Assembly: GCA_023382715.1 (NCBI GenBank)
Contig: JAHDWP010000016.1
Location: forward strand, 1 to 64,000
Reading direction: 5' to 3'
Length of the DNA stretch: 64,000 nucleotides
Source: Anaerolineae bacterium
Lineage (GTDB): Bacteria > Chloroflexota > Anaerolineae > Aggregatilineales > Aggregatilineaceae
Part shown: in pieces, positions 1 to 64,000 of the stretch
Numbering within the stretch: position 1 is the stretch's first letter
Layout of the letters: each line of letters starts with the position of its first letter
Translations under genes and position numbers: made by a program
The notes under the pieces: generated by a model
Told to the model about the DNA's origin: nothing
What the model saw: the letters and a program-made list of their open reading frames with translations, nothing else
Databases searched by the model: none

Positions 1-80
1 GCGCTACGCTTGGCTTGCCCCCTCTCCGCGTGTGGAGAGGGGGCGGCGAGGCGCGCCAGCGCCGAGCGGGGGTGAGGTCA
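1..80. repeat. Dispersed palindromic repeat, family A, partial copy
   Basis: This is an edge-truncated copy of a GC-rich hairpin repeat. A CCCCCTCTCC arm faces a GGAGAGGGGG arm across a short centre, followed by a CGCCAGCGCCGAGC and GGGGGTGAGG tail. Other copies lie at 103-194, 1128-1177, 26161-26253, 26279-26373, 44001-44072 and 63842-63934. No coding frame is supported here. Confidence 0.75.
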
Positions 81-102
81 GCTAGGGCGCGGCAGAGCTT
101 TA

Positions 103-194
103 CCTCACCCCCAGCCTCGCCCCGCCCACCTCGCCCCCTCTCCGCGTGTGGAGAGGGGGCGGCGAGGCGCGCCAGCGCCGAGCGGGGGTGAGGT
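103..194. repeat. Dispersed palindromic repeat, family A
   Basis: A complete copy running from CCTCACCCCC to GGGGGTGAGG, so the outer ends are inverted repeats and the centre is the CCCCTCTCC/GGAGAGGGG hairpin. The unit is about 92 bp. It lies upstream of the promoter of the PPOX gene. Bases 195-285 hold nothing recognisable. Confidence 0.75.
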
Positions 195-285
195 CAACCA
201 GGGCGCAGCCGAGCAACGCCGCTGCCGCCTGACAGGCTTGGCGCCAGCTGTAAACGCCTGTGTGAGAAATTTCTTCAAGTGATTC

Positions 286-318
286 TTGATTCTGTTACAA
301 ACCGGATATTATTATAAT
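286..318 (+). promoter_or_regulatory. Probable promoter of the PPOX gene
   Basis: A perfect TATAAT lies at 313-318 in an AT-rich stretch that stands out from the GC-rich surroundings. The best -35 candidate, TTGATT at 286-291, is 21 bases upstream, which is longer than ideal. The -10 is therefore convincing and the -35 is not. The start codon of the next gene is at 427. Confidence 0.5.
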
Positions 319-426
319 GAAGAAGGTTTCAATGAAGAGTCGCGCGATGCGGCCCAATCAGACCTCGAAAACGCCTTCTAAACGCCGGCAGTGGCCTTAC
401 GCAACACCCACCTGAGGAGGAGCGCT

Positions 427-873
427 ATGTCCAACTACCCGCAAATGCCACCGCTTACCCAGACCGAAGTAGGGGAATTCCTCAGCCAGCCGCACATAGC
501 CCGGCTCAGCACGCACAACGAAGACGGCTCGATCCAGATCGTTCCCATCTTATTCGACTATGTGGATGGCGAGATTCTGCTCGGCACGCAGGAAGTCTCT
601 CGCAAAGTGCGGAACATCAAGCACAGCCCGCAGGTGAGCATTTTAATTGACGACCCCACTCCGCCCTTCAAGGGCGTGCTCATCTACGGCCAGGCGCGCC
701 TGGACTACGACGACGCCCTGGCCAAGCGGACGGCGCTCCTCAGCAGATATATGCCCCCCGGCGATGCTGCCTACATGGCTCAGGGGTTGGCCCGTCAATG
801 GCAACTGGTCATGATCCGGGTTCGTCCCGATCGCATCGTCTCATTCGATTATGCCAAAGGGACGCTGGTATAA
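427..873 (+). CDS. PPOX-family flavin-dependent protein (pyridoxamine 5'-phosphate oxidase fold)
   Basis: A 148-residue protein with the split-barrel flavin fold typical of probable F420- or FMN-dependent PPOX-class enzymes. It begins with the usual helix (LTQTEVGEFLSQPHIARLST), followed by strands bearing VPILFDYVDGEILLGT, RKVRNIKHSPQVSILID and GVLIYGQARL. The start at 427 is chosen over an in-frame upstream start at 391 because AGGAGG sits just ahead of it. The gene stands alone; a TATAAT box lies about 110 bases upstream. The family includes oxidoreductases and heme-utilisation proteins, so the substrate and cofactor cannot be assigned from sequence. Length is normal for the family. Confidence 0.85.
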   Translation: MSNYPQMPPLTQTEVGEFLSQPHIARLSTHNEDGSIQIVPILFDYVDGEILLGTQEVSRKVRNIKHSPQVSILIDDPTPPFKGVLIYGQARLDYDDALAKRTALLSRYMPPGDAAYMAQGLARQWQLVMIRVRPDRIVSFDYAKGTLV

Positions 874-956
874 GCGCAACGCACCGCCCAGGCCGGGCGA
901 TATGGCTTCTCGTGCAAGCTGGGTTTGGGGTCTGAATGCCGCGATCCTGGGGCTGG

Positions 957-1100
957 CTCAGAGACCCTTTGAGAAGTTGCCCCCCCCACAAGGAGGGAGG
1001 GACTGAAAATCTGCGCTCTTCTCCCTTCCCCCTCTCGTGGGGGGAAGGGCCGGGGATGGGGGGCACAGGCCGGCGCACGACTTCTCAAACTCAGAGACCC
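957..1100. repeat. Dispersed palindromic repeat, family B
   Basis: A GC-rich element of about 144 bp. The inner left end reads TTTGAGAAGT and the inner right end ACTTCTCAAA, forming terminal inverted repeats, with C-rich and G-rich tracts between. The sequence CTCAGAGACCC flanks it on both sides (957-967 and 1090-1100) as a direct repeat, which could be a duplicated target. Related elements are at 7146, 9368, 11079, 34710 and 46345. The rest of 874-1183 holds only this and the following family A fragment. Confidence 0.65.
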
Positions 1101-1127
1101 CGCGGAAAGGTCTGCGTTACGATTTAT

Positions 1128-1177
1128 CTCACCCCTAAATCCCCTCTCCACACGCGGAGAGGGGGCCGGGGGTAAGC
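1128..1177. repeat. Family A repeat fragment
   Basis: A short copy (CTCACCCC, then CCCCTCTCC / GGAGAGGGGG, then GGGGGTAAG) lying directly downstream of the sugar-phosphate transferase stop codon at 1184 on the minus strand. It could act as a hairpin at the transcript end, but there is no T-run. Confidence 0.55.
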
Positions 1178-1183
1178 GGTCTC

Positions 1184-2604
<1,421 letters not shown>

Positions 2605-2608
<4 letters not shown>

Positions 2609-3543
2609 GCGAAAGCGCTGGGGTGCCACAGCTCGTGCCACAACGGGCGACCGCCTTTCAGCGCCAGCCCCAGCAGAATCAGGCTGTGCAGCCACCAGGG
2701 GGTCGTCTGCCGGTAATGCTTGCGGTAGAACAGCAGCATCGCCCGGTAGAACTCCCGCTGCGCCCGGCGCGACTGGCGACTCGCCGCCCGCTTGACGTGG
2801 GTCACCGTCACGCGCGGATGGTACATCACCTTCCAGCCGGCCTGTTTGATTCGGAACGCCCAATCCAGGTCTTCTCCATACATAAAGAACGTTTCGTCGA
2901 ACAGCCCCACCTGCTGGATTGCCGCGCGGCGCACCAGCATGAACGCCCCCACCACCGAGTCTACCTCAGTCTCCACGTCCGGGTCGAGATAAGTCAGGTT
3001 GTAGCGCCCGAAGCGACGGCTGCGCGGGAACAGCTTCGACAGCCCGACCATGCGATAGAAGCTGATCTCCGGCGTCGGAAAGCTGCGCCGGCAGGCCAGG
3101 TCGAGCGAGCCATCGGGCAGCACCAGCTTCGGCCCACTGACGCCGATCGTCGCATCGGCGTCCATGTAGGCGAGCATATCGCTCAGCGCCCCCGGCGGCA
3201 GCACCGTGTCCGGGTTGAGCGCCAGGGCATAGCGCGGCGCGTCCTCGTCGGCGCAGCCCTGCGCGAACCCCAGCGCGCGCAGCCCGCGATTGTTGGCGCG
3301 GGGATAGCCTTCGTTCTCGGCGCTGGCGATCAGCGTCACGTCCGGGAACTCGGCGCGCACCATGTCGGCGCTGCCGTCGGACGAGGCGTTGTCCACCACC
3401 ACCACGCGCCAGGCGAAATTGCCCTGCGACATCTCCACCGAGCGCAGGCATTCGCGCAGCAGGTCGCGCGTATTCCAGTTGACGATGACGATCCCCAGGT
3501 CCACCCCTGCGTCTCCTACCCCCAGCGCAGACAATTCTAACAT
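2605..3543 (-). CDS. Family 2 glycosyltransferase
   Basis: A 312-residue cytoplasmic GT-A glycosyltransferase. It starts with the nucleotide-binding VDLGIVIVNWNTRDLL segment, has VVVDNASSDGSADMV, the DxD-like region YALALNPDTVLPPGAL, and the later GEDLDWAFRIKQAGWKVMYHP motif typical of rhamnosyltransferase-like GT2 enzymes. The ATG at 3543 is preferred to a start further upstream because family homology begins there. Its stop overlaps the GTG of the sugar-phosphate transferase, so the pair probably makes the first sugars of one surface polysaccharide. Donor and acceptor are unknown. Confidence 0.85.
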
Positions 3544-3605
3544 ATCACATGCCCCGCCGGTCCTGCTGTGCGTGCGCCCCACGCCCGGCCCGCGCTCAGC
3601 GGGCG

Positions 3606-4043
3606 CTAGCCGATGACGCGCCGTACCTCCGGGAAAACGTCCGCCCAGGCGGCCAGCAGGCGCGCGTGCGGCCCGCCCGGTGTCGGTTCCACCATGCGCA
3701 CGCGCTCGTAGCCCGCCGCAGTGACGCGCTCGACGGTGATCGTCAGCCCATCGTGGACGTTGGACGGGATGGCGTCCGCTTCCCAGGCCCCCGCCGCGCC
3801 CTCGATCGCGCGCAGAAAGCGGTCGAGCGCCTCCGGCTCCACGTCGCGCATACTGCCCTGCGCCAGCGAGGTGCGCGGCGTACAGCTATTGCAGCAGACT
3901 AACTGGGCCTCCCGGCCAGTGACGATCAACAGACAGCGGTTCTGGCTGACGGTGAACGGCTGGATGGCCGTCAGGATATACACGCAGTCAGCGCCCTGTT
4001 CGGCGCAGAAACGCTGCACGGTCAGCGAGCGATTGTCGGACAT
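3606..4043 (-). CDS. Hypothetical protein
   Basis: A 145-residue protein with no recognised family. It is soluble-looking, with two short Cys clusters (LVCCNSCTP near residue 50 and an isolated Cys in ADCVYIL), an acidic middle (MRDVEPEALDRFLRAIEG) and a C-terminal helix ending WADVFPEVRRVIG. AGGAGAGGGG precedes the ATG. It is 62 bases upstream of the glycosyltransferase gene and could share its transcript. The strong start signal and sensible amino-acid composition support a real gene; no function is proposed. Confidence 0.6.
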   Translation of the reverse strand: MSDNRSLTVQRFCAEQGADCVYILTAIQPFTVSQNRCLLIVTGREAQLVCCNSCTPRTSLAQGSMRDVEPEALDRFLRAIEGAAGAWEADAIPSNVHDGLTITVERVTAAGYERVRMVEPTPGGPHARLLAAWADVFPEVRRVIG

Positions 4044-4132
4044 CCCCTCTCCTCACACCACAGCACACCATCCAGCTTCCGGCCACGCGATGCCGCGTGA
4101 TGCCGGAACCAGGGCCTTCACTAACGAGACTT

Positions 4133-4213
4133 CACCGCAGAGACGCAGAGGACGCAGAGAAGAACTACGAGGATTCTCTGCTTTTCTCCGCACGCTCTGC
4201 GCCTCCGTGGTTC
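4133..4213. repeat. Dispersed inverted repeat, family E
   Basis: An imperfect hairpin: a CACCGCAGAGACGCAGAGG... arm faces ...CGCTCTGCGCCTCCGTGG across a short AT-richer centre. A diverged second copy is at 43814-43902. It fills most of the gap between the murE stop and the hypothetical gene upstream. No gene is visible in it. Confidence 0.65.
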
Positions 4214-4252
4214 AAATGCCCTTGCCCCTCTGCAAAACGCACTCCCGCACGA

Positions 4253-5809
4253 TCAGGCGTGCGCCGTCGGTAGCGTCAGCAGCGGCGCTCCGCGCAGCGC
4301 CCCGCGCAGGGCCGCCCGGTCATCCCAGGGATGCTCCACCGTCCCAAAGCACATGCTCTGCTCGTGCCCCTTGCCACAGGCGATGACCAGGTCGCCGGGC
4401 CGCGCCAGCTCGCAACCAAAGGCCACCGCCCGCCCCCGGTCGGGCACGCGCCAGAATGTCTCGCCCTCGCGCCCGCCCTGACTCCGGCAGCCCTCGGCCA
4501 TCTCCGCCAGGATCGCATCCAGCGACTCGGTGCGCGGGTCTTCGGCGGTGAGCACCACCCGGTCGGCCAGCCGCGCCCCGATCTCGGCCATCATGCGCCG
4601 CTTGGCGCGGTCGCGCAGGCCCGCGCTGCCGAAGACAGCGATCACCCGGCGATCCGGCGCGATCATCGTGCGCGCCGCTTCCAGGGCGCGGCGCAGCGCG
4701 TTGGGCGTGTGGGCAAAATCCACAATCGCCAGGAAGTCCTGCCCCTCGCCAATGCGCTCCATCCGCCCCGGAATGGGGGGCATGGCCCGCACCCCCGCGG
4801 CCAGCGCCGCGCGCCAGGTCGCCACGTCCGGCAGGACGGCCAGGGCAGCGGCGGCGGCAGCGAGCAGGTTCGCCACGTTGAACGGCCCGACCAGCGCCGA
4901 CTCGACCGGGACGCGCAAGCCGTCCGGCCCGGCGACGATCAGGCGCGTAGCGTCCGCGGCGAAGACCACCTCCTCGGCGCGGAAGTCCGCCGGCGCGTCG
5001 AGGGCGTAGGTCAGCGCGCGATCCACGCCCTGCGCCCGCTGGCGGAACACGTCCGCGCTGGGATCATCCGCGTTGATCACGGCGATCTTGGGCACGCCCG
5101 GCTTGCGCGGCGCCGCCGCCGTCATCTGGAAGAGGCTCGCCTTGGCGTCGCGATACTGCTCCCACGTGCCGTGAAAGTCCAGGTGCTCGTGGGTGACATT
5201 GGTCAGCACGGCGGCGTCGAAGGCCACCCCGCCCACGCGCCCCTGGGCCAGCCCGTGCGAGGTCGTCTCCAGCACGGCGTGCGTCAGCCCGGCGGCGACC
5301 ATGCGCGCCAGGTAGCCATGCACCTCGTCCGCGCCCGGCGTGGTGACGTGCAGCCCGGTGTCGAGCGCCTCGTCGCCAATCAGCGCGCTCACTGTCGAGA
5401 TCAGCCCGGCGCGGACGCCCGCCGCCTTCAGGATGCTGTGGAGGAGCATGGCCGTCGTCGTCTTGCCGTCGGTGCCGGTGACACCGATCACGACCAGCCT
5501 GTGCGACGGGTGGCCATAGTAGGCCGAGGCCAGCGGGCCGAGCGCGGCCCGCCCGTCCGGGACCTGGGCATAGGGCACGGAGCAGGCGACCGCGTCCGGC
5601 GGGCGCTCGCCGACGACCGCCGCCGCCCCGCGCGCCACCGCCTCGGCGATCAGGTCGTGCCCATCCACGCTCGCCCCGCGCCGCGCCAGGAAGACCCCGC
5701 CCGGCTGGACGTGCGCGGCGTTCTCAGTAATCGGCGCGGCGATTCGCGCGTCGCGGTCGGGCCGGGCAATCACGCCCGGCCACGCGGCCAGCAGCTCGCT
5801 GAACAACAT
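4253..5809 (-). CDS. murE: UDP-N-acetylmuramyl-tripeptide synthetase (MurE)
   Basis: A 518-residue cytoplasmic ATP-dependent ligase that adds the third residue to UDP-MurNAc-L-Ala-D-Glu. The ATP loop is GVTGTDGKTTTAMLLHS. The substrate and metal region is NVTHEHLDFHGTWEQYRDAKASLF, with the lysine that is carbamylated in this family. The ATG at 5809 is chosen because the annotated family N-terminus (MLFSELLAAWPG) starts there. In enzymes that add meso-diaminopimelate the C-terminal domain usually has DNPR; here it reads AEDPRTES. The added residue may therefore be another diamino acid such as ornithine or lysine, although the arginine is kept. It lies apart from the other mur genes, just downstream of the ATP synthase genes. 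Confidence 0.93.
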   Translation of the reverse strand: MLFSELLAAWPGVIARPDRDARIAAPITENAAHVQPGGVFLARRGASVDGHDLIAEAVARGAAAVVGERPPDAVACSVPYAQVPDGRAALGPLASAYYGHPSHRLVVIGVTGTDGKTTTAMLLHSILKAAGVRAGLISTVSALIGDEALDTGLHVTTPGADEVHGYLARMVAAGLTHAVLETTSHGLAQGRVGGVAFDAAVLTNVTHEHLDFHGTWEQYRDAKASLFQMTAAAPRKPGVPKIAVINADDPSADVFRQRAQGVDRALTYALDAPADFRAEEVVFAADATRLIVAGPDGLRVPVESALVGPFNVANLLAAAAAALAVLPDVATWRAALAAGVRAMPPIPGRMERIGEGQDFLAIVDFAHTPNALRRALEAARTMIAPDRRVIAVFGSAGLRDRAKRRMMAEIGARLADRVVLTAEDPRTESLDAILAEMAEGCRSQGGREGETFWRVPDRGRAVAFGCELARPGDLVIACGKGHEQSMCFGTVEHPWDDRAALRGALRGAPLLTLPTAHA

Positions 5810-5913
5810 AGGCGCTCCGTGGTGTGCTCGTGGCAGCCAGTCCAACGTGCGCCTATTCTAGCCGATCCGCTCGCGAAGAGACAGGATCGCGCCGCAGAGC
5901 CACTCCCAACGCA

Positions 5914-5945
5914 AAGCGCCAGGCCGTGTCGCTCGCCTGGCGCTT
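5914..5945 (-). terminator. Hairpin after the ATP synthase genes
   Basis: An 11-bp perfect stem (AAGCGCCAGGC with GCCTGGCGCTT) and a 10-base loop begin 22 bases past the atpF stop. The downstream T content on the minus strand is weak, so this is a probable but not ideal intrinsic terminator separating the atp genes from murE. Confidence 0.6.
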
Positions 5946-5967
5946 GGAACCTGTGAAGGTGACGCGC

Positions 5968-6669
5968 TTAGCGCATCTGGAGCGAGAGCGCGTTGAGATC
6001 GCCGCGCACGCTGCCGTCTACCACCTTGTCGCCGGCGTGCAGGATCAGGCCACCCAGGATGCTGGGGTCTACGCGGTAGTCTACCTTCTTCGCCCCGGTG
6101 ATCTTGACGATCTCGGCTTTCTCGTCGTCGGCGAGCGGCAGCGCGCTCACTACGACCACATCGCTGCCCAGCCCCTTGGCCTCGGCGGGGACGCCGGCGA
6201 AGAACTGCTTGATGATCGCCTTCTGGCGCTTCTCGTCCAGCGAATCGCCGATGAGTTGTTCGGCGGCGGCCATGGCCAGGGTGACGATCTCGCCGCGCGT
6301 CTCGGCCAGGATGCGGTTGCGCTCCTCTTCCGCCTGGAGACGCGCCTGGTTGCGGATGGCGTCGGCGTCGCCCTGCGCCTCGCGCACGAACTGCTTGACC
6401 TGCTCTTCGCCGCGCTGGCGGGCTTCGTCAATCAATTTCTGCCCTTCGGCGCGGGCCTGGGTCAGCAGCTTGTCGCGCTCGCGCTCGGCGTTTTCGCGCG
6501 CCTCTTCGGCGGCGCGGGCGTCTTCCAGCCCCTTGGCGATGCGCTCGGAACGCTCATCGAGCATCTTCAGCACGCGCGGCCAGACAACCTTCGCCAGCAG
6601 CAGGAAGATCAGCCCGAAGTTGACGAGCTGCGCAATGAAGAATCCTAGATTAATGCCTAATGCGTCCAC
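5968..6669 (-). CDS. atpF: ATP synthase b subunit fused to the C-terminal part of delta
   Basis: A 233-residue peripheral stalk protein. Residues 8-30 form the single membrane helix (INLGFFIAQLVNFGLIFLLL), and 35-150 are a long charged coiled coil typical of subunit b. From about residue 168 the sequence changes to VVVVSALPLADDEKAEIV and then VDPSILGGLILHAGDKVVDGSV, which is the conserved C-terminal domain of delta/OSCP. The N-terminal six-helix domain of delta is missing. Translation starts at a GTG (6669) behind AGGAGG. It follows atpE by 21 bases, and no separate delta or F1 gene follows. Fusions of b and delta are known in mycobacteria, but with a full delta. Confidence 0.85.
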   Translation of the reverse strand: MDALGINLGFFIAQLVNFGLIFLLLAKVVWPRVLKMLDERSERIAKGLEDARAAEEARENAERERDKLLTQARAEGQKLIDEARQRGEEQVKQFVREAQGDADAIRNQARLQAEEERNRILAETRGEIVTLAMAAAEQLIGDSLDEKRQKAIIKQFFAGVPAEAKGLGSDVVVVSALPLADDEKAEIVKITGAKKVDYRVDPSILGGLILHAGDKVVDGSVRGDLNALSLQMR

Positions 6670-6690
6670 CGAACTCCTCCTGAACCGCGA

Positions 6691-7140
<450 letters not shown>

Positions 7141-7145
7141 TTTAG

Positions 7146-7297
7146 AGGCCGTTCGAGAAGTCGCGCGTCTGCCTTTGTCCCCCCATCCCCGGCCCTTCCC
7201 CCACGAGGGGGGAAGAGAGAAAAGCGCGCTCGCTAAACCCCTCCCTCCTTGTGGGGGAGGGGTTTGGGGTGGGGGGGAACAGCTTCTCAAATGGCCT
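7146..7297. mobile_element. MITE-like element at the atpB stop codon
   Basis: A 152-bp non-coding element with terminal inverted repeats AGGCCGTTCGAGAAG at the left and CTTCTCAAATGGCCT at the right (two mismatches). It is flanked by TTTAG on both sides (7141-7145 and 7298-7302), as expected of a 5-bp target duplication. The right-hand TTTAG overlaps the atpB stop codon (7299-7301), so the insertion left the gene intact. The interior is a C-rich/G-rich hairpin shared with other family B repeats. It encodes no transposase and would need one from elsewhere. Confidence 0.7.
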
Positions 7298-7298
7298 T

Positions 7299-8594
7299 TT
7301 AGTGATGTTCGCCGCCGTGATCGTGCCCCTGCATGGCCATCGCGCTGAAGACCAGCAGCAGCATGGCGAAGACAAACGCCTGGATCAGCCCGACGAAAAG
7401 CTCCAGCCCATACACGGCTGCCGGCACCAGCATAGCCAGCAGGAACGACATCACGAACAGCAGGACGCCGCCCGCGAACAGGTTGCCGAAGAGACGAAAG
7501 CCGAACGAGAGCACTTTCGCCAGCTCTGAGATGATCTCCAGCAGCCCGACGACGAAGTCCATCGCGCCCATCGGGCGCTTGGCCACATTCTCCAGGGCCG
7601 GCGTGTTGAAGAACTTGGTGAAATAGCGCGGCCCCTGCGCCTTCACGCCGAAGTACTGGATGGCGACGAAAGCCAGCAGCCCCAGCCCCAGCGTCAGGTT
7701 GAGATCGGTTGTCGCGCCGCGCACGAACGGCGTGACCGCGTACAGATCGTCGCGGTAATACGGCTCGTGCACCACCTCCGCCACCCACTCGGCGGGAGTT
7801 TTTGCTTCGGCAGCTTCGCCCTCAGCCGTCTCGCTCCCGGCAGGCGGCGCCGCTTCGAGAGCCTGCGTCGCCGCCGCGATGACGGCCTCCACGTCGCCCC
7901 CCTGCTCGGTCACGTACTCGGCCACGCTGCGGGCATTGCCCACATCATCGTGCAGCGAGATCGACTCGACGCCCAATTCACCCGCTGCCGCTGCCAGCAC
8001 CACGCCCTGGACGGCGTCATGGGCCGGGTCGCTGTGCTCGCCCTTGTGGTGACAGGCCTCGTAATTCTCCTGCGTGGCGCGGATGCCGGTATCCATCGCC
8101 TTGTCCACGCGCAGCAGGATGCCGTTCTTGTCGTAGCCGTTGACGCCCTCTGCCGCGCAGTGCATCAGGCCGATGCTCTCCGCGCCGGGCACCAGCTTGA
8201 CCCAGTTGGCGACCAGCAAGAAGATGAAGATGGTGGCCATCAGCGGGAAGATGGGGCGCGCGTTCTTGCCAGCCGTAGACTTGGCCAGGCCCCACAGCGC
8301 GTCCGTCACCACCTCAAACAGCCCTTGCAGGCGACCGGGCACCAGCTTCATGTTGCGCGTGGCCGCCAGCGCAAACCACAGCGCGAACACGTCCGCCACC
8401 AGCATGCCGATGATCGTGTTGGTGATCGTCAGGCCGCTGATGCCCAGGAAGTCTTCCCACACGACTTCGCCGGGGACCATGATGACGGGCAGCGCCACCG
8501 CCACGCCGGCCCCCGGCATCAGCACAAAGGGGATGATGCCGCAGAAAACGACGCTGACGGCAATGATGCCTAAAAGTATCAGAACTCCTTTCAA
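7299..8594 (-). CDS. atpB: ATP synthase a subunit with a large loop insertion
   Basis: A 431-residue proton-channel subunit. The essential arginine is Arg367 in the conserved SFGFRLFGNLFAGG helix. Upstream helices include TNTIIGMLVADVFALWF and FPLMATIFIFLLVANWVKLVPG. Between this second block and TTDLNLTLGLGLLAFVAIQ there is a loop of about 155 residues (138-293), where most bacterial subunits have a few tens. It holds His, Cys and acid-rich stretches (CHHKGEHSDPAHD). The TTG start overlaps the TGA of the AtpI-like gene and has AAGGAGA upstream. The C-terminus is His-rich (GHDHGGEHH). Confidence 0.9.
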   Translation of the reverse strand: MKGVLILLGIIAVSVVFCGIIPFVLMPGAGVAVALPVIMVPGEVVWEDFLGISGLTITNTIIGMLVADVFALWFALAATRNMKLVPGRLQGLFEVVTDALWGLAKSTAGKNARPIFPLMATIFIFLLVANWVKLVPGAESIGLMHCAAEGVNGYDKNGILLRVDKAMDTGIRATQENYEACHHKGEHSDPAHDAVQGVVLAAAAGELGVESISLHDDVGNARSVAEYVTEQGGDVEAVIAAATQALEAAPPAGSETAEGEAAEAKTPAEWVAEVVHEPYYRDDLYAVTPFVRGATTDLNLTLGLGLLAFVAIQYFGVKAQGPRYFTKFFNTPALENVAKRPMGAMDFVVGLLEIISELAKVLSFGFRLFGNLFAGGVLLFVMSFLLAMLVPAAVYGLELFVGLIQAFVFAMLLLVFSAMAMQGHDHGGEHH

Positions 8595-9115
8595 GAGCCA
8601 TTCTCCTTCGTCATGGCATGGTCTGCCGCACCGGGCGCTGTCATCGCTTCAGGCGTCGCCGTCCTGATCGCCGCCACCGACGAGAGCATCAGCCGGATCA
8701 TCGCGTACAGACTCACCGGAACACTGAGCAAGACAAGACCGATGGTAAAAACAGGATGTGTGTCCAGCCTGGAGTCCAGGAACATCCCTGCGAAAAGCGC
8801 CATGAAGATAAGCATCACTGTCAGGCAGCCCGCCTGCCCGGCGACGCTGGCCAGCGCCATGTTACGCGCATACTCAGGAGTCAGCTTCGGATTCATGCGC
8901 AGCGTCCTGCGTAACGCCCAGGCGTGGGCCGCTGGAATGCTCGCCAACAGCAGCCCCACGCTGAAAACCGGGTGCAGTCCCGTCACCAGAAAATCGAGCA
9001 GCAGTCCCGCCCCGCTCGCCAGCAGAACCAGCACCAGTGCCGACATGCCCGGCTCCCCGGCTACTGCCGCGAACGCTGATGGGCCAGCCAGGCGGGGCGC
9101 GCGCTGAAGCGACAT
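8591..9115 (-). CDS. AtpI/AtpZ-like membrane protein with a duplicated domain
   Basis: A 174-residue, four-helix membrane protein ahead of atpB. It carries the AtpZ/AtpI-type motif twice: LDFLVTGLHPVFSVGLLL near residue 40 and LDSRLDTHPVFTIGLVLL near residue 110. Canonical AtpI or AtpZ proteins carry it once. AtpI helps assemble the c-ring or handle magnesium. The ATG at 9115 is chosen because the residues upstream of it look non-genuine and the promoter's expected transcript start lies just ahead. It overlaps atpB by 4 bp, so it belongs to the ATP synthase operon. The assignment rests on motif and position. Confidence 0.75.
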   Translation of the reverse strand: MSLQRAPRLAGPSAFAAVAGEPGMSALVLVLLASGAGLLLDFLVTGLHPVFSVGLLLASIPAAHAWALRRTLRMNPKLTPEYARNMALASVAGQAGCLTVMLIFMALFAGMFLDSRLDTHPVFTIGLVLLSVPVSLYAMIRLMLSSVAAIRTATPEAMTAPGAADHAMTKENGS

Positions 9116-9220
9116 AGTGATTGCTTTCCTGCTGCGCGTCTGCGAGGGACGAGGGCTGCCTGCTGCGCTGGCCCCCCGTACCCAAATCTCTGATTGTGGC
9201 AGCATGTGCCTTCTGGCACA

Positions 9221-9249
9221 AGCCTAGCAAAATCGCCCGAAATTGTCAA
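9221..9249 (-). promoter_or_regulatory. Promoter of the ATP synthase operon
   Basis: On the minus strand TTGACA (9249-9244) and TAGGCT (9226-9221) are separated by exactly 17 bases. A short hairpin (GTGCC-TTCT-GGCAC, 9207-9220) begins right at the expected transcript start. The first gene, the AtpI-like one, starts about 100 bases downstream. Confidence 0.75.
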
Positions 9250-9367
9250 AAAAGACTGTTCAAAAATGCTTCTATTTCTCATTCTGTGACCAGCCTCGAC
9301 CCGCGCACAGATTCGACGTGCACCGGCTGGCAGGCTGGTTGCGGTGCAGAAGCGACCGGGGAGGCTC

Positions 9368-9463
9368 CTTGAGAGACTGTTTCCCCCCGCCCTAAACCCC
9401 TCTCTCCTTGTGCGGGGGAAAGGTTTGGGGTGAGGGGAAACAGCTTCTCGAAGGGTCTCTCAG
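9368..9463. repeat. Dispersed palindromic repeat, family B
   Basis: A compact copy whose ends are TTGAGAGAC and GTCTCTCA, with inner arms GTTTCCCC and GGGGAAAC. The right end overlaps the stop codon of the DUF4256 gene (9460-9462), the same position relative to a gene as the element beside atpB. It fills most of the gap between the atp promoter and the DUF4256 gene. Confidence 0.7.
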
Positions 9464-10011
9464 ACCCTTAGTGAGCCGCGAAATCCCCTGGCGCTGTAGT
9501 AAGAGGGCGCGCTGTTGTGATACACGAAAACCCGCCCGTAACGGCGATCAGCGAAGAGAGCACCACCGAGCGACCTGACAGCAGCAGGCGTCTGCACCCA
9601 GCTCGACGTCGTCGTGTCGAAATCTCCCAGGCTCTGCAATTCCCGATACTGTTCTTCCGTCAAAAGCTCGATGCCCATGTCGGCTGCCATAGAAATTGCG
9701 CTGTTTTCCGGCTTATGCTCCTTCCTCGCCTCCTGCCCTTCACGGTCGTAACAGATACTCCTGCGGCCCTGCGGACTCTGCGCCGAGCAGTCGCAGAAGA
9801 GGTACTCGCCTGTCTCTCTGTCATGACCGACGACATCCGGCTCACCGCCCGTTCTTTCCATTTCGTTGAGCGACCACAGTTTATCGGGCCGGGCTTCCAG
9901 CCTCGCCTGCACTGCGGCCCAGTCAAGGCCCATGTGGCGCTTCATGTTCTTCGCGAAGCGGGCTTCCAACACTCTGAGCAGCGTTTCGCGCTCTTCCGCC
10001 GACAGTTCCAT
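9460..10011 (-). CDS. DUF4256 domain protein
   Basis: A 183-residue soluble protein that matches the DUF4256 family over its full length. The conserved run LWSLNEMERTGGEPDVVG is followed by FCDCSAQSPQGRRSICYDREG, HKPENSAISMAADMGIELLT, a WVQTPAAVRSLGGALFADRR stretch and the C-terminal YYSARGFRGSLRV. The ATG at 10011 fits the family start. The biochemical role of DUF4256 is not known. It is a single gene with its own promoter and a palindrome in the leader, and it is divergent from the thioredoxin gene. Confidence 0.9.
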   Translation of the reverse strand: MELSAEERETLLRVLEARFAKNMKRHMGLDWAAVQARLEARPDKLWSLNEMERTGGEPDVVGHDRETGEYLFCDCSAQSPQGRRSICYDREGQEARKEHKPENSAISMAADMGIELLTEEQYRELQSLGDFDTTTSSWVQTPAAVRSLGGALFADRRYGRVFVYHNSAPSYYSARGFRGSLRV

Positions 10012-10024
10012 CGGAGAGTCCTTT

Positions 10025-10095
10025 CTATGCCCACAGACGGGCATAGCACGTGTGTTCTATAGGGGGAGTTTATAGAAAAACGCTCCATTCGTCAA
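10025..10095 (-). promoter_or_regulatory. Promoter and leader palindrome of the DUF4256 gene
   Basis: On the minus strand TTGACG (10095-10090) and TATAAA (10074-10069) are 15 bases apart, a short but workable spacing. Just ahead of the start codon is a perfect 8-bp inverted repeat, CTATGCCC (10025-10032) facing GGGCATAG (10039-10046), which could be an operator or a leader hairpin. The remaining bases up to 10324 hold nothing recognisable. Confidence 0.5.
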
Positions 10096-10324
10096 GATGT
10101 CGCGATGTCGCCGCGCGTCGCGCCCTGCAAAGTAACCGATACCGCCCCGCGCGCATCTAAAAGACTACTGAAGACACGTTGTACTATGAGGTCTGCATGA
10201 CGCGCGGGGCGAGTGCCGGGCCTGGAACGTGAGGCGAGCGCCTCGCGCGCACCTCCCCCTTCCTGGCTCGCCGCTGATCTCCGCTGATTGACGACCGGTC
10301 ACTGATTCCCAGGGAAACGAGACT

Positions 10325-11026
10325 ATGCCACGCTTCGACACACCGATCACCGCCAGCGACCAGGCCCTCGACCGCGTGCTCAACGCCGGGCTTCCGGTCG
10401 CGCTCGTCATCTGGCGCGACACACTCGACGAGTCGCTGAGCGCAGCCATGCGCGAAATCGCCCGCACCGACGCCGGGCGGCTGCTCGTCGCCAGGATAGA
10501 TGCCAGCGAAAATCCGCAGGCCGCCGCCCGCGCCAGCGGCCCGCTGCCAGTGCTCTTCCTGTTCCGCGATGGCATTGAGGTCGGGCGGGCGCAGGGCCTG
10601 AGCGCCGCCTCGTTCCGCGCGCACATCGCCCACCTGTTGGGGCGCGGCCCGCGTCCGAACGGCAACGGCTCCCAACCCTCCGCGCACGCCGATGCGCCCG
10701 CCGCGCCGGTCATCGTGGGCGACGCCACCTTTCAGCGCGAGGTACTGGAGAGCAACCTGCCGGTGCTGGTAGACCTGTGGGCACCCTGGTGCGGGCCGTG
10801 CCACATGATTGCGCCCGTCGTCGAGAAGCTCGCCCGCGACTATGCGGGCCGCCTGAAGGTCGCCAAGCTGAATGTGGACGAGAATCCGCAGACGGCCCTG
10901 CACTACCAGGTGCAGGGCATCCCCACTCTGCTGCTCTTCAAGGGTGGGCGCGTGGCCGACCGCATCGTGGGGGCTGCGCCGGAGCCGCTGCTGCGCGGCA
11001 AAGTGGACGCCGCGCTGCGCGGCTGA
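10325..11026 (+). CDS. Thioredoxin-like protein with two thioredoxin folds
   Basis: A 233-residue cytoplasmic protein. The second half is a standard thioredoxin: VLVDLWAPWCGPCHMIAPVVEKLA, with redox cysteines 156 and 159, then LKVAKLNVDENPQTALHYQV and the cis-proline IPTLLLF. The first half (about residues 1-108) resembles a thioredoxin fold (VARIDASENPQAAARAS, LPVLFLFRDGIEVGR) but has no CxxC. A Ser/Pro/Ala linker joins them. The N-terminal domain may bind a partner, as in other tandem thioredoxins; the target is unknown. No signal peptide is seen. Confidence 0.9.
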   Translation: MPRFDTPITASDQALDRVLNAGLPVALVIWRDTLDESLSAAMREIARTDAGRLLVARIDASENPQAAARASGPLPVLFLFRDGIEVGRAQGLSAASFRAHIAHLLGRGPRPNGNGSQPSAHADAPAAPVIVGDATFQREVLESNLPVLVDLWAPWCGPCHMIAPVVEKLARDYAGRLKVAKLNVDENPQTALHYQVQGIPTLLLFKGGRVADRIVGAAPEPLLRGKVDAALRG

Positions 11027-11078
11027 TGTGGGTGGTTAGTACACATTAGCAGGAGTCCGCCGGTAGTGGTTCGCCATG

Positions 11079-11179
11079 ATCCCCCACCCCAAACCCCTCC
11101 CCCGCAAAGAGGGAGAGGCTGAAGGTCTGTGCTTTTCTCCCTTCCCCCCCGGTGGGGGAAGGGCTGGGGATGGGGGGCC
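11079..11179. repeat. Dispersed palindromic repeat, family B
   Basis: A copy of the C-rich then G-rich hairpin unit (CCCACCCCAAACCCCTCCC ... GGGGAAGGGCTGGGGATGGGGG) downstream of the thioredoxin gene. The outer terminal repeats seen in the 7146 copy are not clear here. The rest of 11027-11313 shows no gene. Confidence 0.6.
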
Positions 11180-11313
11180 GGGCCGGACCAAACTGCACGT
11201 TTATTCCGCCCCGGTGCCCTAGTACTCGGCCAAACAGATTTTGACGGGCATCGCCCCCGCGCTCCCGCGAGGGGCCAATGCCCCACATCCCACAAATGAT
11301 GTCTGGCGGACTA

Positions 11314-11472
11314 CTAGTGCCTGGTTTCGTTCAGGTGGCGCTGGTATGCCTTCCAGCCGGGGCACCAGCCGGTATGCCAGCGCCACAGGCGCGCCCGCCA
11401 CGAGTTAGGGTTTTCTTCGGCGCGGCGGCGCATTCCGCACGTTTCGCAGGGGAACTTCTTCGGCTCGGCCAT
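11314..11472 (-). CDS. Small Cys-rich protein
   Basis: A 52-residue protein starting MAEPKKFPCETCGMRRRAEE and ending WKAYQRHLNETRH. It has a CxxC near the N-terminus and a third Cys in RLWRWHTGWCPGWKAYQ, together with a His, which could bind a metal. Very similar small proteins of unknown function occur scattered in anaerobes; that statement is from memory, not a search. It lies just downstream of the NmrA-like gene on the same strand. The role is unknown. Confidence 0.62.
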   Translation of the reverse strand: MAEPKKFPCETCGMRRRAEENPNSWRARLWRWHTGWCPGWKAYQRHLNETRH

Positions 11473-11573
11473 TGGGGGAATATCCTCTCTCTCTAGCACT
11501 CTACCCAACAGCCTACTCCTGATCTTCAGGGGCGTCGCGTGGTGATCATCACCGCTCACCGTGCCAGGCGACA

Positions 11574-12443
11574 CTACTCATCCGGTTGCCAGACGTGCGC
11601 GTAATCCTGGGCGAACTGCTTGAAGGGGATCGAGGGGCGGCCCAGCACGCGCGACACGTCGGGAGTGGTCGAGGAATAGGCCCCCTGGCGCATGAGCTGG
11701 TAGACGATGCGCCACCACTTGGCCACCTGGCGATCCACGCCGGCGGCGCGCCATGCCTGTGCTGCCTCATGCTCGCTGATCGGCTCGTAGACGATCGGGC
11801 GGCCCAGCACTTTGCTCAGCAGCGCCGCCTGTTCCCGCGCGCTGAGCAGGTGCTCGCCCAGCGAGTAGACTCGATTGCGGTGCCCGCCCGCGGTCAGGGT
11901 GGCGACGGCCACCTCGGCCACGTCGCGCAAGTCCACGCCGCTGACCTTCGCCTCGCCGAGTGGCAGGCGCAGCACGCCCCGCCGAATGCCCTCGCACAGC
12001 GACTCGTCGGTGACAAAGTTCTGGAAAAACCAGCCGGAGCGCAGGATGGTGTAATCCACGCCGGACTGCATGAGGTACTGCTCGACTACCCACTGTGACG
12101 AAAGGTAGATTTTGTCCGTACCCATCGCCGAGATGAAGACGATGTGCCCCACCCCGGCCTGGCGCGCGTAGGCGATCAGCCGGGCGATCTGCCCCTCCCG
12201 CGATTCGAAATCGCCGGGCGGCATGATCAGCAGCAGCCGGTCTGCCCCGGCAAAAACCGCCGGGTACGTGGCCGGATCGCCATAGTCGAAGGCAGCGATC
12301 TCCGCGCTCCCCCAGTCGTGGGGCGCGGTCGCGCTCGCGTCGTCCACCGCCGCCCGGACGCGCACCCCGCGCCCGGCCAACTGCCGCACAACTTCGCCGC
12401 CCACGCGCCGCGAGGCCCCTGTGACCAGGATGGTGCCGCTCAT
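11574..12443 (-). CDS. NmrA-like NAD(P)-binding protein
   Basis: A 289-residue atypical short-chain dehydrogenase/NmrA-family protein. The dinucleotide loop is ILVTGASRRVGGEVVRQL. Later features are GHIVFISAMGTDK, the substrate-side segment VDYTILRSGWFFQNF, and DLRDVAEVAVATLTAGG near residue 170. Most members either reduce quinone-like substrates or act as NAD(P)-sensing regulators, and the sequence does not decide between them. It lies downstream of the complex I terminator on the same strand but is transcriptionally separate. Confidence 0.85.
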   Translation of the reverse strand: MSGTILVTGASRRVGGEVVRQLAGRGVRVRAAVDDASATAPHDWGSAEIAAFDYGDPATYPAVFAGADRLLLIMPPGDFESREGQIARLIAYARQAGVGHIVFISAMGTDKIYLSSQWVVEQYLMQSGVDYTILRSGWFFQNFVTDESLCEGIRRGVLRLPLGEAKVSGVDLRDVAEVAVATLTAGGHRNRVYSLGEHLLSAREQAALLSKVLGRPIVYEPISEHEAAQAWRAAGVDRQVAKWWRIVYQLMRQGAYSSTTPDVSRVLGRPSIPFKQFAQDYAHVWQPDE

Positions 12444-12521
12444 CTGATCCTGCCTCCCCTGCTGGCCGCTCGCGCTTCCCTGTTCGCTCTGCCGCCCATT
12501 CTATCGCACGCCCAACGAAAA

Positions 12522-12548
12522 GGGCGATCCCGTCCCTGCGGATCGCCC
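12522..12548 (-). terminator. Intrinsic terminator of the complex I genes
   Basis: On the minus strand a perfect 9-bp stem (GGGCGATCC / GGATCGCCC) with a 9-base loop is followed by TTTTCGTT. It begins 23 bases after the nuoN stop codon, a well-placed factor-independent terminator. Confidence 0.85.
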
Positions 12549-12571
12549 CACAAAATCACAGGCAGGTCGCG

Positions 12572-14095
12572 CTAGAGCAGCACATACAGTGCGTGTGCCG
12601 CGTCAGTCGCCCAGTCCAGCAGCGGCGTGACCAGGATCGTGCCGAAGAGCAGCACGCCTGCCGCCGAGATCGCCAGCGCCCACTTGAAGGGCAGGTCTAC
12701 CGGCACCGGCTCTTCAGACGGGCTGTCTTCCATGTACATGACCTTGACGATGATCAGGTAGTAGTACAGGCCGACGATCACGTTGGCCACCGCGACCAGC
12801 GCCAGCCAGACCAGCCCGGCGTCCACCGCCGCGCGAAACAGCAGGAACTTGCCGACGAAGCCCGCCGCCGGCGGGATGCCCGCCAGGCTGAGCAACGCGA
12901 GCGTCATGGCCAGCCCCAGCCAGGGGCTGCGCCGGCTGAAGCCGGCCAGGTCGCGGATCTGCTCGCTGCCGGTCGCCCGCGTGAAGAGGATGACCACCGC
13001 GAAGGCCAGCATGTTCGACAGCACGTACATGAACATGTAGAAGGCCACCGCCGCCGCGCCGTCGCCGCTTTTGTCGGTGGAGATGGCAGCCACGCCCATC
13101 AGCACGTACCCAGCATGGGCAATGGTCGAGTAGGCCAGCAGGCGCTTGATGTTGGTCTGCACCAGGGCCAGCAGGTTGCCCAGCGTCATCGAGACGACCG
13201 ACAGCACCACGACAAGCTGCACCCACAGGCCGCTGTAATCCGCCACCGCCTCGGCAGCGCCGAGCAGTTCGGCGGGCGGGAAGACCGCCAGCAAAAAGCG
13301 CAGCAGCAGCCCTATGCCAGCCGCTTTGCTGGCCGTGCTCAGCACGGCGGTGATGGACGTGGGCGCGCCCTCATAAACATCCGGCGTCCAGAAGTGGAAC
13401 GGCACGGCGCTGATCTTGAAGGCGAAGCCGACCATGACCAGCCCCAGGGCGATGATCACCGGCGGCTCATTCAGGCCGTTGGTGGCCACCAGGCGGCCCA
13501 GCTCGTAGATATTCGTCTTGCCGGTCAGCCCATAGACCAGCGACAGGCCGTAGAGCGTCATCGCCGAGGCGAACGCGCCGAACAGAAAGTACTTGAGGCC
13601 CGCCTCTGCGCTGGCATCGTCGTCGCGCAGGTAGCCAGCCAGCATGTACAGCGTGATCGAGAGCGTCTCCAGCGCCAGAAAGACCATGATCAGGTCGGCG
13701 GCGGCGCTGGCCAGGCTGGCCCCGATGATGGATACGATCAGGATGGCGTAGAAGTCGCCGCGCGCGCGCAGCCTGGGGATACCCATCGTGATCAGCGCGC
13801 CGATGCCGCCCGCCAGCAGCACCATCACCCGGAAAATCTGGGCCATGTCGTCGTGGCGCACCATCCCGCCGAGCACAAGCTGGTCGCTCAGCTCGCCACT
13901 CTGCGGGGGGATGCCCACCAGGAAGACAATCGCCGCAATCCCCAGCAGGCCGAAACCGGCCACATAGCCGATGTCATGGCGCTGCGCCCGCCGCCACAGC
14001 AGATCGAAAGCCAGCACAACCACAGCCAGCGCCGCCATCAGGATTTCGGGCAGAATAGCGATTACGCTCGCCTGGGCGTCCGTCGAGAAGTCCAA
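12572..14095 (-). CDS. nuoN: NADH-quinone oxidoreductase subunit N
   Basis: A 507-residue antiporter-like membrane subunit of complex I. It has about 14 helices and the family core FAFKISAVPFHFWTPDVYEGAPTS, with the TM7-type lysine and the proline-rich helix, then TNIKRLLAYSTIAHAGYVLMG. A TTG at 14095 is chosen as start because GGGAGG sits five bases before it and the gene then follows the nuoM stop with no real overlap; an ATG 24 bases upstream lacks such a site. It is the last gene before a strong terminator. Confidence 0.92.
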   Translation of the reverse strand: MDFSTDAQASVIAILPEILMAALAVVVLAFDLLWRRAQRHDIGYVAGFGLLGIAAIVFLVGIPPQSGELSDQLVLGGMVRHDDMAQIFRVMVLLAGGIGALITMGIPRLRARGDFYAILIVSIIGASLASAAADLIMVFLALETLSITLYMLAGYLRDDDASAEAGLKYFLFGAFASAMTLYGLSLVYGLTGKTNIYELGRLVATNGLNEPPVIIALGLVMVGFAFKISAVPFHFWTPDVYEGAPTSITAVLSTASKAAGIGLLLRFLLAVFPPAELLGAAEAVADYSGLWVQLVVVLSVVSMTLGNLLALVQTNIKRLLAYSTIAHAGYVLMGVAAISTDKSGDGAAAVAFYMFMYVLSNMLAFAVVILFTRATGSEQIRDLAGFSRRSPWLGLAMTLALLSLAGIPPAAGFVGKFLLFRAAVDAGLVWLALVAVANVIVGLYYYLIIVKVMYMEDSPSEEPVPVDLPFKWALAISAAGVLLFGTILVTPLLDWATDAAHALYVLL

Positions 14096-14096
14096 G

Positions 14097-15701
14097 TCAG
14101 CCTCCCAGCATCGAAACAATCGGCCTGACGCCGGACTCGATCATCGGCGCCATCAAGCGCGGATAGACGCCGAGCAAGACCAGCCAGAAGACGAGGATGA
14201 TCAGCGCGATCTTGTCGTAGACGGTGATCGCCGAGATGTGCGGGAAGCGCTCGGCGTTGAACTCGCCGAAGAAGACCTGCCCCACAATGCGCAGCACGTA
14301 GGCCGCCGTCACGATGATGCCCAGCGCCGCGATCACCGCGATCAGCCCGTAGTAGTTGAAGGTGCCGGCCAGCCAGTTCGGGTCCGGGTCGAAAGCCGGG
14401 CCATCCCACAGCCCAACGAAGATCGGGAACTCGGCCACAAACCCGCTCAGGCCGGGCATCCCCATACTGACGAAGCCGCCGATGATGAAGGCCACGGCCA
14501 CCCAGGGCAGCTTCTGCGCGAAACCGCCCAGGCTGGGGATGTCGCGCGTGTGGGCGCGGTCGTAGACCATGCCCACGCAAGCGAAGAAGAGGGCCGTCAT
14601 GATGCCGTGCGAGAACATTTGCAGGCCCGCGCCGGTCATGCCCGTGACGTTCATGGTGGCAAAACCCATGCTCACCAGGCCCATATGGCTGACCGACGAG
14701 AAACCGATAACATACTTGAAATCGCGCTGGCGCATGGCGATCAGCGCGCCATAGACCACGTTGATCAGCGTCAGGAAGACGATCCAGGGCAGGTGCACGC
14801 GCGCGCCTTCGGGCATCAACTGCACGCCGACGCGCAGCGCAGCGAACGCGCCCAGCTTCATCAGCACGCCCGCGTGGATCATCGAGACGGCGGTCGGGGC
14901 GGCCACGTGGCCATCCGGCGACCAGTTGTGGAACGGCCACACGCCGGCCAGCACGCCAAAGCCCAAAAAGACCAGCGGAAACCACAGCTTGGCCGTCGTC
15001 ACCGCTGACCACGCCGGCGAGAACGGCGTGTCGAACACGCCCGCCTTCGCCGCCGCGTGCAGGTCCACGAAGTCGAAGCTGTAGACGCCCGTCGCGTTGC
15101 CCGCCTTGAAGTACAGGGCGATGATGCCGATCAGCGCTACCACCGACCCGACGAGGATGTAAAGCGTCAGCTTCATGGCGGCGTACTGGCGCGTCTGCGC
15201 CCATCCCCAGATGACGATCAGGAAATACATGGGGAAGATGGCCAGCTCGTAGAAGAAGAACAGCACGAACAGGTCAACGGCCATGAACACGCCGAAGACA
15301 CCCGCCACCAGCAGCAGAAAGAAGGCCATGAATTCGCGCGTGCGGTCTTCGATGCCCCACGAGATGAGCACGCCGGTGAAGCCAGCCAGCGCCGTCAGCA
15401 GCACCATCGGCGCGCTGATGCCGTCCACGCCCAGGTGCCACGAGATGCCCACCGACTCGATCCACTTGACGTGATCCTCGAAGGCGAAGTACGTCCCGCC
15501 GTCGCCGTTGACCGCGTTGGCGTCGTCCACGCTGTAGCCGAAGAAGACGAAGAGCGCCAGCAGCAGGGCAATGCCAGTAGTCACGGCAGCGATGACCCGC
15601 ATCTGCTCTTTGGCTTCCTTCTTGAGCAGCAGGATGACCAGCGCGCCGATCACCGGCGTCAGCAGGATGCCCGTCAACACACCGCTAAACGTAATGACCA
15701 T
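14097..15701 (-). CDS. nuoM: NADH-quinone oxidoreductase subunit M, second copy
   Basis: A 534-residue antiporter-like subunit, the second of two NuoM paralogues. It keeps the TM5-type glutamate (FFFYELAIFPMYFL) and the TM8-type lysine (HAGVLMKLGAFAALR). At the TM7 position it reads FGVLAGVWPFHNW, where the other copy has LIKIPAWPFHTW, so the lysine used in proton transfer is replaced by a hydrophobic residue. It also has DFKYVIGFSSVSHMGLVSMG and the conserved SLGGFAQKLPW segment. It sits between the first nuoM (256-base gap) and nuoN. It is diverged from the other copy, so it is not a recent duplication. Confidence 0.9.
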   Translation of the reverse strand: MVITFSGVLTGILLTPVIGALVILLLKKEAKEQMRVIAAVTTGIALLLALFVFFGYSVDDANAVNGDGGTYFAFEDHVKWIESVGISWHLGVDGISAPMVLLTALAGFTGVLISWGIEDRTREFMAFFLLLVAGVFGVFMAVDLFVLFFFYELAIFPMYFLIVIWGWAQTRQYAAMKLTLYILVGSVVALIGIIALYFKAGNATGVYSFDFVDLHAAAKAGVFDTPFSPAWSAVTTAKLWFPLVFLGFGVLAGVWPFHNWSPDGHVAAPTAVSMIHAGVLMKLGAFAALRVGVQLMPEGARVHLPWIVFLTLINVVYGALIAMRQRDFKYVIGFSSVSHMGLVSMGFATMNVTGMTGAGLQMFSHGIMTALFFACVGMVYDRAHTRDIPSLGGFAQKLPWVAVAFIIGGFVSMGMPGLSGFVAEFPIFVGLWDGPAFDPDPNWLAGTFNYYGLIAVIAALGIIVTAAYVLRIVGQVFFGEFNAERFPHISAITVYDKIALIILVFWLVLLGVYPRLMAPMIESGVRPIVSMLGG

Positions 15702-15821
15702 GCATAAGCCTCCTATGCGTGCAGGAGAGTCTAGGTGTCCGTTTCCACGTCAGGTGGCGAACCGGCTCCGGAGAGATGCTGCCTTGCTGCACCCTCGCGG
15801 GGACGCTGCTCTGCGCGCCCC

Positions 15822-15850
15822 CACAGGGGCGTATTGCCATACACCCCTAC
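15822..15850. repeat. Imperfect family D palindrome
   Basis: An imperfect copy of the GTAGGGGCGTATTGC palindrome (CAGGGGCGTATTGCCATACACCCC) within the 256-base gap between the two nuoM genes. The intact palindrome is at 34209-34240. The gap shows no gene. Confidence 0.5.
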
Positions 15851-15957
15851 ATCAATACATCCACGCCGAGACCAGGTCCGCACCGCCAACCCGTCAAACA
15901 GCTACGCCAGAGCACGCGACATAGATCATCTTGGCCGAGCGCCGGATCGCCCGCTAG

Positions 15958-17676
15958 CTACCCGCCCAGGAAGCGGATCACGCCGTCGTTGATCACCTGC
16001 AAGACCCAGTTCGGGTACAGGCCGGTGATCAGCATCAGCACCATCAGCGGCGCCAGCGCGATCAGCTCACGCCGCTCAAGCTCCAGCGAGTGCCGCGTGC
16101 GATGGTACTCAGCCCATTCCTCGTTCAGCGGGCCGTGCAGCAGCTTCTGAATCGCCTTGAGAATATAAATGCCCGTCACCAGCAGCCCGGCCATGCTCAG
16201 CAGCACGTACACCGGGTACGCCTTGAACGACCCGGACACGACCAGGAACTCGCCCACAAAGCCATTCAGCCCCGGCAGGCCCAGCGAAGCCATGCTCACA
16301 AAGATGAGCGCCCCCCCGTACAGGGGCACCAGCGGCCACAGCCCACCGAAACGCCGCAGATCGCGCGTGTGCGCCTTGTGATAGATCGCCCCGGCCAGCA
16401 GGAACATGCCGGCGCTGCTCAGCCCGTGATTGAACATCTGCAGCACCGCGCCATTCAGCGCCACTCGCGCATCCTGCCGGTCGGACTCGCGCAGCTCCGC
16501 CGGGTAGACCAACTCCACCGCGTCGGTGAGCTGCGTGGTGGTCATCTCCGTGTAGCCGTCCACCCCCACCACGCCAGCCAGCAGCCCGACCTGGTTGTTG
16601 GCCTCGGCCCACACCGTGCCGTACATCAGCGCGGCCACAGCCAGCCCCAGCACCACAAAGCCCATATGATTCACGGACGAGTAGGCCACCAGCCGCTTGA
16701 AGTCGTTCTGTCCCCACGCGCCCAGCGCCCCCAGGACGATGCCTGCCATCGCCAGAAAGCCGAGGATGTCCACCAGGTTGTAGCTGAGGCTGAACAACTG
16801 CCGCTCGATAATCCATTCCTTGGGGAAGAGCGGGATGGCCAGCCGCAGGAACCCATACGCGCCCAGCTTGAGCAGCACGCCCGCCAGCAGCATCGAGCCG
16901 GCAGTCGGCGCTTCGGTGTGTGCGTCGGGCAGCCAGGTGTGGAACGGCCAGGCCGGAATCTTGATCAGGAAAGCGATGGTGAAGCCGAGCAGGGCGTAGT
17001 ATTTGACGATGCTCACGTCCACGCCCAGAATGTCACCCCCGCGCATCAGGAAGCGCGGCCACTCCTGGAGCATCACCGGGATGTCGAAGCTCCCCACCGT
17101 CAGGCCGATGAGCTGCGACGCCAGCAGCAGCCCCAAAGAGCCGGCCATCGTGTACAGGAAGAACTTGTTGGCCGCGTAGCGGCGGTTTTCGCCGCCCCAC
17201 AGGTAGATCAGGAAGTACATCGGCACCAGCCCGATCTCCCAGAAGACGAAGAAGATCATCATGTCCAGCGCCACGAAGACGCCGAGCATCCCCGTCTCCA
17301 GGAAGAGGAAGAGGGCCATGTGCGCCTGCACCCGGTCTTTGACCTCGAACGAGATCAGGATGGCCAGCGGGACGAGCAGCCCGGTCAGCAGCACCATGGT
17401 GGCGCTCAGCCCATCCACGCCCACATGCCACGAGGCCCCCAGCTGCGGGAACCACTCCGCCTGCGCTTCGTAGGCCCATTGGCCAGCGCCGGGCGGGTCC
17501 GCATGGACGCTGTAGAAGACGCCGATGGCCATGACCATCACCACCAGGCTGATGACCAGCGCCATCCAGCGCGCCAGGCGCTCGCGCCCCCGCGGGAGGA
17601 TGAAGACCACCGCCGCGCCGACAATCGGCAGCAGGGTCATTGTGGTCAGAAAGTCGAGGGGCAGCACATCATTCAT
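15958..17676 (-). CDS. nuoM: NADH-quinone oxidoreductase subunit M, first copy
   Basis: A 572-residue antiporter-like proton-pumping subunit. It carries the key charged residues of NuoM: the glutamate in FFVFWEIGLVPMYFLIYLWGG, the lysine in FLIKIPAWPFHTWLPDAHTEA and the lysine in GVLLKLGAYGFLRL. NDFKRLVAYSSVNHMGFV follows. A hydrophilic insertion of about 45 residues (VDGYTEMTTTQLTDAVELVY onward) sits between two helices in the second half. It follows nuoL by 111 bases and precedes a second, different nuoM. Confidence 0.93.
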   Translation of the reverse strand: MNDVLPLDFLTTMTLLPIVGAAVVFILPRGRERLARWMALVISLVVMVMAIGVFYSVHADPPGAGQWAYEAQAEWFPQLGASWHVGVDGLSATMVLLTGLLVPLAILISFEVKDRVQAHMALFLFLETGMLGVFVALDMMIFFVFWEIGLVPMYFLIYLWGGENRRYAANKFFLYTMAGSLGLLLASQLIGLTVGSFDIPVMLQEWPRFLMRGGDILGVDVSIVKYYALLGFTIAFLIKIPAWPFHTWLPDAHTEAPTAGSMLLAGVLLKLGAYGFLRLAIPLFPKEWIIERQLFSLSYNLVDILGFLAMAGIVLGALGAWGQNDFKRLVAYSSVNHMGFVVLGLAVAALMYGTVWAEANNQVGLLAGVVGVDGYTEMTTTQLTDAVELVYPAELRESDRQDARVALNGAVLQMFNHGLSSAGMFLLAGAIYHKAHTRDLRRFGGLWPLVPLYGGALIFVSMASLGLPGLNGFVGEFLVVSGSFKAYPVYVLLSMAGLLVTGIYILKAIQKLLHGPLNEEWAEYHRTRHSLELERRELIALAPLMVLMLITGLYPNWVLQVINDGVIRFLGG

Positions 17677-17787
17677 CTGCGTGTGTTTCTCCTTCTCACC
17701 GGAGCAGCACCGGCGTCGCGCGCAGGCCCCGCGCTCCGCCGCGCCAGCCGGTCAGCCGGGCGCGGAGCAATCGGGCAGGACGCCGCG

Positions 17788-20049
<2,262 letters not shown>

Positions 20050-20068
20050 AAGCCTTCCTGCCTGTTCG

Positions 20069-20155
20069 TTGTCAGTAATCAGCCGTCAGTTTTCAGTTGT
20101 CAGGATTTGACATCGCTGGCACGCTGATCACTCGGAACTGATGACCGACCACTGA
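20069..20155. repeat. Degenerate TCAGT/GATCA run between nuoK and nuoL
   Basis: A run of imperfect TCAGTTTTCAGT, GATCACT and ACTGATGACCG units, resembling the stretches at 46262-46310 and 46486-46516. It contains no gene or clear promoter. Confidence 0.45.
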
Positions 20156-20470
20156 TCACCACTTGAGCATATTCACGTCTTCGGCAATGACCGACTGGCG
20201 CTTGCGATAGATGCTGATGATCAGCGCCAGGCCGACGGCCACTTCTGCCGCCGCCACCACGAACACAAACACGGCGAAGGCCTGCCCGCTGAGGTCCAGC
20301 GGCGTGTTGTAGCGCCAGAACGCGACCAGGTTGATGTTGACCGCGTTCAGCATCAGCTCAATGCTCATCAAGATGGCGATAGCGTTGCGCCGCGCCAGCA
20401 CGCCGAACAGGCCCGTGCTGAACAGCGCCGCCGCCACCACCAGGTACATCCACAATGGCACCATACTCAT
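20156..20470 (-). CDS. nuoK: NADH-quinone oxidoreductase subunit K
   Basis: A 104-residue, three-helix membrane subunit of complex I. Helix 2 reads [23 protein letters not shown], with the conserved glutamate in [10 protein letters not shown], and helix 3 has [16 protein letters not shown] with the second glutamate. Length and motif order are normal. It lies 29 bases downstream of nuoJ. A second Met at residue 3 is an alternative start. Confidence 0.95.
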
Positions 20471-20499
20471 CCCTCGCCCCGGTCGTACCGCGCGACCGG

Positions 20500-21066
20500 C
20501 TAATCCTCGCCGCCCTCGTCCGCCTTCGCCTTGTCGGGGCTGACCAGCAGCACCGCCCCGATCAGCGCCGCCATCAGCAGCACCGACGCCACCTCGAAGG
20601 GCAGCATATATTTATCCGGATCCACCAGGTCTTTGCCCAGGTTGACAATGCTATCCGCTGGCACATCCGCCGGATTCTTCTGCGTGAAGTCGGCGTTCCA
20701 GGCGTCCACGCCCAGCTCGCCCATGATCGGCGAGACCACCGACACCAGCAGCACGAAGAAGAACGCGGCCAGGGCCAGGTTGAACGCCCACTGCCGGTTG
20801 AAAATGGCCGGAAGCTGCGTGACGCTCGGCGTGAGCATGATCGCCAGGATGATCAGGATGGCGATGGCCCCGATGTAGACCACCACCTGCACGCCCGCCA
20901 GGAACGGCGCGGACAGCAGCACAAACAGCCCGGCCACCCCCAGCAGCGACACCATCAGGTACAGACCGGCGTGAAACAGGTTGCGCGCCGAGACGACCAG
21001 CAGACCGCCGCCCAGCGTGATGGCGCTCATGATCAGGAATACAATGGACTCCGCTGTCAGTTCCAC
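20500..21066 (-). CDS. nuoJ: NADH-quinone oxidoreductase subunit J
   Basis: A 188-residue membrane subunit. It begins [30 protein letters not shown] and has the conserved helix [20 protein letters not shown], the TM3-type segment thought to move during coupling. A hydrophilic loop and a last helix ([18 protein letters not shown]) complete it. It lies 9 bases after nuoH. The nuoI gene, which often sits between nuoH and nuoJ, is not there. Confidence 0.93.
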
Positions 21067-21075
21067 ACATCCCTC

Positions 21076-22275
21076 CTAGTCGCCAGCACCGGCCACCGTC
21101 TCAACCGGCAGATCGGCCCCGGCCACGCGCGCCTCGATCCGCGCGCGCTCGCGGCGTCCCCGGTCGGCCAGCAGCGCCCCGATGACCAGGAACATGGCCA
21201 CGTTCACCAGCAGCAGGGCCAGGGTGGGCACCACTGCGTCGCCGAAGCTGCTGATCTGGTCAGTGCCGGGGATTGCCTTCCACACAAGCGCGACGATGAG
21301 CAGATTCGCCAGCCCGACCGGCACCAGGAACTTCCAGTTGAAATCGAGCAGGTGATCAATACGCACGCGCGGCAGCGTCATGCGCACCCAGACCAAGACC
21401 CAATAGGCGAACAGGCTCTTGATCATCAGGTAGAAGAAACCCAGGATGGCCACGTCCTCGGCGAACGGCCCTCGCCAGCCGCCCAGGAACAGGATCGCCG
21501 TCAGCACGCCCACCGTGAAAGCGTGCAGAAATTCGGCCACGTAGAACATGCCGAACTTCATGCCCGAATACTCGATGTGGAAGCCGGACACCAGCTCGGA
21601 CTCGGCTTCTAGCAGGTCGAACGGGCCGCGCCCGATCTCGGCCTGGCCGGAGATCAGGAAGAGCAGCACCGTCAGCGGCGCGGCGAACACGTACCAGATA
21701 TGCTGCTGGCGGACAATCTCCTGCGTGCTCATCGAGCCAGAGAGCAGCACCGGCACCAGCAGCGCCAGCACCATCGGCACTTCGTAGCTGACCAGTTGGG
21801 CCACTGCGCGATAAGCTGACAGCAGCGCGTACTTGTTGTTGCTGCTCCAGCCGGCCATGATCACCGCCACCGTGCCCAGCGCTCCCACCGCCAGCAGGTA
21901 GAACACGCCGATGTTCAGATCGGTGCCGATCCACGCCGCGCTGAAGGGCACCACCGCCCAGATCAGAGTCACGGCCAGCACCGCCAGGATCGGCGCCAGG
22001 TTGAAGACCCAGCGGTCTACGCCCTTGTTCATGATGTCTTCTTTGAGCAGGATTTTGACGGTGTCGGCCACCGTCTGGATCAGCCCAAAGGGGCCTACCC
22101 GGTTCGGCCCGACGCGATCCTGAAAGCGCGCGGCCCACTTGCGCTCCAGCCAGATGCCCAGCAGCGTCCACAGCAAGCCAAAGACGGCCACCACGATCAC
22201 GCCGGCCGCTTTGGCGATGAGCACTGCCAGATCGCGCGAGAACCCGATATCTTGCAACAGACCCGTCATGGTCAC
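21076..22275 (-). CDS. nuoH: NADH-quinone oxidoreductase subunit H
   Basis: A 399-residue membrane subunit that lines the quinone channel. It has ERKWAARFQDRVGPNRVGP and QTVADTVKILLKEDI near the N-terminus, and the quinone-site loop AEIGRGPFDLLEAESELVSG, close to the usual AExxRxPFDLxExExELVxG. The end carries a charged tail of about 40 residues that most NuoH proteins lack. It precedes nuoJ and is separated from nuoA by a hairpin with a T-run. Confidence 0.94.
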   Translation of the reverse strand: MTMTGLLQDIGFSRDLAVLIAKAAGVIVVAVFGLLWTLLGIWLERKWAARFQDRVGPNRVGPFGLIQTVADTVKILLKEDIMNKGVDRWVFNLAPILAVLAVTLIWAVVPFSAAWIGTDLNIGVFYLLAVGALGTVAVIMAGWSSNNKYALLSAYRAVAQLVSYEVPMVLALLVPVLLSGSMSTQEIVRQQHIWYVFAAPLTVLLFLISGQAEIGRGPFDLLEAESELVSGFHIEYSGMKFGMFYVAEFLHAFTVGVLTAILFLGGWRGPFAEDVAILGFFYLMIKSLFAYWVLVWVRMTLPRVRIDHLLDFNWKFLVPVGLANLLIVALVWKAIPGTDQISSFGDAVVPTLALLLVNVAMFLVIGALLADRGRRERARIEARVAGADLPVETVAGAGD

Positions 22276-22331
22276 AGTCTCCGGCGAACGTCGTTCATGA
22301 TTCAGCCAACGCCGCAGCCCGTTGGCACAGC

Positions 22332-22362
22332 AAAAAGCCGGTACGCCTGCTTTCGCGTACCG
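22332..22362 (-). terminator. Hairpin with T-run between nuoA and nuoH
   Basis: On the minus strand a perfect 8-bp stem (CGGTACGC / GCGTACCG) with an 8-base loop is followed by GCTTTTTGC. It lies 10 bases past the nuoA stop and ahead of nuoH. Structurally it is an intrinsic terminator or attenuator inside what would otherwise be a single complex I operon. Confidence 0.7.
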
Positions 22363-22371
22363 ACTCTCCGG

Positions 22372-22731
22372 TTATGACCAGCGCAGCGCACCTTTGCGCC
22401 AGGTATAGACAAGCGCAACAACCAGCAAGAAGATGAAGACGGTCATCTCGAACAGGGCGAACAGCCCCAACTGGTTATAGGCCAGCGCCCAGGGGAACAG
22501 GAAGACCAGCTCGACATCGAAGACCAGGAACACCAGGGCGAAAATATAGTACTGCGCCCGGAATTGTGTCCACGGCGAACCGACCATCTCGACGCCGCAT
22601 TCGTAGGTTTGCTGTTTGACCTGGTTCGGGCGCTTGGGGGCGAGAATCTTGCCCAAGACAATGGGGGTTGCCGGGAGCGCCCAACCCAGCGCAAAGAAGA
22701 GGCCGATAAATATCCATTCGTTCAAATTCAT
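22372..22731 (-). CDS. nuoA: NADH-quinone oxidoreductase subunit A
   Basis: A 119-residue, three-helix membrane subunit. It has the conserved cytoplasmic loop KQQTYECGVEMVGSPWTQFRAQYYIFALVFLVFDVELVFLFPWA, recognisable by YECG and the FDVE motif. The ATG at 22731 is chosen because homology begins at MNLNEWIFIG; the long upstream reading frame has no family features. A promoter lies about 70-95 bases upstream. It is first in the block, followed by a terminator-like hairpin and nuoH. Confidence 0.94.
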   Translation of the reverse strand: MNLNEWIFIGLFFALGWALPATPIVLGKILAPKRPNQVKQQTYECGVEMVGSPWTQFRAQYYIFALVFLVFDVELVFLFPWALAYNQLGLFALFEMTVFIFLLVVALVYTWRKGALRWS

Positions 22732-22798
22732 CGCAGGCTCGCCCTCCAGGTTGGTCTGGATGCACCGCACGCGCGCACGCCGTGAGCAACAGCCCGTT

Positions 22799-22827
22799 AG
22801 TATAGCAATCACACAGGGGATGGGCAA
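22799..22827 (-). promoter_or_regulatory. Promoter of the complex I block
   Basis: On the minus strand TTGCCC (22827-22822) and TATACT (22804-22799) are 17 bases apart. The -10 matches five of six consensus bases and the -35 four of six. It points at nuoA. The bases between here and the FemABX gene at 23056 hold nothing else recognisable except a plus-strand TATAAT at 23015-23020 that probably serves the FemABX gene. Confidence 0.65.
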
Positions 22828-23055
22828 TTTTCGAGCGCGTCGCGCCACCATTCTAGCACACGGCCCGGCGAACACAAAACCTGCCCGCCGGGATGGGGTC
22901 CGCGAACAACCTGTCGCCAGGGGAGGTTCGGGAATGCTCGCTGCGCGCCTCCCCCTCAATCCCCCCTCCAGCGAAGCCAGCAGGAGGACGCAGGCCCTTC
23001 ACCCCGCCGCGCGGTATAATCCCCCCAGCGCCGACCGCATCCCGACCGGAGAAGC

Positions 23056-24093
23056 ATGACCCTGCACCCGCTCACCCCCGACCCCGTCGCCTGGGACGCC
23101 TTTGTCGCGGCGCACCCGCGCGCGCACCTGCTGCAACTGAGCGCCTGGGGCGCGCTGAAGGCCGCCTTCGGCTGGACGCCCGCCCGCGTCGCCCTGGCCG
23201 ACGACGCGGGGACGCTCGTCGCCGGCGCGCAAATGCTGCTGCGCCCGCTGCCGCTGCGCCTGGGGACGCTCGCCTATATCCCCGCCGGGCCGCTGCTGGA
23301 CTGGGCGGACGCGGCCCAGGCGCGCGCCCTGTTCAATGCGCTGGACGCCGAGGCGCGGCAGCGCGGGGCAATTCTGCTCAAGATCGAGCCGGGGCTGGGC
23401 CTGGACGACGCTGACTTCGCCCGCTGCGGCCTGCGCCCCAGCCCGCAGACGATCCAGCCGCCGCGCACCATCGTCCTCGACCTGGACGGCGACGACGAGG
23501 CGATCCTGGCCCGCATGAACCAGGGCACGCGCCGCAACATCCGCAAAAGCGCCCGCTTCGAGGTTGCCATTCGCCAGGGGACGCGCGCGGACATAGCCCG
23601 CTTTAACGCCCTGCTGGCCGAAACGGGCGCGCGCGACGAATTCGGCGTGCACGCGCCCGACTACTACCAGCGCGCCTATGACCTGTTCGCGCCGGCGGGC
23701 CGCGCCGCGCTGATCCTGGGGGGCTACGGCGGGCAAGACCTGGCCGCCGTCATGGTCTTCCGGCTGGGCGCGTGGGCCTGGTACTTCTACGGCGCGTCGT
23801 CGGGCCGCGAGCGGCAGCGCATGGCCTCTTACGGCGTGCAGTGGGCGGGCATTCAGTGGGCCAGGGCGGGCGGCGCGCGCTGGTACGACCTCTACGGCGT
23901 GCCCGACGCCGATCCGCAGCAACTCGAAGCGCAGTTCGAGGCGCGCTCCGACGGGCTGTGGGGCGTCTACCGCTTCAAGCGCGGCTGGGGCGGGCAGGTC
24001 GTGCGCGGCGCGGGAGCGTGGGATCGCGTCTACCGGCCCGCCAGTTACGCCGCCTACCGGCTGGCCGTGCGCCTGCTGCGCCGCGCGGAGTAG
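23056..24093 (+). CDS. FemABX-type aminoacyl ligase, first copy
   Basis: A 345-residue protein with two GNAT-like halves, of the FemABX family that uses aminoacyl-tRNA to build the branch peptide of peptidoglycan precursors. Recognisable parts are HLLQLSAWGALKAAFGW, ILLKIEPGLGL, the MNQGTRRNIRKSARFEVAI segment and YFYGASSGRERQRMASYGVQWAGIQWA. The final block GVYRFKRGWGGQVVRGAGAWDRVY is the family signature end. It is followed after 5 bases by a paralogue. A TATAAT lies 36 bases upstream. Confidence 0.88.
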   Translation: MTLHPLTPDPVAWDAFVAAHPRAHLLQLSAWGALKAAFGWTPARVALADDAGTLVAGAQMLLRPLPLRLGTLAYIPAGPLLDWADAAQARALFNALDAEARQRGAILLKIEPGLGLDDADFARCGLRPSPQTIQPPRTIVLDLDGDDEAILARMNQGTRRNIRKSARFEVAIRQGTRADIARFNALLAETGARDEFGVHAPDYYQRAYDLFAPAGRAALILGGYGGQDLAAVMVFRLGAWAWYFYGASSGRERQRMASYGVQWAGIQWARAGGARWYDLYGVPDADPQQLEAQFEARSDGLWGVYRFKRGWGGQVVRGAGAWDRVYRPASYAAYRLAVRLLRRAE

Positions 24094-24098
24094 CCCCC

Positions 24099-25190
24099 AT
24101 GCTGACCGCCACCCCGATCACCGACCGCGACACCTGGCACGCCCTGCTGCGCCCGCTGCCCGCCGCGCACATCCTGCAGACGTGGGACTGGGGCGAGTTC
24201 AAGCGCGGCGAGACCAGCTGGTCGCCAGAGCGCCTGGCCTTCCGCGACGACTCCGGCGCGGCAGTCGCCGCCGTCTCCGTGCTGACGCGGCGCGCCGGGC
24301 CGCTGCGCGTGCTGTACGCGCCCAAAGGCCCGGCCCTGGACTGGCACAATCCCACCCACTTTGAGGCCGCCCTCGATCACCTGGAGACGCTCGCCCGCCA
24401 GCGCCGCGCCATCTGGCTGAAAATTGACCCGGACGTGATCGCCGGGACGGGCATCCCCGGCGGCGCCGACCCCGACCGCCCCCCGCGCGACGATCCGGCG
24501 GGGCAGCGGACGCTCGAACTATTGCGGGCGCGCGGCTGGCGTTTCAGCGCGGCGCAGGTGCAGTTCCGCAACACGCTGACGCTCGACCTGGCGCAGAGCG
24601 AAGAGGCGCTGCTGGCCGGGATGAGCCAGGGCACGCGCCGCAAAATCCGCCAGGCCAGCAAGGGGGGCGTCAGCGTGCGCCCAGCCGAGTCGCCCGGCGA
24701 CTTCGAGACGCTCTACGCGCTCTACCGCGTCACCGGCGAGCGGCAGGGCTTCCTCATCCGCCCGCCGGACTACTACCGGGCGGCCTGGTCGCGCTTCATC
24801 GCGGCGGGGCTGGCGCAGGCTTTCCTGGCCGAGCACGAGGGGCGCGCCCTGGCCGGGCTGGTGCTGTTCCACTTCGGCCCCAAGGCGTGGTACTTCTACG
24901 GCATGAGCAGCAGCGAAGGGCGCGAGCGGATGCCCACCTACCTGCTGCAATGGGAGGCGATCCGCTGGGCGCGGGCGCGCGGCTACGCGACGTATGACTT
25001 CTGGGGCGCGCCGGACGAGTTCCGCCCCGACGCGCCAATGTGGGGCGTCTACCGCTTCAAGGACGGCTTCGGGGGGACGGTGGTGCGGCATATCGGGGCG
25101 TGGGACTACGCGCCCTCGCGCGCGCTGTACGCGCTGTACGAGCGCGTCATGCCGCGCGTCCTGGGGGTGATGAGGCGGGGGCACAACTAG
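24099..25190 (+). CDS. FemABX-type aminoacyl ligase, second copy
   Basis: A 363-residue paralogue of the previous gene. It has HILQTWDWGEFKRGETSW, IWLKIDPDVI, MSQGTRRKIRQASKGGVSV, DYYRAAWSRFI, WYFYGMSSSEGRERMPTYLLQWEAIRWA and GVYRFKDGFGGTVVRHIGAWDYA. The ATG at 24099 fits the family start. Two copies suggest two successive residues in the branch, as in FemA/FemB, or one FemX-like and one FemA-like enzyme. The order of action cannot be told from sequence. The stop codon is followed immediately by a palindrome. Confidence 0.88.
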   Translation: MLTATPITDRDTWHALLRPLPAAHILQTWDWGEFKRGETSWSPERLAFRDDSGAAVAAVSVLTRRAGPLRVLYAPKGPALDWHNPTHFEAALDHLETLARQRRAIWLKIDPDVIAGTGIPGGADPDRPPRDDPAGQRTLELLRARGWRFSAAQVQFRNTLTLDLAQSEEALLAGMSQGTRRKIRQASKGGVSVRPAESPGDFETLYALYRVTGERQGFLIRPPDYYRAAWSRFIAAGLAQAFLAEHEGRALAGLVLFHFGPKAWYFYGMSSSEGRERMPTYLLQWEAIRWARARGYATYDFWGAPDEFRPDAPMWGVYRFKDGFGGTVVRHIGAWDYAPSRALYALYERVMPRVLGVMRRGHN

Positions 25191-25222
25191 ACTTTGGAAG
25201 TCTTCGAAGACTTCCGAAGTCT
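25189..25222. repeat. Palindromic repeat, family C
   Basis: A 34-bp near-perfect palindrome, AGACTTTGGAAGTCTTC mirrored by GAAGACTTCCGAAGTCT, which starts inside the stop codon of the second FemABX gene. Other copies are at 34152-34185 and 58628-58660, all close to gene ends, so it may shape transcript 3' ends. Confidence 0.75.
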
Positions 25223-25272
25223 CATCACCGGCGCGCCACGCCAACGCGCGTCCCCCACCACTCTCCCTCGCC

Positions 25273-25431
25273 CTACCCCTCCGCCAGCACGTTGACCAGC
25301 AGCGCGGCGATCACCCCCGGAATCCACCCGGCAATGGTCAGCACCGTCACCACCAGGATCACCCCGCAGCCGCGATCCAGCACGCTCAGCGGCGGGAACA
25401 GCACGCACAGCACCGCGCGCAGGCAGCCCAT
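25273..25431 (-). CDS. Pmp3/YqaE-family small membrane protein
   Basis: A 52-residue protein with two hydrophobic helices. It starts MGCLRAVLCVLFPPLSVLDR; the PPLSV stretch followed by a turn and then ILVVTVLTIAGWIPGVIAAL matches the UPF0057/Pmp3 pattern (PPLxV ... GWxPGxIHA). GGAGGG lies just before the ATG. Pmp3 proteins affect membrane potential and salt tolerance in plants and yeast; the role in bacteria is unclear. It is short but the motif is distinctive. Confidence 0.82.
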   Translation of the reverse strand: MGCLRAVLCVLFPPLSVLDRGCGVILVVTVLTIAGWIPGVIAALLVNVLAEG

Positions 25432-25519
25432 GGTCGCCCTCCGATCACATGCGCCCGATAGGTTTATCTCGCTATACGCGCCCGCGCCCCGCCGCGTTGC
25501 GCCGCGCCGAGCGCCCGCG

Positions 25520-26032
25520 TCAGACGAGATGGTGCATGAGCACGGCGCTGCGGTGCAGGAAGGCCAGCGGCGCGGCCTGGATCATCTCCGCCTGCGGGTG
25601 AAACAGCGGGAAGACCTGCACGTTGCTGGCCCCGACGAACTGCGCCCGCGACCCGGCGATGAACTCAGCGAGCAGCGCGTCCGCCCCCATATGAAAGTCG
25701 CCCTGGATGCAGTAGTGCGACGTGTAGACGGCCAGCCGCTCGGTACGTGGCAGCAGGCCCGTCTGCTCGTGGGGGAGCATTGTATCGAAGGCGATCATCT
25801 GGCAGGCATTCTTGTGGACGAACAGGCCATTAAGCTGCATACTGCGCGCCGGGTTGCCCGGCTCCAGGCCGTAGAGCATGACGCTGTGCAGCGAGAAAGC
25901 GTCTTTCTGCTCGTCGTTGAGAAAGGTCTGCAACATGCCAAGGATCGCCAGTTGGCCGCGCGCCTGGAACCCGCGCAGCAGCACCGTGACATAGGTCTGT
26001 GCCTGAGGTGAGCCATGTTCCAGCCGGTTCAT
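25520..26032 (-). CDS. Hypothetical protein
   Basis: A 170-residue soluble protein, family not recognised. It begins MNRLEHGSPQAQTYVTVLLRG, contains LAILGMLQTFLNDEQKDAFSLHSV, and ends PLAFLHRSAVLMHHLV. It is rich in His and hydrophobic residues but has no signal peptide or membrane helix. GGAGGAC precedes the ATG at 26032; the reading frame continues upstream through repeat sequence and is not credible there. A regular alternation of polar and hydrophobic strands (NVQVFPLF, MIAFDTML) suggests a beta-rich fold. No function is proposed. Confidence 0.65.
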   Translation of the reverse strand: MNRLEHGSPQAQTYVTVLLRGFQARGQLAILGMLQTFLNDEQKDAFSLHSVMLYGLEPGNPARSMQLNGLFVHKNACQMIAFDTMLPHEQTGLLPRTERLAVYTSHYCIQGDFHMGADALLAEFIAGSRAQFVGASNVQVFPLFHPQAEMIQAAPLAFLHRSAVLMHHLV

Positions 26033-26160
26033 GTCCTCCGTTCCTCTCCGCGCCGTGCGCTGCCGTGACTCTGCTCTCATTGTACTCGATCTGGCGGGGC
26101 CACACCGCGCACCTCGCCGCATGGTTTCGTAGGGGCGCTGCTCTGCTGCGCCTTGATTGA

Positions 26161-26253
26161 CCTCACCCCCACTCGGCGCTGACGCGCCTCGCCTCCCCCT
26201 CTCCACGCAGATGGAGAGGGGGCAAGCCGAGCGTAGCGAGGCTGGGGGTGAGG
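26161..26253. repeat. Dispersed palindromic repeat, family A
   Basis: A full copy from CCTCACCCCC to GGGGGTGAGG, preceded by the half-motif GTAGGGGCGCTGCTCTGCTGC. The outer arms are inverted repeats and the centre is CCCTCTCC/GGAGAGGG. It is followed after 25 bases by a second copy, giving a tandem pair. Confidence 0.8.
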
Positions 26254-26278
26254 TAAAGCTCTGCTGCGCCTTGATTGA

Positions 26279-26373
26279 CCTCACCCCCGCGCGGCGCTGA
26301 CGCGCCTCGCCTCCCCCTCTCCATTCGAATGGAGAGGGGGAAAAGCCGAGCGTAGCGAGGCCAGGGGGTGAGG
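26279..26373. repeat. Dispersed palindromic repeat, family A
   Basis: The second of a tandem pair, with the centre CTCTCCATTCGAATGGAGAG, a perfect 20-base palindrome. The last copy in the window (63842-63934) has the same centre. Together the pair fills most of the 415-base gap 26033-26447, where no gene is seen. A TATAAT at 26425-26430 just ahead of the YdcF gene may be its -10 element. Confidence 0.8.
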
Positions 26374-26447
26374 TAGATCACGCCCGCCAGAACGCCGCTT
26401 TCGAGATTGCCCCAGCTGCCGCTATAATCAACGGCCAGGAGCGAGAC

Positions 26448-27077
26448 ATGGCTGACCAGCCTCAGAGCAACAGGCCGCCGCGCGCCTGGCATTGGCTGCG
26501 GCGCTGGGCGGTGCGCGGCATCGCGCTGGGCCTGGCTGCCCTGGTCATCGTTCTGGGGGCGCTGGCCATCACCATCGTTCGCTATGGGGCGACCGATCGC
26601 GCCCGCCCCGCCGACGTGATCATCGTGCTCGGCGGCGGGGACGAGGGGACAGCGCGTCGCGCCGAACATGCGGCGGCCCTCTATCACGCCGGGTACGCGG
26701 CGCACGTGCTGTGCACCGGCGGCGTCAGCGCGGGCGGCACGCTGATCGAAGCGGAGCGCTGCGCCCAGGTGATGCGCGCCGCGCACGTCCCGGCAGAGGC
26801 CATCACTCTGGAGCGGGGCAGCCGCAGCACCGCCGAAAACGCCCGCGCCACAGCAGCGATCATGGCCGCGCACGGCTGGCGCGACGCCGTGCTGGTCAGC
26901 GATGACTTTCACCTGTGGCGCGCGCGCTGGCTGTTCGAGCGGCAGGGCGTGCGCGTGTATCCCAGCCCAGCCCAGGGCACCAGCGGGCCGCTCGCCCCGT
27001 CCGAGCGGGTTTACGCCGTGCTGCGCGAGATTGGGGCCTGGGGCTGGGGTGAAGTCCGCGCCCAACTTGGCCGTTGA
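26448..27077 (+). CDS. YdcF-like membrane protein (DUF218)
   Basis: A 209-residue protein with one N-terminal membrane helix (residues 24-46) and a DUF218 domain outside. Family features are DVIIVLGGGDEGTARRAEHA, GYAAHVLCTGGVS, the TLERGSRSTAENARATAAIM segment with the conserved STxEN, and DAVLVSDDFHLWRARWLF with the conserved SDxFHxxRA pattern. Relatives (SanA, ElyC, YdcF) act in envelope or vancomycin-sensitivity pathways; the reaction is unknown. It lies 50 bases before a response regulator gene. Confidence 0.88.
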   Translation: MADQPQSNRPPRAWHWLRRWAVRGIALGLAALVIVLGALAITIVRYGATDRARPADVIIVLGGGDEGTARRAEHAAALYHAGYAAHVLCTGGVSAGGTLIEAERCAQVMRAAHVPAEAITLERGSRSTAENARATAAIMAAHGWRDAVLVSDDFHLWRARWLFERQGVRVYPSPAQGTSGPLAPSERVYAVLREIGAWGWGEVRAQLGR

Positions 27078-27127
27078 GCGACACAGGCCCCGCTGACGCG
27101 CGGGCCTCAGCAGGAGGCAGAGTCGTT

Positions 27128-27487
27128 ATGTCGAGACTCCTGATCGCTGAAGATGACGATGACCTGCGCTTTCTCTACGAGACGACATTCACCCGCGCAG
27201 GGCACCAGGTCGTCGCCGTCCCCAACACCGTCGAGGCCATGCTGCACCTGACCAATGGCGACTTCGACGCGATCATCCTCGACCTGCAAATGCCCGACAT
27301 GCCCGGCCAGCGTCTCATCGAGTTCGCCCACGAAGACGTGCGCCTGCGCTACGTGCCGATTATCGTCGTCTCGGCCAACGAGCGCTGGCGCGCCGCCGTC
27401 ACCGCGCTGGGTGTCCGCGCCTTCCTGGTCAAGCCGGTCACCATGGCCCAGCTCACCGCCCAGGTCGCCGACGTGCTGCGCGGCTGA
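27128..27487 (+). CDS. Response regulator receiver-only protein
   Basis: A 119-residue single receiver domain. It has the acidic pair in LLIAEDDDDLRFLY, the phosphoacceptor aspartate in DAIILDLQMPDMPG (near residue 51), the signalling position IIVVSAN and the lysine in FLVKPVTMAQL. There is no output domain and no kinase gene nearby. AGGAGG sits ahead of the ATG at 27128; an in-frame start at 27074 would overlap the previous gene and lacks such a site. It probably acts through protein contacts. Confidence 0.92.
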   Translation: MSRLLIAEDDDDLRFLYETTFTRAGHQVVAVPNTVEAMLHLTNGDFDAIILDLQMPDMPGQRLIEFAHEDVRLRYVPIIVVSANERWRAAVTALGVRAFLVKPVTMAQLTAQVADVLRG

Positions 27488-27551
27488 AGACCGCCCCCTT
27501 GCCGTAGGCCAGCCGTCACCCAGGCGTGTTCCCCGGCACCCCCGAATGTCT

Positions 27552-27704
27552 TATAATAAGAGTCCCGATAAGGATTGCCGGGATGGGCTGCGCCCTACCT
27601 TTGTATGCCATCACGCCCCAGCGCAGTCAGCCTGCAAACCCTGCGGCAAGCTGAACCACGAGACCGGGTCCGTTAGCAGCCAAGAGTGATGGGGAGAAAA
27701 ATCT
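27552..27704 (+). promoter_or_regulatory. Promoter and long structured leader of the macroglobulin gene
   Basis: A perfect TATAAT at 27552-27557 gives a leader of about 140 bases before the start codon. The leader can form TCCCG/CGGGA and GGGC-TGC-GCCC hairpins near its 5' end, and CCATCAC (27608-27614) can pair with GTGATGG (27686-27692), which touches the GGGGAG ribosome-binding site. No -35 consensus is present. I could not match it to a riboswitch class by eye. The rest of 27488-27551 is featureless. Confidence 0.45.
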
Positions 27705-30700
27705 ATGCGAATGCAAAGAGTATCGTTATTGAGCGGCCTGGGTGCGCTGCTGCTGCTCGCGCTGACGCTGGGCGGGGTCGGACACCACCTGCCAGCCGCG
27801 TCCGGCGCGCAAGGCGACGCGCTGCCGCCCCAGATCGTGGATACCATGCCGCTGCCCGGCGAGGAGCTGCCGCTGGAAGGGCCTGTCGTCTTCTACTTCG
27901 ACCAGCCGATGGACGAAGCGGCAGTCGAGGGCGCGCTCAACGTTGATCCGGAGGTCGAGGGCACGCTGACCTGGTCAGCGGATTCCAGCGCGCTCACCTT
28001 CACGCCCGGCGCGCCGCTCGCCCGCGCCACCGAATACACCTTTACCCTCGGCACAGGCGCAGTTTCGGCGGCGGGCGTCGCCCTGGAAGAGCCGTTCGCC
28101 CTGACGCTGCGCACCATCGGCTACCTGGAAGTCGCCGAAGTGCTGCCCGCCGACGGATCGGATGCGGTGGACACCGACAGCGTGATCACCGTCATCTTCA
28201 ACCGCCCCGTCGTGCCCCTGCTCTCCGTCGAGCAGATGGCTTCGCTGCCGAGTCCACTGACCCTCGATCCGCCCGTCCAGGGCAAGGGTGAATGGCTCAA
28301 CACGTCCATCTACCTCTTCACGCCGGAGACAGAGCTGAACGGCGGCACCACCTACACGGCGACCATCGCCGCCGGCCTGACCGATGTCACGGGCGGCGTG
28401 CTGGCCGAAGACTTCACCTGGCAGTTCACCACCCTGTCCCCGGACGTGCTGAGCATCTCGCCGCGCGACAGCGCAGAGACCATCCCGCTGGACACGGCGG
28501 TGACGGTGCGCTTCAGCCAGGCGATGGACGCCGCTTCGCTGGAAGCGGGCGGCTTCGTCCTGGAATATCTCGGCCCGCTCCCGCTGCAACCAGTGGACGA
28601 GCGGCCCGCCCCCGAGCCGGTCGAGGGCGCGTTCGCCTGGAGCAAGGATGGGCGCACGCTGACCTTCACGCCCGATGAGCGGCTGGCCCTCGGCTCGGCT
28701 TACCGGGTGACCCTGACCGCGTCCAAAGCGCTCAGCGCGACCGGCGCCCCCCTGCGCGCGGGCGCGGCAAGCGTCTTCTCCACCGTCCCCTTCCCGCAGA
28801 TCGTGCGCACTTCGCCCTTTGACGGCGAGCAGGAAGCTTCACCCTACGGCGGCTTCACCCTCTATTTCAATACGCAGATGGACCTCAAGTCGCTCGAAGA
28901 CAAGGTGATCATCAAGCCGGAACCCTGGCGCGAGTTCGATTCGTACTACTACGACTGGGAGCGCAGCTACACCCTGGCCTTCGACACCGAGCCGAGCACC
29001 GAGTACACCATCACCATCCTGCCCGGTATGCAGGATAAATACGGCAACACCATCAGCGAAGGGCTGACCGTCACCTATATCACTGCCCCCTACCCGCCGG
29101 AGCTGTCCATCCAGGCGCCGGGCCGGGTGGGCATGTACAGCAGCCACACCCCTTCTACGCGCGTCTTCGTCACCCACCGCAACGTCACCCGGCTGGACCT
29201 GGGCCTCTATCGCCTGGGGCTGCCCGCCCTGGCCAAGCTGACCGGCCCAAACCTGTGGGAAGTGTGGGACACGTTCACACCCGCGCCTGCCGACTTGCTG
29301 CGCCGCTGGACGATTGATGTCTCCAGCCAGCAGAACGTGCGCCGCTACGAGCTGCTCTACATCTCCGCCAGCGGCCCCAGCGGCCTGGAGAATATCGAGT
29401 GCCTGGGCGCGCCCGCACCGCGGGTGAACATCGGCGACGTGGTCATCGTCACCGAAAAAGACCAGCGCCCGCTCAACGTCCGCGCCGCGCCGAACCTGAG
29501 CGCGCAGGTCATCACCCAGGTCGCCATCGGCGAGACGATGCAGGTCATCGGCGGGCCGTACTGCGAGGGCGGTCACCTGTGGTGGAACGTGCGCCTGAAC
29601 AACGGCATCACCGGCTGGGCCGCCGAGGGCGACCAGAGCGTTTATTACTACGAGCCGCTGGGCGCGCACCAGGCCGACCCGAACCAGCCCGGCGCGCAGC
29701 CGCCCGCCGAGCCGCAGAAGCCCCCGGCGCTGGCCCCTGGCGCTTACTTCCTGGAAGCCGGCTCGCCCGAGACGAATCAGCAGGATGGCGACCCGCGCTA
29801 TCACGTGATGCTGGTGCAATCGGTCAACATCACCCTCAAGTTCAGCACGGACATCGCCCTGGCCTGGGTGACCGATCTGGACAGCGGCGACCCGATCGCG
29901 GGCGCGCCGGTCATCTTCTACAACCAGGACTTCAACCCGATCGCCCGCGTCGTCAGCGACGAAAACGGCCTGGCGACGGCGGCCCTCCCCCACCTGAACG
30001 ACCTGTACACGACCGTCTACGCCAGCGTGGACGAAGGCGACTGGTTCGGCTTCTCCGTCAGCGGCTGGTCCAACGGCATGGACCCCTGGCAGTTCGACAC
30101 GTGGGGCGACTACCAGCCGGAAGACCTCAGCGTCTATCTCTACACCGACCGCCCGATCTACCGGCCCAGCCAGCCCGTGCACTTCAAGGGCATCCTGCGC
30201 AGCCATGACGACGTGAGCTACACCCTGTCCGCCTTGCAGGAAGTGCCGGTCAAGATTTATGACAACCAGGGCGAGGTGATCTACGACCAGGTCTTGCCCG
30301 TCACGGCGCAGGGATCGTTCAGCGGCGAATTGCTGCTCGGCCCCGAAGCCCCGCTCGGCTACTACCGCATCGTCGCCGAAGTCTCCAGCAACGCCCGCGA
30401 GTCGTTCAGCCTGGGCTTCAACGTGGCCGAGTACCGCGCGCCGGAGTTCCAGGTAGACATCGCTCCGGCCCAGGACCAGGTCGTCCAGGGCGACACTATC
30501 GAGATGCTGGTAGAGGCGCGCTACTTCTTCGGCGGCGCAGTGTCCAACGCCGCCATCAGCTACAGCGTGCTCACCCAGGATTACTACTTCAACTACACGG
30601 GCGACGCGCCGGGCTGGTGGTCGTTCACCGACGAGAACTACGACTTCTACGCGCCGGAGTACTACGGCCCCTATGGAGAGGTGATCGTCGAGGGCGAAGG

Positions 30701-33700
30701 CCAGACCGACGAGCTGGGCCGCTACCTGATCACGCTGCCCGCCGACCTGGGCGAGCACGCCCGCAGCCAGACCTTCACCATCGAGGCGCGCGTCACCGAC
30801 GAGAGCGACCAGCTTGTGGCCGGTCGCGCCCAGGTGATCGTGCACCAGGGCCAGGTCTATGTCGGCGTGCAGCCGGAAGAATACGTCGGCTTCGTCGGGC
30901 AGGAGACCGCCGTCAACATCCTGGCGACGGACTGGGACAGCGCGCCCGTCGCCGGGCAGGAAGTCGCCTACGAAATCGTCGAGCGGCGCTGGTTCAGCGT
31001 GCAGGAAGAGGACGAGACTGGCCGCACCGTCTGGACGTGGGAAGTCGAGGAACAGCCGGTCGAAGGCGCCAGCGGCACGGTCCGCACGGACGCCGACGGC
31101 CTGGCCCAGATCAGCTTCGTGCCGCCCGCCGGCGGCGTCTACAAGGCTTACGCCACCACCACCGACGCGGCGGGCAACCGGGTGCGCTCCAGCGCCTTCC
31201 TGTGGGTCAGCGGCCAGGACTTCGTCAACTGGCGGCAGGAGAACTCCAACCGCATCCAACTGATCACCGACGCGAACGAGTACGCGGTCGGCGACACCGC
31301 CGAGATCCTCATCCCCAGCCCCTGGCAGGGGACGGCCTGGGCGCTGATCACCGTTGAGCGCGGCGACATCCTGACGCACGAAGTCCTCAAGCTGGAGACG
31401 AACAGCACCGTCTACCACCTGCCGATCACGGGGGACTTCGCGCCCAACGTCTTCGTCAGCGTCATGCTGGTCAAGGGCGTGGACCAGAACAACCCGACGG
31501 CGGCCTTCCGCATGGGCCTGGTCAATCTGCCCGTAGACACCAGCCGCCTGGTGCTGGACCTGGCCGTCGAGTCCAGCGTGGACGTGGCGGCGGGCGAGTT
31601 CGCCGGGCCGGGCGACACGGTGCAGTACATCATCACCGCCACCGACTGGGAAGGCACGCCCGTCCCCGGCGCGGAGATCGGCGTCAGCCTGACCGACCTG
31701 GCCGTGCTGACCATCGCCCCGGCCAACAGCGAGCCGCTGCTGCCTTTCTTCTACTCGCAGCGCGGCATCAGCGTGCGCACAGCCAGCCCGCTGACGATCA
31801 GCGTGGATCAGGCCACCCAGGTGATCATTGACACGATCAAGGGGGGCGGCGGCGGCTACGGCGAAGGCGGCCTGTTCGAGGTGCGCCAGGAGTTCGTGGA
31901 CACGCCGCTGTGGGAGCCGTTCGCCGTCACCGATGAGAACGGCCAGGCGACCGTCTCCGTCACCCTGCCCGACAACCTGACGACCTGGCGGCTGGACGCC
32001 CGCGCCGTCACCACGGGCGAGGACGGCCCGATGCTCGTCGGCGAGACAACCTTCGACCTGCTCAGCACCAAGCCGGTGCTCGTCCGGCCCGGCACGCCAC
32101 GCTTCTTCATCGCCGGCGACAAGGCCACGCTGAGCGCCATCGTCAACAACAACACCGACGAGGCCCTGCTGACCGAGATCGCCCTGGAAGGCAGCGGCTT
32201 CCGCTTCGCCGAGGGCGTGCAGCCCGTCCAGCAGGCCAGCATCCCGGCCCAGGGCCGTGTCCGCGTCAACTGGCAGGTCGAGATTCTGGATGTATCCCAG
32301 GTGGACCTGACCTTCTACGCCAACGCCGGCGACGGCCAGTACAAAGACGCCAGCAAGCCGACCATCCTGGGCGGCGATCCGCTGCCGGTCTACAAGTACG
32401 AAGCGCCGGAGACAGTCGGCACGGGCGGCGTGCTGCGCGGCCCGGAGGCGGGCAGCCGCACCGAAGCAGTCGTGCTGCCGCGCCGTTACGACGTGACGCA
32501 GGGCCAGCTCACCGTGCGCCTGGAGCGCTCGCTGGCCGCCGCCACCACCGACGGGCTGACCTGGCTGCGCAACTTCCCGCACTACTGCATCGAGCAGATC
32601 ATCAGCCGCTTCCTGCCCAACGCCGTCACCCTGCGCGCCCTGCAAGACCTGGGTCTGGACGACCCGGAGCTGGCCGGGCACCTGGAGACGGAGGTCAACT
32701 ACGCGCTGCAACGGCTCTACGCCCAGCAGCACACCGACGGCGGCTGGGGCTGGTTCGTCCAGGACGACTCCAACCCGCTGGTCACCGCCTACGCGCTGAT
32801 CGGGCTGGTCGAGGCGCAGCGTTCCGGCTTCGCCATCGAGCAGAGCGTCATTGACCGCGCAGCGACGTTCGTCACCGGCTCGCTGCGCACCATCCAGGAG
32901 CAGGATCAGCCCTGGGTGGTCAACCGCCAGGCGTTCCTGCTCTACGCGCTGGCCCGCACCGGTCACGGCGACTTCCAGCGCGTCGTGCGCCTCTACGACG
33001 AGCGCGAGACGATGAGCCTCTACGCCAAGGCATACCTGGCCCTCACCTTCCACCTGCTGGCCCCCGACGACGCGCGGGCGCTGGAGCTGGTCAACGACCT
33101 GAACTCCGCCCTGGTCGTCAGCGCGACGGGCGCGCACTGGGAGGAAGGCTACACCGATTGGTGGAACTGGAACACCGACACGCGCACCACCGCGCTCGGT
33201 CTGATGGCCGTCGCCCAGATTGACCCGCAGAACGACCTGCTGCCCAATGTCGTGCGCTGGCTGATGGTCGCCCGCAATGCCGACGCCTGGGAGACGACGC
33301 AGGAGACGGCCTGGGCGGTCATGGCCCTCACCGAGTGGATGACCCTCACCGGCGAGCTGTACCCGGACTACACCTTCGGGGTCACGCTCAACAGCGAGCG
33401 GCTGGCCCTGGACGACAACACAGCCACGCCGGATAACGTGCGCGAGACGGAGACCCTGGTCGTGGAAGTGGCCGATCTGCTGGCCGAGGAGGCCAACCGC
33501 CTGACTATCAGCCGGAGCGAAGGCGAGGGCAACCTGTACTACACCGCCCACCTCACCGCCTGGCTACCCGTGCCGGAGATCGAGCCGCTCAGCCGGGGCC
33601 TGATCGTCAGCCGCAAGTACAGCCTGCTCAGCGACGCCGACGCCGCGCCGATCACTTCGGCGGAGGTCGGGCAGCCGGTGCAGGTCACGCTGACCATCAT

Positions 33701-34103
33701 CGCCCCCAACGATCTGCACTACGTCATCGTGGAGGATCCAATCCCGGCAGGCAGCGATGCCGTCAACCCGAACCTGGAGACGAGCAGCATTGTCGGCACG
33801 CAGCCGGGCCTGAGCCGCGAGCGCCCGCTCAGCCAGGGCTGGGGCTGGTGGTGGTTCTCCAACATCGAGATGCGCGACGAGAAAGTCGTGCTCTACGCCA
33901 CCTACCTGCCGCGCGGCACCTACCAGTTCAACTACGTCATCTACCCCGGCCTGGCGGGCGAGTACAACGTCATCCCGCCGACGGGCTACGAGTTCTACTT
34001 CCCGGAGGTCTACGGGCGCGGCGCTGGATCGCTGTTCACCATCACCGGTGGGACAGAGTCCGGCGCCATGCAGCCGGCGGAGGAAGCCGGCGGAGACTCG
34101 TAA
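27705..34103 (+). CDS. Bacterial alpha-2-macroglobulin with Ig-like and SH3 domains
   Basis: A 2132-residue secreted or surface protein. An N-terminal signal peptide (residues 1-33) has no lipobox Cys. About four Ig-like domains follow (to about residue 460; repeated pattern such as VTVRFSQAMDAASLEAGGF), then an SH3 domain at about 578-645 (LNVRAAPNLSAQVITQV). Macroglobulin domains follow (YLYTDRPIYRPSQPVHFKG near 815) with a Gly-rich stretch at about 1380 that could serve as the bait region. The thioester motif CIEQ is at 1628-1631 and the alpha-helical thioester domain follows (DGGWGWFVQDDSNPLVTAYAL). It would trap attacking proteases. There is no pbpC partner gene. GGGGAG precedes the ATG. 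Confidence 0.93.
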   Translation: MRMQRVSLLSGLGALLLLALTLGGVGHHLPAASGAQGDALPPQIVDTMPLPGEELPLEGPVVFYFDQPMDEAAVEGALNVDPEVEGTLTWSADSSALTFTPGAPLARATEYTFTLGTGAVSAAGVALEEPFALTLRTIGYLEVAEVLPADGSDAVDTDSVITVIFNRPVVPLLSVEQMASLPSPLTLDPPVQGKGEWLNTSIYLFTPETELNGGTTYTATIAAGLTDVTGGVLAEDFTWQFTTLSPDVLSISPRDSAETIPLDTAVTVRFSQAMDAASLEAGGFVLEYLGPLPLQPVDERPAPEPVEGAFAWSKDGRTLTFTPDERLALGSAYRVTLTASKALSATGAPLRAGAASVFSTVPFPQIVRTSPFDGEQEASPYGGFTLYFNTQMDLKSLEDKVIIKPEPWREFDSYYYDWERSYTLAFDTEPSTEYTITILPGMQDKYGNTISEGLTVTYITAPYPPELSIQAPGRVGMYSSHTPSTRVFVTHRNVTRLDLGLYRLGLPALAKLTGPNLWEVWDTFTPAPADLLRRWTIDVSSQQNVRRYELLYISASGPSGLENIECLGAPAPRVNIGDVVIVTEKDQRPLNVRAAPNLSAQVITQVAIGETMQVIGGPYCEGGHLWWNVRLNNGITGWAAEGDQSVYYYEPLGAHQADPNQPGAQPPAEPQKPPALAPGAYFLEAGSPETNQQDGDPRYHVMLVQSVNITLKFSTDIALAWVTDLDSGDPIAGAPVIFYNQDFNPIARVVSDENGLATAALPHLNDLYTTVYASVDEGDWFGFSVSGWSNGMDPWQFDTWGDYQPEDLSVYLYTDRPIYRPSQPVHFKGILRSHDDVSYTLSALQEVPVKIYDNQGEVIYDQVLPVTAQGSFSGELLLGPEAPLGYYRIVAEVSSNARESFSLGFNVAEYRAPEFQVDIAPAQDQVVQGDTIEMLVEARYFFGGAVSNAAISYSVLTQDYYFNYTGDAPGWWSFTDENYDFYAPEYYGPYGEVIVEGEGQTDELGRYLITLPADLGEHARSQTFTIEARVTDESDQLVAGRAQVIVHQGQVYVGVQPEEYVGFVGQETAVNILATDWDSAPVAGQEVAYEIVERRWFSVQEEDETGRTVWTWEVEEQPVEGASGTVRTDADGLAQISFVPPAGGVYKAYATTTDAAGNRVRSSAFLWVSGQDFVNWRQENSNRIQLITDANEYAVGDTAEILIPSPWQGTAWALITVERGDILTHEVLKLETNSTVYHLPITGDFAPNVFVSVMLVKGVDQNNPTAAFRMGLVNLPVDTSRLVLDLAVESSVDVAAGEFAGPGDTVQYIITATDWEGTPVPGAEIGVSLTDLAVLTIAPANSEPLLPFFYSQRGISVRTASPLTISVDQATQVIIDTIKGGGGGYGEGGLFEVRQEFVDTPLWEPFAVTDENGQATVSVTLPDNLTTWRLDARAVTTGEDGPMLVGETTFDLLSTKPVLVRPGTPRFFIAGDKATLSAIVNNNTDEALLTEIALEGSGFRFAEGVQPVQQASIPAQGRVRVNWQVEILDVSQVDLTFYANAGDGQYKDASKPTILGGDPLPVYKYEAPETVGTGGVLRGPEAGSRTEAVVLPRRYDVTQGQLTVRLERSLAAATTDGLTWLRNFPHYCIEQIISRFLPNAVTLRALQDLGLDDPELAGHLETEVNYALQRLYAQQHTDGGWGWFVQDDSNPLVTAYALIGLVEAQRSGFAIEQSVIDRAATFVTGSLRTIQEQDQPWVVNRQAFLLYALARTGHGDFQRVVRLYDERETMSLYAKAYLALTFHLLAPDDARALELVNDLNSALVVSATGAHWEEGYTDWWNWNTDTRTTALGLMAVAQIDPQNDLLPNVVRWLMVARNADAWETTQETAWAVMALTEWMTLTGELYPDYTFGVTLNSERLALDDNTATPDNVRETETLVVEVADLLAEEANRLTISRSEGEGNLYYTAHLTAWLPVPEIEPLSRGLIVSRKYSLLSDADAAPITSAEVGQPVQVTLTIIAPNDLHYVIVEDPIPAGSDAVNPNLETSSIVGTQPGLSRERPLSQGWGWWWFSNIEMRDEKVVLYATYLPRGTYQFNYVIYPGLAGEYNVIPPTGYEFYFPEVYGRGAGSLFTITGGTESGAMQPAEEAGGDS

Positions 34104-34151
34104 GAGGGACAACCGGCGGGGTGCTGCCCTGCCGTGCATTGACCCAAACGC

Positions 34152-34185
34152 AGACTTCGGAAGTCTTCGAAGACTTCCGAAGTCT
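34152..34185. repeat. Palindromic repeat, family C
   Basis: A perfect 34-bp palindrome, AGACTTCGGAAGTCTTC and its reverse complement, lying 48 bases past the macroglobulin stop. It is followed by a T-rich stretch on the plus strand and may act as a terminator. Confidence 0.75.
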
Positions 34186-34208
34186 GTTCTTCTCCCCGCT
34201 ACGTGAAT

Positions 34209-34240
34209 GCGTAGGGGCGTATTGCAATACGCCCCTACGC
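34209..34240. repeat. Palindromic repeat, family D
   Basis: A perfect 32-bp palindrome, GCGTAGGGGCGTATTG followed by its reverse complement. It lies between convergent genes. Diverged copies are at 15822-15850 and 44117-44140, and a related stem is at 63730-63761. Confidence 0.75.
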
Positions 34241-34273
34241 CCTCGTCTGCTGCGCGCTGCCTTCGCGGATGCC

Positions 34274-34627
34274 CTACTCTTCTTCCAGGCACTCCGGCCC
34301 GCCCTGGTAGGTCACCGGCCAGGCCAGCGCCTCCAACAAGTGATCGCGCACATTGGCCGCCTCGTAAGCGGCGCGGCTCTCCGGCGTGGCCCGGCAGCGG
34401 TGACGATACTTGATCAGGTAGTAGCCGCTGATCAGCAGATAAGCCAGCGCCACATAGACGACCGCGCGGTAGAGCGTGTAGACCAGCGGGCGCACCCACG
34501 TCAGGGCGGGCGACTGGTTCACGCCGCGATTGATCACCTCGCGGCGCTCGCGGCGCAGCCGCCAGATGAAGGTGGTCACAGTCAGCAGCACCGCTATGGT
34601 GCCCGCCACGCTCGCCGGAGTGATCAA
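34274..34627 (-). CDS. Hypothetical membrane protein
   Basis: A 117-residue protein with two membrane helices: residues 4-22 (PASVAGTIAVLLTVTTFIW) and about 52-72 (LYRAVVYVALAYLLISGYYL). A basic stretch (RLRRERREVINRG) lies between, and the C-terminal tail is acidic (CLEEE). The start is a TTG at 34627 with GGGAG a short distance upstream. No family is recognised. It is convergent with the macroglobulin gene and stands alone. The two clear helices and the positive-inside charge pattern support a real gene. Confidence 0.6.
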   Translation of the reverse strand: MITPASVAGTIAVLLTVTTFIWRLRRERREVINRGVNQSPALTWVRPLVYTLYRAVVYVALAYLLISGYYLIKYRHRCRATPESRAAYEAANVRDHLLEALAWPVTYQGGPECLEEE

Positions 34628-34709
34628 GGCTTTGCTCCCTTGCGCTGCCAGGCCTGCCCACAGGTATAGTCAGCGCCGCCCAAATGTCAAGTCCGGGGCA
34701 GCGATCAGC

Positions 34710-34811
34710 CGGCGAGGGGCGAAGGGGGAAAAGCGCGCACTCCAGGCCCCTCCCCCCTTGCGAAAGAGGGGTTTGGGGTGAGGGAAGGCAGCTTGCCGGA
34801 TGGTCTCTCAA
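34710..34811. repeat. Dispersed palindromic repeat, family B
   Basis: A copy with the C-rich arm CCCCTCCCCCCTTGCG and the G-rich arm GGGGTTTGGGGTGAGG. Its right end GGTCTCTCAA matches the ends of the 9368 and 46345 copies. The left end is less clear. It fills the gap 34628-34871 downstream of the nrdJ stop. Confidence 0.6.
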
Positions 34812-34871
34812 CCGATTCCAGCAAGAAGCCGGCGCAGGGCCGGCTTCTGAGCATGACCAACGGGGCAACTG

Positions 34872-37800
34872 TCAGCACTCGCTGAAGCCGCACGAATAGC
34901 ACTTGCGGCAGCCCTCCTCGTTGACCAGCGTGGCCGCCCCGCACTCCGGACACAGATCGCCCAGCGGGTGCGTGCGCAGTTGCAGCGCAAGCTGGCCGGG
35001 CGGCACTGGCGCTTCGCCGTCATCCGCCGGGCGCACTGCCTCTTCGCTCTCGTCCAGGTACTCCTGCAACACCTGGGCGATGCCGTCGGGCAGGCTGCTG
35101 ACACGGTGCGGGCCGAAGCCGATGGAGCGCAGCCCGCCGATGCCGCTCATCTGGTTCACGATCTCGCGCAGACGATTGCGCTGCGTCACCGGCGAGGCCA
35201 GGCGCAGGATGTAAGAGATCAGGCGGCCCAGCGCTTCGGCGACCGCTGCGGTATCGGACCCGGCTTTGGCCGTGTGCAGGAAGATCTCGAACGGCTCGCC
35301 TTTGCCCTCGCCGTTCTCGTTGACGGTGACGTAGGTCGTGCCGAGCGGAGTCTCAACGCGATAGGTCTTGCCTTCCAGGTGACGCGGGCGCGGCTTCTTG
35401 TCCTCGTTGAACAGAAGCGGCTGCACAGCCGGCTGCTCGCCGCCTTCCTTTTTCTGGCGCGTCTCGGCAGTCTCCAGCACCACCTTTTCGCGGCTGCCGG
35501 TCACGTAGACGGTCATGCCCTTGCAGCCGAGCTTCCAGCCGAGCAGATAGGCCGTGCGCACGTCGTCTTCGCTCGCGTCGGCGGGGAAGTTGATTGTGTT
35601 ATGGTTGCCTAGCCCGTTGGCAATAAAGGTATGCGAACCAGGAACGCTGATGTCAAACACTTCGGCAAAGCCCGCTTCAATGGCTTCCACCTGGACGTAC
35701 AGATGGCCCTCGTGATCGTGGGCAAAGAACGTCTCCGCGTAAGGGTGCGCTACGTCATCCAGATGGTGCCAGATTGCTTTGGCCGCCTGGCGATCCAGGC
35801 GATGTTCGGCCAGCAGATTTACCCGCGCCCGCTGATATTCCGGCGTTTGCCCCTCGTAGAGACTGCGCAAGGACTTCGCCGAGGCCACCTGCATCTCTCG
35901 CAGGGCAACAGTCACCGAGCGCGGCAGAAGCGTGCCATAGTTATAAGCATGCTTTTGGCGTCCCTCGTGACGCAGTTGGATGCGCCGCGCCTTCCATATC
36001 TCGTCGAATTCGACGAAGGCAGCCAGGAGTTCCAGGGCCTCGCCCGCTACGGTCAACACCCAGGTATGTCCGGTTGTGCGCTGAAAGCGTGAGAATACAC
36101 CGAAATTGAGCAGCAAAACCTGGAGTTGGCGGAGTAGCGTCGGGCTAGCCAGACCAATCCCAAACATGCGACCGCTCTGGATCATGTAGGCGTCCAGGAA
36201 CAGCCCGCGCAGAAAAGCGACGATCTCGTGGCGGCTGGCTCGCAGAATACAGGGCGGGATGATCTTGTTGCGCGCCCCGGCCTGTAGATGCAACACGTTG
36301 AGCAGCCAGTCACGCAGCGGGCGCGAGTTCACCTGAAGTGAGAACACGCTCTCACGGCGCTTGTCTGGACAGATGTAGCTATTCAGGCCGAACAGACGCT
36401 CGAATAGCCCTGCCAGATGCTCCAGGAGATCGCGGTCGCCATTGCAGATCGCCACTCCGTTGCGGCCAATGCTCCCCTCCGATGTGATGCACCCCAACAC
36501 ATAGGCCAGGTCAGCAGACATGCGCTCTGGGAAACGAATCATCTTGTTGTTTGTGCGCCGCTCGAAGGTATAGGATGGCAGCGCTTGCTCCGGCGGGCCG
36601 AAGACCTGTTGCCCGGCATACAACACCACTGTGTCGCCCACTTCGAGGTCGTCCAGGGCTGCGAAGCGAATGCCACCGTTCGCGTCCAGAACATGCACAG
36701 GGTGATTCGGCGTCCCCTCGATCTGGTACCCATACGACAACGTAACACGGCGGGTCTCGCGCACGCCCCCATAGTAGAAACTGTCGGCGCGCTCAACGCC
36801 GGACGGAGTCACCACGTCGAGGTTCAAGGGGGCGAACTGATCGGGCAAGCGCAGCGGCGAAAGCGCCGCAATGGGCGCCAGGCCCTGGGCCGTCAAGACC
36901 AGCGTATCACCAGTCACGCACTTGCTGATGGCATTATCGGTGAAGGCTTGCAGCGCCGCCTGCATCCGCACGTGCTCTTCGGCGGTCACGTCGCCGCTGA
37001 CGGCGAACACACGCCGCACCTCCTCCGGCACGCCGAGCACATCCTGGCACGTCCCGCTCAGGTTGACCTGCTCGATCACGGCGGCGATCTGCGCGTCGTC
37101 CAGTCCGGCCTCGCACAGCGCGCGCTCGAACTGCGGGCTGGTGTATTGCAGGGTGATCTGCCTGCCGTGATCGTTGACGTAGCGCGTGTAGGCCAGGGCG
37201 AAGACTGGCTCGCAGCCATAGCCCTCGATGCCCGCCACCGTCGAGATCGTGCCCGTCGGCGCGACGGTGAGCTGCGCGCCGTTGCGGATGCCGTGCTGCT
37301 TGATGTCCGCCACGATCTGCGCCCAGTCGAGCGGCGGGCGGCCCCAATCGCGCGCGTAGGGGACGAGCGGCTGTGGCGGCTGCCAGGCGAGAGACTCCGG
37401 ATCGTAGATGCTGCCGTGAATGGCCGGGAACGGCCCGCGCTCTTCGGCCAGGGTGATGCTGGTTCGCATGGCGTGATAGCGCACGAACTCCATCACCTGG
37501 CTGGCGAACTCCTGCCCCTCCTCCGAGCCGTAGCGCACGCCGAGCGCGTACATCAGGTCGGCCAGGCCCATAATGCCCAGCCCGATGCGCCGCACGCGGT
37601 GCGCTGCCTCTTGCAGTTGGGGCACGGCGGGCACGTAGGCATTGACGCTGACCACGTCATCGAGGAAGCGCGTGGACAGCGCCACCGTCTCGGCCAGCCT
37701 GTCCCAGTCCATGCGCCGGTCTGCGATGAGATGCTGGGCCAGGTTGATGCTGCCTAAGCAACAATTCTCAAAGGGACCTAAAAATTGCTCTCCGCAGGGG

Positions 37801-38702
37801 TTGGTTGACTCCAACTCGTACAGGTGCGGGACGGGATTCTCGTGGTTGGCTGTGTCCAGAAAGAGCACGCCCGGCTCGCCGTTATGGTGCGCCTGGCGCA
37901 CGATCTGGTCGAACAGGTCGCGGGCGCGCACCGTATGCCAGACCTGGCCATCGTGCGGATTCACCAGGTCGAAATCGCTGTCTGTCTCCACCGCGCGCAT
38001 GAAGGCATCGGTGATGCCCACCGAGATGTTGAAATTGGTGATGGCGTTCTCGTCGGTCTTGCAGGTGATGAACTCGCGGATGTCGGGGTGATCCACGCGC
38101 AGCACGGCCATATTGGCTCCCCTGCGCGAACCGCCCTGAGCGATCTCCCCAAATGCCTGGTCGTAGACGCGCAGAAAGCCGACCGGCCCGGTCGCTTCGC
38201 CGCTTGACGAGCGCACCAGCGCCCCTTTGGGCCGCAGCCGGCTGAACGAAAAGCCGTTGCCGCCGCCCGTCTGCTGGATCAGCGCGGCGTGGCGCAGCGT
38301 CTCGAAGATGCCCGATCCGGTGCGCCCCATGTCATCGTCAATGGGCAGCACGAAGCACGCCGCAAGCTGGCCCAGCGGCGTCCCCGCGCCGGTGAACGTG
38401 GGGCTGTTGGGGAAAAAGCGCAGCGTCGTCAGCAGGTCGTAGAAGCGGCGCGCGGTCCCTTCCACGTCCCCGCCGTGCTCTTCTTCGGCTTTGGCGATGT
38501 GGTACGCCACGCGCCAGAACATCTCCTGCTCCGTCTCAACGGGCTGCCCATCGTCGCCCCGGCGCAGATAACGCTTGCGCAGCACCGTGCGCGCGTTATC
38601 GGTCAGCGCGATCGGGCGCGCCAGGTCCGGCGGCAGCGGGGTTTTCTGAAACCCGTTCGAGCGCGCATCAACCGCTTTCTTCTGATCGGTTCGGCCCACC
38701 AT
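34872..38702 (-). CDS. nrdJ: Adenosylcobalamin-dependent ribonucleotide reductase precursor with intein
   Basis: A 1276-residue precursor of class II reductase, which makes deoxyribonucleotides using a B12 radical. The extein has [50 protein letters not shown], the ESTNPCGEQ active-site block and the class II motif NAISK...TINFP. That last motif is split by an intein of 441 residues (Cys595 to Asn1035). After splicing the enzyme would have 835 residues. The C-terminus has a four-Cys zinc-ribbon ([22 protein letters not shown]) typical of this class. AAGGAG precedes the ATG. It lies 150 bases after nrdR, the likely repressor. Confidence 0.95.
35598..36920 (-). other. Intein in NrdJ
   Basis: A 441-residue intein coding segment, precisely bordered. 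It starts with Cys ([10 protein letters not shown], block A) after NAISK and ends GNHN before TINFP, so the splice residues are Cys1, His-Asn and extein Thr+1. Block B is [11 protein letters not shown] and block F is [18 protein letters not shown]. An inserted endonuclease has LAGLIDADG-like motifs [14 protein letters not shown] and [12 protein letters not shown]. The acidic residues are present, though the second motif lacks the usual DG after the aspartate. The segment is less GC-rich than the extein, consistent with transfer. Confidence 0.93.
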
Positions 38703-38777
38703 CGGTCACTCCTTACCCAGCCATAGCGGGTGCCGCAGCCCCATGCTGCTCTCTGGCCATAGACAAAGCGATACCTA

Positions 38778-38801
38778 CAGCCTTGCTGCGCAGCAAGGCT
38801 G
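38778..38801. promoter_or_regulatory. Perfect palindrome between nrdR and nrdJ
   Basis: A 24-bp perfect palindrome, CAGCCTTGCTGC with its reverse complement GCAGCAAGGCTG, in the 150-base gap between the nrdR stop and the nrdJ start. It has no T-run on either strand, so a simple terminator is unlikely. An attenuator, operator or RNA processing site is possible. Confidence 0.5.
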
Positions 38802-38852
38802 GTCCCAGGCTATCGGGTTCTCTGCTGCTTCCTGCCCTCAGGACGCCGCCGG

Positions 38853-39398
38853 TTATGAGTGCGCGCCAATGCCTTCCGCTGCGCTCCCTGGTGACTGCAC
38901 GCCGCTTGCCGGGGCGGTTGCCCCTTTGCCCGCCCCCGCAGTGCCCTGTTCGCCCAGCAGCCCGTCAATGATGTCGCGCACGCTGGCCAGGCTGTCCAGT
39001 CCCAGGTAAACGATCGCGTAACGGATGTAGGCGATGGGATCGAGCATCTTGAGACCCTCGATGACCATGTCGCCCACCACCCGGCTGGAGACTTCGTCCC
39101 GCCCCAACTGCTGTAAATGCGTCTCGATGCGATCTACCAGCGCCTTGATCTCGGCGGCCTGGATGGGCCGCTTGGCGCACGAAATCTGGATGCCGCGAAT
39201 CAGCTTCTCGCGGTCGAATGCTTCACGGTCGCCGCTGCTCTTGATCAGCAGGGGAGTCGAGCGCAGCACCCGCTCGTAGGTGCTGAAGCGCCGCCCGCAT
39301 TTTTTACATTCGCGGCGGCGGCGGATGCCCCCCTGCGCGTCGCGCGTGGTATCTATGACGCGCGACTTGTTATCCGCCTCGCAATATGGGCACTTCAT
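38853..39398 (-). CDS. nrdR: Transcriptional regulator NrdR
   Basis: A 181-residue repressor of ribonucleotide reductase genes. The N-terminal zinc ribbon is MKCPYCEADNKSRVIDTTR with CKKCGRRFSTYERV, followed by an ATP-cone domain (LIKSSGDREAFDREKLIRGI) that senses ATP and dATP. The C-terminus has an Ala/Gly/Ser-rich tail of about 30 residues not normally present. The start at 39398 is the family start. It is upstream of nrdJ on the same strand, so it probably regulates it. Upstream repeats at 39600-39670 are a candidate operator. Confidence 0.95.
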   Translation of the reverse strand: MKCPYCEADNKSRVIDTTRDAQGGIRRRRECKKCGRRFSTYERVLRSTPLLIKSSGDREAFDREKLIRGIQISCAKRPIQAAEIKALVDRIETHLQQLGRDEVSSRVVGDMVIEGLKMLDPIAYIRYAIVYLGLDSLASVRDIIDGLLGEQGTAGAGKGATAPASGVQSPGSAAEGIGAHS

Positions 39399-39599
39399 CG
39401 CTGGCCCTTTCTGCGCAAGACGCGCCTGCTTCCCCCCAAAAACACCCTGGCCGCAGGGCAGCCTGCGCAGGCTCATCCAAAAGCTCGCCGGCGGCCCGCA
39501 CTCTGCGCGCCAGCAGGACCCTCTGCGCCAGAGACAGCCGCCCACAGCCGCCTGTTATCAAGTTACCCTTAAGTGTGCGTATGTGCCTGCCCGCCCCTG

Positions 39600-39670
39600 T
39601 TATCCCACAGTGATTGTGGGATAAACCGCCGTATATGGGGGTTGTTGTGGGATAATACCCCTGCATATGG
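39600..39670 (-). promoter_or_regulatory. Tandem operator-like repeats upstream of nrdR
   Basis: Three copies of TTATCCCACA (or its complement) occur at 39600-39609, 39615-39624 and 39646-39655. The first two form an inverted pair, and the last two are a direct repeat 31 bases apart. Each direct copy is also followed on the plus strand by ATATGG at 39633-39638 and 39665-39670, 32 bases apart. The three-turn spacing resembles paired NrdR sites, but the sequence is not the classical NrdR box. The remaining bases to 39795 contain no gene. Confidence 0.5.
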
Positions 39671-39795
39671 CTATTGATGGGCTTTCACTGTAACACAGAC
39701 CAGGGGGGAGCGCCTATAGTACTGGGGTACTAATCTACCCTTCCGTTAAGAAACTTCAATCCTTTCTCCACCGACAGGCAAGCGTCTCAAAAAGA

Positions 39796-39834
39796 CGCCT
39801 TCCGTCAGGTGATGGACATCCCTGACGGAAGGCG
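39796..39834 (-). terminator. Intrinsic terminator of ftsZ
   Basis: On the minus strand a perfect 14-bp stem (CGCCTTCCGTCAGG / CCTGACGGAAGGCG) with an 11-base loop is followed by TCTTTTTGAG. It lies 120 bases after the ftsZ stop and ends the division-gene transcript before nrdR. Confidence 0.88.
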
Positions 39835-39953
39835 ACCAATCCACGAGGGTTAGCAGGCAGGGCTAATCTGGCGCTCGTGCGCCCCCGGCGCGCACGCCCC
39901 CTGCGCCCAGCCAGTGCCGGCGCGCGGGGCATGGCGCAGCAAGACCAGCGCGC

Positions 39954-41147
39954 CTAAGAACGACGGCGCAGGAAGGCCGGGATATCGAGTTCGTTCGACT
40001 TGTACTCCTCGAGACGGAAGCCGTCGGTCATGGGGCGCGTTGCCGGCGGTGCCGGCTCGATATCGGCTTCCTCTTCTTCGACGGGCATCTCTGGCACAGG
40101 CGGGCGCTGCACGGCGCGCGGCGTCGGTTCGGGCCGTGTGGTGCGCTGCTGCTGCACCGGGCGACGGGCCGCGACGCGCGTCTGCTCGAAGCCGGTTGCA
40201 ATCACCGTGATCCGAATCTCGTCGCCCATGTTCTCGTCAATGACTGCGCCGAAGATCAGGTTGACATCCGGGTGCGCGGTCTCCTTGATGATCGCCGCCG
40301 CCTCATTGACATCGAACAGGCTCATCCCTGGGCCGCCAGTGACGTTGAACAGAATGCCGCGCGCGCCGTCAATGGTCACGTCGAGCAGTTGGCTGCTGAT
40401 CGCCTCTTCCGCCGCCTTGCGCGCCCGGTCGTCGCCGCTGGCGCGCCCCACGGCCATCAGCGCCGCGCCGCCTTCCGACATGATCGTGCGCACGTCGGCA
40501 AAGTCCAGGTTGATCAAGCCGGGCACGGTGATCAGCTCGGAGATGCCCTGAATACCCTGGCGCAGCACATCGTCGGCCATACCGAAAGCGTCTTGCAGCG
40601 TCGCCTTCTTGTCCACGATCTGCAGCAGGCGGTCGTTGGGGATGACGATCAGCGTGTCCACCTGGCCCTTCAGCGCCTCAATGCCCGCTTCGGCGGCCTG
40701 AATGCGGCGTGCGCCTTCGAAGGTGAAGGGGCGCGTCACCACGCCGATGGTCAGCGCGCCCAGCTCTTTGGCGACCTGAGCGATGATGGGCGCGCCGCCG
40801 GTGCCGGTTCCGCCCCCCATCCCGCAGGTGATGAAGACCATATCCGCGCCGCGCATCACTTCATACAGCTCGTCGGCGCTCTCTTCGGCGGCCTTGCGCC
40901 CCACTTCCGGGCTGCCACCGCAGCCCAGGCCGCGCGTCAGCTTGTCGCCAATGCGCACGCGCGTCTTGGCTTTGCTGAGTATGAGGGCCTGCGCGTCGGT
41001 GTTGATGGCAATGAACTCGACGCCGCCCAGCCCTTCTTCGATCATGCGGTTGACAGCGTTGCCCCCGCCGCCGCCGATGCCGACCACTTTGATGCTGGCG
41101 AAATTATCCACCAGCCCCATCGCGTCCATCCCTAGCGAATCCACCAT
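39954..41147 (-). CDS. ftsZ: Cell division protein FtsZ
   Basis: A 397-residue tubulin-like GTPase that forms the division ring. It has [20 protein letters not shown], the GTP-binding signature [16 protein letters not shown], and [10 protein letters not shown] followed by the T7 loop [11 protein letters not shown]. After the globular part comes a Pro/Gln/Arg-rich linker and the C-terminal peptide [11 protein letters not shown], which binds FtsA-like partners. The ATG at 41147 is preferred over one at 41171 because GGAGGG sits at proper distance before it. It follows ftsA by about 190 bases. Confidence 0.97.
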
Positions 41148-41339
41148 ACCAATACCCTCCTGGACAGTCATGCCTGCGATGTTTCTTGACCGTCCGGCCC
41201 TGCCGCACGCGCCCGGTGCCCCCTGCCGGCCAGTTCGGTCCCACCCATAACGAACATGGATACGTTGTATTGTAAGGCATTTTTATTTTCGCGAAAATTG
41301 TAAAGATCGCCAGGGGGGCCAGCGCTTTCCCCCCGCCCG

Positions 41340-42596
41340 CTATTCGCCCGTCTCTTCGCGCGGCAGCAAGCGCTCGGCCACACCCCGCAGGAACCCGCGC
41401 ATCCAGCCAGACCCGCGCGAGTTCGAATGCTTGCGCAGCCCTTCGCGCCGCGCATCTTCCTCGTCCATGATCAACCCCAGCTTGAGCAGGCCCACGCTGG
41501 TGCTGTAGGCCGGGTTCTTCAGCGCCTCCGACATCCCCGTGACGCGCTCCGGCTGGCCCAGGCGCACCGGCATCCGCAGCACATCGGCGGCCACCGCCTT
41601 GATGCCCGGCAGCAGGCTGCTGCCTCCAGTGAGGACAATGCCCGCCTTCAACAGCCCGTCGTAGCCGCTGCGCTTGGCCTCTTTGAGGATCATCTCGAAC
41701 ATCTCGGCCACGCGCATGTGTACGATGTGCACCAGGTCCGCTCGCTGGACTTTGGTGGGCAGCTCTTCGCCGAACGGCTGGATGGGAAACGCCTCCAGCG
41801 AGCTGACGGCTTTCGGGTCGGCATGGCCGTGCGTCAGCTTGACCGATTCCGCCAGTTCTGTGGGCAGGCGCAGCCCATAGGCGATGTCGTTAGTGATGTG
41901 CTGCCCGCCCACGCCGAGCACCGCAGTATGCCACACACTGCCGTCTACGAAAATGGCCAGGTCGGTTGTGCCGCCGCCGATGTCCACGATCATCACGCCC
42001 GCTTCGCGCTCTTCCGGCGTCAGCACGATATCGCCGGCGGCCAGTGGGTTGAGGATGAAGCGATCCACCAGCACGCCCGCGTCTTCGACGCATTTCTCCA
42101 GATTCTTGACGCCTTGCACCGACGCGGTGATGATGTGCGCCTCCACCTCCAGGCGGAAACCGAGCATTCCCAGCGGGCTGCGCAGCCCCGCCTGCCCGTC
42201 GAGGCTGTAGTTGCGCGGGATGACGTGCAGCACCTCGCGGCCATGCGGCAAGTTCACGGCCCGCGCGGCATCCATCGCCCGCTCCAGGTCGTCGAGCTGC
42301 ACGCCGCGCTGGTTGGGAATGCCGACCGCCCCCCGGCTGTTGATCGACTCGATGTGCCCGCCGGCCAGCGAGACAAACGCGCGGCCAATCTCGTAACCGC
42401 TCGTCTTCTCCGCCTTGTGTGCCGAAGCCACGATGGACGCTCTGAGGGCGTTCAGGTCGGTGACCATGCCCTTGCGCATCCCCTGCGACGGCTCGATGCC
42501 CAACCCCAGCACGTACACGTCGCTGTCGCGCACTTCGCCGACGATGGTACAAACCTTCGTCGTGCCAACATCAATCCCTACAACCAGTTCGCCCAT
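41340..42596 (-). CDS. ftsA: Cell division protein FtsA
   Basis: A 418-residue actin-like membrane tether for FtsZ. It has VVGIDVGTTKVCTIVGEV, the 1C domain region HVIPRNYSLDGQAGLRSPLG, the nucleotide site VMIVDIGGGTTDLAIF and GIVLTGGSSLLPGI. The C-terminus ends SGWMRGFLRGVAERLLPREE, an amphipathic helix that would bind the membrane. Length is normal. It lies 87 bases downstream of ftsQ. Confidence 0.97.
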   Translation of the reverse strand: MGELVVGIDVGTTKVCTIVGEVRDSDVYVLGLGIEPSQGMRKGMVTDLNALRASIVASAHKAEKTSGYEIGRAFVSLAGGHIESINSRGAVGIPNQRGVQLDDLERAMDAARAVNLPHGREVLHVIPRNYSLDGQAGLRSPLGMLGFRLEVEAHIITASVQGVKNLEKCVEDAGVLVDRFILNPLAAGDIVLTPEEREAGVMIVDIGGGTTDLAIFVDGSVWHTAVLGVGGQHITNDIAYGLRLPTELAESVKLTHGHADPKAVSSLEAFPIQPFGEELPTKVQRADLVHIVHMRVAEMFEMILKEAKRSGYDGLLKAGIVLTGGSSLLPGIKAVAADVLRMPVRLGQPERVTGMSEALKNPAYSTSVGLLKLGLIMDEEDARREGLRKHSNSRGSGWMRGFLRGVAERLLPREETGE

Positions 42597-42683
42597 GATG
42601 ACTGATGGTTTCTTGTAGAATATCCCGCGCGTCGTGCGGGGCTGGCCGCCCGCGCGCAGGGGCCGCTCACCTGGCGCACCTGC

Positions 42684-43631
42684 TCAACTGTTGCGCCATA
42701 ATACCGTATAATAGGGCCGATCCGGGTCCGACATGATGATCTCGCCCGGCTGCACCTGGCTGACGATCTCGGCGACCAGCGCATTATAGACGCGCAGCTT
42801 GGTGTCCATATCCTCACCCGTGCCGAACCACACCGTCCAGCCGCGTCCGTCGTGATAACCCAGTCCCTTCATCGAATCGTAAAGCAGCACGTCAATGTTC
42901 GGGTAGCGGTAACGCAGCGCCAGCGCCCCTTCGACCACCGTCTGGGGAATCTGCTGGCCGACGCTGATCGGCTCCGCCGCGTCCGGCACCACAATGCGCA
43001 GCAATCCCTCAATATCCTCGCGCTGCATCATCACGATCCCGTTCACGTCCACCCACACGCGAATCTGCTGCTCCCAGATCAGCGCCGGCTCGCGCTCTAC
43101 GACAATGATCTGCACCGCGTTGGGCGGCCAGCCGACCAGGACGGTCGCATCAGCGATGTTGGGCACCTGCTCCAGCCGCTCGGTCACTTCTGCCGGATCG
43201 ATCCAGAAGACGTGCTGCCGGGCGACATCGCTGTAGCGGAAGATTTCCTCGCGTGTGACGAATTTCTCGCCGCCGATAGCCACCGAGCTGACGTAGAACG
43301 CTTCCAGGCTCAGGAACAGGTAGAGCACAAACCCAAAGCCGAGGACCAGCAGCGCCGAGACGACTCGCCAGTTGAGCACCTGCCAGATGCTCACCCGGCG
43401 ACGACGAGCCACCCCTTCGCCCGAACGGCGCACGCGCCGCTCAGCGCGACGCTGGCGCAGGCTCGGCTGGCTGCTGCCCGCTGGCAAAGCCTGCGAGCGG
43501 GGCTGCATCCGCTGCAAGCCGCGCGTTGCCGGCCCGCTTATCGCCGCGCTGCCCACCGGACGCACGTGGCCCCGGTCAGCAGTTTCACGACGCCGCGCAC
43601 GCCTCGGTCGGGAGTGAACTGGAAAGCGCAT
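42684..43631 (-). CDS. ftsQ: Cell division protein FtsQ/DivIB
   Basis: A 315-residue protein with a long basic cytoplasmic N-terminus (residues 1-80, Arg-rich), one membrane helix (about 90-110, VSALLVLGFGFVLYLFL) and an external POTRA domain (FYVSSVAIGGEKFVTREEIF). The FtsQ core follows with ERLEQVPNIADATVLVGWPP. It links the early division ring to septal wall synthesis. The Arg-rich tail is longer than in most relatives, and a later in-frame Met may be the true start. Confidence 0.88.
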   Translation of the reverse strand: MRFPVHSRPRRARRRETADRGHVRPVGSAAISGPATRGLQRMQPRSQALPAGSSQPSLRQRRAERRVRRSGEGVARRRRVSIWQVLNWRVVSALLVLGFGFVLYLFLSLEAFYVSSVAIGGEKFVTREEIFRYSDVARQHVFWIDPAEVTERLEQVPNIADATVLVGWPPNAVQIIVVEREPALIWEQQIRVWVDVNGIVMMQREDIEGLLRIVVPDAAEPISVGQQIPQTVVEGALALRYRYPNIDVLLYDSMKGLGYHDGRGWTVWFGTGEDMDTKLRVYNALVAEIVSQVQPGEIIMSDPDRPYYTVLWRNS

Positions 43632-43813
43632 CGAAGTCTATCAGGCCCCTGGCTGTCGCACTGCGGTGAAGAAGTCCGGTTGCTCCCCGCTTGACCTCTC
43701 ACCCACCCCGGTCGTCGGACTTTCCCACAGACAATCCCACTATATTCCAACATGACACAAAAGTCCAATTAACCAAAGGCGAGGGGTGCATTTCACGATG
43801 GGGACGAAATGCC

Positions 43814-43902
43814 TGAACCGCCGAGACGCAGAAGGCGCAGAGAAGAACTAACACCCTCGCCCCACTGTCCTCTTTCTGTGCTCTCTGCGCCTCAGCGGTG
43901 AT
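43814..43902. repeat. Dispersed inverted repeat, family E
   Basis: A diverged copy of the 4133 repeat: GAACCGCCGAGACGCAGAAGG facing CTCTGCGCCTCAGCGG. The 768-base gap 43632-44399 upstream of ftsQ holds this, one family A copy and one family D palindrome, and no gene. Confidence 0.6.
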
Positions 43903-44000
43903 CTTCTGCCCCAGAAATGACATACGCCCAAAGGCGCCAAAGGCGAAAGGTGAGGATGCGTGCAGAGGTTGGCAGCGGCTCGCTGGGCGCAGGGCATTGA

Positions 44001-44072
44001 CCTCACCCCCTGCCTCACTGCGCTCAGCTTGCCCCCTCCCCGGCCTGGCCAGGGAGGGGGCCAGGGGAGAGG
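44001..44072. repeat. Family A repeat, diverged copy
   Basis: CCTCACCCCC at the left, a CCCCTCCC/GGGAGGGG hairpin around GGCCTGGCC, and a shortened right end. It is one of several repeats in the gap upstream of ftsQ. Confidence 0.6.
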
Positions 44073-44116
44073 CGTTCCGCCCGTACCGCGCGCCCAGAAG
44101 CCGTAAGTTGGTGCAT

Positions 44117-44140
44117 GTGGGCGTATTGCAATACGCCTCT
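44117..44140. repeat. Family D palindrome, diverged copy
   Basis: GGGCGTATTGCAATACGCC, a perfect inner palindrome with imperfect outer arms compared with the copy at 34209-34240. The remaining bases up to the WD40 stop codon show nothing else. Confidence 0.55.
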
Positions 44141-44399
44141 GCGAGCACAAGGCCTCAAAAGCGGAATGCGCCCCAACACAGAGGGGGCAAGGGCCGACGG
44201 AATAAGGCTCTGAACCGCAGAGGGCGCGGCAGGAACGCGAGCAGGCTTCCGAAATCCGCGCAGGTCTCGGAAGCCCTGAGCACGGCCCTGCCTGGCAATG
44301 CTTGCGCCGCTGGGGGTGAGTCACAGTCTCATGGCAGGGAATTCATGAGAATTTCATAAATAGGCGGGCAGACACTTACAGCCACGCCGGGCGCTTGTC

Positions 44400-46238
44400 T
44401 CAGGGCGCGGCGCTGACCTCCGGCACGTCCCACACGCGCACGACGCCATCGGCCCCGCCCGCCGCCACCCGCCGCCCGTCGGCGCTGAAACCGACGGTCA
44501 TGGCCGCCGTGCCACCGCCTTCCAGCACGGCCAACTCGCGGTCGGTCAGCGCATCCCACAGGCGCACATCGCCATCCGCGCCCGCCGAAGCCACGATGCG
44601 CCCGTCCGCGTGGAAGGCCACGTCCAGCGCCGACGCGCGGTGCCCGCGCAGCGCGCCGATCGGCGTGCCCTCTTCCAGGCCCCACAGGCGCACCGTCCGG
44701 TCGTGACAGGCCGCCGCCAACACTGAACCATCCGGGCTGAAGGCGACCGCGTGCACCACGCCCGCGTCAGCGGGAAAGCGGTGGAGGCGCTCCCAACGGA
44801 AAGCGTCGTACACGCGCACCACGCCATCCTCGGCGACGGCGGCCAGCAGCGATCCGTCCGGGTTGAACGCTACGCCGGTCACGCGCCCGGCGAATTCCGT
44901 CAGCGCGCGCACCTGCTCGCCTGTGGTCACATCCCACACGCGGGCGATGTTGTCGGCCCCCGCCGAGGCCAGCCACGCGCCATCGCCGCTGAAAGTCAGG
45001 TCGAGCAGCGGCTCGGTGTGCCCATCGAACGCCACCAGTGCCGCCCCCGAAGCAGCGTCTTCGACGCGCAGCGATCCGTCCTGGCCGCCCACCGCCAGCA
45101 GCGCCCCGTCCGGACTGTAGGCCACGCAGCGCAGCGCCAGCGGCTCTCCAGGCCGCGTCGCGTGCAGCGTCCCGGCATCAACGTCCCAGATGCGCAGCAC
45201 GTCCTCGTCGCTGGCCGTCACCAGCAGCGACTTTGCCGGGTGCCAGGCCAGGCTGTGCACGCTATCCATGTGCCCCTGCACCGTGTGAGCAAGCTGCGCC
45301 GTGCCGGTCACCGCGTCCACCTGCCAGATGCGAATGGCGTGATCCCAACTGGCGACGGCGATGCGCCTGCCATCCGGGCTGAAGGATGCCGCGATCACGC
45401 CGCCGGCATGGCCGCCCAGGCTGCCCAGATAGTCGCCCGTCGCCGCAGACCACAGCACGACTTCGCCGTCGCTGCCGCACGAGGCCAGCGTCGGCCTGGC
45501 GGTGCCCCGCTGCGCGCTATAGATAACGCGCTCCGTCACGCCCGTGTGCGCTTCCATGATGAACAGGTCTTCGCCCGTCCGGGCGTCCCACACCCAGGCC
45601 GTGCCATCCACGCGCGCGGCGGCCAGCGTCGCCCCGTCGGGACTGCACGCGATATGCGCGATCCACGCGCCCGCGCCCTGCATCTCGCGCGCAAAGCTCC
45701 CCGTTGCCGCGTCCCACAGCCGCACAAAGCCATCGAAGCTGCCGGTCGCCAGCAGTTTGCCATCCGGCATCCACGACAGGCCGTAGACGGGCGGCGGGCC
45801 GTCCCCATCGTCTGGATCATGGCGCTGCGGATTGATGATGAAGCGCTGCCGCCCGCGCTCAAGCTCCCACACGCGCACCACGCCGTCCTGCCCGCTGGCG
45901 GCCAGCAGCGCCCCGTCCGGGCTGAAGGCGACCGCATCCACCTGCCCATAGAAACCCTCGAAGACGTGGCGCAGCGCCGGCGACTGGCCCTCGGCCAGCG
46001 CCCACACGCGCACCGTCCCGCTCTCCGTCCCGGCGGCGATCAGGCTTCCGTCCGGGCTGAACGCCAGGTTGAGCAGGGAGTCCTCGTGAGGCACTGCCAG
46101 GCGCGGCGACGCGGCCAGGTGTGCCGCGTCGTACAGCCAGATGCCCAGCGACCCCGCCACGCCAAGCGCGCGTCCATCCGGCGTCCATGCCAGGTCTGTG
46201 ATGCGACCCCGGCCCAATAGTCGTGCTTCGTGTGTCAT
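44400..46238 (-). CDS. WD40-repeat protein
   Basis: A 612-residue protein built almost entirely of WD40 repeats, roughly fourteen of them, enough for two seven-bladed propellers. Repeats follow the pattern LAFSPDGSLIAAGTESGTVRVW and GVAFNPDGSLLAAVAEDGVVRVY. There is no signal peptide, membrane segment or catalytic domain, so it is a likely cytoplasmic scaffold. It sits between murB and ftsQ on the same strand, an unusual position, but is separated from both by repeat-filled gaps of 274 and 768 bases. Confidence 0.92.
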   Translation of the reverse strand: MTHEARLLGRGRITDLAWTPDGRALGVAGSLGIWLYDAAHLAASPRLAVPHEDSLLNLAFSPDGSLIAAGTESGTVRVWALAEGQSPALRHVFEGFYGQVDAVAFSPDGALLAASGQDGVVRVWELERGRQRFIINPQRHDPDDGDGPPPVYGLSWMPDGKLLATGSFDGFVRLWDAATGSFAREMQGAGAWIAHIACSPDGATLAAARVDGTAWVWDARTGEDLFIMEAHTGVTERVIYSAQRGTARPTLASCGSDGEVVLWSAATGDYLGSLGGHAGGVIAASFSPDGRRIAVASWDHAIRIWQVDAVTGTAQLAHTVQGHMDSVHSLAWHPAKSLLVTASDEDVLRIWDVDAGTLHATRPGEPLALRCVAYSPDGALLAVGGQDGSLRVEDAASGAALVAFDGHTEPLLDLTFSGDGAWLASAGADNIARVWDVTTGEQVRALTEFAGRVTGVAFNPDGSLLAAVAEDGVVRVYDAFRWERLHRFPADAGVVHAVAFSPDGSVLAAACHDRTVRLWGLEEGTPIGALRGHRASALDVAFHADGRIVASAGADGDVRLWDALTDRELAVLEGGGTAAMTVGFSADGRRVAAGGADGVVRVWDVPEVSAAP

Positions 46239-46344
46239 ACAGTCTTACTCCAGGAAAAGTTACTGGTTAATGATCGTTGATTGCAGTGATCAGTTTTCGG
46301 TGGTCACCGCTGCATCCGTAGGGGTGCTGCTCTGCTGCGCCCCG

Positions 46345-46482
46345 CTTGAGAAGTCGCGCGCCTGCCTTCACCCCCATCCCCGGCCCTTCCCCCACGAGGG
46401 AGAAAAGGGCATTCGCTAAGCCCCTCCCTCCTTGTGGGGGAGGGGTTTGGGGTGGGGGAAAATAACTTCTCAAATGGTCTCT
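46345..46482. repeat. Dispersed palindromic repeat, family B
   Basis: A 138-bp copy with ends CTTGAGAAGT and ACTTCTCAA, closely matching the interior of the element at 7146-7297. Degenerate GATCA/TCAGT stretches flank it (46262-46310 and 46486-46516). It occupies the gap between the WD40 start and the murB stop. Confidence 0.7.
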
Positions 46483-46512
46483 GCCAGCCGACAACCGATC
46501 ACTGACCACCGA

Positions 46513-47436
46513 TCACTCATCCCCCCACGCCCCGATCAGCTCGATCTCCAGTTGCAGCGCGACGCCCAGCTTGTCCTGCACGGTGCGCTGCGCCAGCGCG
46601 ATCAGCGCGCGGTAGTCTGCGGCGGTGCCCTCACCCGTATTGACGATGAAATTGGCGTGCACCGGCGAGATCAGCACCCCGCCGCTGGCCGTCCCCTTCA
46701 GGCCCGCCGCCTCGATCAGGCGGCCCGCGTAATCGCCCGGCGGGTTCTTGAAGATGCTGCCCAGCGACGCGCCCGGCGGCTGTGTGCGCTTGCGATGCGC
46801 GACGAAGTTATCGGCGCGCGCGTTCAGCGCGCCCGAATCGTGACCCGGCTCCAGGATCAGGGTGGCGGCCAGGACGACGTGATGCCCGCGCTGACCCTTG
46901 AGCGCCGAAGAGCGGTACTCATAGCGCATCTGGCCGACGCCCCACAGCTCGACATGCGGGCGATCCTCCAGGCTGAGGATTTCCACCCAGCGCACCGAGC
47001 CGGCCATGTCGCCGCCGTGCGCGCCGGCGTTGTTGATCACCGCCCCGCCGACCGTGCCCGGCACGTTGACCGCCCATTCCAGCCCGGCCAGGCCCTGGTT
47101 CATGCAGCGCCGCGCCAATGTGGAGAGGTTGGCGCCGCTCTCGGCCACGACCCGCCCGTTCTCCTCGAAGCGGAAGGCCTTGGTGTGGTTGATGATCACC
47201 AGGCCGCGATAGCCGGTGTCGGCCACCAGCACATTTGCGCCGCTGCCCAGCACGATCCAGGGGATCTCGTGGCGCGCGGCCAATGTCACCGCGTCGGCCA
47301 GGTCGGTCGTGCTGTTGGCGACCACCAGCGCGTCCGCCGGGCCGCCCAGCCGCGCGACTGTGTAGCGGGCCAATGCCTCGTCGCGCTTCATCGCCGCCCC
47401 GAAGTGCTCGGTCAGCGGCTGATAGCGATCGCTCAT
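46513..47436 (-). CDS. murB: UDP-N-acetylenolpyruvoylglucosamine reductase (MurB)
   Basis: A 307-residue FAD enzyme that makes UDP-MurNAc, the second committed step of wall precursor synthesis. FAD-binding parts are [18 protein letters not shown] and [16 protein letters not shown]. Catalytic-region motifs are [20 protein letters not shown], the Tyr-containing [30 protein letters not shown] with the active-site Ser, and [16 protein letters not shown]. It overlaps murC by 4 bp (ATGA), so the two are coupled. Confidence 0.96.
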
Positions 47437-48845
47437 GGTTGCCCCTTCCCGGAACTCAGCGCATCGAGCACCTGGCGGCCAATCTGCGGCGCGTCGCCCG
47501 CCGAAAGCAGCACGATCGCGTCGCCGGGCCGGGCGCAGGCGACCAACGTCTGCGCTGTCGCGTCCAGCGGGCCAGTATAGCGCACATCAGGATGCCCGGC
47601 AGCGGCAATCTGCCCGGCCATGCCCGCCGCGTCCAGGCCCGCCGTGACCGCCTCGCGCACCGAATACACGTCCGTGACCAGCACGTGATCGGCGGCAGCG
47701 AAGGCAGCGGCGAACTCGCCGGCCAGGGCGCGCATCCGCCCGTAGGTGTGCGGCTGCCAGACCGCCCACAGCTCGCGCAGACCGGGGCGGGCGCGCAGCG
47801 CCTCCAGCGTGACGCGCACGGCGGTTGGGTGGTGGGCGTAGTCGCTGATCACGGTCACGCCGCCAGCAACGCCCAGCACTTCGGCGCGGCGGCCCGTGCC
47901 CAGGAAGCTGCTCAGCGCCCCCGCCGCGACCGCGAAGGGCACGCCGGCATGATCGGCGGCGGCGATCACCGCCAGGGCGTTGAGCACGTTGTGCCGCCCG
48001 GCCAGCGCCAGCCGCACACGCCCCAGGTTCTGCGCCCCGCGCCAGGCGGTGAAAGCCGTGCCGCCAGCCGCATCGGGGACGAGGTCGCTGGCCCGCCAGA
48101 ATGTCTCGCCAGCAGCGCCCGCGAATCCGTAAAAAGCGACGGGGTGCCCGGCTGCGCGGCGCCGATCGCCCAGGGCGCGCGCCTCCGCGTCGTCCGCACA
48201 GACGATCAGCAGCCCATCGTCCGGCAGCAGCGCGGCGAATTCAGCGAAGGCGGCGCGCACGTCGTCCAGCGTCGGGTAGCAGTCCGGGTGATCGTGCTCG
48301 ATGTTGGTGATGATCGCTATCTGCGGGCGCAGGCCGAGGAACATGCGGTCGTACTCGTCCGCCTCGATGACGAAGTGCGGCCCGCGCCCGACTCCGGCGT
48401 TGGCCCCCGTGTTGCGCAGCACGCCGCCGATGATGTAAGTCGGGTCCAGCCCGGCCTCGCTCAGCACGTGAACCAGCAGGGCGGTGGTCGTCGTCTTGCC
48501 GTGCGTCCCGGCGACGGCGATGCCCACCTGCCCGGCCATCAGCGCGCCGAGCAGCTCGCGCCGCCGCAGCACGGGGATGCCCGCCGTGCGCGCCGCCGCG
48601 ATCTCCGGGTTATCTTCGCGCGCCGCCGACGTGGCCGCCACCAGGTCGGCTCCGGCGACGTGGGCCGCCGCGTGCCCCTGGTAGATTGTCGCGCCGGCGG
48701 CGGCCAGGGCGCGCGTCAGATCGTTGGCGCCCAGGTCGGAGCCGCTGACCGCGTAGCCGCGCCCCAGCAGCACGCGAGCGATGGCCGACATGCCGAAGCC
48801 GCCGATGCCGATGATATGAACGTGTTGGCCGGGGGAAAGAGTCAT
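47433..48845 (-). CDS. murC: UDP-N-acetylmuramate--L-alanine ligase (MurC)
   Basis: A 470-residue cytoplasmic ligase that adds L-Ala to UDP-MurNAc. It has the Rossmann start HIIGIGGFGMSAIARVLL, the ATP loop VAGTHGKTTTTALLVHVL, the central-domain NIEHDHPDCYPTLDDVRAAF and the C-terminal VISDYAHHPTAVRVTL. It overlaps murB downstream and an ATPase-associated TOPRIM gene upstream, both by 4 bp. It is therefore co-translated with an apparently unrelated gene. Confidence 0.96.
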   Translation of the reverse strand: MTLSPGQHVHIIGIGGFGMSAIARVLLGRGYAVSGSDLGANDLTRALAAAGATIYQGHAAAHVAGADLVAATSAAREDNPEIAAARTAGIPVLRRRELLGALMAGQVGIAVAGTHGKTTTTALLVHVLSEAGLDPTYIIGGVLRNTGANAGVGRGPHFVIEADEYDRMFLGLRPQIAIITNIEHDHPDCYPTLDDVRAAFAEFAALLPDDGLLIVCADDAEARALGDRRRAAGHPVAFYGFAGAAGETFWRASDLVPDAAGGTAFTAWRGAQNLGRVRLALAGRHNVLNALAVIAAADHAGVPFAVAAGALSSFLGTGRRAEVLGVAGGVTVISDYAHHPTAVRVTLEALRARPGLRELWAVWQPHTYGRMRALAGEFAAAFAAADHVLVTDVYSVREAVTAGLDAAGMAGQIAAAGHPDVRYTGPLDATAQTLVACARPGDAIVLLSAGDAPQIGRQVLDALSSGKGQP

Positions 48846-49468
48846 GGAGCAGGAGTCCAGTGTTGGAGCGTGTGCAGGGCAGCGATACAGCGGTGCAGGC
48901 TGTCCGAGCGTTGGGCAGCTACCTCAGGACGCCACTGCGCCGAACCCGCCGCCGTCACATACTCGATGAGGCGGGCCGTATAAGCCGGCCCGACCTTCGC
49001 CCCGCTGCCAGGGCGTGGCACCATGTCCTTGACAATAGCCGAACGACGGCTGTAGCGCGCCAGGCTCACCAAGGTTGCTTTGGGGTCAGGCTCATCTTCC
49101 GGCAAGGAAGGGACTCTGGCTCTTGGAATCGCCAGAAAGCCGGCCAGGGTCTCCGCATCGGCCAGCAGCCAGGACTCGATAGCCCGCACCGCCACACGGA
49201 AGCGCATCCAGCGGTTGGGGTACGGCAGGTGTTGACGCACCAGCACTGGGGCACACTCAGGCGCTTGATCAAGGTCAACAACCGCCACCCAGGGCGAGAA
49301 TCTGGCAGCCTGGTTGTAACCTGGCAATACACTCAGGAGGTAGTCCTTGCCTTTCTCTCCGAAAGTCCTGCCACAGGGAAGTCCCGCCCATTCAAGGATG
49401 CGTTGGACGACAACCCTGTCTGCGAGACCCTCTACAAGCAGGTTAATAGCGGGCGCGCCATCGGGCAT
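48842..49468 (-). CDS. TOPRIM-like (DUF4276/RloB-type) nuclease-like protein
   Basis: A 208-residue protein with TOPRIM-like metal residues: the glutamate in INLLVEGLADRVVVQRIL and the acidic pair in WVAVVDLDQAPE. The later block RVAVRAIESWLLADAETLAGFL resembles the conserved E-x-WLLAD stretch of DUF4276/RloB-type proteins. It follows the ATPase gene by 9 bases and its stop overlaps the murC start by 4 bp. Similar ATPase-TOPRIM pairs (AbiL, PARIS) protect against phages, but function here is an inference. Without the ATPase context it would be a hypothetical protein. Confidence 0.75.
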   Translation of the reverse strand: MPDGAPAINLLVEGLADRVVVQRILEWAGLPCGRTFGEKGKDYLLSVLPGYNQAARFSPWVAVVDLDQAPECAPVLVRQHLPYPNRWMRFRVAVRAIESWLLADAETLAGFLAIPRARVPSLPEDEPDPKATLVSLARYSRRSAIVKDMVPRPGSGAKVGPAYTARLIEYVTAAGSAQWRPEVAAQRSDSLHRCIAALHTLQHWTPAP

Positions 49469-49477
49469 GTCAAGTTC

Positions 49478-50611
49478 TCACCACAGCGCCAACTGAGTGG
49501 CCTTCTCCGGCTGCGTGTAGGAGATGGCTACGTCGCCCGGCGATACCCCCGCTTCGAGCAGGGTCCTGATCTCGGCAATCTCGGCCCCTACCCTGACCTG
49601 ACTCCCCTCCCTCTTAGGGATGAAAAGCAATATCTCGTCCGCCGCAATGCCCTCGGAGAGCAATTCGACGCTGTGGGTGCTCACTATCACCTGGCGTGCG
49701 TTCTTGCGATCGTGCAGCACCCGCCACATCATCTGCGGTATATGGCGCACGACCGCCGGATGCAAAGACAACTCCGGCTCTTCGAGCAAGAGGGGGCCAC
49801 CGCCTTCCAGCAGCGACCAGAGCAGTCCTAGCAAGCGCAGCGTGCCGTCGGAGAAATCAGCTTCAGTTTGCCACGCGCCATGCGGACGCCAGTGCTCATA
49901 GTTGCCGGACAGGTGCGGCACGCCTCGCTTGTCCTTTTCCAGGCGAAGCTCTCGTAGCTGGGGGACAGCCACCTGCAGAGCCGCCGTGATTCGGCGCAAG
50001 CGCGCGTCGCGAGTCCTGGCATTGGTGCGGGCTATCCGCTCCAGGAAATCTCCCCCGTAGGGATCAACCATGTCTCCCTGCCAGCGGTCGGGAGAACGCA
50101 CCAACTGGGGCACCAGGTGAAAGTAGCTGACTTTCTCGAAAAAATCAGCGATGGGCCGAAAGTCGCGGTTGGCAAAGGTCTGCTCCAGGTGAGTCTGGCG
50201 CAGGCGTTCCGGGTCATCTTTATCGGCGCTGTCCGGGCGGCTGAGGATACGGTCTTCCCCTTGCCAGACGCGCTCCTCTTTGAGCACAGGCCGGCTCTGG
50301 TTGTCTTGGGCAAAGGCAATCCGGTAGCGCCAGTCGCGCTCTGTGCCCTCTGCCTGCAAGTACACCTCTACCACGATCTCTGGATAGCGGCGCGCCGCGA
50401 GATTCCTGATGCTGGAGACGCCTCCACGGCTGATTACCGCCTGCTCAAAACCGCCACCGGGCACCACCAGGTCGCGCAGGAAGCGAAACACATCCAGAAA
50501 GTTCGACTTGCCGGAAGCATTCGGCCCGACCAGGAAGGCGCGCTCTTGTAGACGCACGTCCACCTGGTCGAAATTGCGCCAGTTTTCAAGGATGACTTGG
50601 GAAAAGCGCAT
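49478..50611 (-). CDS. OLD-like/AAA_21 family ATPase
   Basis: A 377-residue ATPase of the SMC/OLD/RecF type. It has MRFSQVILENWRNFDQVDV, Walker A GPNASGKSNFLDVF, the signature-like SDGTLRLLGLLWSLL, Walker B PLLLEEPELSLHP and the H-loop QVIVSTHSVELLSEG. There is no nuclease domain fused; the next gene supplies a TOPRIM-like protein. AAA_21 ATPases with a separate TOPRIM partner are typical of defence modules such as AbiL. It lies between the cvpA-like gene and murC in a division cluster, where neither partner is usual. Confidence 0.88.
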   Translation of the reverse strand: MRFSQVILENWRNFDQVDVRLQERAFLVGPNASGKSNFLDVFRFLRDLVVPGGGFEQAVISRGGVSSIRNLAARRYPEIVVEVYLQAEGTERDWRYRIAFAQDNQSRPVLKEERVWQGEDRILSRPDSADKDDPERLRQTHLEQTFANRDFRPIADFFEKVSYFHLVPQLVRSPDRWQGDMVDPYGGDFLERIARTNARTRDARLRRITAALQVAVPQLRELRLEKDKRGVPHLSGNYEHWRPHGAWQTEADFSDGTLRLLGLLWSLLEGGGPLLLEEPELSLHPAVVRHIPQMMWRVLHDRKNARQVIVSTHSVELLSEGIAADEILLFIPKREGSQVRVGAEIAEIRTLLEAGVSPGDVAISYTQPEKATQLALW

Positions 50612-50660
50612 CGTCGCCAGGCTCCTGGCCCTCAGCCTCCTGAGATGACCGTGAAGCGTG

Positions 50661-51194
50661 TCAGACCACCACGGCGATCACGAAGATGAACAGCACGATC
50701 ATCATGATCGAGAGGACCCCCCCATCGCCGCTCAGCATCCAGCCCAGCGGCAGGATGTCAACCATGTCAGCGCTCGGCGAGCCGGGAGCGACCGGGATGA
50801 TGTGCGGGCTGAGGGGATATTCGAGGTTATCCATGTACCACCACAGCGAGCCGATCAGCAGGTAGGCGTTCCACCCGCCGACAAGCGCCCCCAGGATGCC
50901 GTCCTGCAACCCCTCGCGGTTGGAGCGCCCGCGCCCGGTCCGCGACAGCATCTCCGGCGGCGTCTGGTAGGCGAAGAAGGCGATGCCCAGCAGAATGGTC
51001 GCCTGCAACCAGAACTTCGAGCCTTGCTCGCCCCTGGTCAGCGGGTCAATGAGGATCGTCTCGAACTGCTTGAGCGTGAACAGGGCCAGCACAATGCCCG
51101 CCGTAGCGATTAACTCCTTCGTCCAGCCGCGCATGAAGCCGATCAGGGCGAACATCCCGATCATCAGGATCATGAAGCTCGACAGTTGTATCAT
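50661..51194 (-). CDS. CvpA-like membrane protein
   Basis: A 177-residue protein with four or five helices. It starts MIQLSSFMILMIGMFALIGFMRGWTKELIATAGIV, where the FMRGWTKE loop resembles the GxxRGxxxE of CvpA/colicin V production proteins. An internal LQDGILGALVGGWNAYLLIG and a C-terminal helix (IMMIVLFIFVIAVVV) complete it. The family's function is not established in general. It lies 111 bases downstream of murG and 49 bases ahead of the ATPase gene. Confidence 0.75.
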   Translation of the reverse strand: MIQLSSFMILMIGMFALIGFMRGWTKELIATAGIVLALFTLKQFETILIDPLTRGEQGSKFWLQATILLGIAFFAYQTPPEMLSRTGRGRSNREGLQDGILGALVGGWNAYLLIGSLWWYMDNLEYPLSPHIIPVAPGSPSADMVDILPLGWMLSGDGGVLSIMMIVLFIFVIAVVV

Positions 51195-51305
51195 GGCGCA
51201 TCGTCCCCCGCAGACGGACCCTCTACGGCACGCGCCGTGCGCAGCGTGGCCCGTCCCCTATTGTAAGCGAACTGATCGCAGCGGCAAAATGGCAGCCCGC
51301 GCGCC

Positions 51306-52412
51306 CTACCTCTCTGTCTGCCCGACCAGCAGCTGCGCGATGTTCTCCGCGCCGTCCGAGCGCCTGAGCGCAGCCATCGCCGCGCGCATCGCCGCCAGGC
51401 GCTCCCCGTCGCCGAACAGGGCGCGCACAGTGGGCAGCAATTCCTCGCCCAGCCGCTCGTCGTCTAGTCGCAGCGCCGCCCCGCGCTCGGCCAGCCAGTC
51501 GGCGTTGACCTTCTGGTAGCGCCACGCCCAGGGATAGGGCACGAGAATTGCGGGCAGCGCCAGCTCCGGGTATTCGGCCAGCGTCGCCGCCCCCGCCCGG
51601 CTGACCACCAGATCGGCAGCGGCGAAGGCCCCCCCGATGTCCGGCAGGAAGGCGTGAATCTGGTAATGCGTCCGCTGCTCATCGCTCAGCGCCGCGTGCT
51701 GCGCCTGAACCGTCTCCCAGTCAAGCTGGCCGGAGATGTGCACAATCTGGGCGCCATCGGCCAGCAGCGCCGGCGCGACCTGGGCCATCGCCGTGTTGAT
51801 GCTGCGCGACCCCCGGCTGCCGCCGAAGACCAGCAGCGTCTTGCGCGCCGGGTCGAGTCCCAGGGCGCGGGTGCCTGCTTCGCGGCTGGCGCCGAGAATC
51901 TCCGGGCGCAGCGGGTAGCCGGTCGTCACCACGCGCTTGCCAGGGAAGAAAGCGGCGGTTTCCGGCACGGTTGCGGCGATGGTGTGGGCGAAATAGCGCC
52001 CCAGCAGCTTGAGCGTCAGGCCCGGCTCGATGTCCGGCACATAGATGACGATCGGGCGGCGCAGCAGCCTGCACGCCACCGCCATCGGGAAGCCGACCCA
52101 CCCGCCCGTCAGGAACAACGCCTGGGGCCGCAGCCGGATCGCCAGGATCAGCGACTGGACGATGCCGAGCGCGATCTTGGCCGCGCTGACGATCTGCCCC
52201 CGGCGCGGGATGCCGTGCAGCGGCCCGGCCAGCACCTCGTGATAGCCATCGAAGCGCACGTCAGCGCGCCGGACAAGGTCGCGGGCCATGTCGCCGCGCG
52301 CGCCGACGAAGGTCAGCGTCAGGTCGTCGTACAGGCGGCGCAGCGCCCCGGCCACAGCCAGCGCGGGGTAGACGCCGCCGCCGGTTCCCCCGGCAGAAAT
52401 CATGATGCGCAA
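51306..52412 (-). CDS. murG: UDP-GlcNAc:lipid I transferase (MurG)
   Basis: A 368-residue membrane-associated GT-B transferase that makes lipid II. The N-terminus MRIMISAGGTGGGVYPALAV corresponds to the family GGTGGHxxPxLA loop, but the conserved His is Gly here. Donor-site motifs are present: LLVFGGSRGSRSINTAM, AADLVVSRAGAATLAEYP and ILVPYPWAWRYQKVNADWL. The start is a TTG with GGGAGA upstream; an ATG three codons in is the alternative. It leads the murG, cvpA, ATPase, TOPRIM, murC, murB stretch. Confidence 0.95.
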   Translation of the reverse strand: MRIMISAGGTGGGVYPALAVAGALRRLYDDLTLTFVGARGDMARDLVRRADVRFDGYHEVLAGPLHGIPRRGQIVSAAKIALGIVQSLILAIRLRPQALFLTGGWVGFPMAVACRLLRRPIVIYVPDIEPGLTLKLLGRYFAHTIAATVPETAAFFPGKRVVTTGYPLRPEILGASREAGTRALGLDPARKTLLVFGGSRGSRSINTAMAQVAPALLADGAQIVHISGQLDWETVQAQHAALSDEQRTHYQIHAFLPDIGGAFAAADLVVSRAGAATLAEYPELALPAILVPYPWAWRYQKVNADWLAERGAALRLDDERLGEELLPTVRALFGDGERLAAMRAAMAALRRSDGAENIAQLLVGQTER

Positions 52413-52447
52413 GGGCGTATCTCTCCCTGGATTCGACTCTCGTCGAG

Positions 52448-52476
52448 TTCACGTCTGTTAAGAATTGTGATATGAT
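52448..52476 (+). promoter_or_regulatory. Promoter of the small RNA candidate
   Basis: TTCACG at 52448-52453 and TATGAT at 52471-52476 with exactly 17 bases between. The -10 has five of six consensus bases and the -35 four of six. It is divergent from murG, whose start codon is 36 bases away on the other strand. Confidence 0.6.
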
Positions 52477-52480
52477 GCAT

Positions 52481-52553
52481 GTGGGATCTGAAACTCAGCA
52501 TATCTGAGCAAGCAGGATCCCTCCGGGGGCGCAAAAGCGCCCTCTTCCTTTTT
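52481..52553 (+). ncRNA. Candidate small RNA with its own terminator
   Basis: A predicted transcript of about 73 bases. GGGATC (52483-52488) pairs with GATCCC (52516-52521), enclosing the CTCAG/CTGAG hairpin (52494-52498 with 52504-52508). It ends in an intrinsic terminator: GGGGGCGC (52525-52532), AAAA loop, GCGCCCTC (52537-52544) and then TTCCTTTTT. No open frame of note lies in it and no plus-strand gene follows. It could also be an attenuated leader whose gene was lost. The class is not recognised. Confidence 0.55.
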
Positions 52554-52657
52554 ATAAACGTACAATATCCATCAGATCGCCGCTTGCAGCCACCTTACAT
52601 AAAATCGGTTCGAGTCTCAGAAAGTGATTGTGGCCAGCTTTGCTCTTCATATAGGCA

Positions 52658-53164
52658 TTAGGGTTGGTGCTGGTGAAGCAAATAAGCGCACAGGTCCACT
52701 GATTGAATGAAATAGAAGTGTGAGGAGTCCTTCAACCAGGGATCTTCAATAATGGTCTGAAGGCGGAGATTGCGGTAGCCGGAACCAAATCGGGCCTGGT
52801 TTGGAATCGGATTGTAATGGCGCATCTTGCGCAGCAATCGCTGCAGCTTCCGTCCATCTGTGTTATCTGTCATGATAATACCGCGCTCGTCCGAATTCTG
52901 TGGCCCGCGGAAGTTCCGGCGCAATATCGTATTCTCGAATCGCTGGATAAGGGCCGTCCACGCTCTTTCGAATACATCAAACCCGGCGCCCTTGCCCTCC
53001 TGGTCAACTACGATGTTGATCACGTTGATGTCTGCAATGCCTGCTGACTTGTCAGCGTATTCACGAAGTATCGCTAGCCGATCATAAGCGTCTATCGCCC
53101 CGCACATTTCCGCGTATATAGCCCCTCCCACATCTAGCAATAACCAGGGGGCGCATTGTCTCAC
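52658..53164 (-). pseudogene. DUF3800 protein remnant, N-terminus missing
   Basis: A reading frame of 168 residues matching the middle and end of DUF3800 proteins: INVINIVVDQEGKGAGFDVFERAW, ERGIIMTDNTDGRKLQRLLRKM, IIEDPWLKDSSHFYFIQSVDLCAYLL. The expected start with a DESG motif is absent, and an in-frame TGA lies just upstream, so about 60-80 residues are lost. The region is clearly more AT-rich than the flanking ftsW and murG genes, consistent with transfer and decay. DUF3800 proteins are common near mobile and defence genes. A short intact gene starting at GTG 53164 cannot be excluded. Confidence 0.65.
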
Positions 53165-53222
53165 GAGGTGTGTCGAGGCCGACTTTGATCAGCCGACGTC
53201 TCTCGCTCACATCGAACACGCC

Positions 53223-54467
53223 TCACCCCTGCCGCCGCCTGGGAACCGCGCTGCGACTGACCGCCCGCGAGACGTTGAGCATCACCCCCACGCCAGCCAG
53301 CGCCGCCACCAGGCTCGACCCGCCATAACTGATAAACGGCAGCGGCACCCCCGTCGGCGGGATCATGGCCGTCATCACCGCGATGTTGAGCAGCGCGTCG
53401 TAGGCGATCCAGCAGGTGACCCCCGCCACCAGCAGGCTCCCGAACGCATCCGGCGCGTAGCGGGCGACGGTGAAGCCCCGGTAGATCAGCGCGGCGAACA
53501 GCACGATCACCAGGAAGGTGCCCAGCAATCCCAGTTCTTCGCCGATCACGGCGAAGATGCTGTCCGTGTGCGGGAAGGGCAGCGTGTTGGCGAACTTCTG
53601 CCGGCTTTCGCCCAGGCCCACCCCGGTCAGCCCGCCGTTGATGAAGGCCGTCACCGCCTGCTGCACGTGATCGCTGGCCTGGCGCAGGTCCTCGACGGCG
53701 GCCCAGTGCGCGGCGAGGCGCTGCTGCGCATAGTCCAGGTGGCTGATCAACTGCCAGCCGGCCACGCCCATTACCCCGCCGATAGCAACCATCTGGAACA
53801 GGTCGGCCCCGGCGATGAAGAACATGCTCAGCGCCGTCGCCAGGATGCTGGCCGCCGTGCTCAGGTCTGGCTGGAGCACGATCAGAAAGGCGATCCCGCC
53901 CACCAGAAAGCTGAAGGGGATGATGCCGTAGGTGATGCGGCGGATGCGCCCGCGCTTGGCGGCCAGCCACGCCGCCATGTAGAGCACAACCGCGAACTTG
54001 GCCAGCTCACCTGGCTGCACCGATCCTTCGATCAGCGAGCGCTGCGCCTGAAAGCGCGTGTCGCCGAAGCGCAGCACCAGCCCCAGCAGCACGATCACCA
54101 CGCCGATCATGGGCGCGGCCAGCCGCCGCCAGATGTGATAGTCCACCCGCGAAAACAGCAGCAGCACGGCCACGCCCAGCACCATCGAGCGCAGTTGGCG
54201 CACGAAGAAATAGGTCGTGCTGCTGGCGTTGCCCGTCACCTGGTAGCTGACATCAATCGAGGCGCTGTAGACCATCATCAGGCCGACCGCGCACAGCCCG
54301 GCCACCACCAGCCCCAGGTAGAGGTCGAAGCCGGCGGCATAGGCACGGCGGCGCCCGGCCACTTCCTGGCGATCCGGCGGCGAAGCCTGCGGGCGCGACG
54401 GGCGCACCAGCGCATCGGCATAGTTGAACTCGGTGTCGTCGTCAATATACTGCGGGATATTAGTCAT
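53223..54467 (-). CDS. ftsW: Septal peptidoglycan polymerase FtsW
   Basis: A 414-residue SEDS-family glycosyltransferase with about ten membrane helices that polymerises lipid II at the septum. It has the SVQPGELAKFAVVLYMAAWLA stretch, LQPDLSTAASILATALSMFF, the large external loop (RLAAHWAAVEDLRQASDHVQ) containing the QAVTAFINGGLTGVGLGES motif, IGEELGLLGT and GVPLPFISYGGSSLVAALAG. The ATG at 54467 is preferred to a GTG at 54476. A 70-residue hydrophilic N-terminus precedes the first helix. Position next to murD and murG favours FtsW over RodA. Confidence 0.93.
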   Translation of the reverse strand: MTNIPQYIDDDTEFNYADALVRPSRPQASPPDRQEVAGRRRAYAAGFDLYLGLVVAGLCAVGLMMVYSASIDVSYQVTGNASSTTYFFVRQLRSMVLGVAVLLLFSRVDYHIWRRLAAPMIGVVIVLLGLVLRFGDTRFQAQRSLIEGSVQPGELAKFAVVLYMAAWLAAKRGRIRRITYGIIPFSFLVGGIAFLIVLQPDLSTAASILATALSMFFIAGADLFQMVAIGGVMGVAGWQLISHLDYAQQRLAAHWAAVEDLRQASDHVQQAVTAFINGGLTGVGLGESRQKFANTLPFPHTDSIFAVIGEELGLLGTFLVIVLFAALIYRGFTVARYAPDAFGSLLVAGVTCWIAYDALLNIAVMTAMIPPTGVPLPFISYGGSSLVAALAGVGVMLNVSRAVSRSAVPRRRQG

Positions 54468-54611
54468 GACAGGCACCCCAAGCTCTCAGCGACCAGCTTT
54501 CAGCGAGCAGAGCGGCCCTATGCGAGCGGCCCGCATCGCGCTGTCTACCTTACCGTATGGCACGACCTGGCGCTATGATCGCTCATTGCGCGCTGCGCCC
54601 CGCTTTCCTTC

Positions 54612-54734
54612 CTCAGAGAGTGTCTAGTAAGCTCCCCTCATCCCCCAACCCCTTCTCCCTCCAGGAGGAGAAGGGGAGCAAGGCGCAGGATTTCCCCTCG
54701 CCCCGGTGAGGGAGAGGGGTGCAGGGGTGAGGGG
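54612..54734. repeat. 123-bp direct repeat, first copy
   Basis: An almost identical sequence recurs at 54916-55038, 304 bases away and in the same orientation. Each begins CTCAGAGAGTGTCTAGTAAG and contains a CTTCTCCCTCC/GGAGGAGAAGG hairpin, related in style to family B. Both lie in the gap between murD and ftsW. Confidence 0.85.
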
Positions 54735-54915
54735 CTTAGCTCGACTTTGCACATGCCAATCCTTGCTTATGGCCCTTCGGCTAGAGAAGGCCGTCAAAAC
54801 CCATCAGACTTTTCTAACATCGAGGTCAGCTTATGACATTTGAAAAGTCACTGGGTCAGTTTCCGCTCACCGAAGAACGCCCGAAGATGCGATTCTTAAG
54901 ATGTGCAAAGTCGAG

Positions 54916-55038
54916 CTCAGAGAGTGTCTAGTAAGCTCCCCTCATCCCCCAACCCCTTCTCCCTCCAGGAGGAGAAGGGGAGCAAGGCGCAAGATTTCCC
55001 CGCGCCCCGGTGAGGGAGAGGGGTGCAGGGGTGAGGGG
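54916..55038. repeat. 123-bp direct repeat, second copy
   Basis: The second copy of the unit at 54612-54734, differing at a few positions. It ends 15 bases before the murD stop codon. The 181 bases between the copies show no gene. Recombination between the copies would delete 304 bp. Confidence 0.85.
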
Positions 55039-55053
55039 TTTTCGTACACGCTC

Positions 55054-56472
55054 TCACGCGCCCAGGGCGCGCACCAATTGGCGGAAATGCTGCCCGCGCC
55101 CGGCGAAATCCACGTAAGCGTCGTAGGAGGTGCCGCCAGGGCTGAGCAGCACCACGTCGCCGGGGCGGGCCAGCGCCCGCGCGCGGGCCACCGCCGCCTC
55201 CAGGTCGCCGGCGACCTCGACGCGCTCCAGCAGCGCCCCCGGACGCGCCAGGCGCGCCTGCTCCATATGCTCGGCCACGCGCGGCCCGTACTCACCGAAG
55301 CAGATCACCACCGGGCAGCGCGTCGCGGCCAGCGCCGCCATCTCCGCCCAGGGCAGGTTCTTGTCGCGGCCCCCGGCCAGCAGCACGATCGGCTCGCTGT
55401 AGCTGTGCAGCGCGGCGACCACGCGCTCCGGCGCGGTGGCGATGCTGTCGTTGACCCAGGTCACGCCGCCGATGACGGCGACCGTCTCCAGGCGGTGCTC
55501 GACGCCGGTGAACGCTGCGATGGCGGCGCGCATCGCCTCCACCGGCAGCCGCGCCGCCCCCGCCAGCGCGCAGGCGGCCAGCGTGTTGAGCACGTTGTGA
55601 TCGCCGCGCAGCCGGATCACTGTGCGCGCGCACACCACTTCATAGGCTGTGCCGGGCGCGCTGTCGCCGACCGTGACCAGCAGCTCGTCGCCGCGCAGGT
55701 ACGCGCCGCTGAGCACGCGCTCTTGCAGCGAGAATTCCGCCACACGCCCCGGCGCGTCCCTGCTCATGGCCCGTGCCTGGGGATCGTCGCGGCCAAAGAT
55801 GGCAATGTCATGCGAGTTCTGGTGCGCGTAGATGTGCGACTTGGCGGCGATATAGGCGTCCATACGCCCGTGCCGGTCGAGGTGGTTCGGCGTCACGTTG
55901 AGCACGCCAGCCACCGGCGGGCTGACCGTCATCAGCTCAAGCTGGAAGCTGCTCAGCTCCATCACCACCAGGTCGTCGGGGCGCAGTGCTGGCAGGTCGT
56001 CGAGCAGCACCTCGCCGATGTTGCCGCCGACGAACGTCCGCAGCCCGGCGCAGCGCCCTATCTCGCCGGTCAGGGCGGTCGTCGTCGTCTTGCCCGCGCT
56101 GCCGGTGATGCCAATCACCAGGGCCGGGCAGCGCTCCAGGAAAAGCTGCGCGTCGTTGGTCACGCGCACCCCGCGCCGCAGCGCCTCCTGCACGATGGGC
56201 AGCGTGAGCGGCACGCCCCCGCTGACGCACAGCACGTCGCAGTCGTCGAGCAGGGCCAGCGGATGCCCGCCCAGCGCCAAAGAGACCCGCTCCACGTCCA
56301 GCCCGGTCAGCGCATCGCCCAGCGCCTCGGCAGGCCGGCTGTCGGACAGTGTGACGCGCGCGCCCACAGTGGGCAGCCAGCGGCCCAGCGCGCGCCCCTG
56401 CCGGGCGAGGCCCAGCACGACGACGTGCCGGCCAGCCAGCGGATCGGGGAAAGGCCCGCCATGCTCAACCAC
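55054..56472 (-). CDS. murD: UDP-N-acetylmuramoyl-L-alanine--D-glutamate ligase (MurD)
   Basis: A 472-residue cytoplasmic ligase that adds D-Glu to the wall precursor. It has HVVVLGLARQGRALGRWLP, the ATP loop VIGITGSAGKTTTTALTGEI, DLVVMELSSFQLELM, LNVTPNHLDRHGRMDAYIAAK (with the carbamylated Lys region) and NDSIATAPERVVAALHSYSEPIVLLAGGRDKNLPW. It is the first wall gene of the cluster, ahead of ftsW but separated from it by the direct-repeat region. Confidence 0.96.
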   Translation of the reverse strand: MVEHGGPFPDPLAGRHVVVLGLARQGRALGRWLPTVGARVTLSDSRPAEALGDALTGLDVERVSLALGGHPLALLDDCDVLCVSGGVPLTLPIVQEALRRGVRVTNDAQLFLERCPALVIGITGSAGKTTTTALTGEIGRCAGLRTFVGGNIGEVLLDDLPALRPDDLVVMELSSFQLELMTVSPPVAGVLNVTPNHLDRHGRMDAYIAAKSHIYAHQNSHDIAIFGRDDPQARAMSRDAPGRVAEFSLQERVLSGAYLRGDELLVTVGDSAPGTAYEVVCARTVIRLRGDHNVLNTLAACALAGAARLPVEAMRAAIAAFTGVEHRLETVAVIGGVTWVNDSIATAPERVVAALHSYSEPIVLLAGGRDKNLPWAEMAALAATRCPVVICFGEYGPRVAEHMEQARLARPGALLERVEVAGDLEAAVARARALARPGDVVLLSPGGTSYDAYVDFAGRGQHFRQLVRALGA

Positions 56473-56493
56473 CGTCAGGACGCTCCTTGCCGA

Positions 56494-57489
56494 TCACAGC
56501 TTGACCGTCTTCCCGCTGCGCGCCGCCTCGTATAGCGCATCTATGGCGCGCATGTTGAGCACCCCGTCCTCCGCCGGGAACGGCACCTCGGTCCCGTCCA
56601 GCACGGCGCGGTTGAAGTCCTCGGTCATCAGCGTGTACGAGTTGAGACGCCCGGTCGTATAGGTTTCGAGCGGGCGGCGGTCGTCGCCGCGCCGGACGAT
56701 CTCGCCGGGCGCGCCCTCTTTGGGGTTGTAAGCCAGGTTGACCAGCAGCGACCCTTCTGTGCCGATCAGCTCGTAATAGCGGCGCAGCGGCAGCCGCAGC
56801 GAGCTGTTGATGTGGGCCAGCACGCCGCCGGGGAAAGCCAGCGTGCCCACCAGCAGGTCGTCCACGCCGCTTTCCGACCAGGTCGCCTGGGCGGTGACCG
56901 CCAGCGGCTCAGCGCCGGTCATGTAGCGAGCCAGGGCGACGGGGTAGCAGCCCACGTCGTAGAGCGCGCCGCCGCCCAGCTCTGGTCGCAGGCGGATGTC
57001 GGCGGGGCGCGCCAGGGGGAAGGTGAAGCCGGCTTCGATCAGGCGCAGCTCGCCGATGGTGCCCTCGCGCAGCAGCGCCCGCGCGCGCTGCGCCTGCGGA
57101 TGGTGCCGCCACTGAAACGCCTCGGCCAGCTTCACCCCGGCCTGGCGACAGATCGCGACCATCTCCGCCGCCTGCGCCGCGTTGAGGGCCAGCGGCTTCT
57201 CGCAGAGCACGTGCTTGCCCGCCCCCGCCGCGCGGATCGTCCACTCGCGGTGCAGGCTGTTGGGCAGGGGGATGTATACGGCATCAATGTCCGGGTCATC
57301 CAGCAGCGCCTCGTAGCTGCCATAGCTGCGCGGAATGTCCTGCGCGGCTGCGTAGGCGCGCGCTCGCCTGGCGTCGCGGCTGGCAACCGCCATCACCCGC
57401 CCGCCTGACGCGGCTTTCATCGCAGGAATCACCGTATTGGCCGCGTGGCCCGACGTGCTCAGCACACCCCAACGCACAAACTCCGCCAT
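56494..57489 (-). CDS. Gfo/Idh/MocA-family oxidoreductase
   Basis: A 331-residue NAD(P)-dependent oxidoreductase, probably acting on a sugar or polyol. The nucleotide-binding half has VRWGVLSTSGHAANTVIPAM, DIDAVYIPLPNSLHREWTIRA and HVLCEKPLALNAAQAAEMV with the conserved EKPxA lysine. The second half has GALYDVGCYPVALARYMTG. The ATG at 57489 is the family start. It lies 21 bases ahead of murD on the same strand and may be co-transcribed. The substrate is unknown. Confidence 0.9.
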   Translation of the reverse strand: MAEFVRWGVLSTSGHAANTVIPAMKAASGGRVMAVASRDARRARAYAAAQDIPRSYGSYEALLDDPDIDAVYIPLPNSLHREWTIRAAGAGKHVLCEKPLALNAAQAAEMVAICRQAGVKLAEAFQWRHHPQAQRARALLREGTIGELRLIEAGFTFPLARPADIRLRPELGGGALYDVGCYPVALARYMTGAEPLAVTAQATWSESGVDDLLVGTLAFPGGVLAHINSSLRLPLRRYYELIGTEGSLLVNLAYNPKEGAPGEIVRRGDDRRPLETYTTGRLNSYTLMTEDFNRAVLDGTEVPFPAEDGVLNMRAIDALYEAARSGKTVKL

Positions 57490-57646
57490 CCGCTCTCGCT
57501 CCTTGTGTGCAATCCCCTGACCTCTGGCTGCGTGTGGAGCAGGGGTTTCCATTGCGGGTTTCGGAATTCGAATTTCGAATTGGAAAGCGTCTCTTCGCAC
57601 ACGGAGAGGGTTTCGCACTCCGCAATTCGAAATCCGCAATTCGAAA

Positions 57647-58543
57647 TCATCCGACAGGCGGCAGCGTCTCACACTCCGCCGGGACCTGGGGATTGGCCGG
57701 GTCCAGGAAAACATCGCCGCGCGCCCAGCCTCCACCCACCAGCCGCCACCAGGTGAAGCCTTCGTCGCCGGTCGCCCAGCCGTCGGCGCTGACCGCCTGG
57801 CCCAGCGTCAGCGTGCCGGTGATGGCGAAGGACGTGCCCGGCCCCGCGCGGACGTTGGCCTCGCTCCAGCGCACGGTCAGCGCGCAGGTCGCGCCGCCAA
57901 AGCTCAGCGGGGGTGTGGCCGTGAAGGCGCTCCCCGCCGGGCCGGGCGTCGGCGGCAGCGCGCCGACCGGGGGCAGCGTCAGGCAGCTTTCGGGCACCGC
58001 CGGGTTGAGCGCATCGAGGAAGACATCGCCGCGCGCCCAGCCGCTCGCGCCCAAGCGCCACCAGGTGTAGCCGTCGGCACCGGTCGCCCAGCCATCGGGG
58101 CTGGCCACCTGACCGAGCGTCAGCGTCCCCAGCACCGGGTAATCTTCGCCCGGCCCGCCCCGCACCTGCGCCCCGTCCAGGCGCACCGTCAGCGCGCAGA
58201 CCACTGCGCCGCCCTGCCCGTCACCCGGCGTGCCCGGCAGGGCGAAGGTGGGCGCGGCGGTCGGCGACACGGTGGGCCACGACGTGGGCAGCGGCGGCGG
58301 GCTGGCCAGCGTGGCCGGCGCGGAGACCCCCGGCGTCTCGGTGACGTCGGTCCAGCCGTGCGGCATGATCTGCGTCTCGCGCTCTTCGCCGAACAACAGC
58401 GGCTTGAGAAGCGCGTAGAGCAGGAAGCAGACCAGGATGAGCGCGGCCAGCGTCACGAACCGCACAAACCAGTTGGCGCTGCCCGCTCTGCGCGCGCCAG
58501 ATGATCGCCTGCGACGCCTGAGATTGCTCTGAGATAAGCGCAT
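57647..58543 (-). CDS. Membrane-anchored protein with two SH3 domains
   Basis: A 298-residue protein. A basic N-terminus (RRRRRSSGARR) and one helix at about 28-46 (FVRFVTLAALILVCFLLYALL) anchor it, with the rest outside. After a Pro/Thr-rich linker come two bacterial SH3 domains: VRGGPGEDYPVLGTLTLGQV ... WWRLGASGWARGDVFLD, and VRAGPGTSFAITGTLTLGQA ... WWRLVGGGWARGDVFLD. Each carries a pair of Cys, probably disulphide bonded. Such domains often bind the cell wall. The ATG at 58543 fits the start of the basic segment. Confidence 0.85.
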   Translation of the reverse strand: MRLSQSNLRRRRRSSGARRAGSANWFVRFVTLAALILVCFLLYALLKPLLFGEERETQIMPHGWTDVTETPGVSAPATLASPPPLPTSWPTVSPTAAPTFALPGTPGDGQGGAVVCALTVRLDGAQVRGGPGEDYPVLGTLTLGQVASPDGWATGADGYTWWRLGASGWARGDVFLDALNPAVPESCLTLPPVGALPPTPGPAGSAFTATPPLSFGGATCALTVRWSEANVRAGPGTSFAITGTLTLGQAVSADGWATGDEGFTWWRLVGGGWARGDVFLDPANPQVPAECETLPPVG

Positions 58544-58627
58544 CGTCCTCTCGCCTTCGCCAGACGCCCCGATCATAACATCGAACGGTTGGGCGGGCGA
58601 AAGGGGCTGCCAGGGGGGACGGGATCG

Positions 58628-58660
58628 GACTTCGGAAGTCTCGGCGGACTTCCGAAGTCT
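58628..58660. repeat. Palindromic repeat, family C
   Basis: GACTTCGGAAGTCTCGG facing CGGACTTCCGAAGTC, the third copy of the 34-bp palindrome and the least perfect at its centre. It lies between the divergent SH3 and Mrr genes. Confidence 0.7.
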
Positions 58661-58742
58661 GTCTCGCGCGCGGGGTTGTGCGCGGCGCCTTATGATCCTA
58701 TAGTAGGGAATAAGCATCGAGATTCGGACAAGGAGGGAACCG

Positions 58743-59597
58743 TTGACCGATGTGGTTGTCCCCACCTTTGACGCACTTATGAACCCGCTCATCCAGGCGC
58801 TCAAGCAGCTCAGCGGTTCAGGTACCATCGAAGAGATCGATCGCAAAGTCGCGGAGATCGCCAACCTGTCCGATGCACAGCTTGAGATCCTGCACGATCC
58901 CGAAAAGAGCAGCCAGACTGAGGTCGAGTATCGCCTGGCCTGGGCGCGAACTTACCTCAAGAAATACGGCGTACTTGAGAACTCCAGTCGTGGTGTGTGG
59001 GCACTGACACCAAAGGGGCTTCAACTGGATCGGGTCGATCCGCAGACGATCAAACGGTATGTACATGACATGAACCGTCAGGCCCGCACCACTACTGAGC
59101 GTGCACAGCGATCAGTAACCGCCGCCGAGTTAACCTGGCGCGATGAGCTTCTCGCCACTCTGCTCGATATGGACCCTGCTGCTTTTGAGCGGCTGGTACA
59201 GCGGCTCCTGCGCGAAGCGGGATTCATCCAGGTCGAAGTGACAGGACGTTCGGGCGACGGGGGTATCGATGGCAAGGGGATCATGCGCCTGGGCGGGCTA
59301 TTGAGCTTTCACGTCTTATTTCAGTGCAAGCGCTATCGTGGTTCAGTGAGCGCGAACCAGGTACGCGATTTTCGCGGGGCGATGGTGGGTCGCGCCGACA
59401 AGGGCCTGCTGATCACCACCGGCAACTTCACCCGCGACGCCATGCAGGAAGCCACACGTGACGGCGCCGATCCGATCGATCTGGTAGACGGAGACAAGCT
59501 GCTCGATCTGCTCCATGACTTCGGTCTGGGCGTGGAGACGAAACGCATCGAGGTCGAGCAGATCACGATCGATCATGATTGGTTCCAGACGCTGTGA
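58743..59597 (+). CDS. Mrr-family restriction endonuclease
   Basis: A 284-residue type IV-like nuclease. The N-terminal winged-helix Mrr domain is followed by the catalytic domain: DPAAFERLVQRLLREAGFIQV, the active-site GRSGDGGIDGKG, and FQCKRYRGSVSANQVRDFRGAM with the QxK motif, then KGLLITTGNFTRDAMQEA. Mrr proteins cut methylated foreign DNA. The start is a TTG at 58743 behind AAGGAGG. There is no methyltransferase nearby, as expected for this type. It is 21 bases ahead of an endonuclease V gene. Confidence 0.92.
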   Translation: MTDVVVPTFDALMNPLIQALKQLSGSGTIEEIDRKVAEIANLSDAQLEILHDPEKSSQTEVEYRLAWARTYLKKYGVLENSSRGVWALTPKGLQLDRVDPQTIKRYVHDMNRQARTTTERAQRSVTAAELTWRDELLATLLDMDPAAFERLVQRLLREAGFIQVEVTGRSGDGGIDGKGIMRLGGLLSFHVLFQCKRYRGSVSANQVRDFRGAMVGRADKGLLITTGNFTRDAMQEATRDGADPIDLVDGDKLLDLLHDFGLGVETKRIEVEQITIDHDWFQTL

Positions 59598-59618
59598 TCC
59601 TGGCTTGAGAAGGCTCCC

Positions 59619-60293
59619 ATGCCCGTCACCATTCACCCCCTGCACGACTGGGACATCACGCCGGGCGAAGCGATCCGCCTGCAGCGCACCCTGGCCCCCC
59701 AGGTGATCACCGACCAGCCGCTCCCCCTGGAGTCGATCCGGCTGGTAGCGGGGGTGGATGTCAGCGTGAAGGACAACCACAGCCGGGCAGCGATCGTTGT
59801 GCTGCGCTTTCCGGCGCTGGACGTGGTCGAGACGGTGACCGCCGACCGCCCGACGACTTTTCCCTACGTGCCGGGCCTGCTGTCCTTTCGCGAAGGCCCG
59901 GTCATCCTCGACGCGCTGAGCAGGCTGATCTCCACGCCGGACGCCTTCCTGTTCGACGGGCAGGGCCTCATCCACCCGCGCCGCATCGGGATCGCCTGCC
60001 ACATCGGGCTGTTCCTCGGTGTGCCGACCATCGGCTGCGCCAAAAGCCTGCTGGTGGGCCAGCACGCCGCCCTGCCCGCCGAAAAAGGGGCCTGGATGCC
60101 CCTGCTGGATCACGGCGAGGTCATCGGCGCGGCGCTGCGCACGCGGACTAACGTCAAGCCGATCTTTGTGTCGGTGGGGCACCGGGCAGCGCTGGAGGAC
60201 GCACGGGCGCTCGTCCTGGCCTGCACCACACGCTACCGCCTGCCGGAGCCGACGCGCGCCGCCCACAAAGCCGCCGCCTTAGGCCGGGCGTGA
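59619..60293 (+). CDS. nfi: Endonuclease V (deoxyinosine 3'-endonuclease)
   Basis: A 224-residue repair nuclease that cuts DNA beside deoxyinosine. Family motifs are RLVAGVDVSVKDNHSRAAIV with the metal-binding Asp, YVPGLLSFREGPVILDAL, FLFDGQGLIHPRRIGIACHIGL with the second Asp and the strand-separating region, and IGCAKSLLVG. Length is normal. It directly follows the Mrr gene and is probably co-transcribed. Confidence 0.95.
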   Translation: MPVTIHPLHDWDITPGEAIRLQRTLAPQVITDQPLPLESIRLVAGVDVSVKDNHSRAAIVVLRFPALDVVETVTADRPTTFPYVPGLLSFREGPVILDALSRLISTPDAFLFDGQGLIHPRRIGIACHIGLFLGVPTIGCAKSLLVGQHAALPAEKGAWMPLLDHGEVIGAALRTRTNVKPIFVSVGHRAALEDARALVLACTTRYRLPEPTRAAHKAAALGRA

Positions 60294-60362
60294 TAAGAGT
60301 CGCATGGCAGCCGCGCGACCGGCGAGGTATAGTTTATCAGGTGGCAAAGGGTACTCGGGAAC

Positions 60363-60391
60363 TTGACACCACCGGTGAGCTTACGTATGCT
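60363..60391 (+). promoter_or_regulatory. Promoter of the sugar ABC transporter operon
   Basis: A perfect TTGACA at 60363-60368 and TATGCT at 60386-60391 with exactly 17 bases between. Transcription would start near 60398, leaving a leader of about 320 bases before the binding-protein gene. I recognised no riboswitch or open frame in that leader (60398-60719). Confidence 0.75.
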
Positions 60392-60719
60392 TTGCTTAGA
60401 GGATGTTAGCCGCATACGTTGATCAAATTCACTGGATGATTAAAGCAAAAAGCGACAGCGGCTGCTTTCTCTCGGTATCCTGCCGGGATAGTATAGGGCG
60501 AATAGATCGCCGCAGGCGGCTGAATGGCTCTGCCCTGCTCGCTGATTCCCCCCGCCGCCCACTTCCGACCAGGTATCGCTTCAGAAATGGCTGATCTGCT
60601 CATCGGGCTGCCAGGCCCCATCCCAGGGAAAGGAGTTCGCCGATCGGAGACCTATAACGGCAAGACTCGCGCTGTCTGGTCATGCATTGCCTCACTTTAG
60701 CACCTCAATAAGGAGCTGA

Positions 60720-61703
60720 ATGATGACTAAGAAACTGTTGCTGGTGGTCATTGTGCTGGCGCTGGCGATTCCGCTGGCCATTCCCGCCACTGCCCAGGAC
60801 GACAAGCCGATGATCGGCTTCCTGCCGGGCGTGCTCGATCCGTTCTACCAGGTGATGGAGATCGGCGTCAACGCGGCAGCCGCAGATTTCGGCGTGGAAG
60901 TGTTCCTGCCGCAGTATCCTTCCACCTGGGGGCCTTCCGCTCAGACGCCCATCCTCGAGGCGATGGTCGCGCGCGGCGACCTGGACTACATCATCCTCGC
61001 CCCTGTTGACAAAGAGCAGATGATCGCCCCGCTGCAGGCCGCGGTGGACGCTGGCATCACGATCATCACGGTGGACACCTTCCTGGGCGATGGCGACTAC
61101 GTCAACGGCCCGGTGACCTTCCCCCTGTCCTACATTGGCTCCGACAATGTCGAAGGTGGCCGCATCGCCGGCTACGCGCTGGCCGAGAGACTGGGCGGTG
61201 AAGGCAAAGTCTACGTCCAGAACACGAACGTCGGCGTGAGCACGACCGAGCAGCGCGGCCAGGGCTTCATCGAGGCCATCTCGGAATTCCCCGGCATGGA
61301 GCTGATCGGCATGGACTACAACCTGGACGACGCCAGCACCTCGGCGGCCCAGACCTCTGCTGTCATCCAGCGCGAGCCGGAGCTGGCCGGCATCTTCGGT
61401 GTGAACGTCTTCAGCGCGCTCGGTGCCGGTAACGCGGTCAAGAATGCCGGGCTGGGCGGAGCCATTGAAGTCATCGCCTTCGACGCCACCAAGGAAGCCA
61501 TCGAGAACCTGGACCTGGGCGTGGTGAGCATGGTCATCGCCCAGAAGCCCTACGACATGGGCTACCTGGCGGTTGAGTTCGCCTTCGCCGACTGGCGCGG
61601 CGTGACCAGCCTGCCGCATCGTGTCACCACCGGCTACGCGGTGATCACGGCGGAAAACGTGGACGATCCAGAGGTCGCCCGCTTCATCTACCAGGTGCCG
61701 TAA
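60720..61703 (+). CDS. Sugar ABC transporter substrate-binding protein
   Basis: A 327-residue periplasmic-binding-protein of the RbsB-like family (type 1 fold). It has a signal peptide (residues 1-25, LLLVVIVLALAIPLAIPATAQ) without a lipobox Cys. The mature part has MIGFLPGVLDPFYQVMEIGV, LDYIILAPVDKEQMIAPLQAAVDAGITIITVDTF, IGSDNVEGGRIAGYALAERL and FGVNVFSALGAGNAVKNAG. It is followed by a hairpin, a permease gene and an ATPase gene. AAGGAG precedes tandem ATG codons; either may be used. The sugar is not predictable. Confidence 0.92.
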   Translation: MMTKKLLLVVIVLALAIPLAIPATAQDDKPMIGFLPGVLDPFYQVMEIGVNAAAADFGVEVFLPQYPSTWGPSAQTPILEAMVARGDLDYIILAPVDKEQMIAPLQAAVDAGITIITVDTFLGDGDYVNGPVTFPLSYIGSDNVEGGRIAGYALAERLGGEGKVYVQNTNVGVSTTEQRGQGFIEAISEFPGMELIGMDYNLDDASTSAAQTSAVIQREPELAGIFGVNVFSALGAGNAVKNAGLGGAIEVIAFDATKEAIENLDLGVVSMVIAQKPYDMGYLAVEFAFADWRGVTSLPHRVTTGYAVITAENVDDPEVARFIYQVP

Positions 61704-61725
61704 GCCTGTTCTGAGCACCTAGACT

Positions 61726-61757
61726 GATGGGGACGTCCCGCTGGGGATGTCCCCATC
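61726..61757 (+). terminator. Hairpin between binding protein and permease genes
   Basis: GATGGGGACGTCCC pairs with GGGATGTCCCCATC across a GCTG loop (14 bp, one G-T pair). It begins 22 bases past the stop. There is no T-run, so it is more likely an attenuator or mRNA-stabilising hairpin that lowers permease and ATPase output relative to the binding protein, as is common in such operons. Confidence 0.65.
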
Positions 61758-61788
61758 GCTTCAATATCTGTGCCGAGGAGATAGGTAG

Positions 61789-62913
61789 ATGACGGCGGAC
61801 AGTCCAGCGGAGGCGCTGCCTCTCAAAATAGTTTCCAGGCGAATAGCCAGGCAAAAACAGGCCATCCTCGTCATCAGCAAGGTCTGGTCCTGGATCTTCT
61901 TGGCCATCCTGGTGGTCTTCTTTTCGATCGAGGGGACGGGCTTTTTCACCGTTCGCAACTCGCAGAATATCCTGGTGGCCATCGTCCCCGTCCTGTTGAT
62001 GGGCCTGGGCCAGACATTCGTCATCATCGCCGCAGGCATTGACCTGTCGGTGGGCTGGGTCATGGGGCTGTCTTCAGTGGTCTCAGCCCTGGTGATCCGC
62101 GACCTGGCCGACGGGGGCCTGGCCGTGGGCCTGGCGATCCTCATTGGTTTTATCGCAGGAGTTGGGTCGGCAGCCCTGGCCGGTCTGCTCAACGGGGTCA
62201 TCATCGCCAAGCTGAAAGTCCCACCGTTCATCGTCACCCTGGGGGTGTCCTTCATTGCGCGCGGCGCGGCCTTCCTGCTCTCTGGCGGCAATGTGGTCGG
62301 CGGGCAGCCGCAGGCATTGCGCGACCTGGGCAACGAGGCGCTGCTCTACTTGCAGCGGGGCGATGAGACGCAGCTCTATTTCCTGCGCAAGCCCGACGTG
62401 ACCGGCGCGCAGCTGCGCATGTTGGATCGCATCCTGCCCTGGCCGGTCGTCATTACGCTCGCGCTGGTGCTCATCGCCATATTCATCCTGCATCGCACCC
62501 AGTTCGGGCGGCATACCTACGCCATCGGCGGCAACAAGGAAGCGACCAAGCGCGCCGGCGTGCCCGTGGATCGCCTGACGATCCTGCTGTATGTCATGTC
62601 GGCGGTCACCGCCGGGTTCGCCGGCGTGCTGTATACGGCGCGCTTCTCCGGCGGGTCGTCCATCGCCGGCGACGCGCTGATGATGTCTTCCATCGCGGCG
62701 GTGATCATCGGCGGCGTCAGCATGTTCGGCGGCGAGGGCCGGGTCAGCGGGACGGTGCTCGGCGCGCTGGTCATCGCCGTGCTGCAGACGGGGCTGATCA
62801 TGATGGCAGTCGAGCCGTTCTGGCAGTACGTCATCGTCGGCATCATCATCATTCTGGCCGTGTTGATGGATCAGGCCCGCGACCTGATCATCGGTCGGGC
62901 AGAAGCGGAGTAG
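61789..62913 (+). CDS. Sugar ABC transporter permease
   Basis: A 374-residue, ten-helix permease of the RbsC/monosaccharide family. It starts with a basic N-terminus, then WIFLAILVVFFSIEGTGF. Conserved blocks are GQTFVIIAAGIDLSVGWVMG, KLKVPPFIVTLGVSFIARG, HRTQFGRHTYAIGGNKEATKRAGVPVDRLTILLYVMSA with the EAA-like coupling loop, and FGGEGRVSGTVLGALVIAVL. GAGGAGA is just upstream of the ATG. It lies 85 bases after the binding protein gene. Confidence 0.94.
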   Translation: MTADSPAEALPLKIVSRRIARQKQAILVISKVWSWIFLAILVVFFSIEGTGFFTVRNSQNILVAIVPVLLMGLGQTFVIIAAGIDLSVGWVMGLSSVVSALVIRDLADGGLAVGLAILIGFIAGVGSAALAGLLNGVIIAKLKVPPFIVTLGVSFIARGAAFLLSGGNVVGGQPQALRDLGNEALLYLQRGDETQLYFLRKPDVTGAQLRMLDRILPWPVVITLALVLIAIFILHRTQFGRHTYAIGGNKEATKRAGVPVDRLTILLYVMSAVTAGFAGVLYTARFSGGSSIAGDALMMSSIAAVIIGGVSMFGGEGRVSGTVLGALVIAVLQTGLIMMAVEPFWQYVIVGIIIILAVLMDQARDLIIGRAEAE

Positions 62914-62919
62914 CGCGTC

Positions 62920-63681
62920 ATGGAACCCATGTTGAGCATCAAGAACCTGACCAAGCGCTTCGGCGGCCTGACGGCGGTGAATCAGGTCAGCATGGACGTC
63001 CATCCCGGCGAAGTGGTCGGCCTGGTGGGCGACAACGGCGCGGGCAAATCCACCCTGATCAAGATGGTGTCCGGCGTGTATCAGCCGAATGATGGCGACA
63101 TCTTCTTCGAGGGCAGGCGCGTGCATATCTCCCGGCCATCCGAGGCGCGCGAGCTGGGCATTGAGACCATCTACCAGGACCTGGCCCTGGCCGGCAACCT
63201 GGACGTGGGAGCCAATATCTTCCTGGGGCGCGAGCACAAACGCGCCTACCTGGGCGGCCTGGTACGCGTGCTCGACGACAGGTTCATGCAGGCTCAGTCG
63301 GAAAAGCTGCTGGTTGACCTGGACGTGCACATCCCCTCGCTCAGACAGAAGATTGACAAGCTGTCGGGCGGGCAGCGCCAGGCGGTGGCCATCGCCCGCG
63401 CCGTTTACTGGAACGCGCGGCTGATGATCATGGACGAGCCGACCAACAACCTCGGCGTGGCCCAGCAAGGCGAAGTGCTCTCTCTCATCCGCCGTCTGCG
63501 CGACCAGGGCGTGCCGGTCATCGTCATCAGCCACACCATCCGCGACATCTTCGCCGTCAGCGACCGCATCGTGGTGCTGCATCGCGGGCACAAGGTGGCC
63601 GACAAGCGCGTGACCGAGACCAGCCACGAGGAGATCGTGCAGTACATCATGGGCGCGCGCGACGACTACCGCAGCAACTGA
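62920..63681 (+). CDS. Sugar ABC transporter ATP-binding protein
   Basis: A 253-residue single nucleotide-binding domain. It has Walker A VGDNGAGKSTLIKMVSGVYQP, Q-loop ETIYQDLALAGNLDVGANIFLG, signature KLSGGQRQAVAIARAVYW, Walker B LMIMDEPTNNLGV and the H-loop VIVISHTIRDIFAVSDRIVVL. Many RbsA-type sugar ATPases carry two domains; this is the single-domain type that would act as a dimer. It follows the permease after 6 bases. Confidence 0.94.
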   Translation: MEPMLSIKNLTKRFGGLTAVNQVSMDVHPGEVVGLVGDNGAGKSTLIKMVSGVYQPNDGDIFFEGRRVHISRPSEARELGIETIYQDLALAGNLDVGANIFLGREHKRAYLGGLVRVLDDRFMQAQSEKLLVDLDVHIPSLRQKIDKLSGGQRQAVAIARAVYWNARLMIMDEPTNNLGVAQQGEVLSLIRRLRDQGVPVIVISHTIRDIFAVSDRIVVLHRGHKVADKRVTETSHEEIVQYIMGARDDYRSN

Positions 63682-63729
63682 CGCGGCCCTCGCGCGGCGC
63701 AGCCTGCGGGCTTTACCTCACGCGCGATC

Positions 63730-63761
63730 CGTAGGGGAGGGTTTGGAAACCCTCCCCTACG
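63730..63761. repeat. Hairpin repeat related to family D
   Basis: CGTAGGGGAGGGTTT pairs perfectly with AAACCCTCCCCTACG across a two-base centre. It lies 48 bases past the ABC ATPase stop and probably shapes the transcript end, but there is no clear T-run. Confidence 0.6.
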
Positions 63762-63841
63762 CTTATCTATACACATCGGCCTCCATCGGGTGCGTGCAAA
63801 ACCTGTCAGGTAGGGGCGCTGCTCTGCTGCGCCCTGGTTGA

Positions 63842-63934
63842 CCTCACCCCCGCTCGGCGCTAATGCGCCTCGCCGCCCCCTCTCCATTCGAATGGAGAGG
63901 GGGCAAGCCAAGCGCAGCAAGGCTGGGGGTGAGG
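63842..63934. repeat. Dispersed palindromic repeat, family A
   Basis: A full copy from CCTCACCCC to GGGGTGAGG with centre CTCTCCATTCGAATGGAGAG, close to the copy at 26279-26373. The remaining bases from 63682 to the window end contain no visible gene. Confidence 0.8.
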
Positions 63935-64000
63935 TCAATGCCTTGCGTCCAGCGAGTCGCTGACAACCTTTGCACGCCCCCACCAAGCCGCTTGCCGCCC

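What the first reader, a model, noticed from the sequence alone, without database searches (positions are those of the whole stretch)
52448..52553. Compact plus-strand small RNA candidate next to murG
Within 106 bases there is a promoter with 17-base spacing, a closed GGGATC/GATCCC stem holding a second hairpin, and a strong intrinsic terminator. No plus-strand gene follows, so the unit appears complete as an RNA. It could act on mRNAs in trans, for example the divergent murG, or be the surviving leader of a lost gene.
Basis: seen in the sequence. Interest (0 to 1): 0.55.

Follow-up and report, generated by a model that had tools for sequence, protein, structure and literature searches.

The report
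Orphaned partner RNA of DUF3800 nuclease
The small RNA is real: it is the RNA half of a little-understood two-part module whose other half, a predicted nuclease gene of the DUF3800 family, lies broken right beside it here, and intact pairs elsewhere could show what such modules do.

Summary
In detail: promoter, two-stem fold and intrinsic terminator lie at 52448-52553 (+). In 11 copies found, 9 of 11 base pairs show changes on both sides. No Rfam family reaches its threshold.

It is not a murG regulator. Just 3', on the other strand and tail to tail, lies a broken DUF3800 gene (52555-53095; N-terminus not found, frame changed). In 9 other loci the same RNA ends at the stop of an intact DUF3800 gene. 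RNA and protein searches of 396 class genomes agree: all 5 genomes with an intact close DUF3800 have the RNA; of 7 genomes with a strong RNA match, 5 have the intact gene, one a broken gene (the window), one none.

Some DUF3800 genes of other groups carry differently folded RNAs in the same place, and RNA type follows the protein tree; six distant ones scored showed no such signal.

Best reading: the RNA binds and controls an RNase-H-fold nuclease; inhibition is my best guess, unproven. DUF3800-associated RNAs are a known kind of unknown function; this family appears uncatalogued, and this copy is an orphan.

The parts
52448..52476 (+). promoter of the RNA: TTCACG, 17 nt, TG-TATGAT
   Evidence: best-scoring -10 box ends 5-7 nt before the core in 10 of 11 copies
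52483..52521 (+). RNA core: outer stem 52483-52488/52516-52521, inner stem 52494-52498/52504-52508, 5-nt hairpin loop 52499-52503
   Evidence: fold z -4.1; covariation in 11 copies
52489..52493 (+). 5' side of the internal loop, UGAAA (AA in 11 of 11 copies)
52509..52515 (+). 3' side of the internal loop, CAAGCAG; the other 10 copies have AGUAG without the extra A
52525..52553 (+). intrinsic terminator: hairpin 52525-52544 and T tract
52555..53095 (-). broken DUF3800 gene: residues 76-219 (52664-53095) and 212-256 (52555-52689) in different frames; residues 1-75 not found; stop complement at 52552-52554
51306..52412 (-). murG, neighbour at the insertion site, not part of the module
53223..54476 (-). 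ftsW, neighbour at the insertion site, not part of the module

Best explanation
The RNA is the noncoding half of a small (about 0.9 kb) transferable module: a roughly 71-nt self-terminated RNA transcribed tail to tail with a gene for a DUF3800 nuclease of RNase H fold, the two meeting at the DUF3800 stop codon. Shown: a conserved structured RNA, its strand, its pairing with close DUF3800 genes, tail-to-tail order, module limits, and the broken nuclease gene here. Inferred: the RNA binds the DUF3800 protein through its nearly invariant UGAA/AGUAGG internal loop and sets the nuclease's activity, more likely holding it in check (as an RNA antitoxin does) than guiding it; the module probably serves mobile elements in competition or defence. 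Here the nuclease gene is dead and the RNA differs in the loop that the other copies keep, so this copy is an orphan, perhaps decaying.
For: Covariation in 11 copies; 11 G-U against 2 A-C cells of 121 support the strand. In 9 loci beside the window the RNA ends at the stop of an intact DUF3800, 20-37 nt after the core. Reciprocal searches: 5 of 5 class genomes with a close intact DUF3800 (63-69%) have the RNA; 7 strong RNA genomes = 5 intact, 1 broken, 1 without; in 400 phylum genomes the two strong RNA hits (G000, G502) are the two genomes with a close DUF3800. Similarity between copies spans promoter or transcript start to about the DUF3800 start. RNA type tracks protein clade. No variable guide-like segment is seen, and stems vary while the internal loop hardly does, which suits protein binding. 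RNA without an intact protein occurs (window, L048); among close intact proteins whose 3' flank was held, none lacked the RNA. DUF3800 follows, or lies one gene after, the repressor gene in three phages.
Against: No binding or expression data. In a Legionella transposon screen a strain-specific DUF3800 gene was listed among essential genes (PMC7811196, passage), which suits a cofactor or protective protein better than a toxin. The orphan L048 keeps the loop intact without the protein. Six distant DUF3800 loci scored (L027, L030, L035-L038) show no opposite-strand terminator at the stop, so the pairing is not general to all DUF3800. My DUF3800 model was of low confidence, so the RNase H fold rests on PMC10910872. 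Numbers are small.
Confidence: 0.55

Rival explanations
1. The RNA is an activating or scaffold part of a DUF3800 ribonucleoprotein: without it the nuclease is inactive, and the complex cuts foreign or self nucleic acid.
For: Tight pairing with a predicted nuclease and a nearly invariant loop; DUF3800 is an accessory of some class 2 CRISPR loci (PMC12669027, passage; PMC10910872, passages); the Legionella essential-gene listing.
Against: Copies of the RNA without an intact protein exist; no guide-like segment.
Confidence: 0.3
2. The RNA regulates DUF3800 expression in cis, as an antisense or convergent transcript at the 3' end of its mRNA, without binding the protein.
For: Tail-to-tail order with the terminator T tract on the stop codon.
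Against: Overlap with the gene is only a few bases at the stop; an antisense role does not explain covarying stems and a conserved internal loop.
Confidence: 0.1
3. A trans-acting small RNA for murG or other mRNAs.
For: It lies divergent from murG.
Against: The RNA travels with DUF3800; loci with 82-94% identical MurG (L003, L004, L005, L014) gave no R1 match, and one copy lies in a viral contig beside an integrase.
Confidence: 0.03

Closest known systems
DUF3800-associated RNA motifs (RF02969 DUF3800-I and RF02968 DUF3800-IX, named in PMC11701678; Weinberg et al. 2017, cited in PMC10910872; that paper is not held, its details are recalled)
   Same: Structured noncoding RNA next to DUF3800 genes, function unknown
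   Different: No Rfam model reaches its threshold here; whether the published motifs are tail to tail could not be checked
Type III toxin-antitoxin systems (ToxIN; recalled)
   Same: Possible control of a nuclease by a small structured RNA that binds it
   Different: Single RNA unit on the opposite strand, tail to tail, with an RNase-H-fold partner instead of a ToxN fold
OMEGA RNAs of IscB/TnpB elements (recalled)
   Same: Noncoding RNA at the 3' end of a mobile gene for a nuclease with an RNase H-like fold
   Different: Opposite strand, about 71 nt, ends in an intrinsic terminator, no guide segment seen

Membership tests
DUF3800-associated structured RNAs (the kind) | conserved structure | tested here: met
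   9 of 11 pairs with both-side changes in 11 copies
DUF3800-associated structured RNAs (the kind) | adjacent DUF3800 gene | tested here: met
   9 intact and 1 broken of 11 copies
Rfam families, DUF3800-I and DUF3800-IX among them | match to the family model | tested here: not met
   no match at gathering score in the window; at E up to 10 five sub-threshold matches, none of a DUF3800 family
Type III toxin-antitoxin | RNA repeats upstream of the toxin on the same strand (recalled) | tested here: not met
   single unit, opposite strand, at the 3' end
Type III toxin-antitoxin | toxin of the ToxN/AbiF type (recalled) | tested here: not met
   Pfam finds DUF3800 only
Type III toxin-antitoxin | RNA binds and inhibits the toxin protein | not testable with these tools
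   needs binding and growth tests
OMEGA RNA | guide segment taken from element-flanking DNA (recalled) | tested here: not met
   transcript starts at the stem and ends in a terminator; no variable segment seen

The most novel reading that the evidence does not exclude
Many DUF3800 nucleases are one half of two-gene modules in which each protein clade has its own dedicated, tail-to-tail, self-terminated RNA that controls an RNase-H-fold nuclease used in competition among mobile elements (prophage superinfection exclusion or defence). Chloroflexota, actinobacterial and alphaproteobacterial RNA types beyond the catalogued ones exist, and orphan RNAs such as this one may persist as immunity against incoming modules.
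Probability: 0.3. Interest if true: 0.8.

Novelty: new variant of a known kind. Interest (0 to 1): 0.57.

Why it matters
DUF3800 proteins turn up in phages, on plasmids and beside some CRISPR effectors, and RNAs near them have been listed without a function. A defined RNA-protein pair with fixed geometry, visible module limits, a nearly invariant putative binding loop and natural orphans makes the question testable: small proteins, RNAs of about 70 nt, clear mutants and swaps of pairs between clades. It also shows that a lone small-RNA candidate beside a housekeeping gene can be the remnant of a mobile module.

Tried and rejected
A trans role on murG was rejected on distribution. Rfam membership was rejected for the window; other loci scanned gave no DUF3800 family (at gathering score; at E up to 0.5, which listed three microRNA families on L053, taken as chance; one search listed a tRNA on L048). 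L065-L077 were not scanned against Rfam. Chance structure was rejected. Weak R1 hits L052, L075, L076, L077 (23-26 bits) have no DUF3800-like match nearby; I treat them as chance and left them out of the counts and of alignment A10. A guide RNA was rejected for lack of a variable segment. AlphaFold2 on a DUF3800 gave mean pLDDT 38.8, so no fold search was made. A DUF3800 profile against PDB sequences gave nothing. RF02969 was not found in 151 phylum genomes, but its control genomes were silent too, so that is uninformative. A degenerate RNA pattern in viral contigs found only the contig of L040. L043, a DUF3800 cut off by its contig end, could not be tested. In one search, 6 of 38 loci were not scored because my motif did not pick their ORF; of the 10 scored without a terminator, 4 (L042, L062, L071, L072) show an RNA by eye and 6 (L027, L030, L035-L038) show none; one of the 22 positives (L034) is doubtful.

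Full report
What is in the sequence. On the plus strand lie an extended -10 promoter (52448-52476), a two-stem RNA core (52483-52521) and an intrinsic terminator ending at about 52553. The RNA folds far better than shuffles (z -4.1). No Rfam family reaches its gathering score in the whole window; this stretch gives only five sub-threshold hits at E up to 10, none of a DUF3800 family. A DNA search finds one copy in the genome.

The first relative. Among 101 genomes (the own genome and 100 relatives) one other holds similar DNA: G033, another family of the order, 77% over 96 aligned columns. Its changes are compensatory: GGGATC/GATCCC became TGAATC/GATTCA. There the RNA ends on the stop codon of an intact DUF3800 gene on the other strand. 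In the window the same place holds a broken DUF3800: a PF12686 match with residues 76-219 and 212-256 of the intact protein in two frames, at 62% and 53% identity. Residues 1-75 were not found; they include the DESGD motif shared by the intact proteins.

More copies. Further DUF3800 genes with the RNA came from G502 (L031) and two viral contigs (L040, L042). Five copies gave an alignment in which 9 of 11 pairs change on both sides, and model R1. R1 over 396 class genomes found 7 matches above 47 bits and one weak one. Five of the seven lie tail to tail with an intact DUF3800, one is the window, and one (L048, genome G625) has promoter, core and terminator but no close DUF3800; a truncated ORF matching the candidate defence family PDC-S11 abuts it. 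A protein search of 396 class genomes, apparently the same draw, found close intact DUF3800 (63-69%) in exactly those five; G625 is not among its 11 genomes with a match at E up to 1e-8. The other five of the 11 have 33-42% matches. In 400 phylum genomes R1 gave two strong hits, G000 and G502, the two with a close DUF3800; three weak hits have no DUF3800-like match nearby.

Anatomy. In 11 copies 95.0% of pair cells are standard against 80.9% in shuffles and 9 of 11 pairs change on both sides; 11 G-U against 2 A-C cells of 121 support the strand. Five of these 11 built the model. By the script's best scoring the -10 box ends 5-7 nt before the first stem in 10 of 11 copies, so the transcript probably begins at the stem; the DUF3800 stop lies 20-37 nt after the core in the 10 copies with that gene, broken or intact. 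In the internal loop AA on one side and AG.AGGA on the other are invariant; AGUAGG is kept in 10 of 11, the window alone having AGCAGG and an extra base. UGAA facing AGUA resembles a bulged-G (loop E) platform; that label is recalled, not tested. Similarity between copies begins at -1 to -40 from the core in 9 of 11 (L051 reaches -296, not followed up; L042 shows none there) and ends at 826-930, about the DUF3800 start, in 9 of 11 (exceptions: the broken window copy, 552, and the orphan L048, 71).

Generality. DUF3800 genes of actinobacterial plasmids and phages (L053-L056), of alphaproteobacterial plasmids and phages of Pseudomonas and Paracoccus (L057-L064), and of further Chloroflexota groups (L032, L070-L072; L026, L073; L004, L005) carry other hairpin RNAs in the same tail-to-tail place (by eye). 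A rule-based test found an opposite-strand terminator at the stop in 22 of 32 scored DUF3800 loci (38 given, 6 not scored; some loci are near-duplicates) and in 0 of 53 other annotated genes of 12 of these loci. Six distant loci scored show no such signal, one of them the genome's own second DUF3800 (L030). On a tree of 28 DUF3800 proteins five RNA types need 4 changes, the least possible; I assigned the types by eye and the loci were found by protein similarity, so this is support, not proof.

Setting. The ftsW-murG junction is short (28-81 bp between matches) in 9 relatives (L006-L013, L021; 7 of them printed). It is filled in closer ones: another DUF3800 followed by its own hairpin (L004, L005), a GajB-like UvrD helicase gene followed by what looks by eye like the tail and hairpin of that DUF3800 type (L014), and a type II methyltransferase-like gene next to murG (L003). 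In three temperate-type phages DUF3800 directly follows the repressor gene (WinkNick; JBD68, by a Peptidase_S24 match) or lies one gene after it (Pkon1), a usual place for genes expressed from a prophage (recalled).

Mechanism. Shown: structured RNA, strand, tail-to-tail pairing, module limits, broken protein gene here. Inferred: binding through the internal loop and control of nuclease activity. DUF3800 has a predicted RNase H fold and a published association with ncRNAs (PMC10910872, passages), and is an accessory of some class 2 CRISPR loci (PMC12669027, passage). RNA without intact protein (window, L048, perhaps L014), while no close intact protein with a held 3' flank lacked the RNA, suits an antitoxin. 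Against this, a DUF3800 gene was listed as essential in a Legionella transposon screen (PMC7811196, passage), which suits a cofactor or a protective protein better. I hold inhibition as the likelier but unproven variant.

Novelty. DUF3800-associated RNAs are a known kind. The source paper (Weinberg et al. 2017) is not held and its details are recalled; RF02969 and RF02968 are named in PMC11701678 (passage), DUF3800-IX also in PMC7657543 (passage). Searches of the open paper library for DUF3800 showed no title or passage describing this RNA or a tested function; supplements and subscription papers were not seen. The family appears uncatalogued.

Noticed in passing
window 48842-50611 (-): Adjacent gene pair matching the candidate defence system HEC-01 (HEC-01A, E 2.5e-152; HEC-01B, E 8.4e-57).
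   Followed up: partly
ftsW-murG junction in L003, L004, L005, L014: Insertion hotspot: closer relatives hold a different DUF3800 with its own hairpin, a GajB-like helicase or a methyltransferase-like gene.
   Followed up: partly
L048 568-640: Orphan copy of the RNA with intact loop, promoter and terminator, abutting a truncated PDC-S11-like ORF; a tRNA lies at 62-134.
   Followed up: partly
L057-L064, 3' of the DUF3800 genes: Alphaproteobacterial plasmids and two phages share another RNA type (hairpin plus terminator hairpin), tail to tail with DUF3800 and without an Rfam match at E up to 0.5.
   Followed up: partly
L032, L070, L071, L072; L026, L073: Two further Chloroflexota RNA types, tail to tail with more distant DUF3800 genes, sharing a GAA / GUAGG internal loop by eye.
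   Followed up: partly
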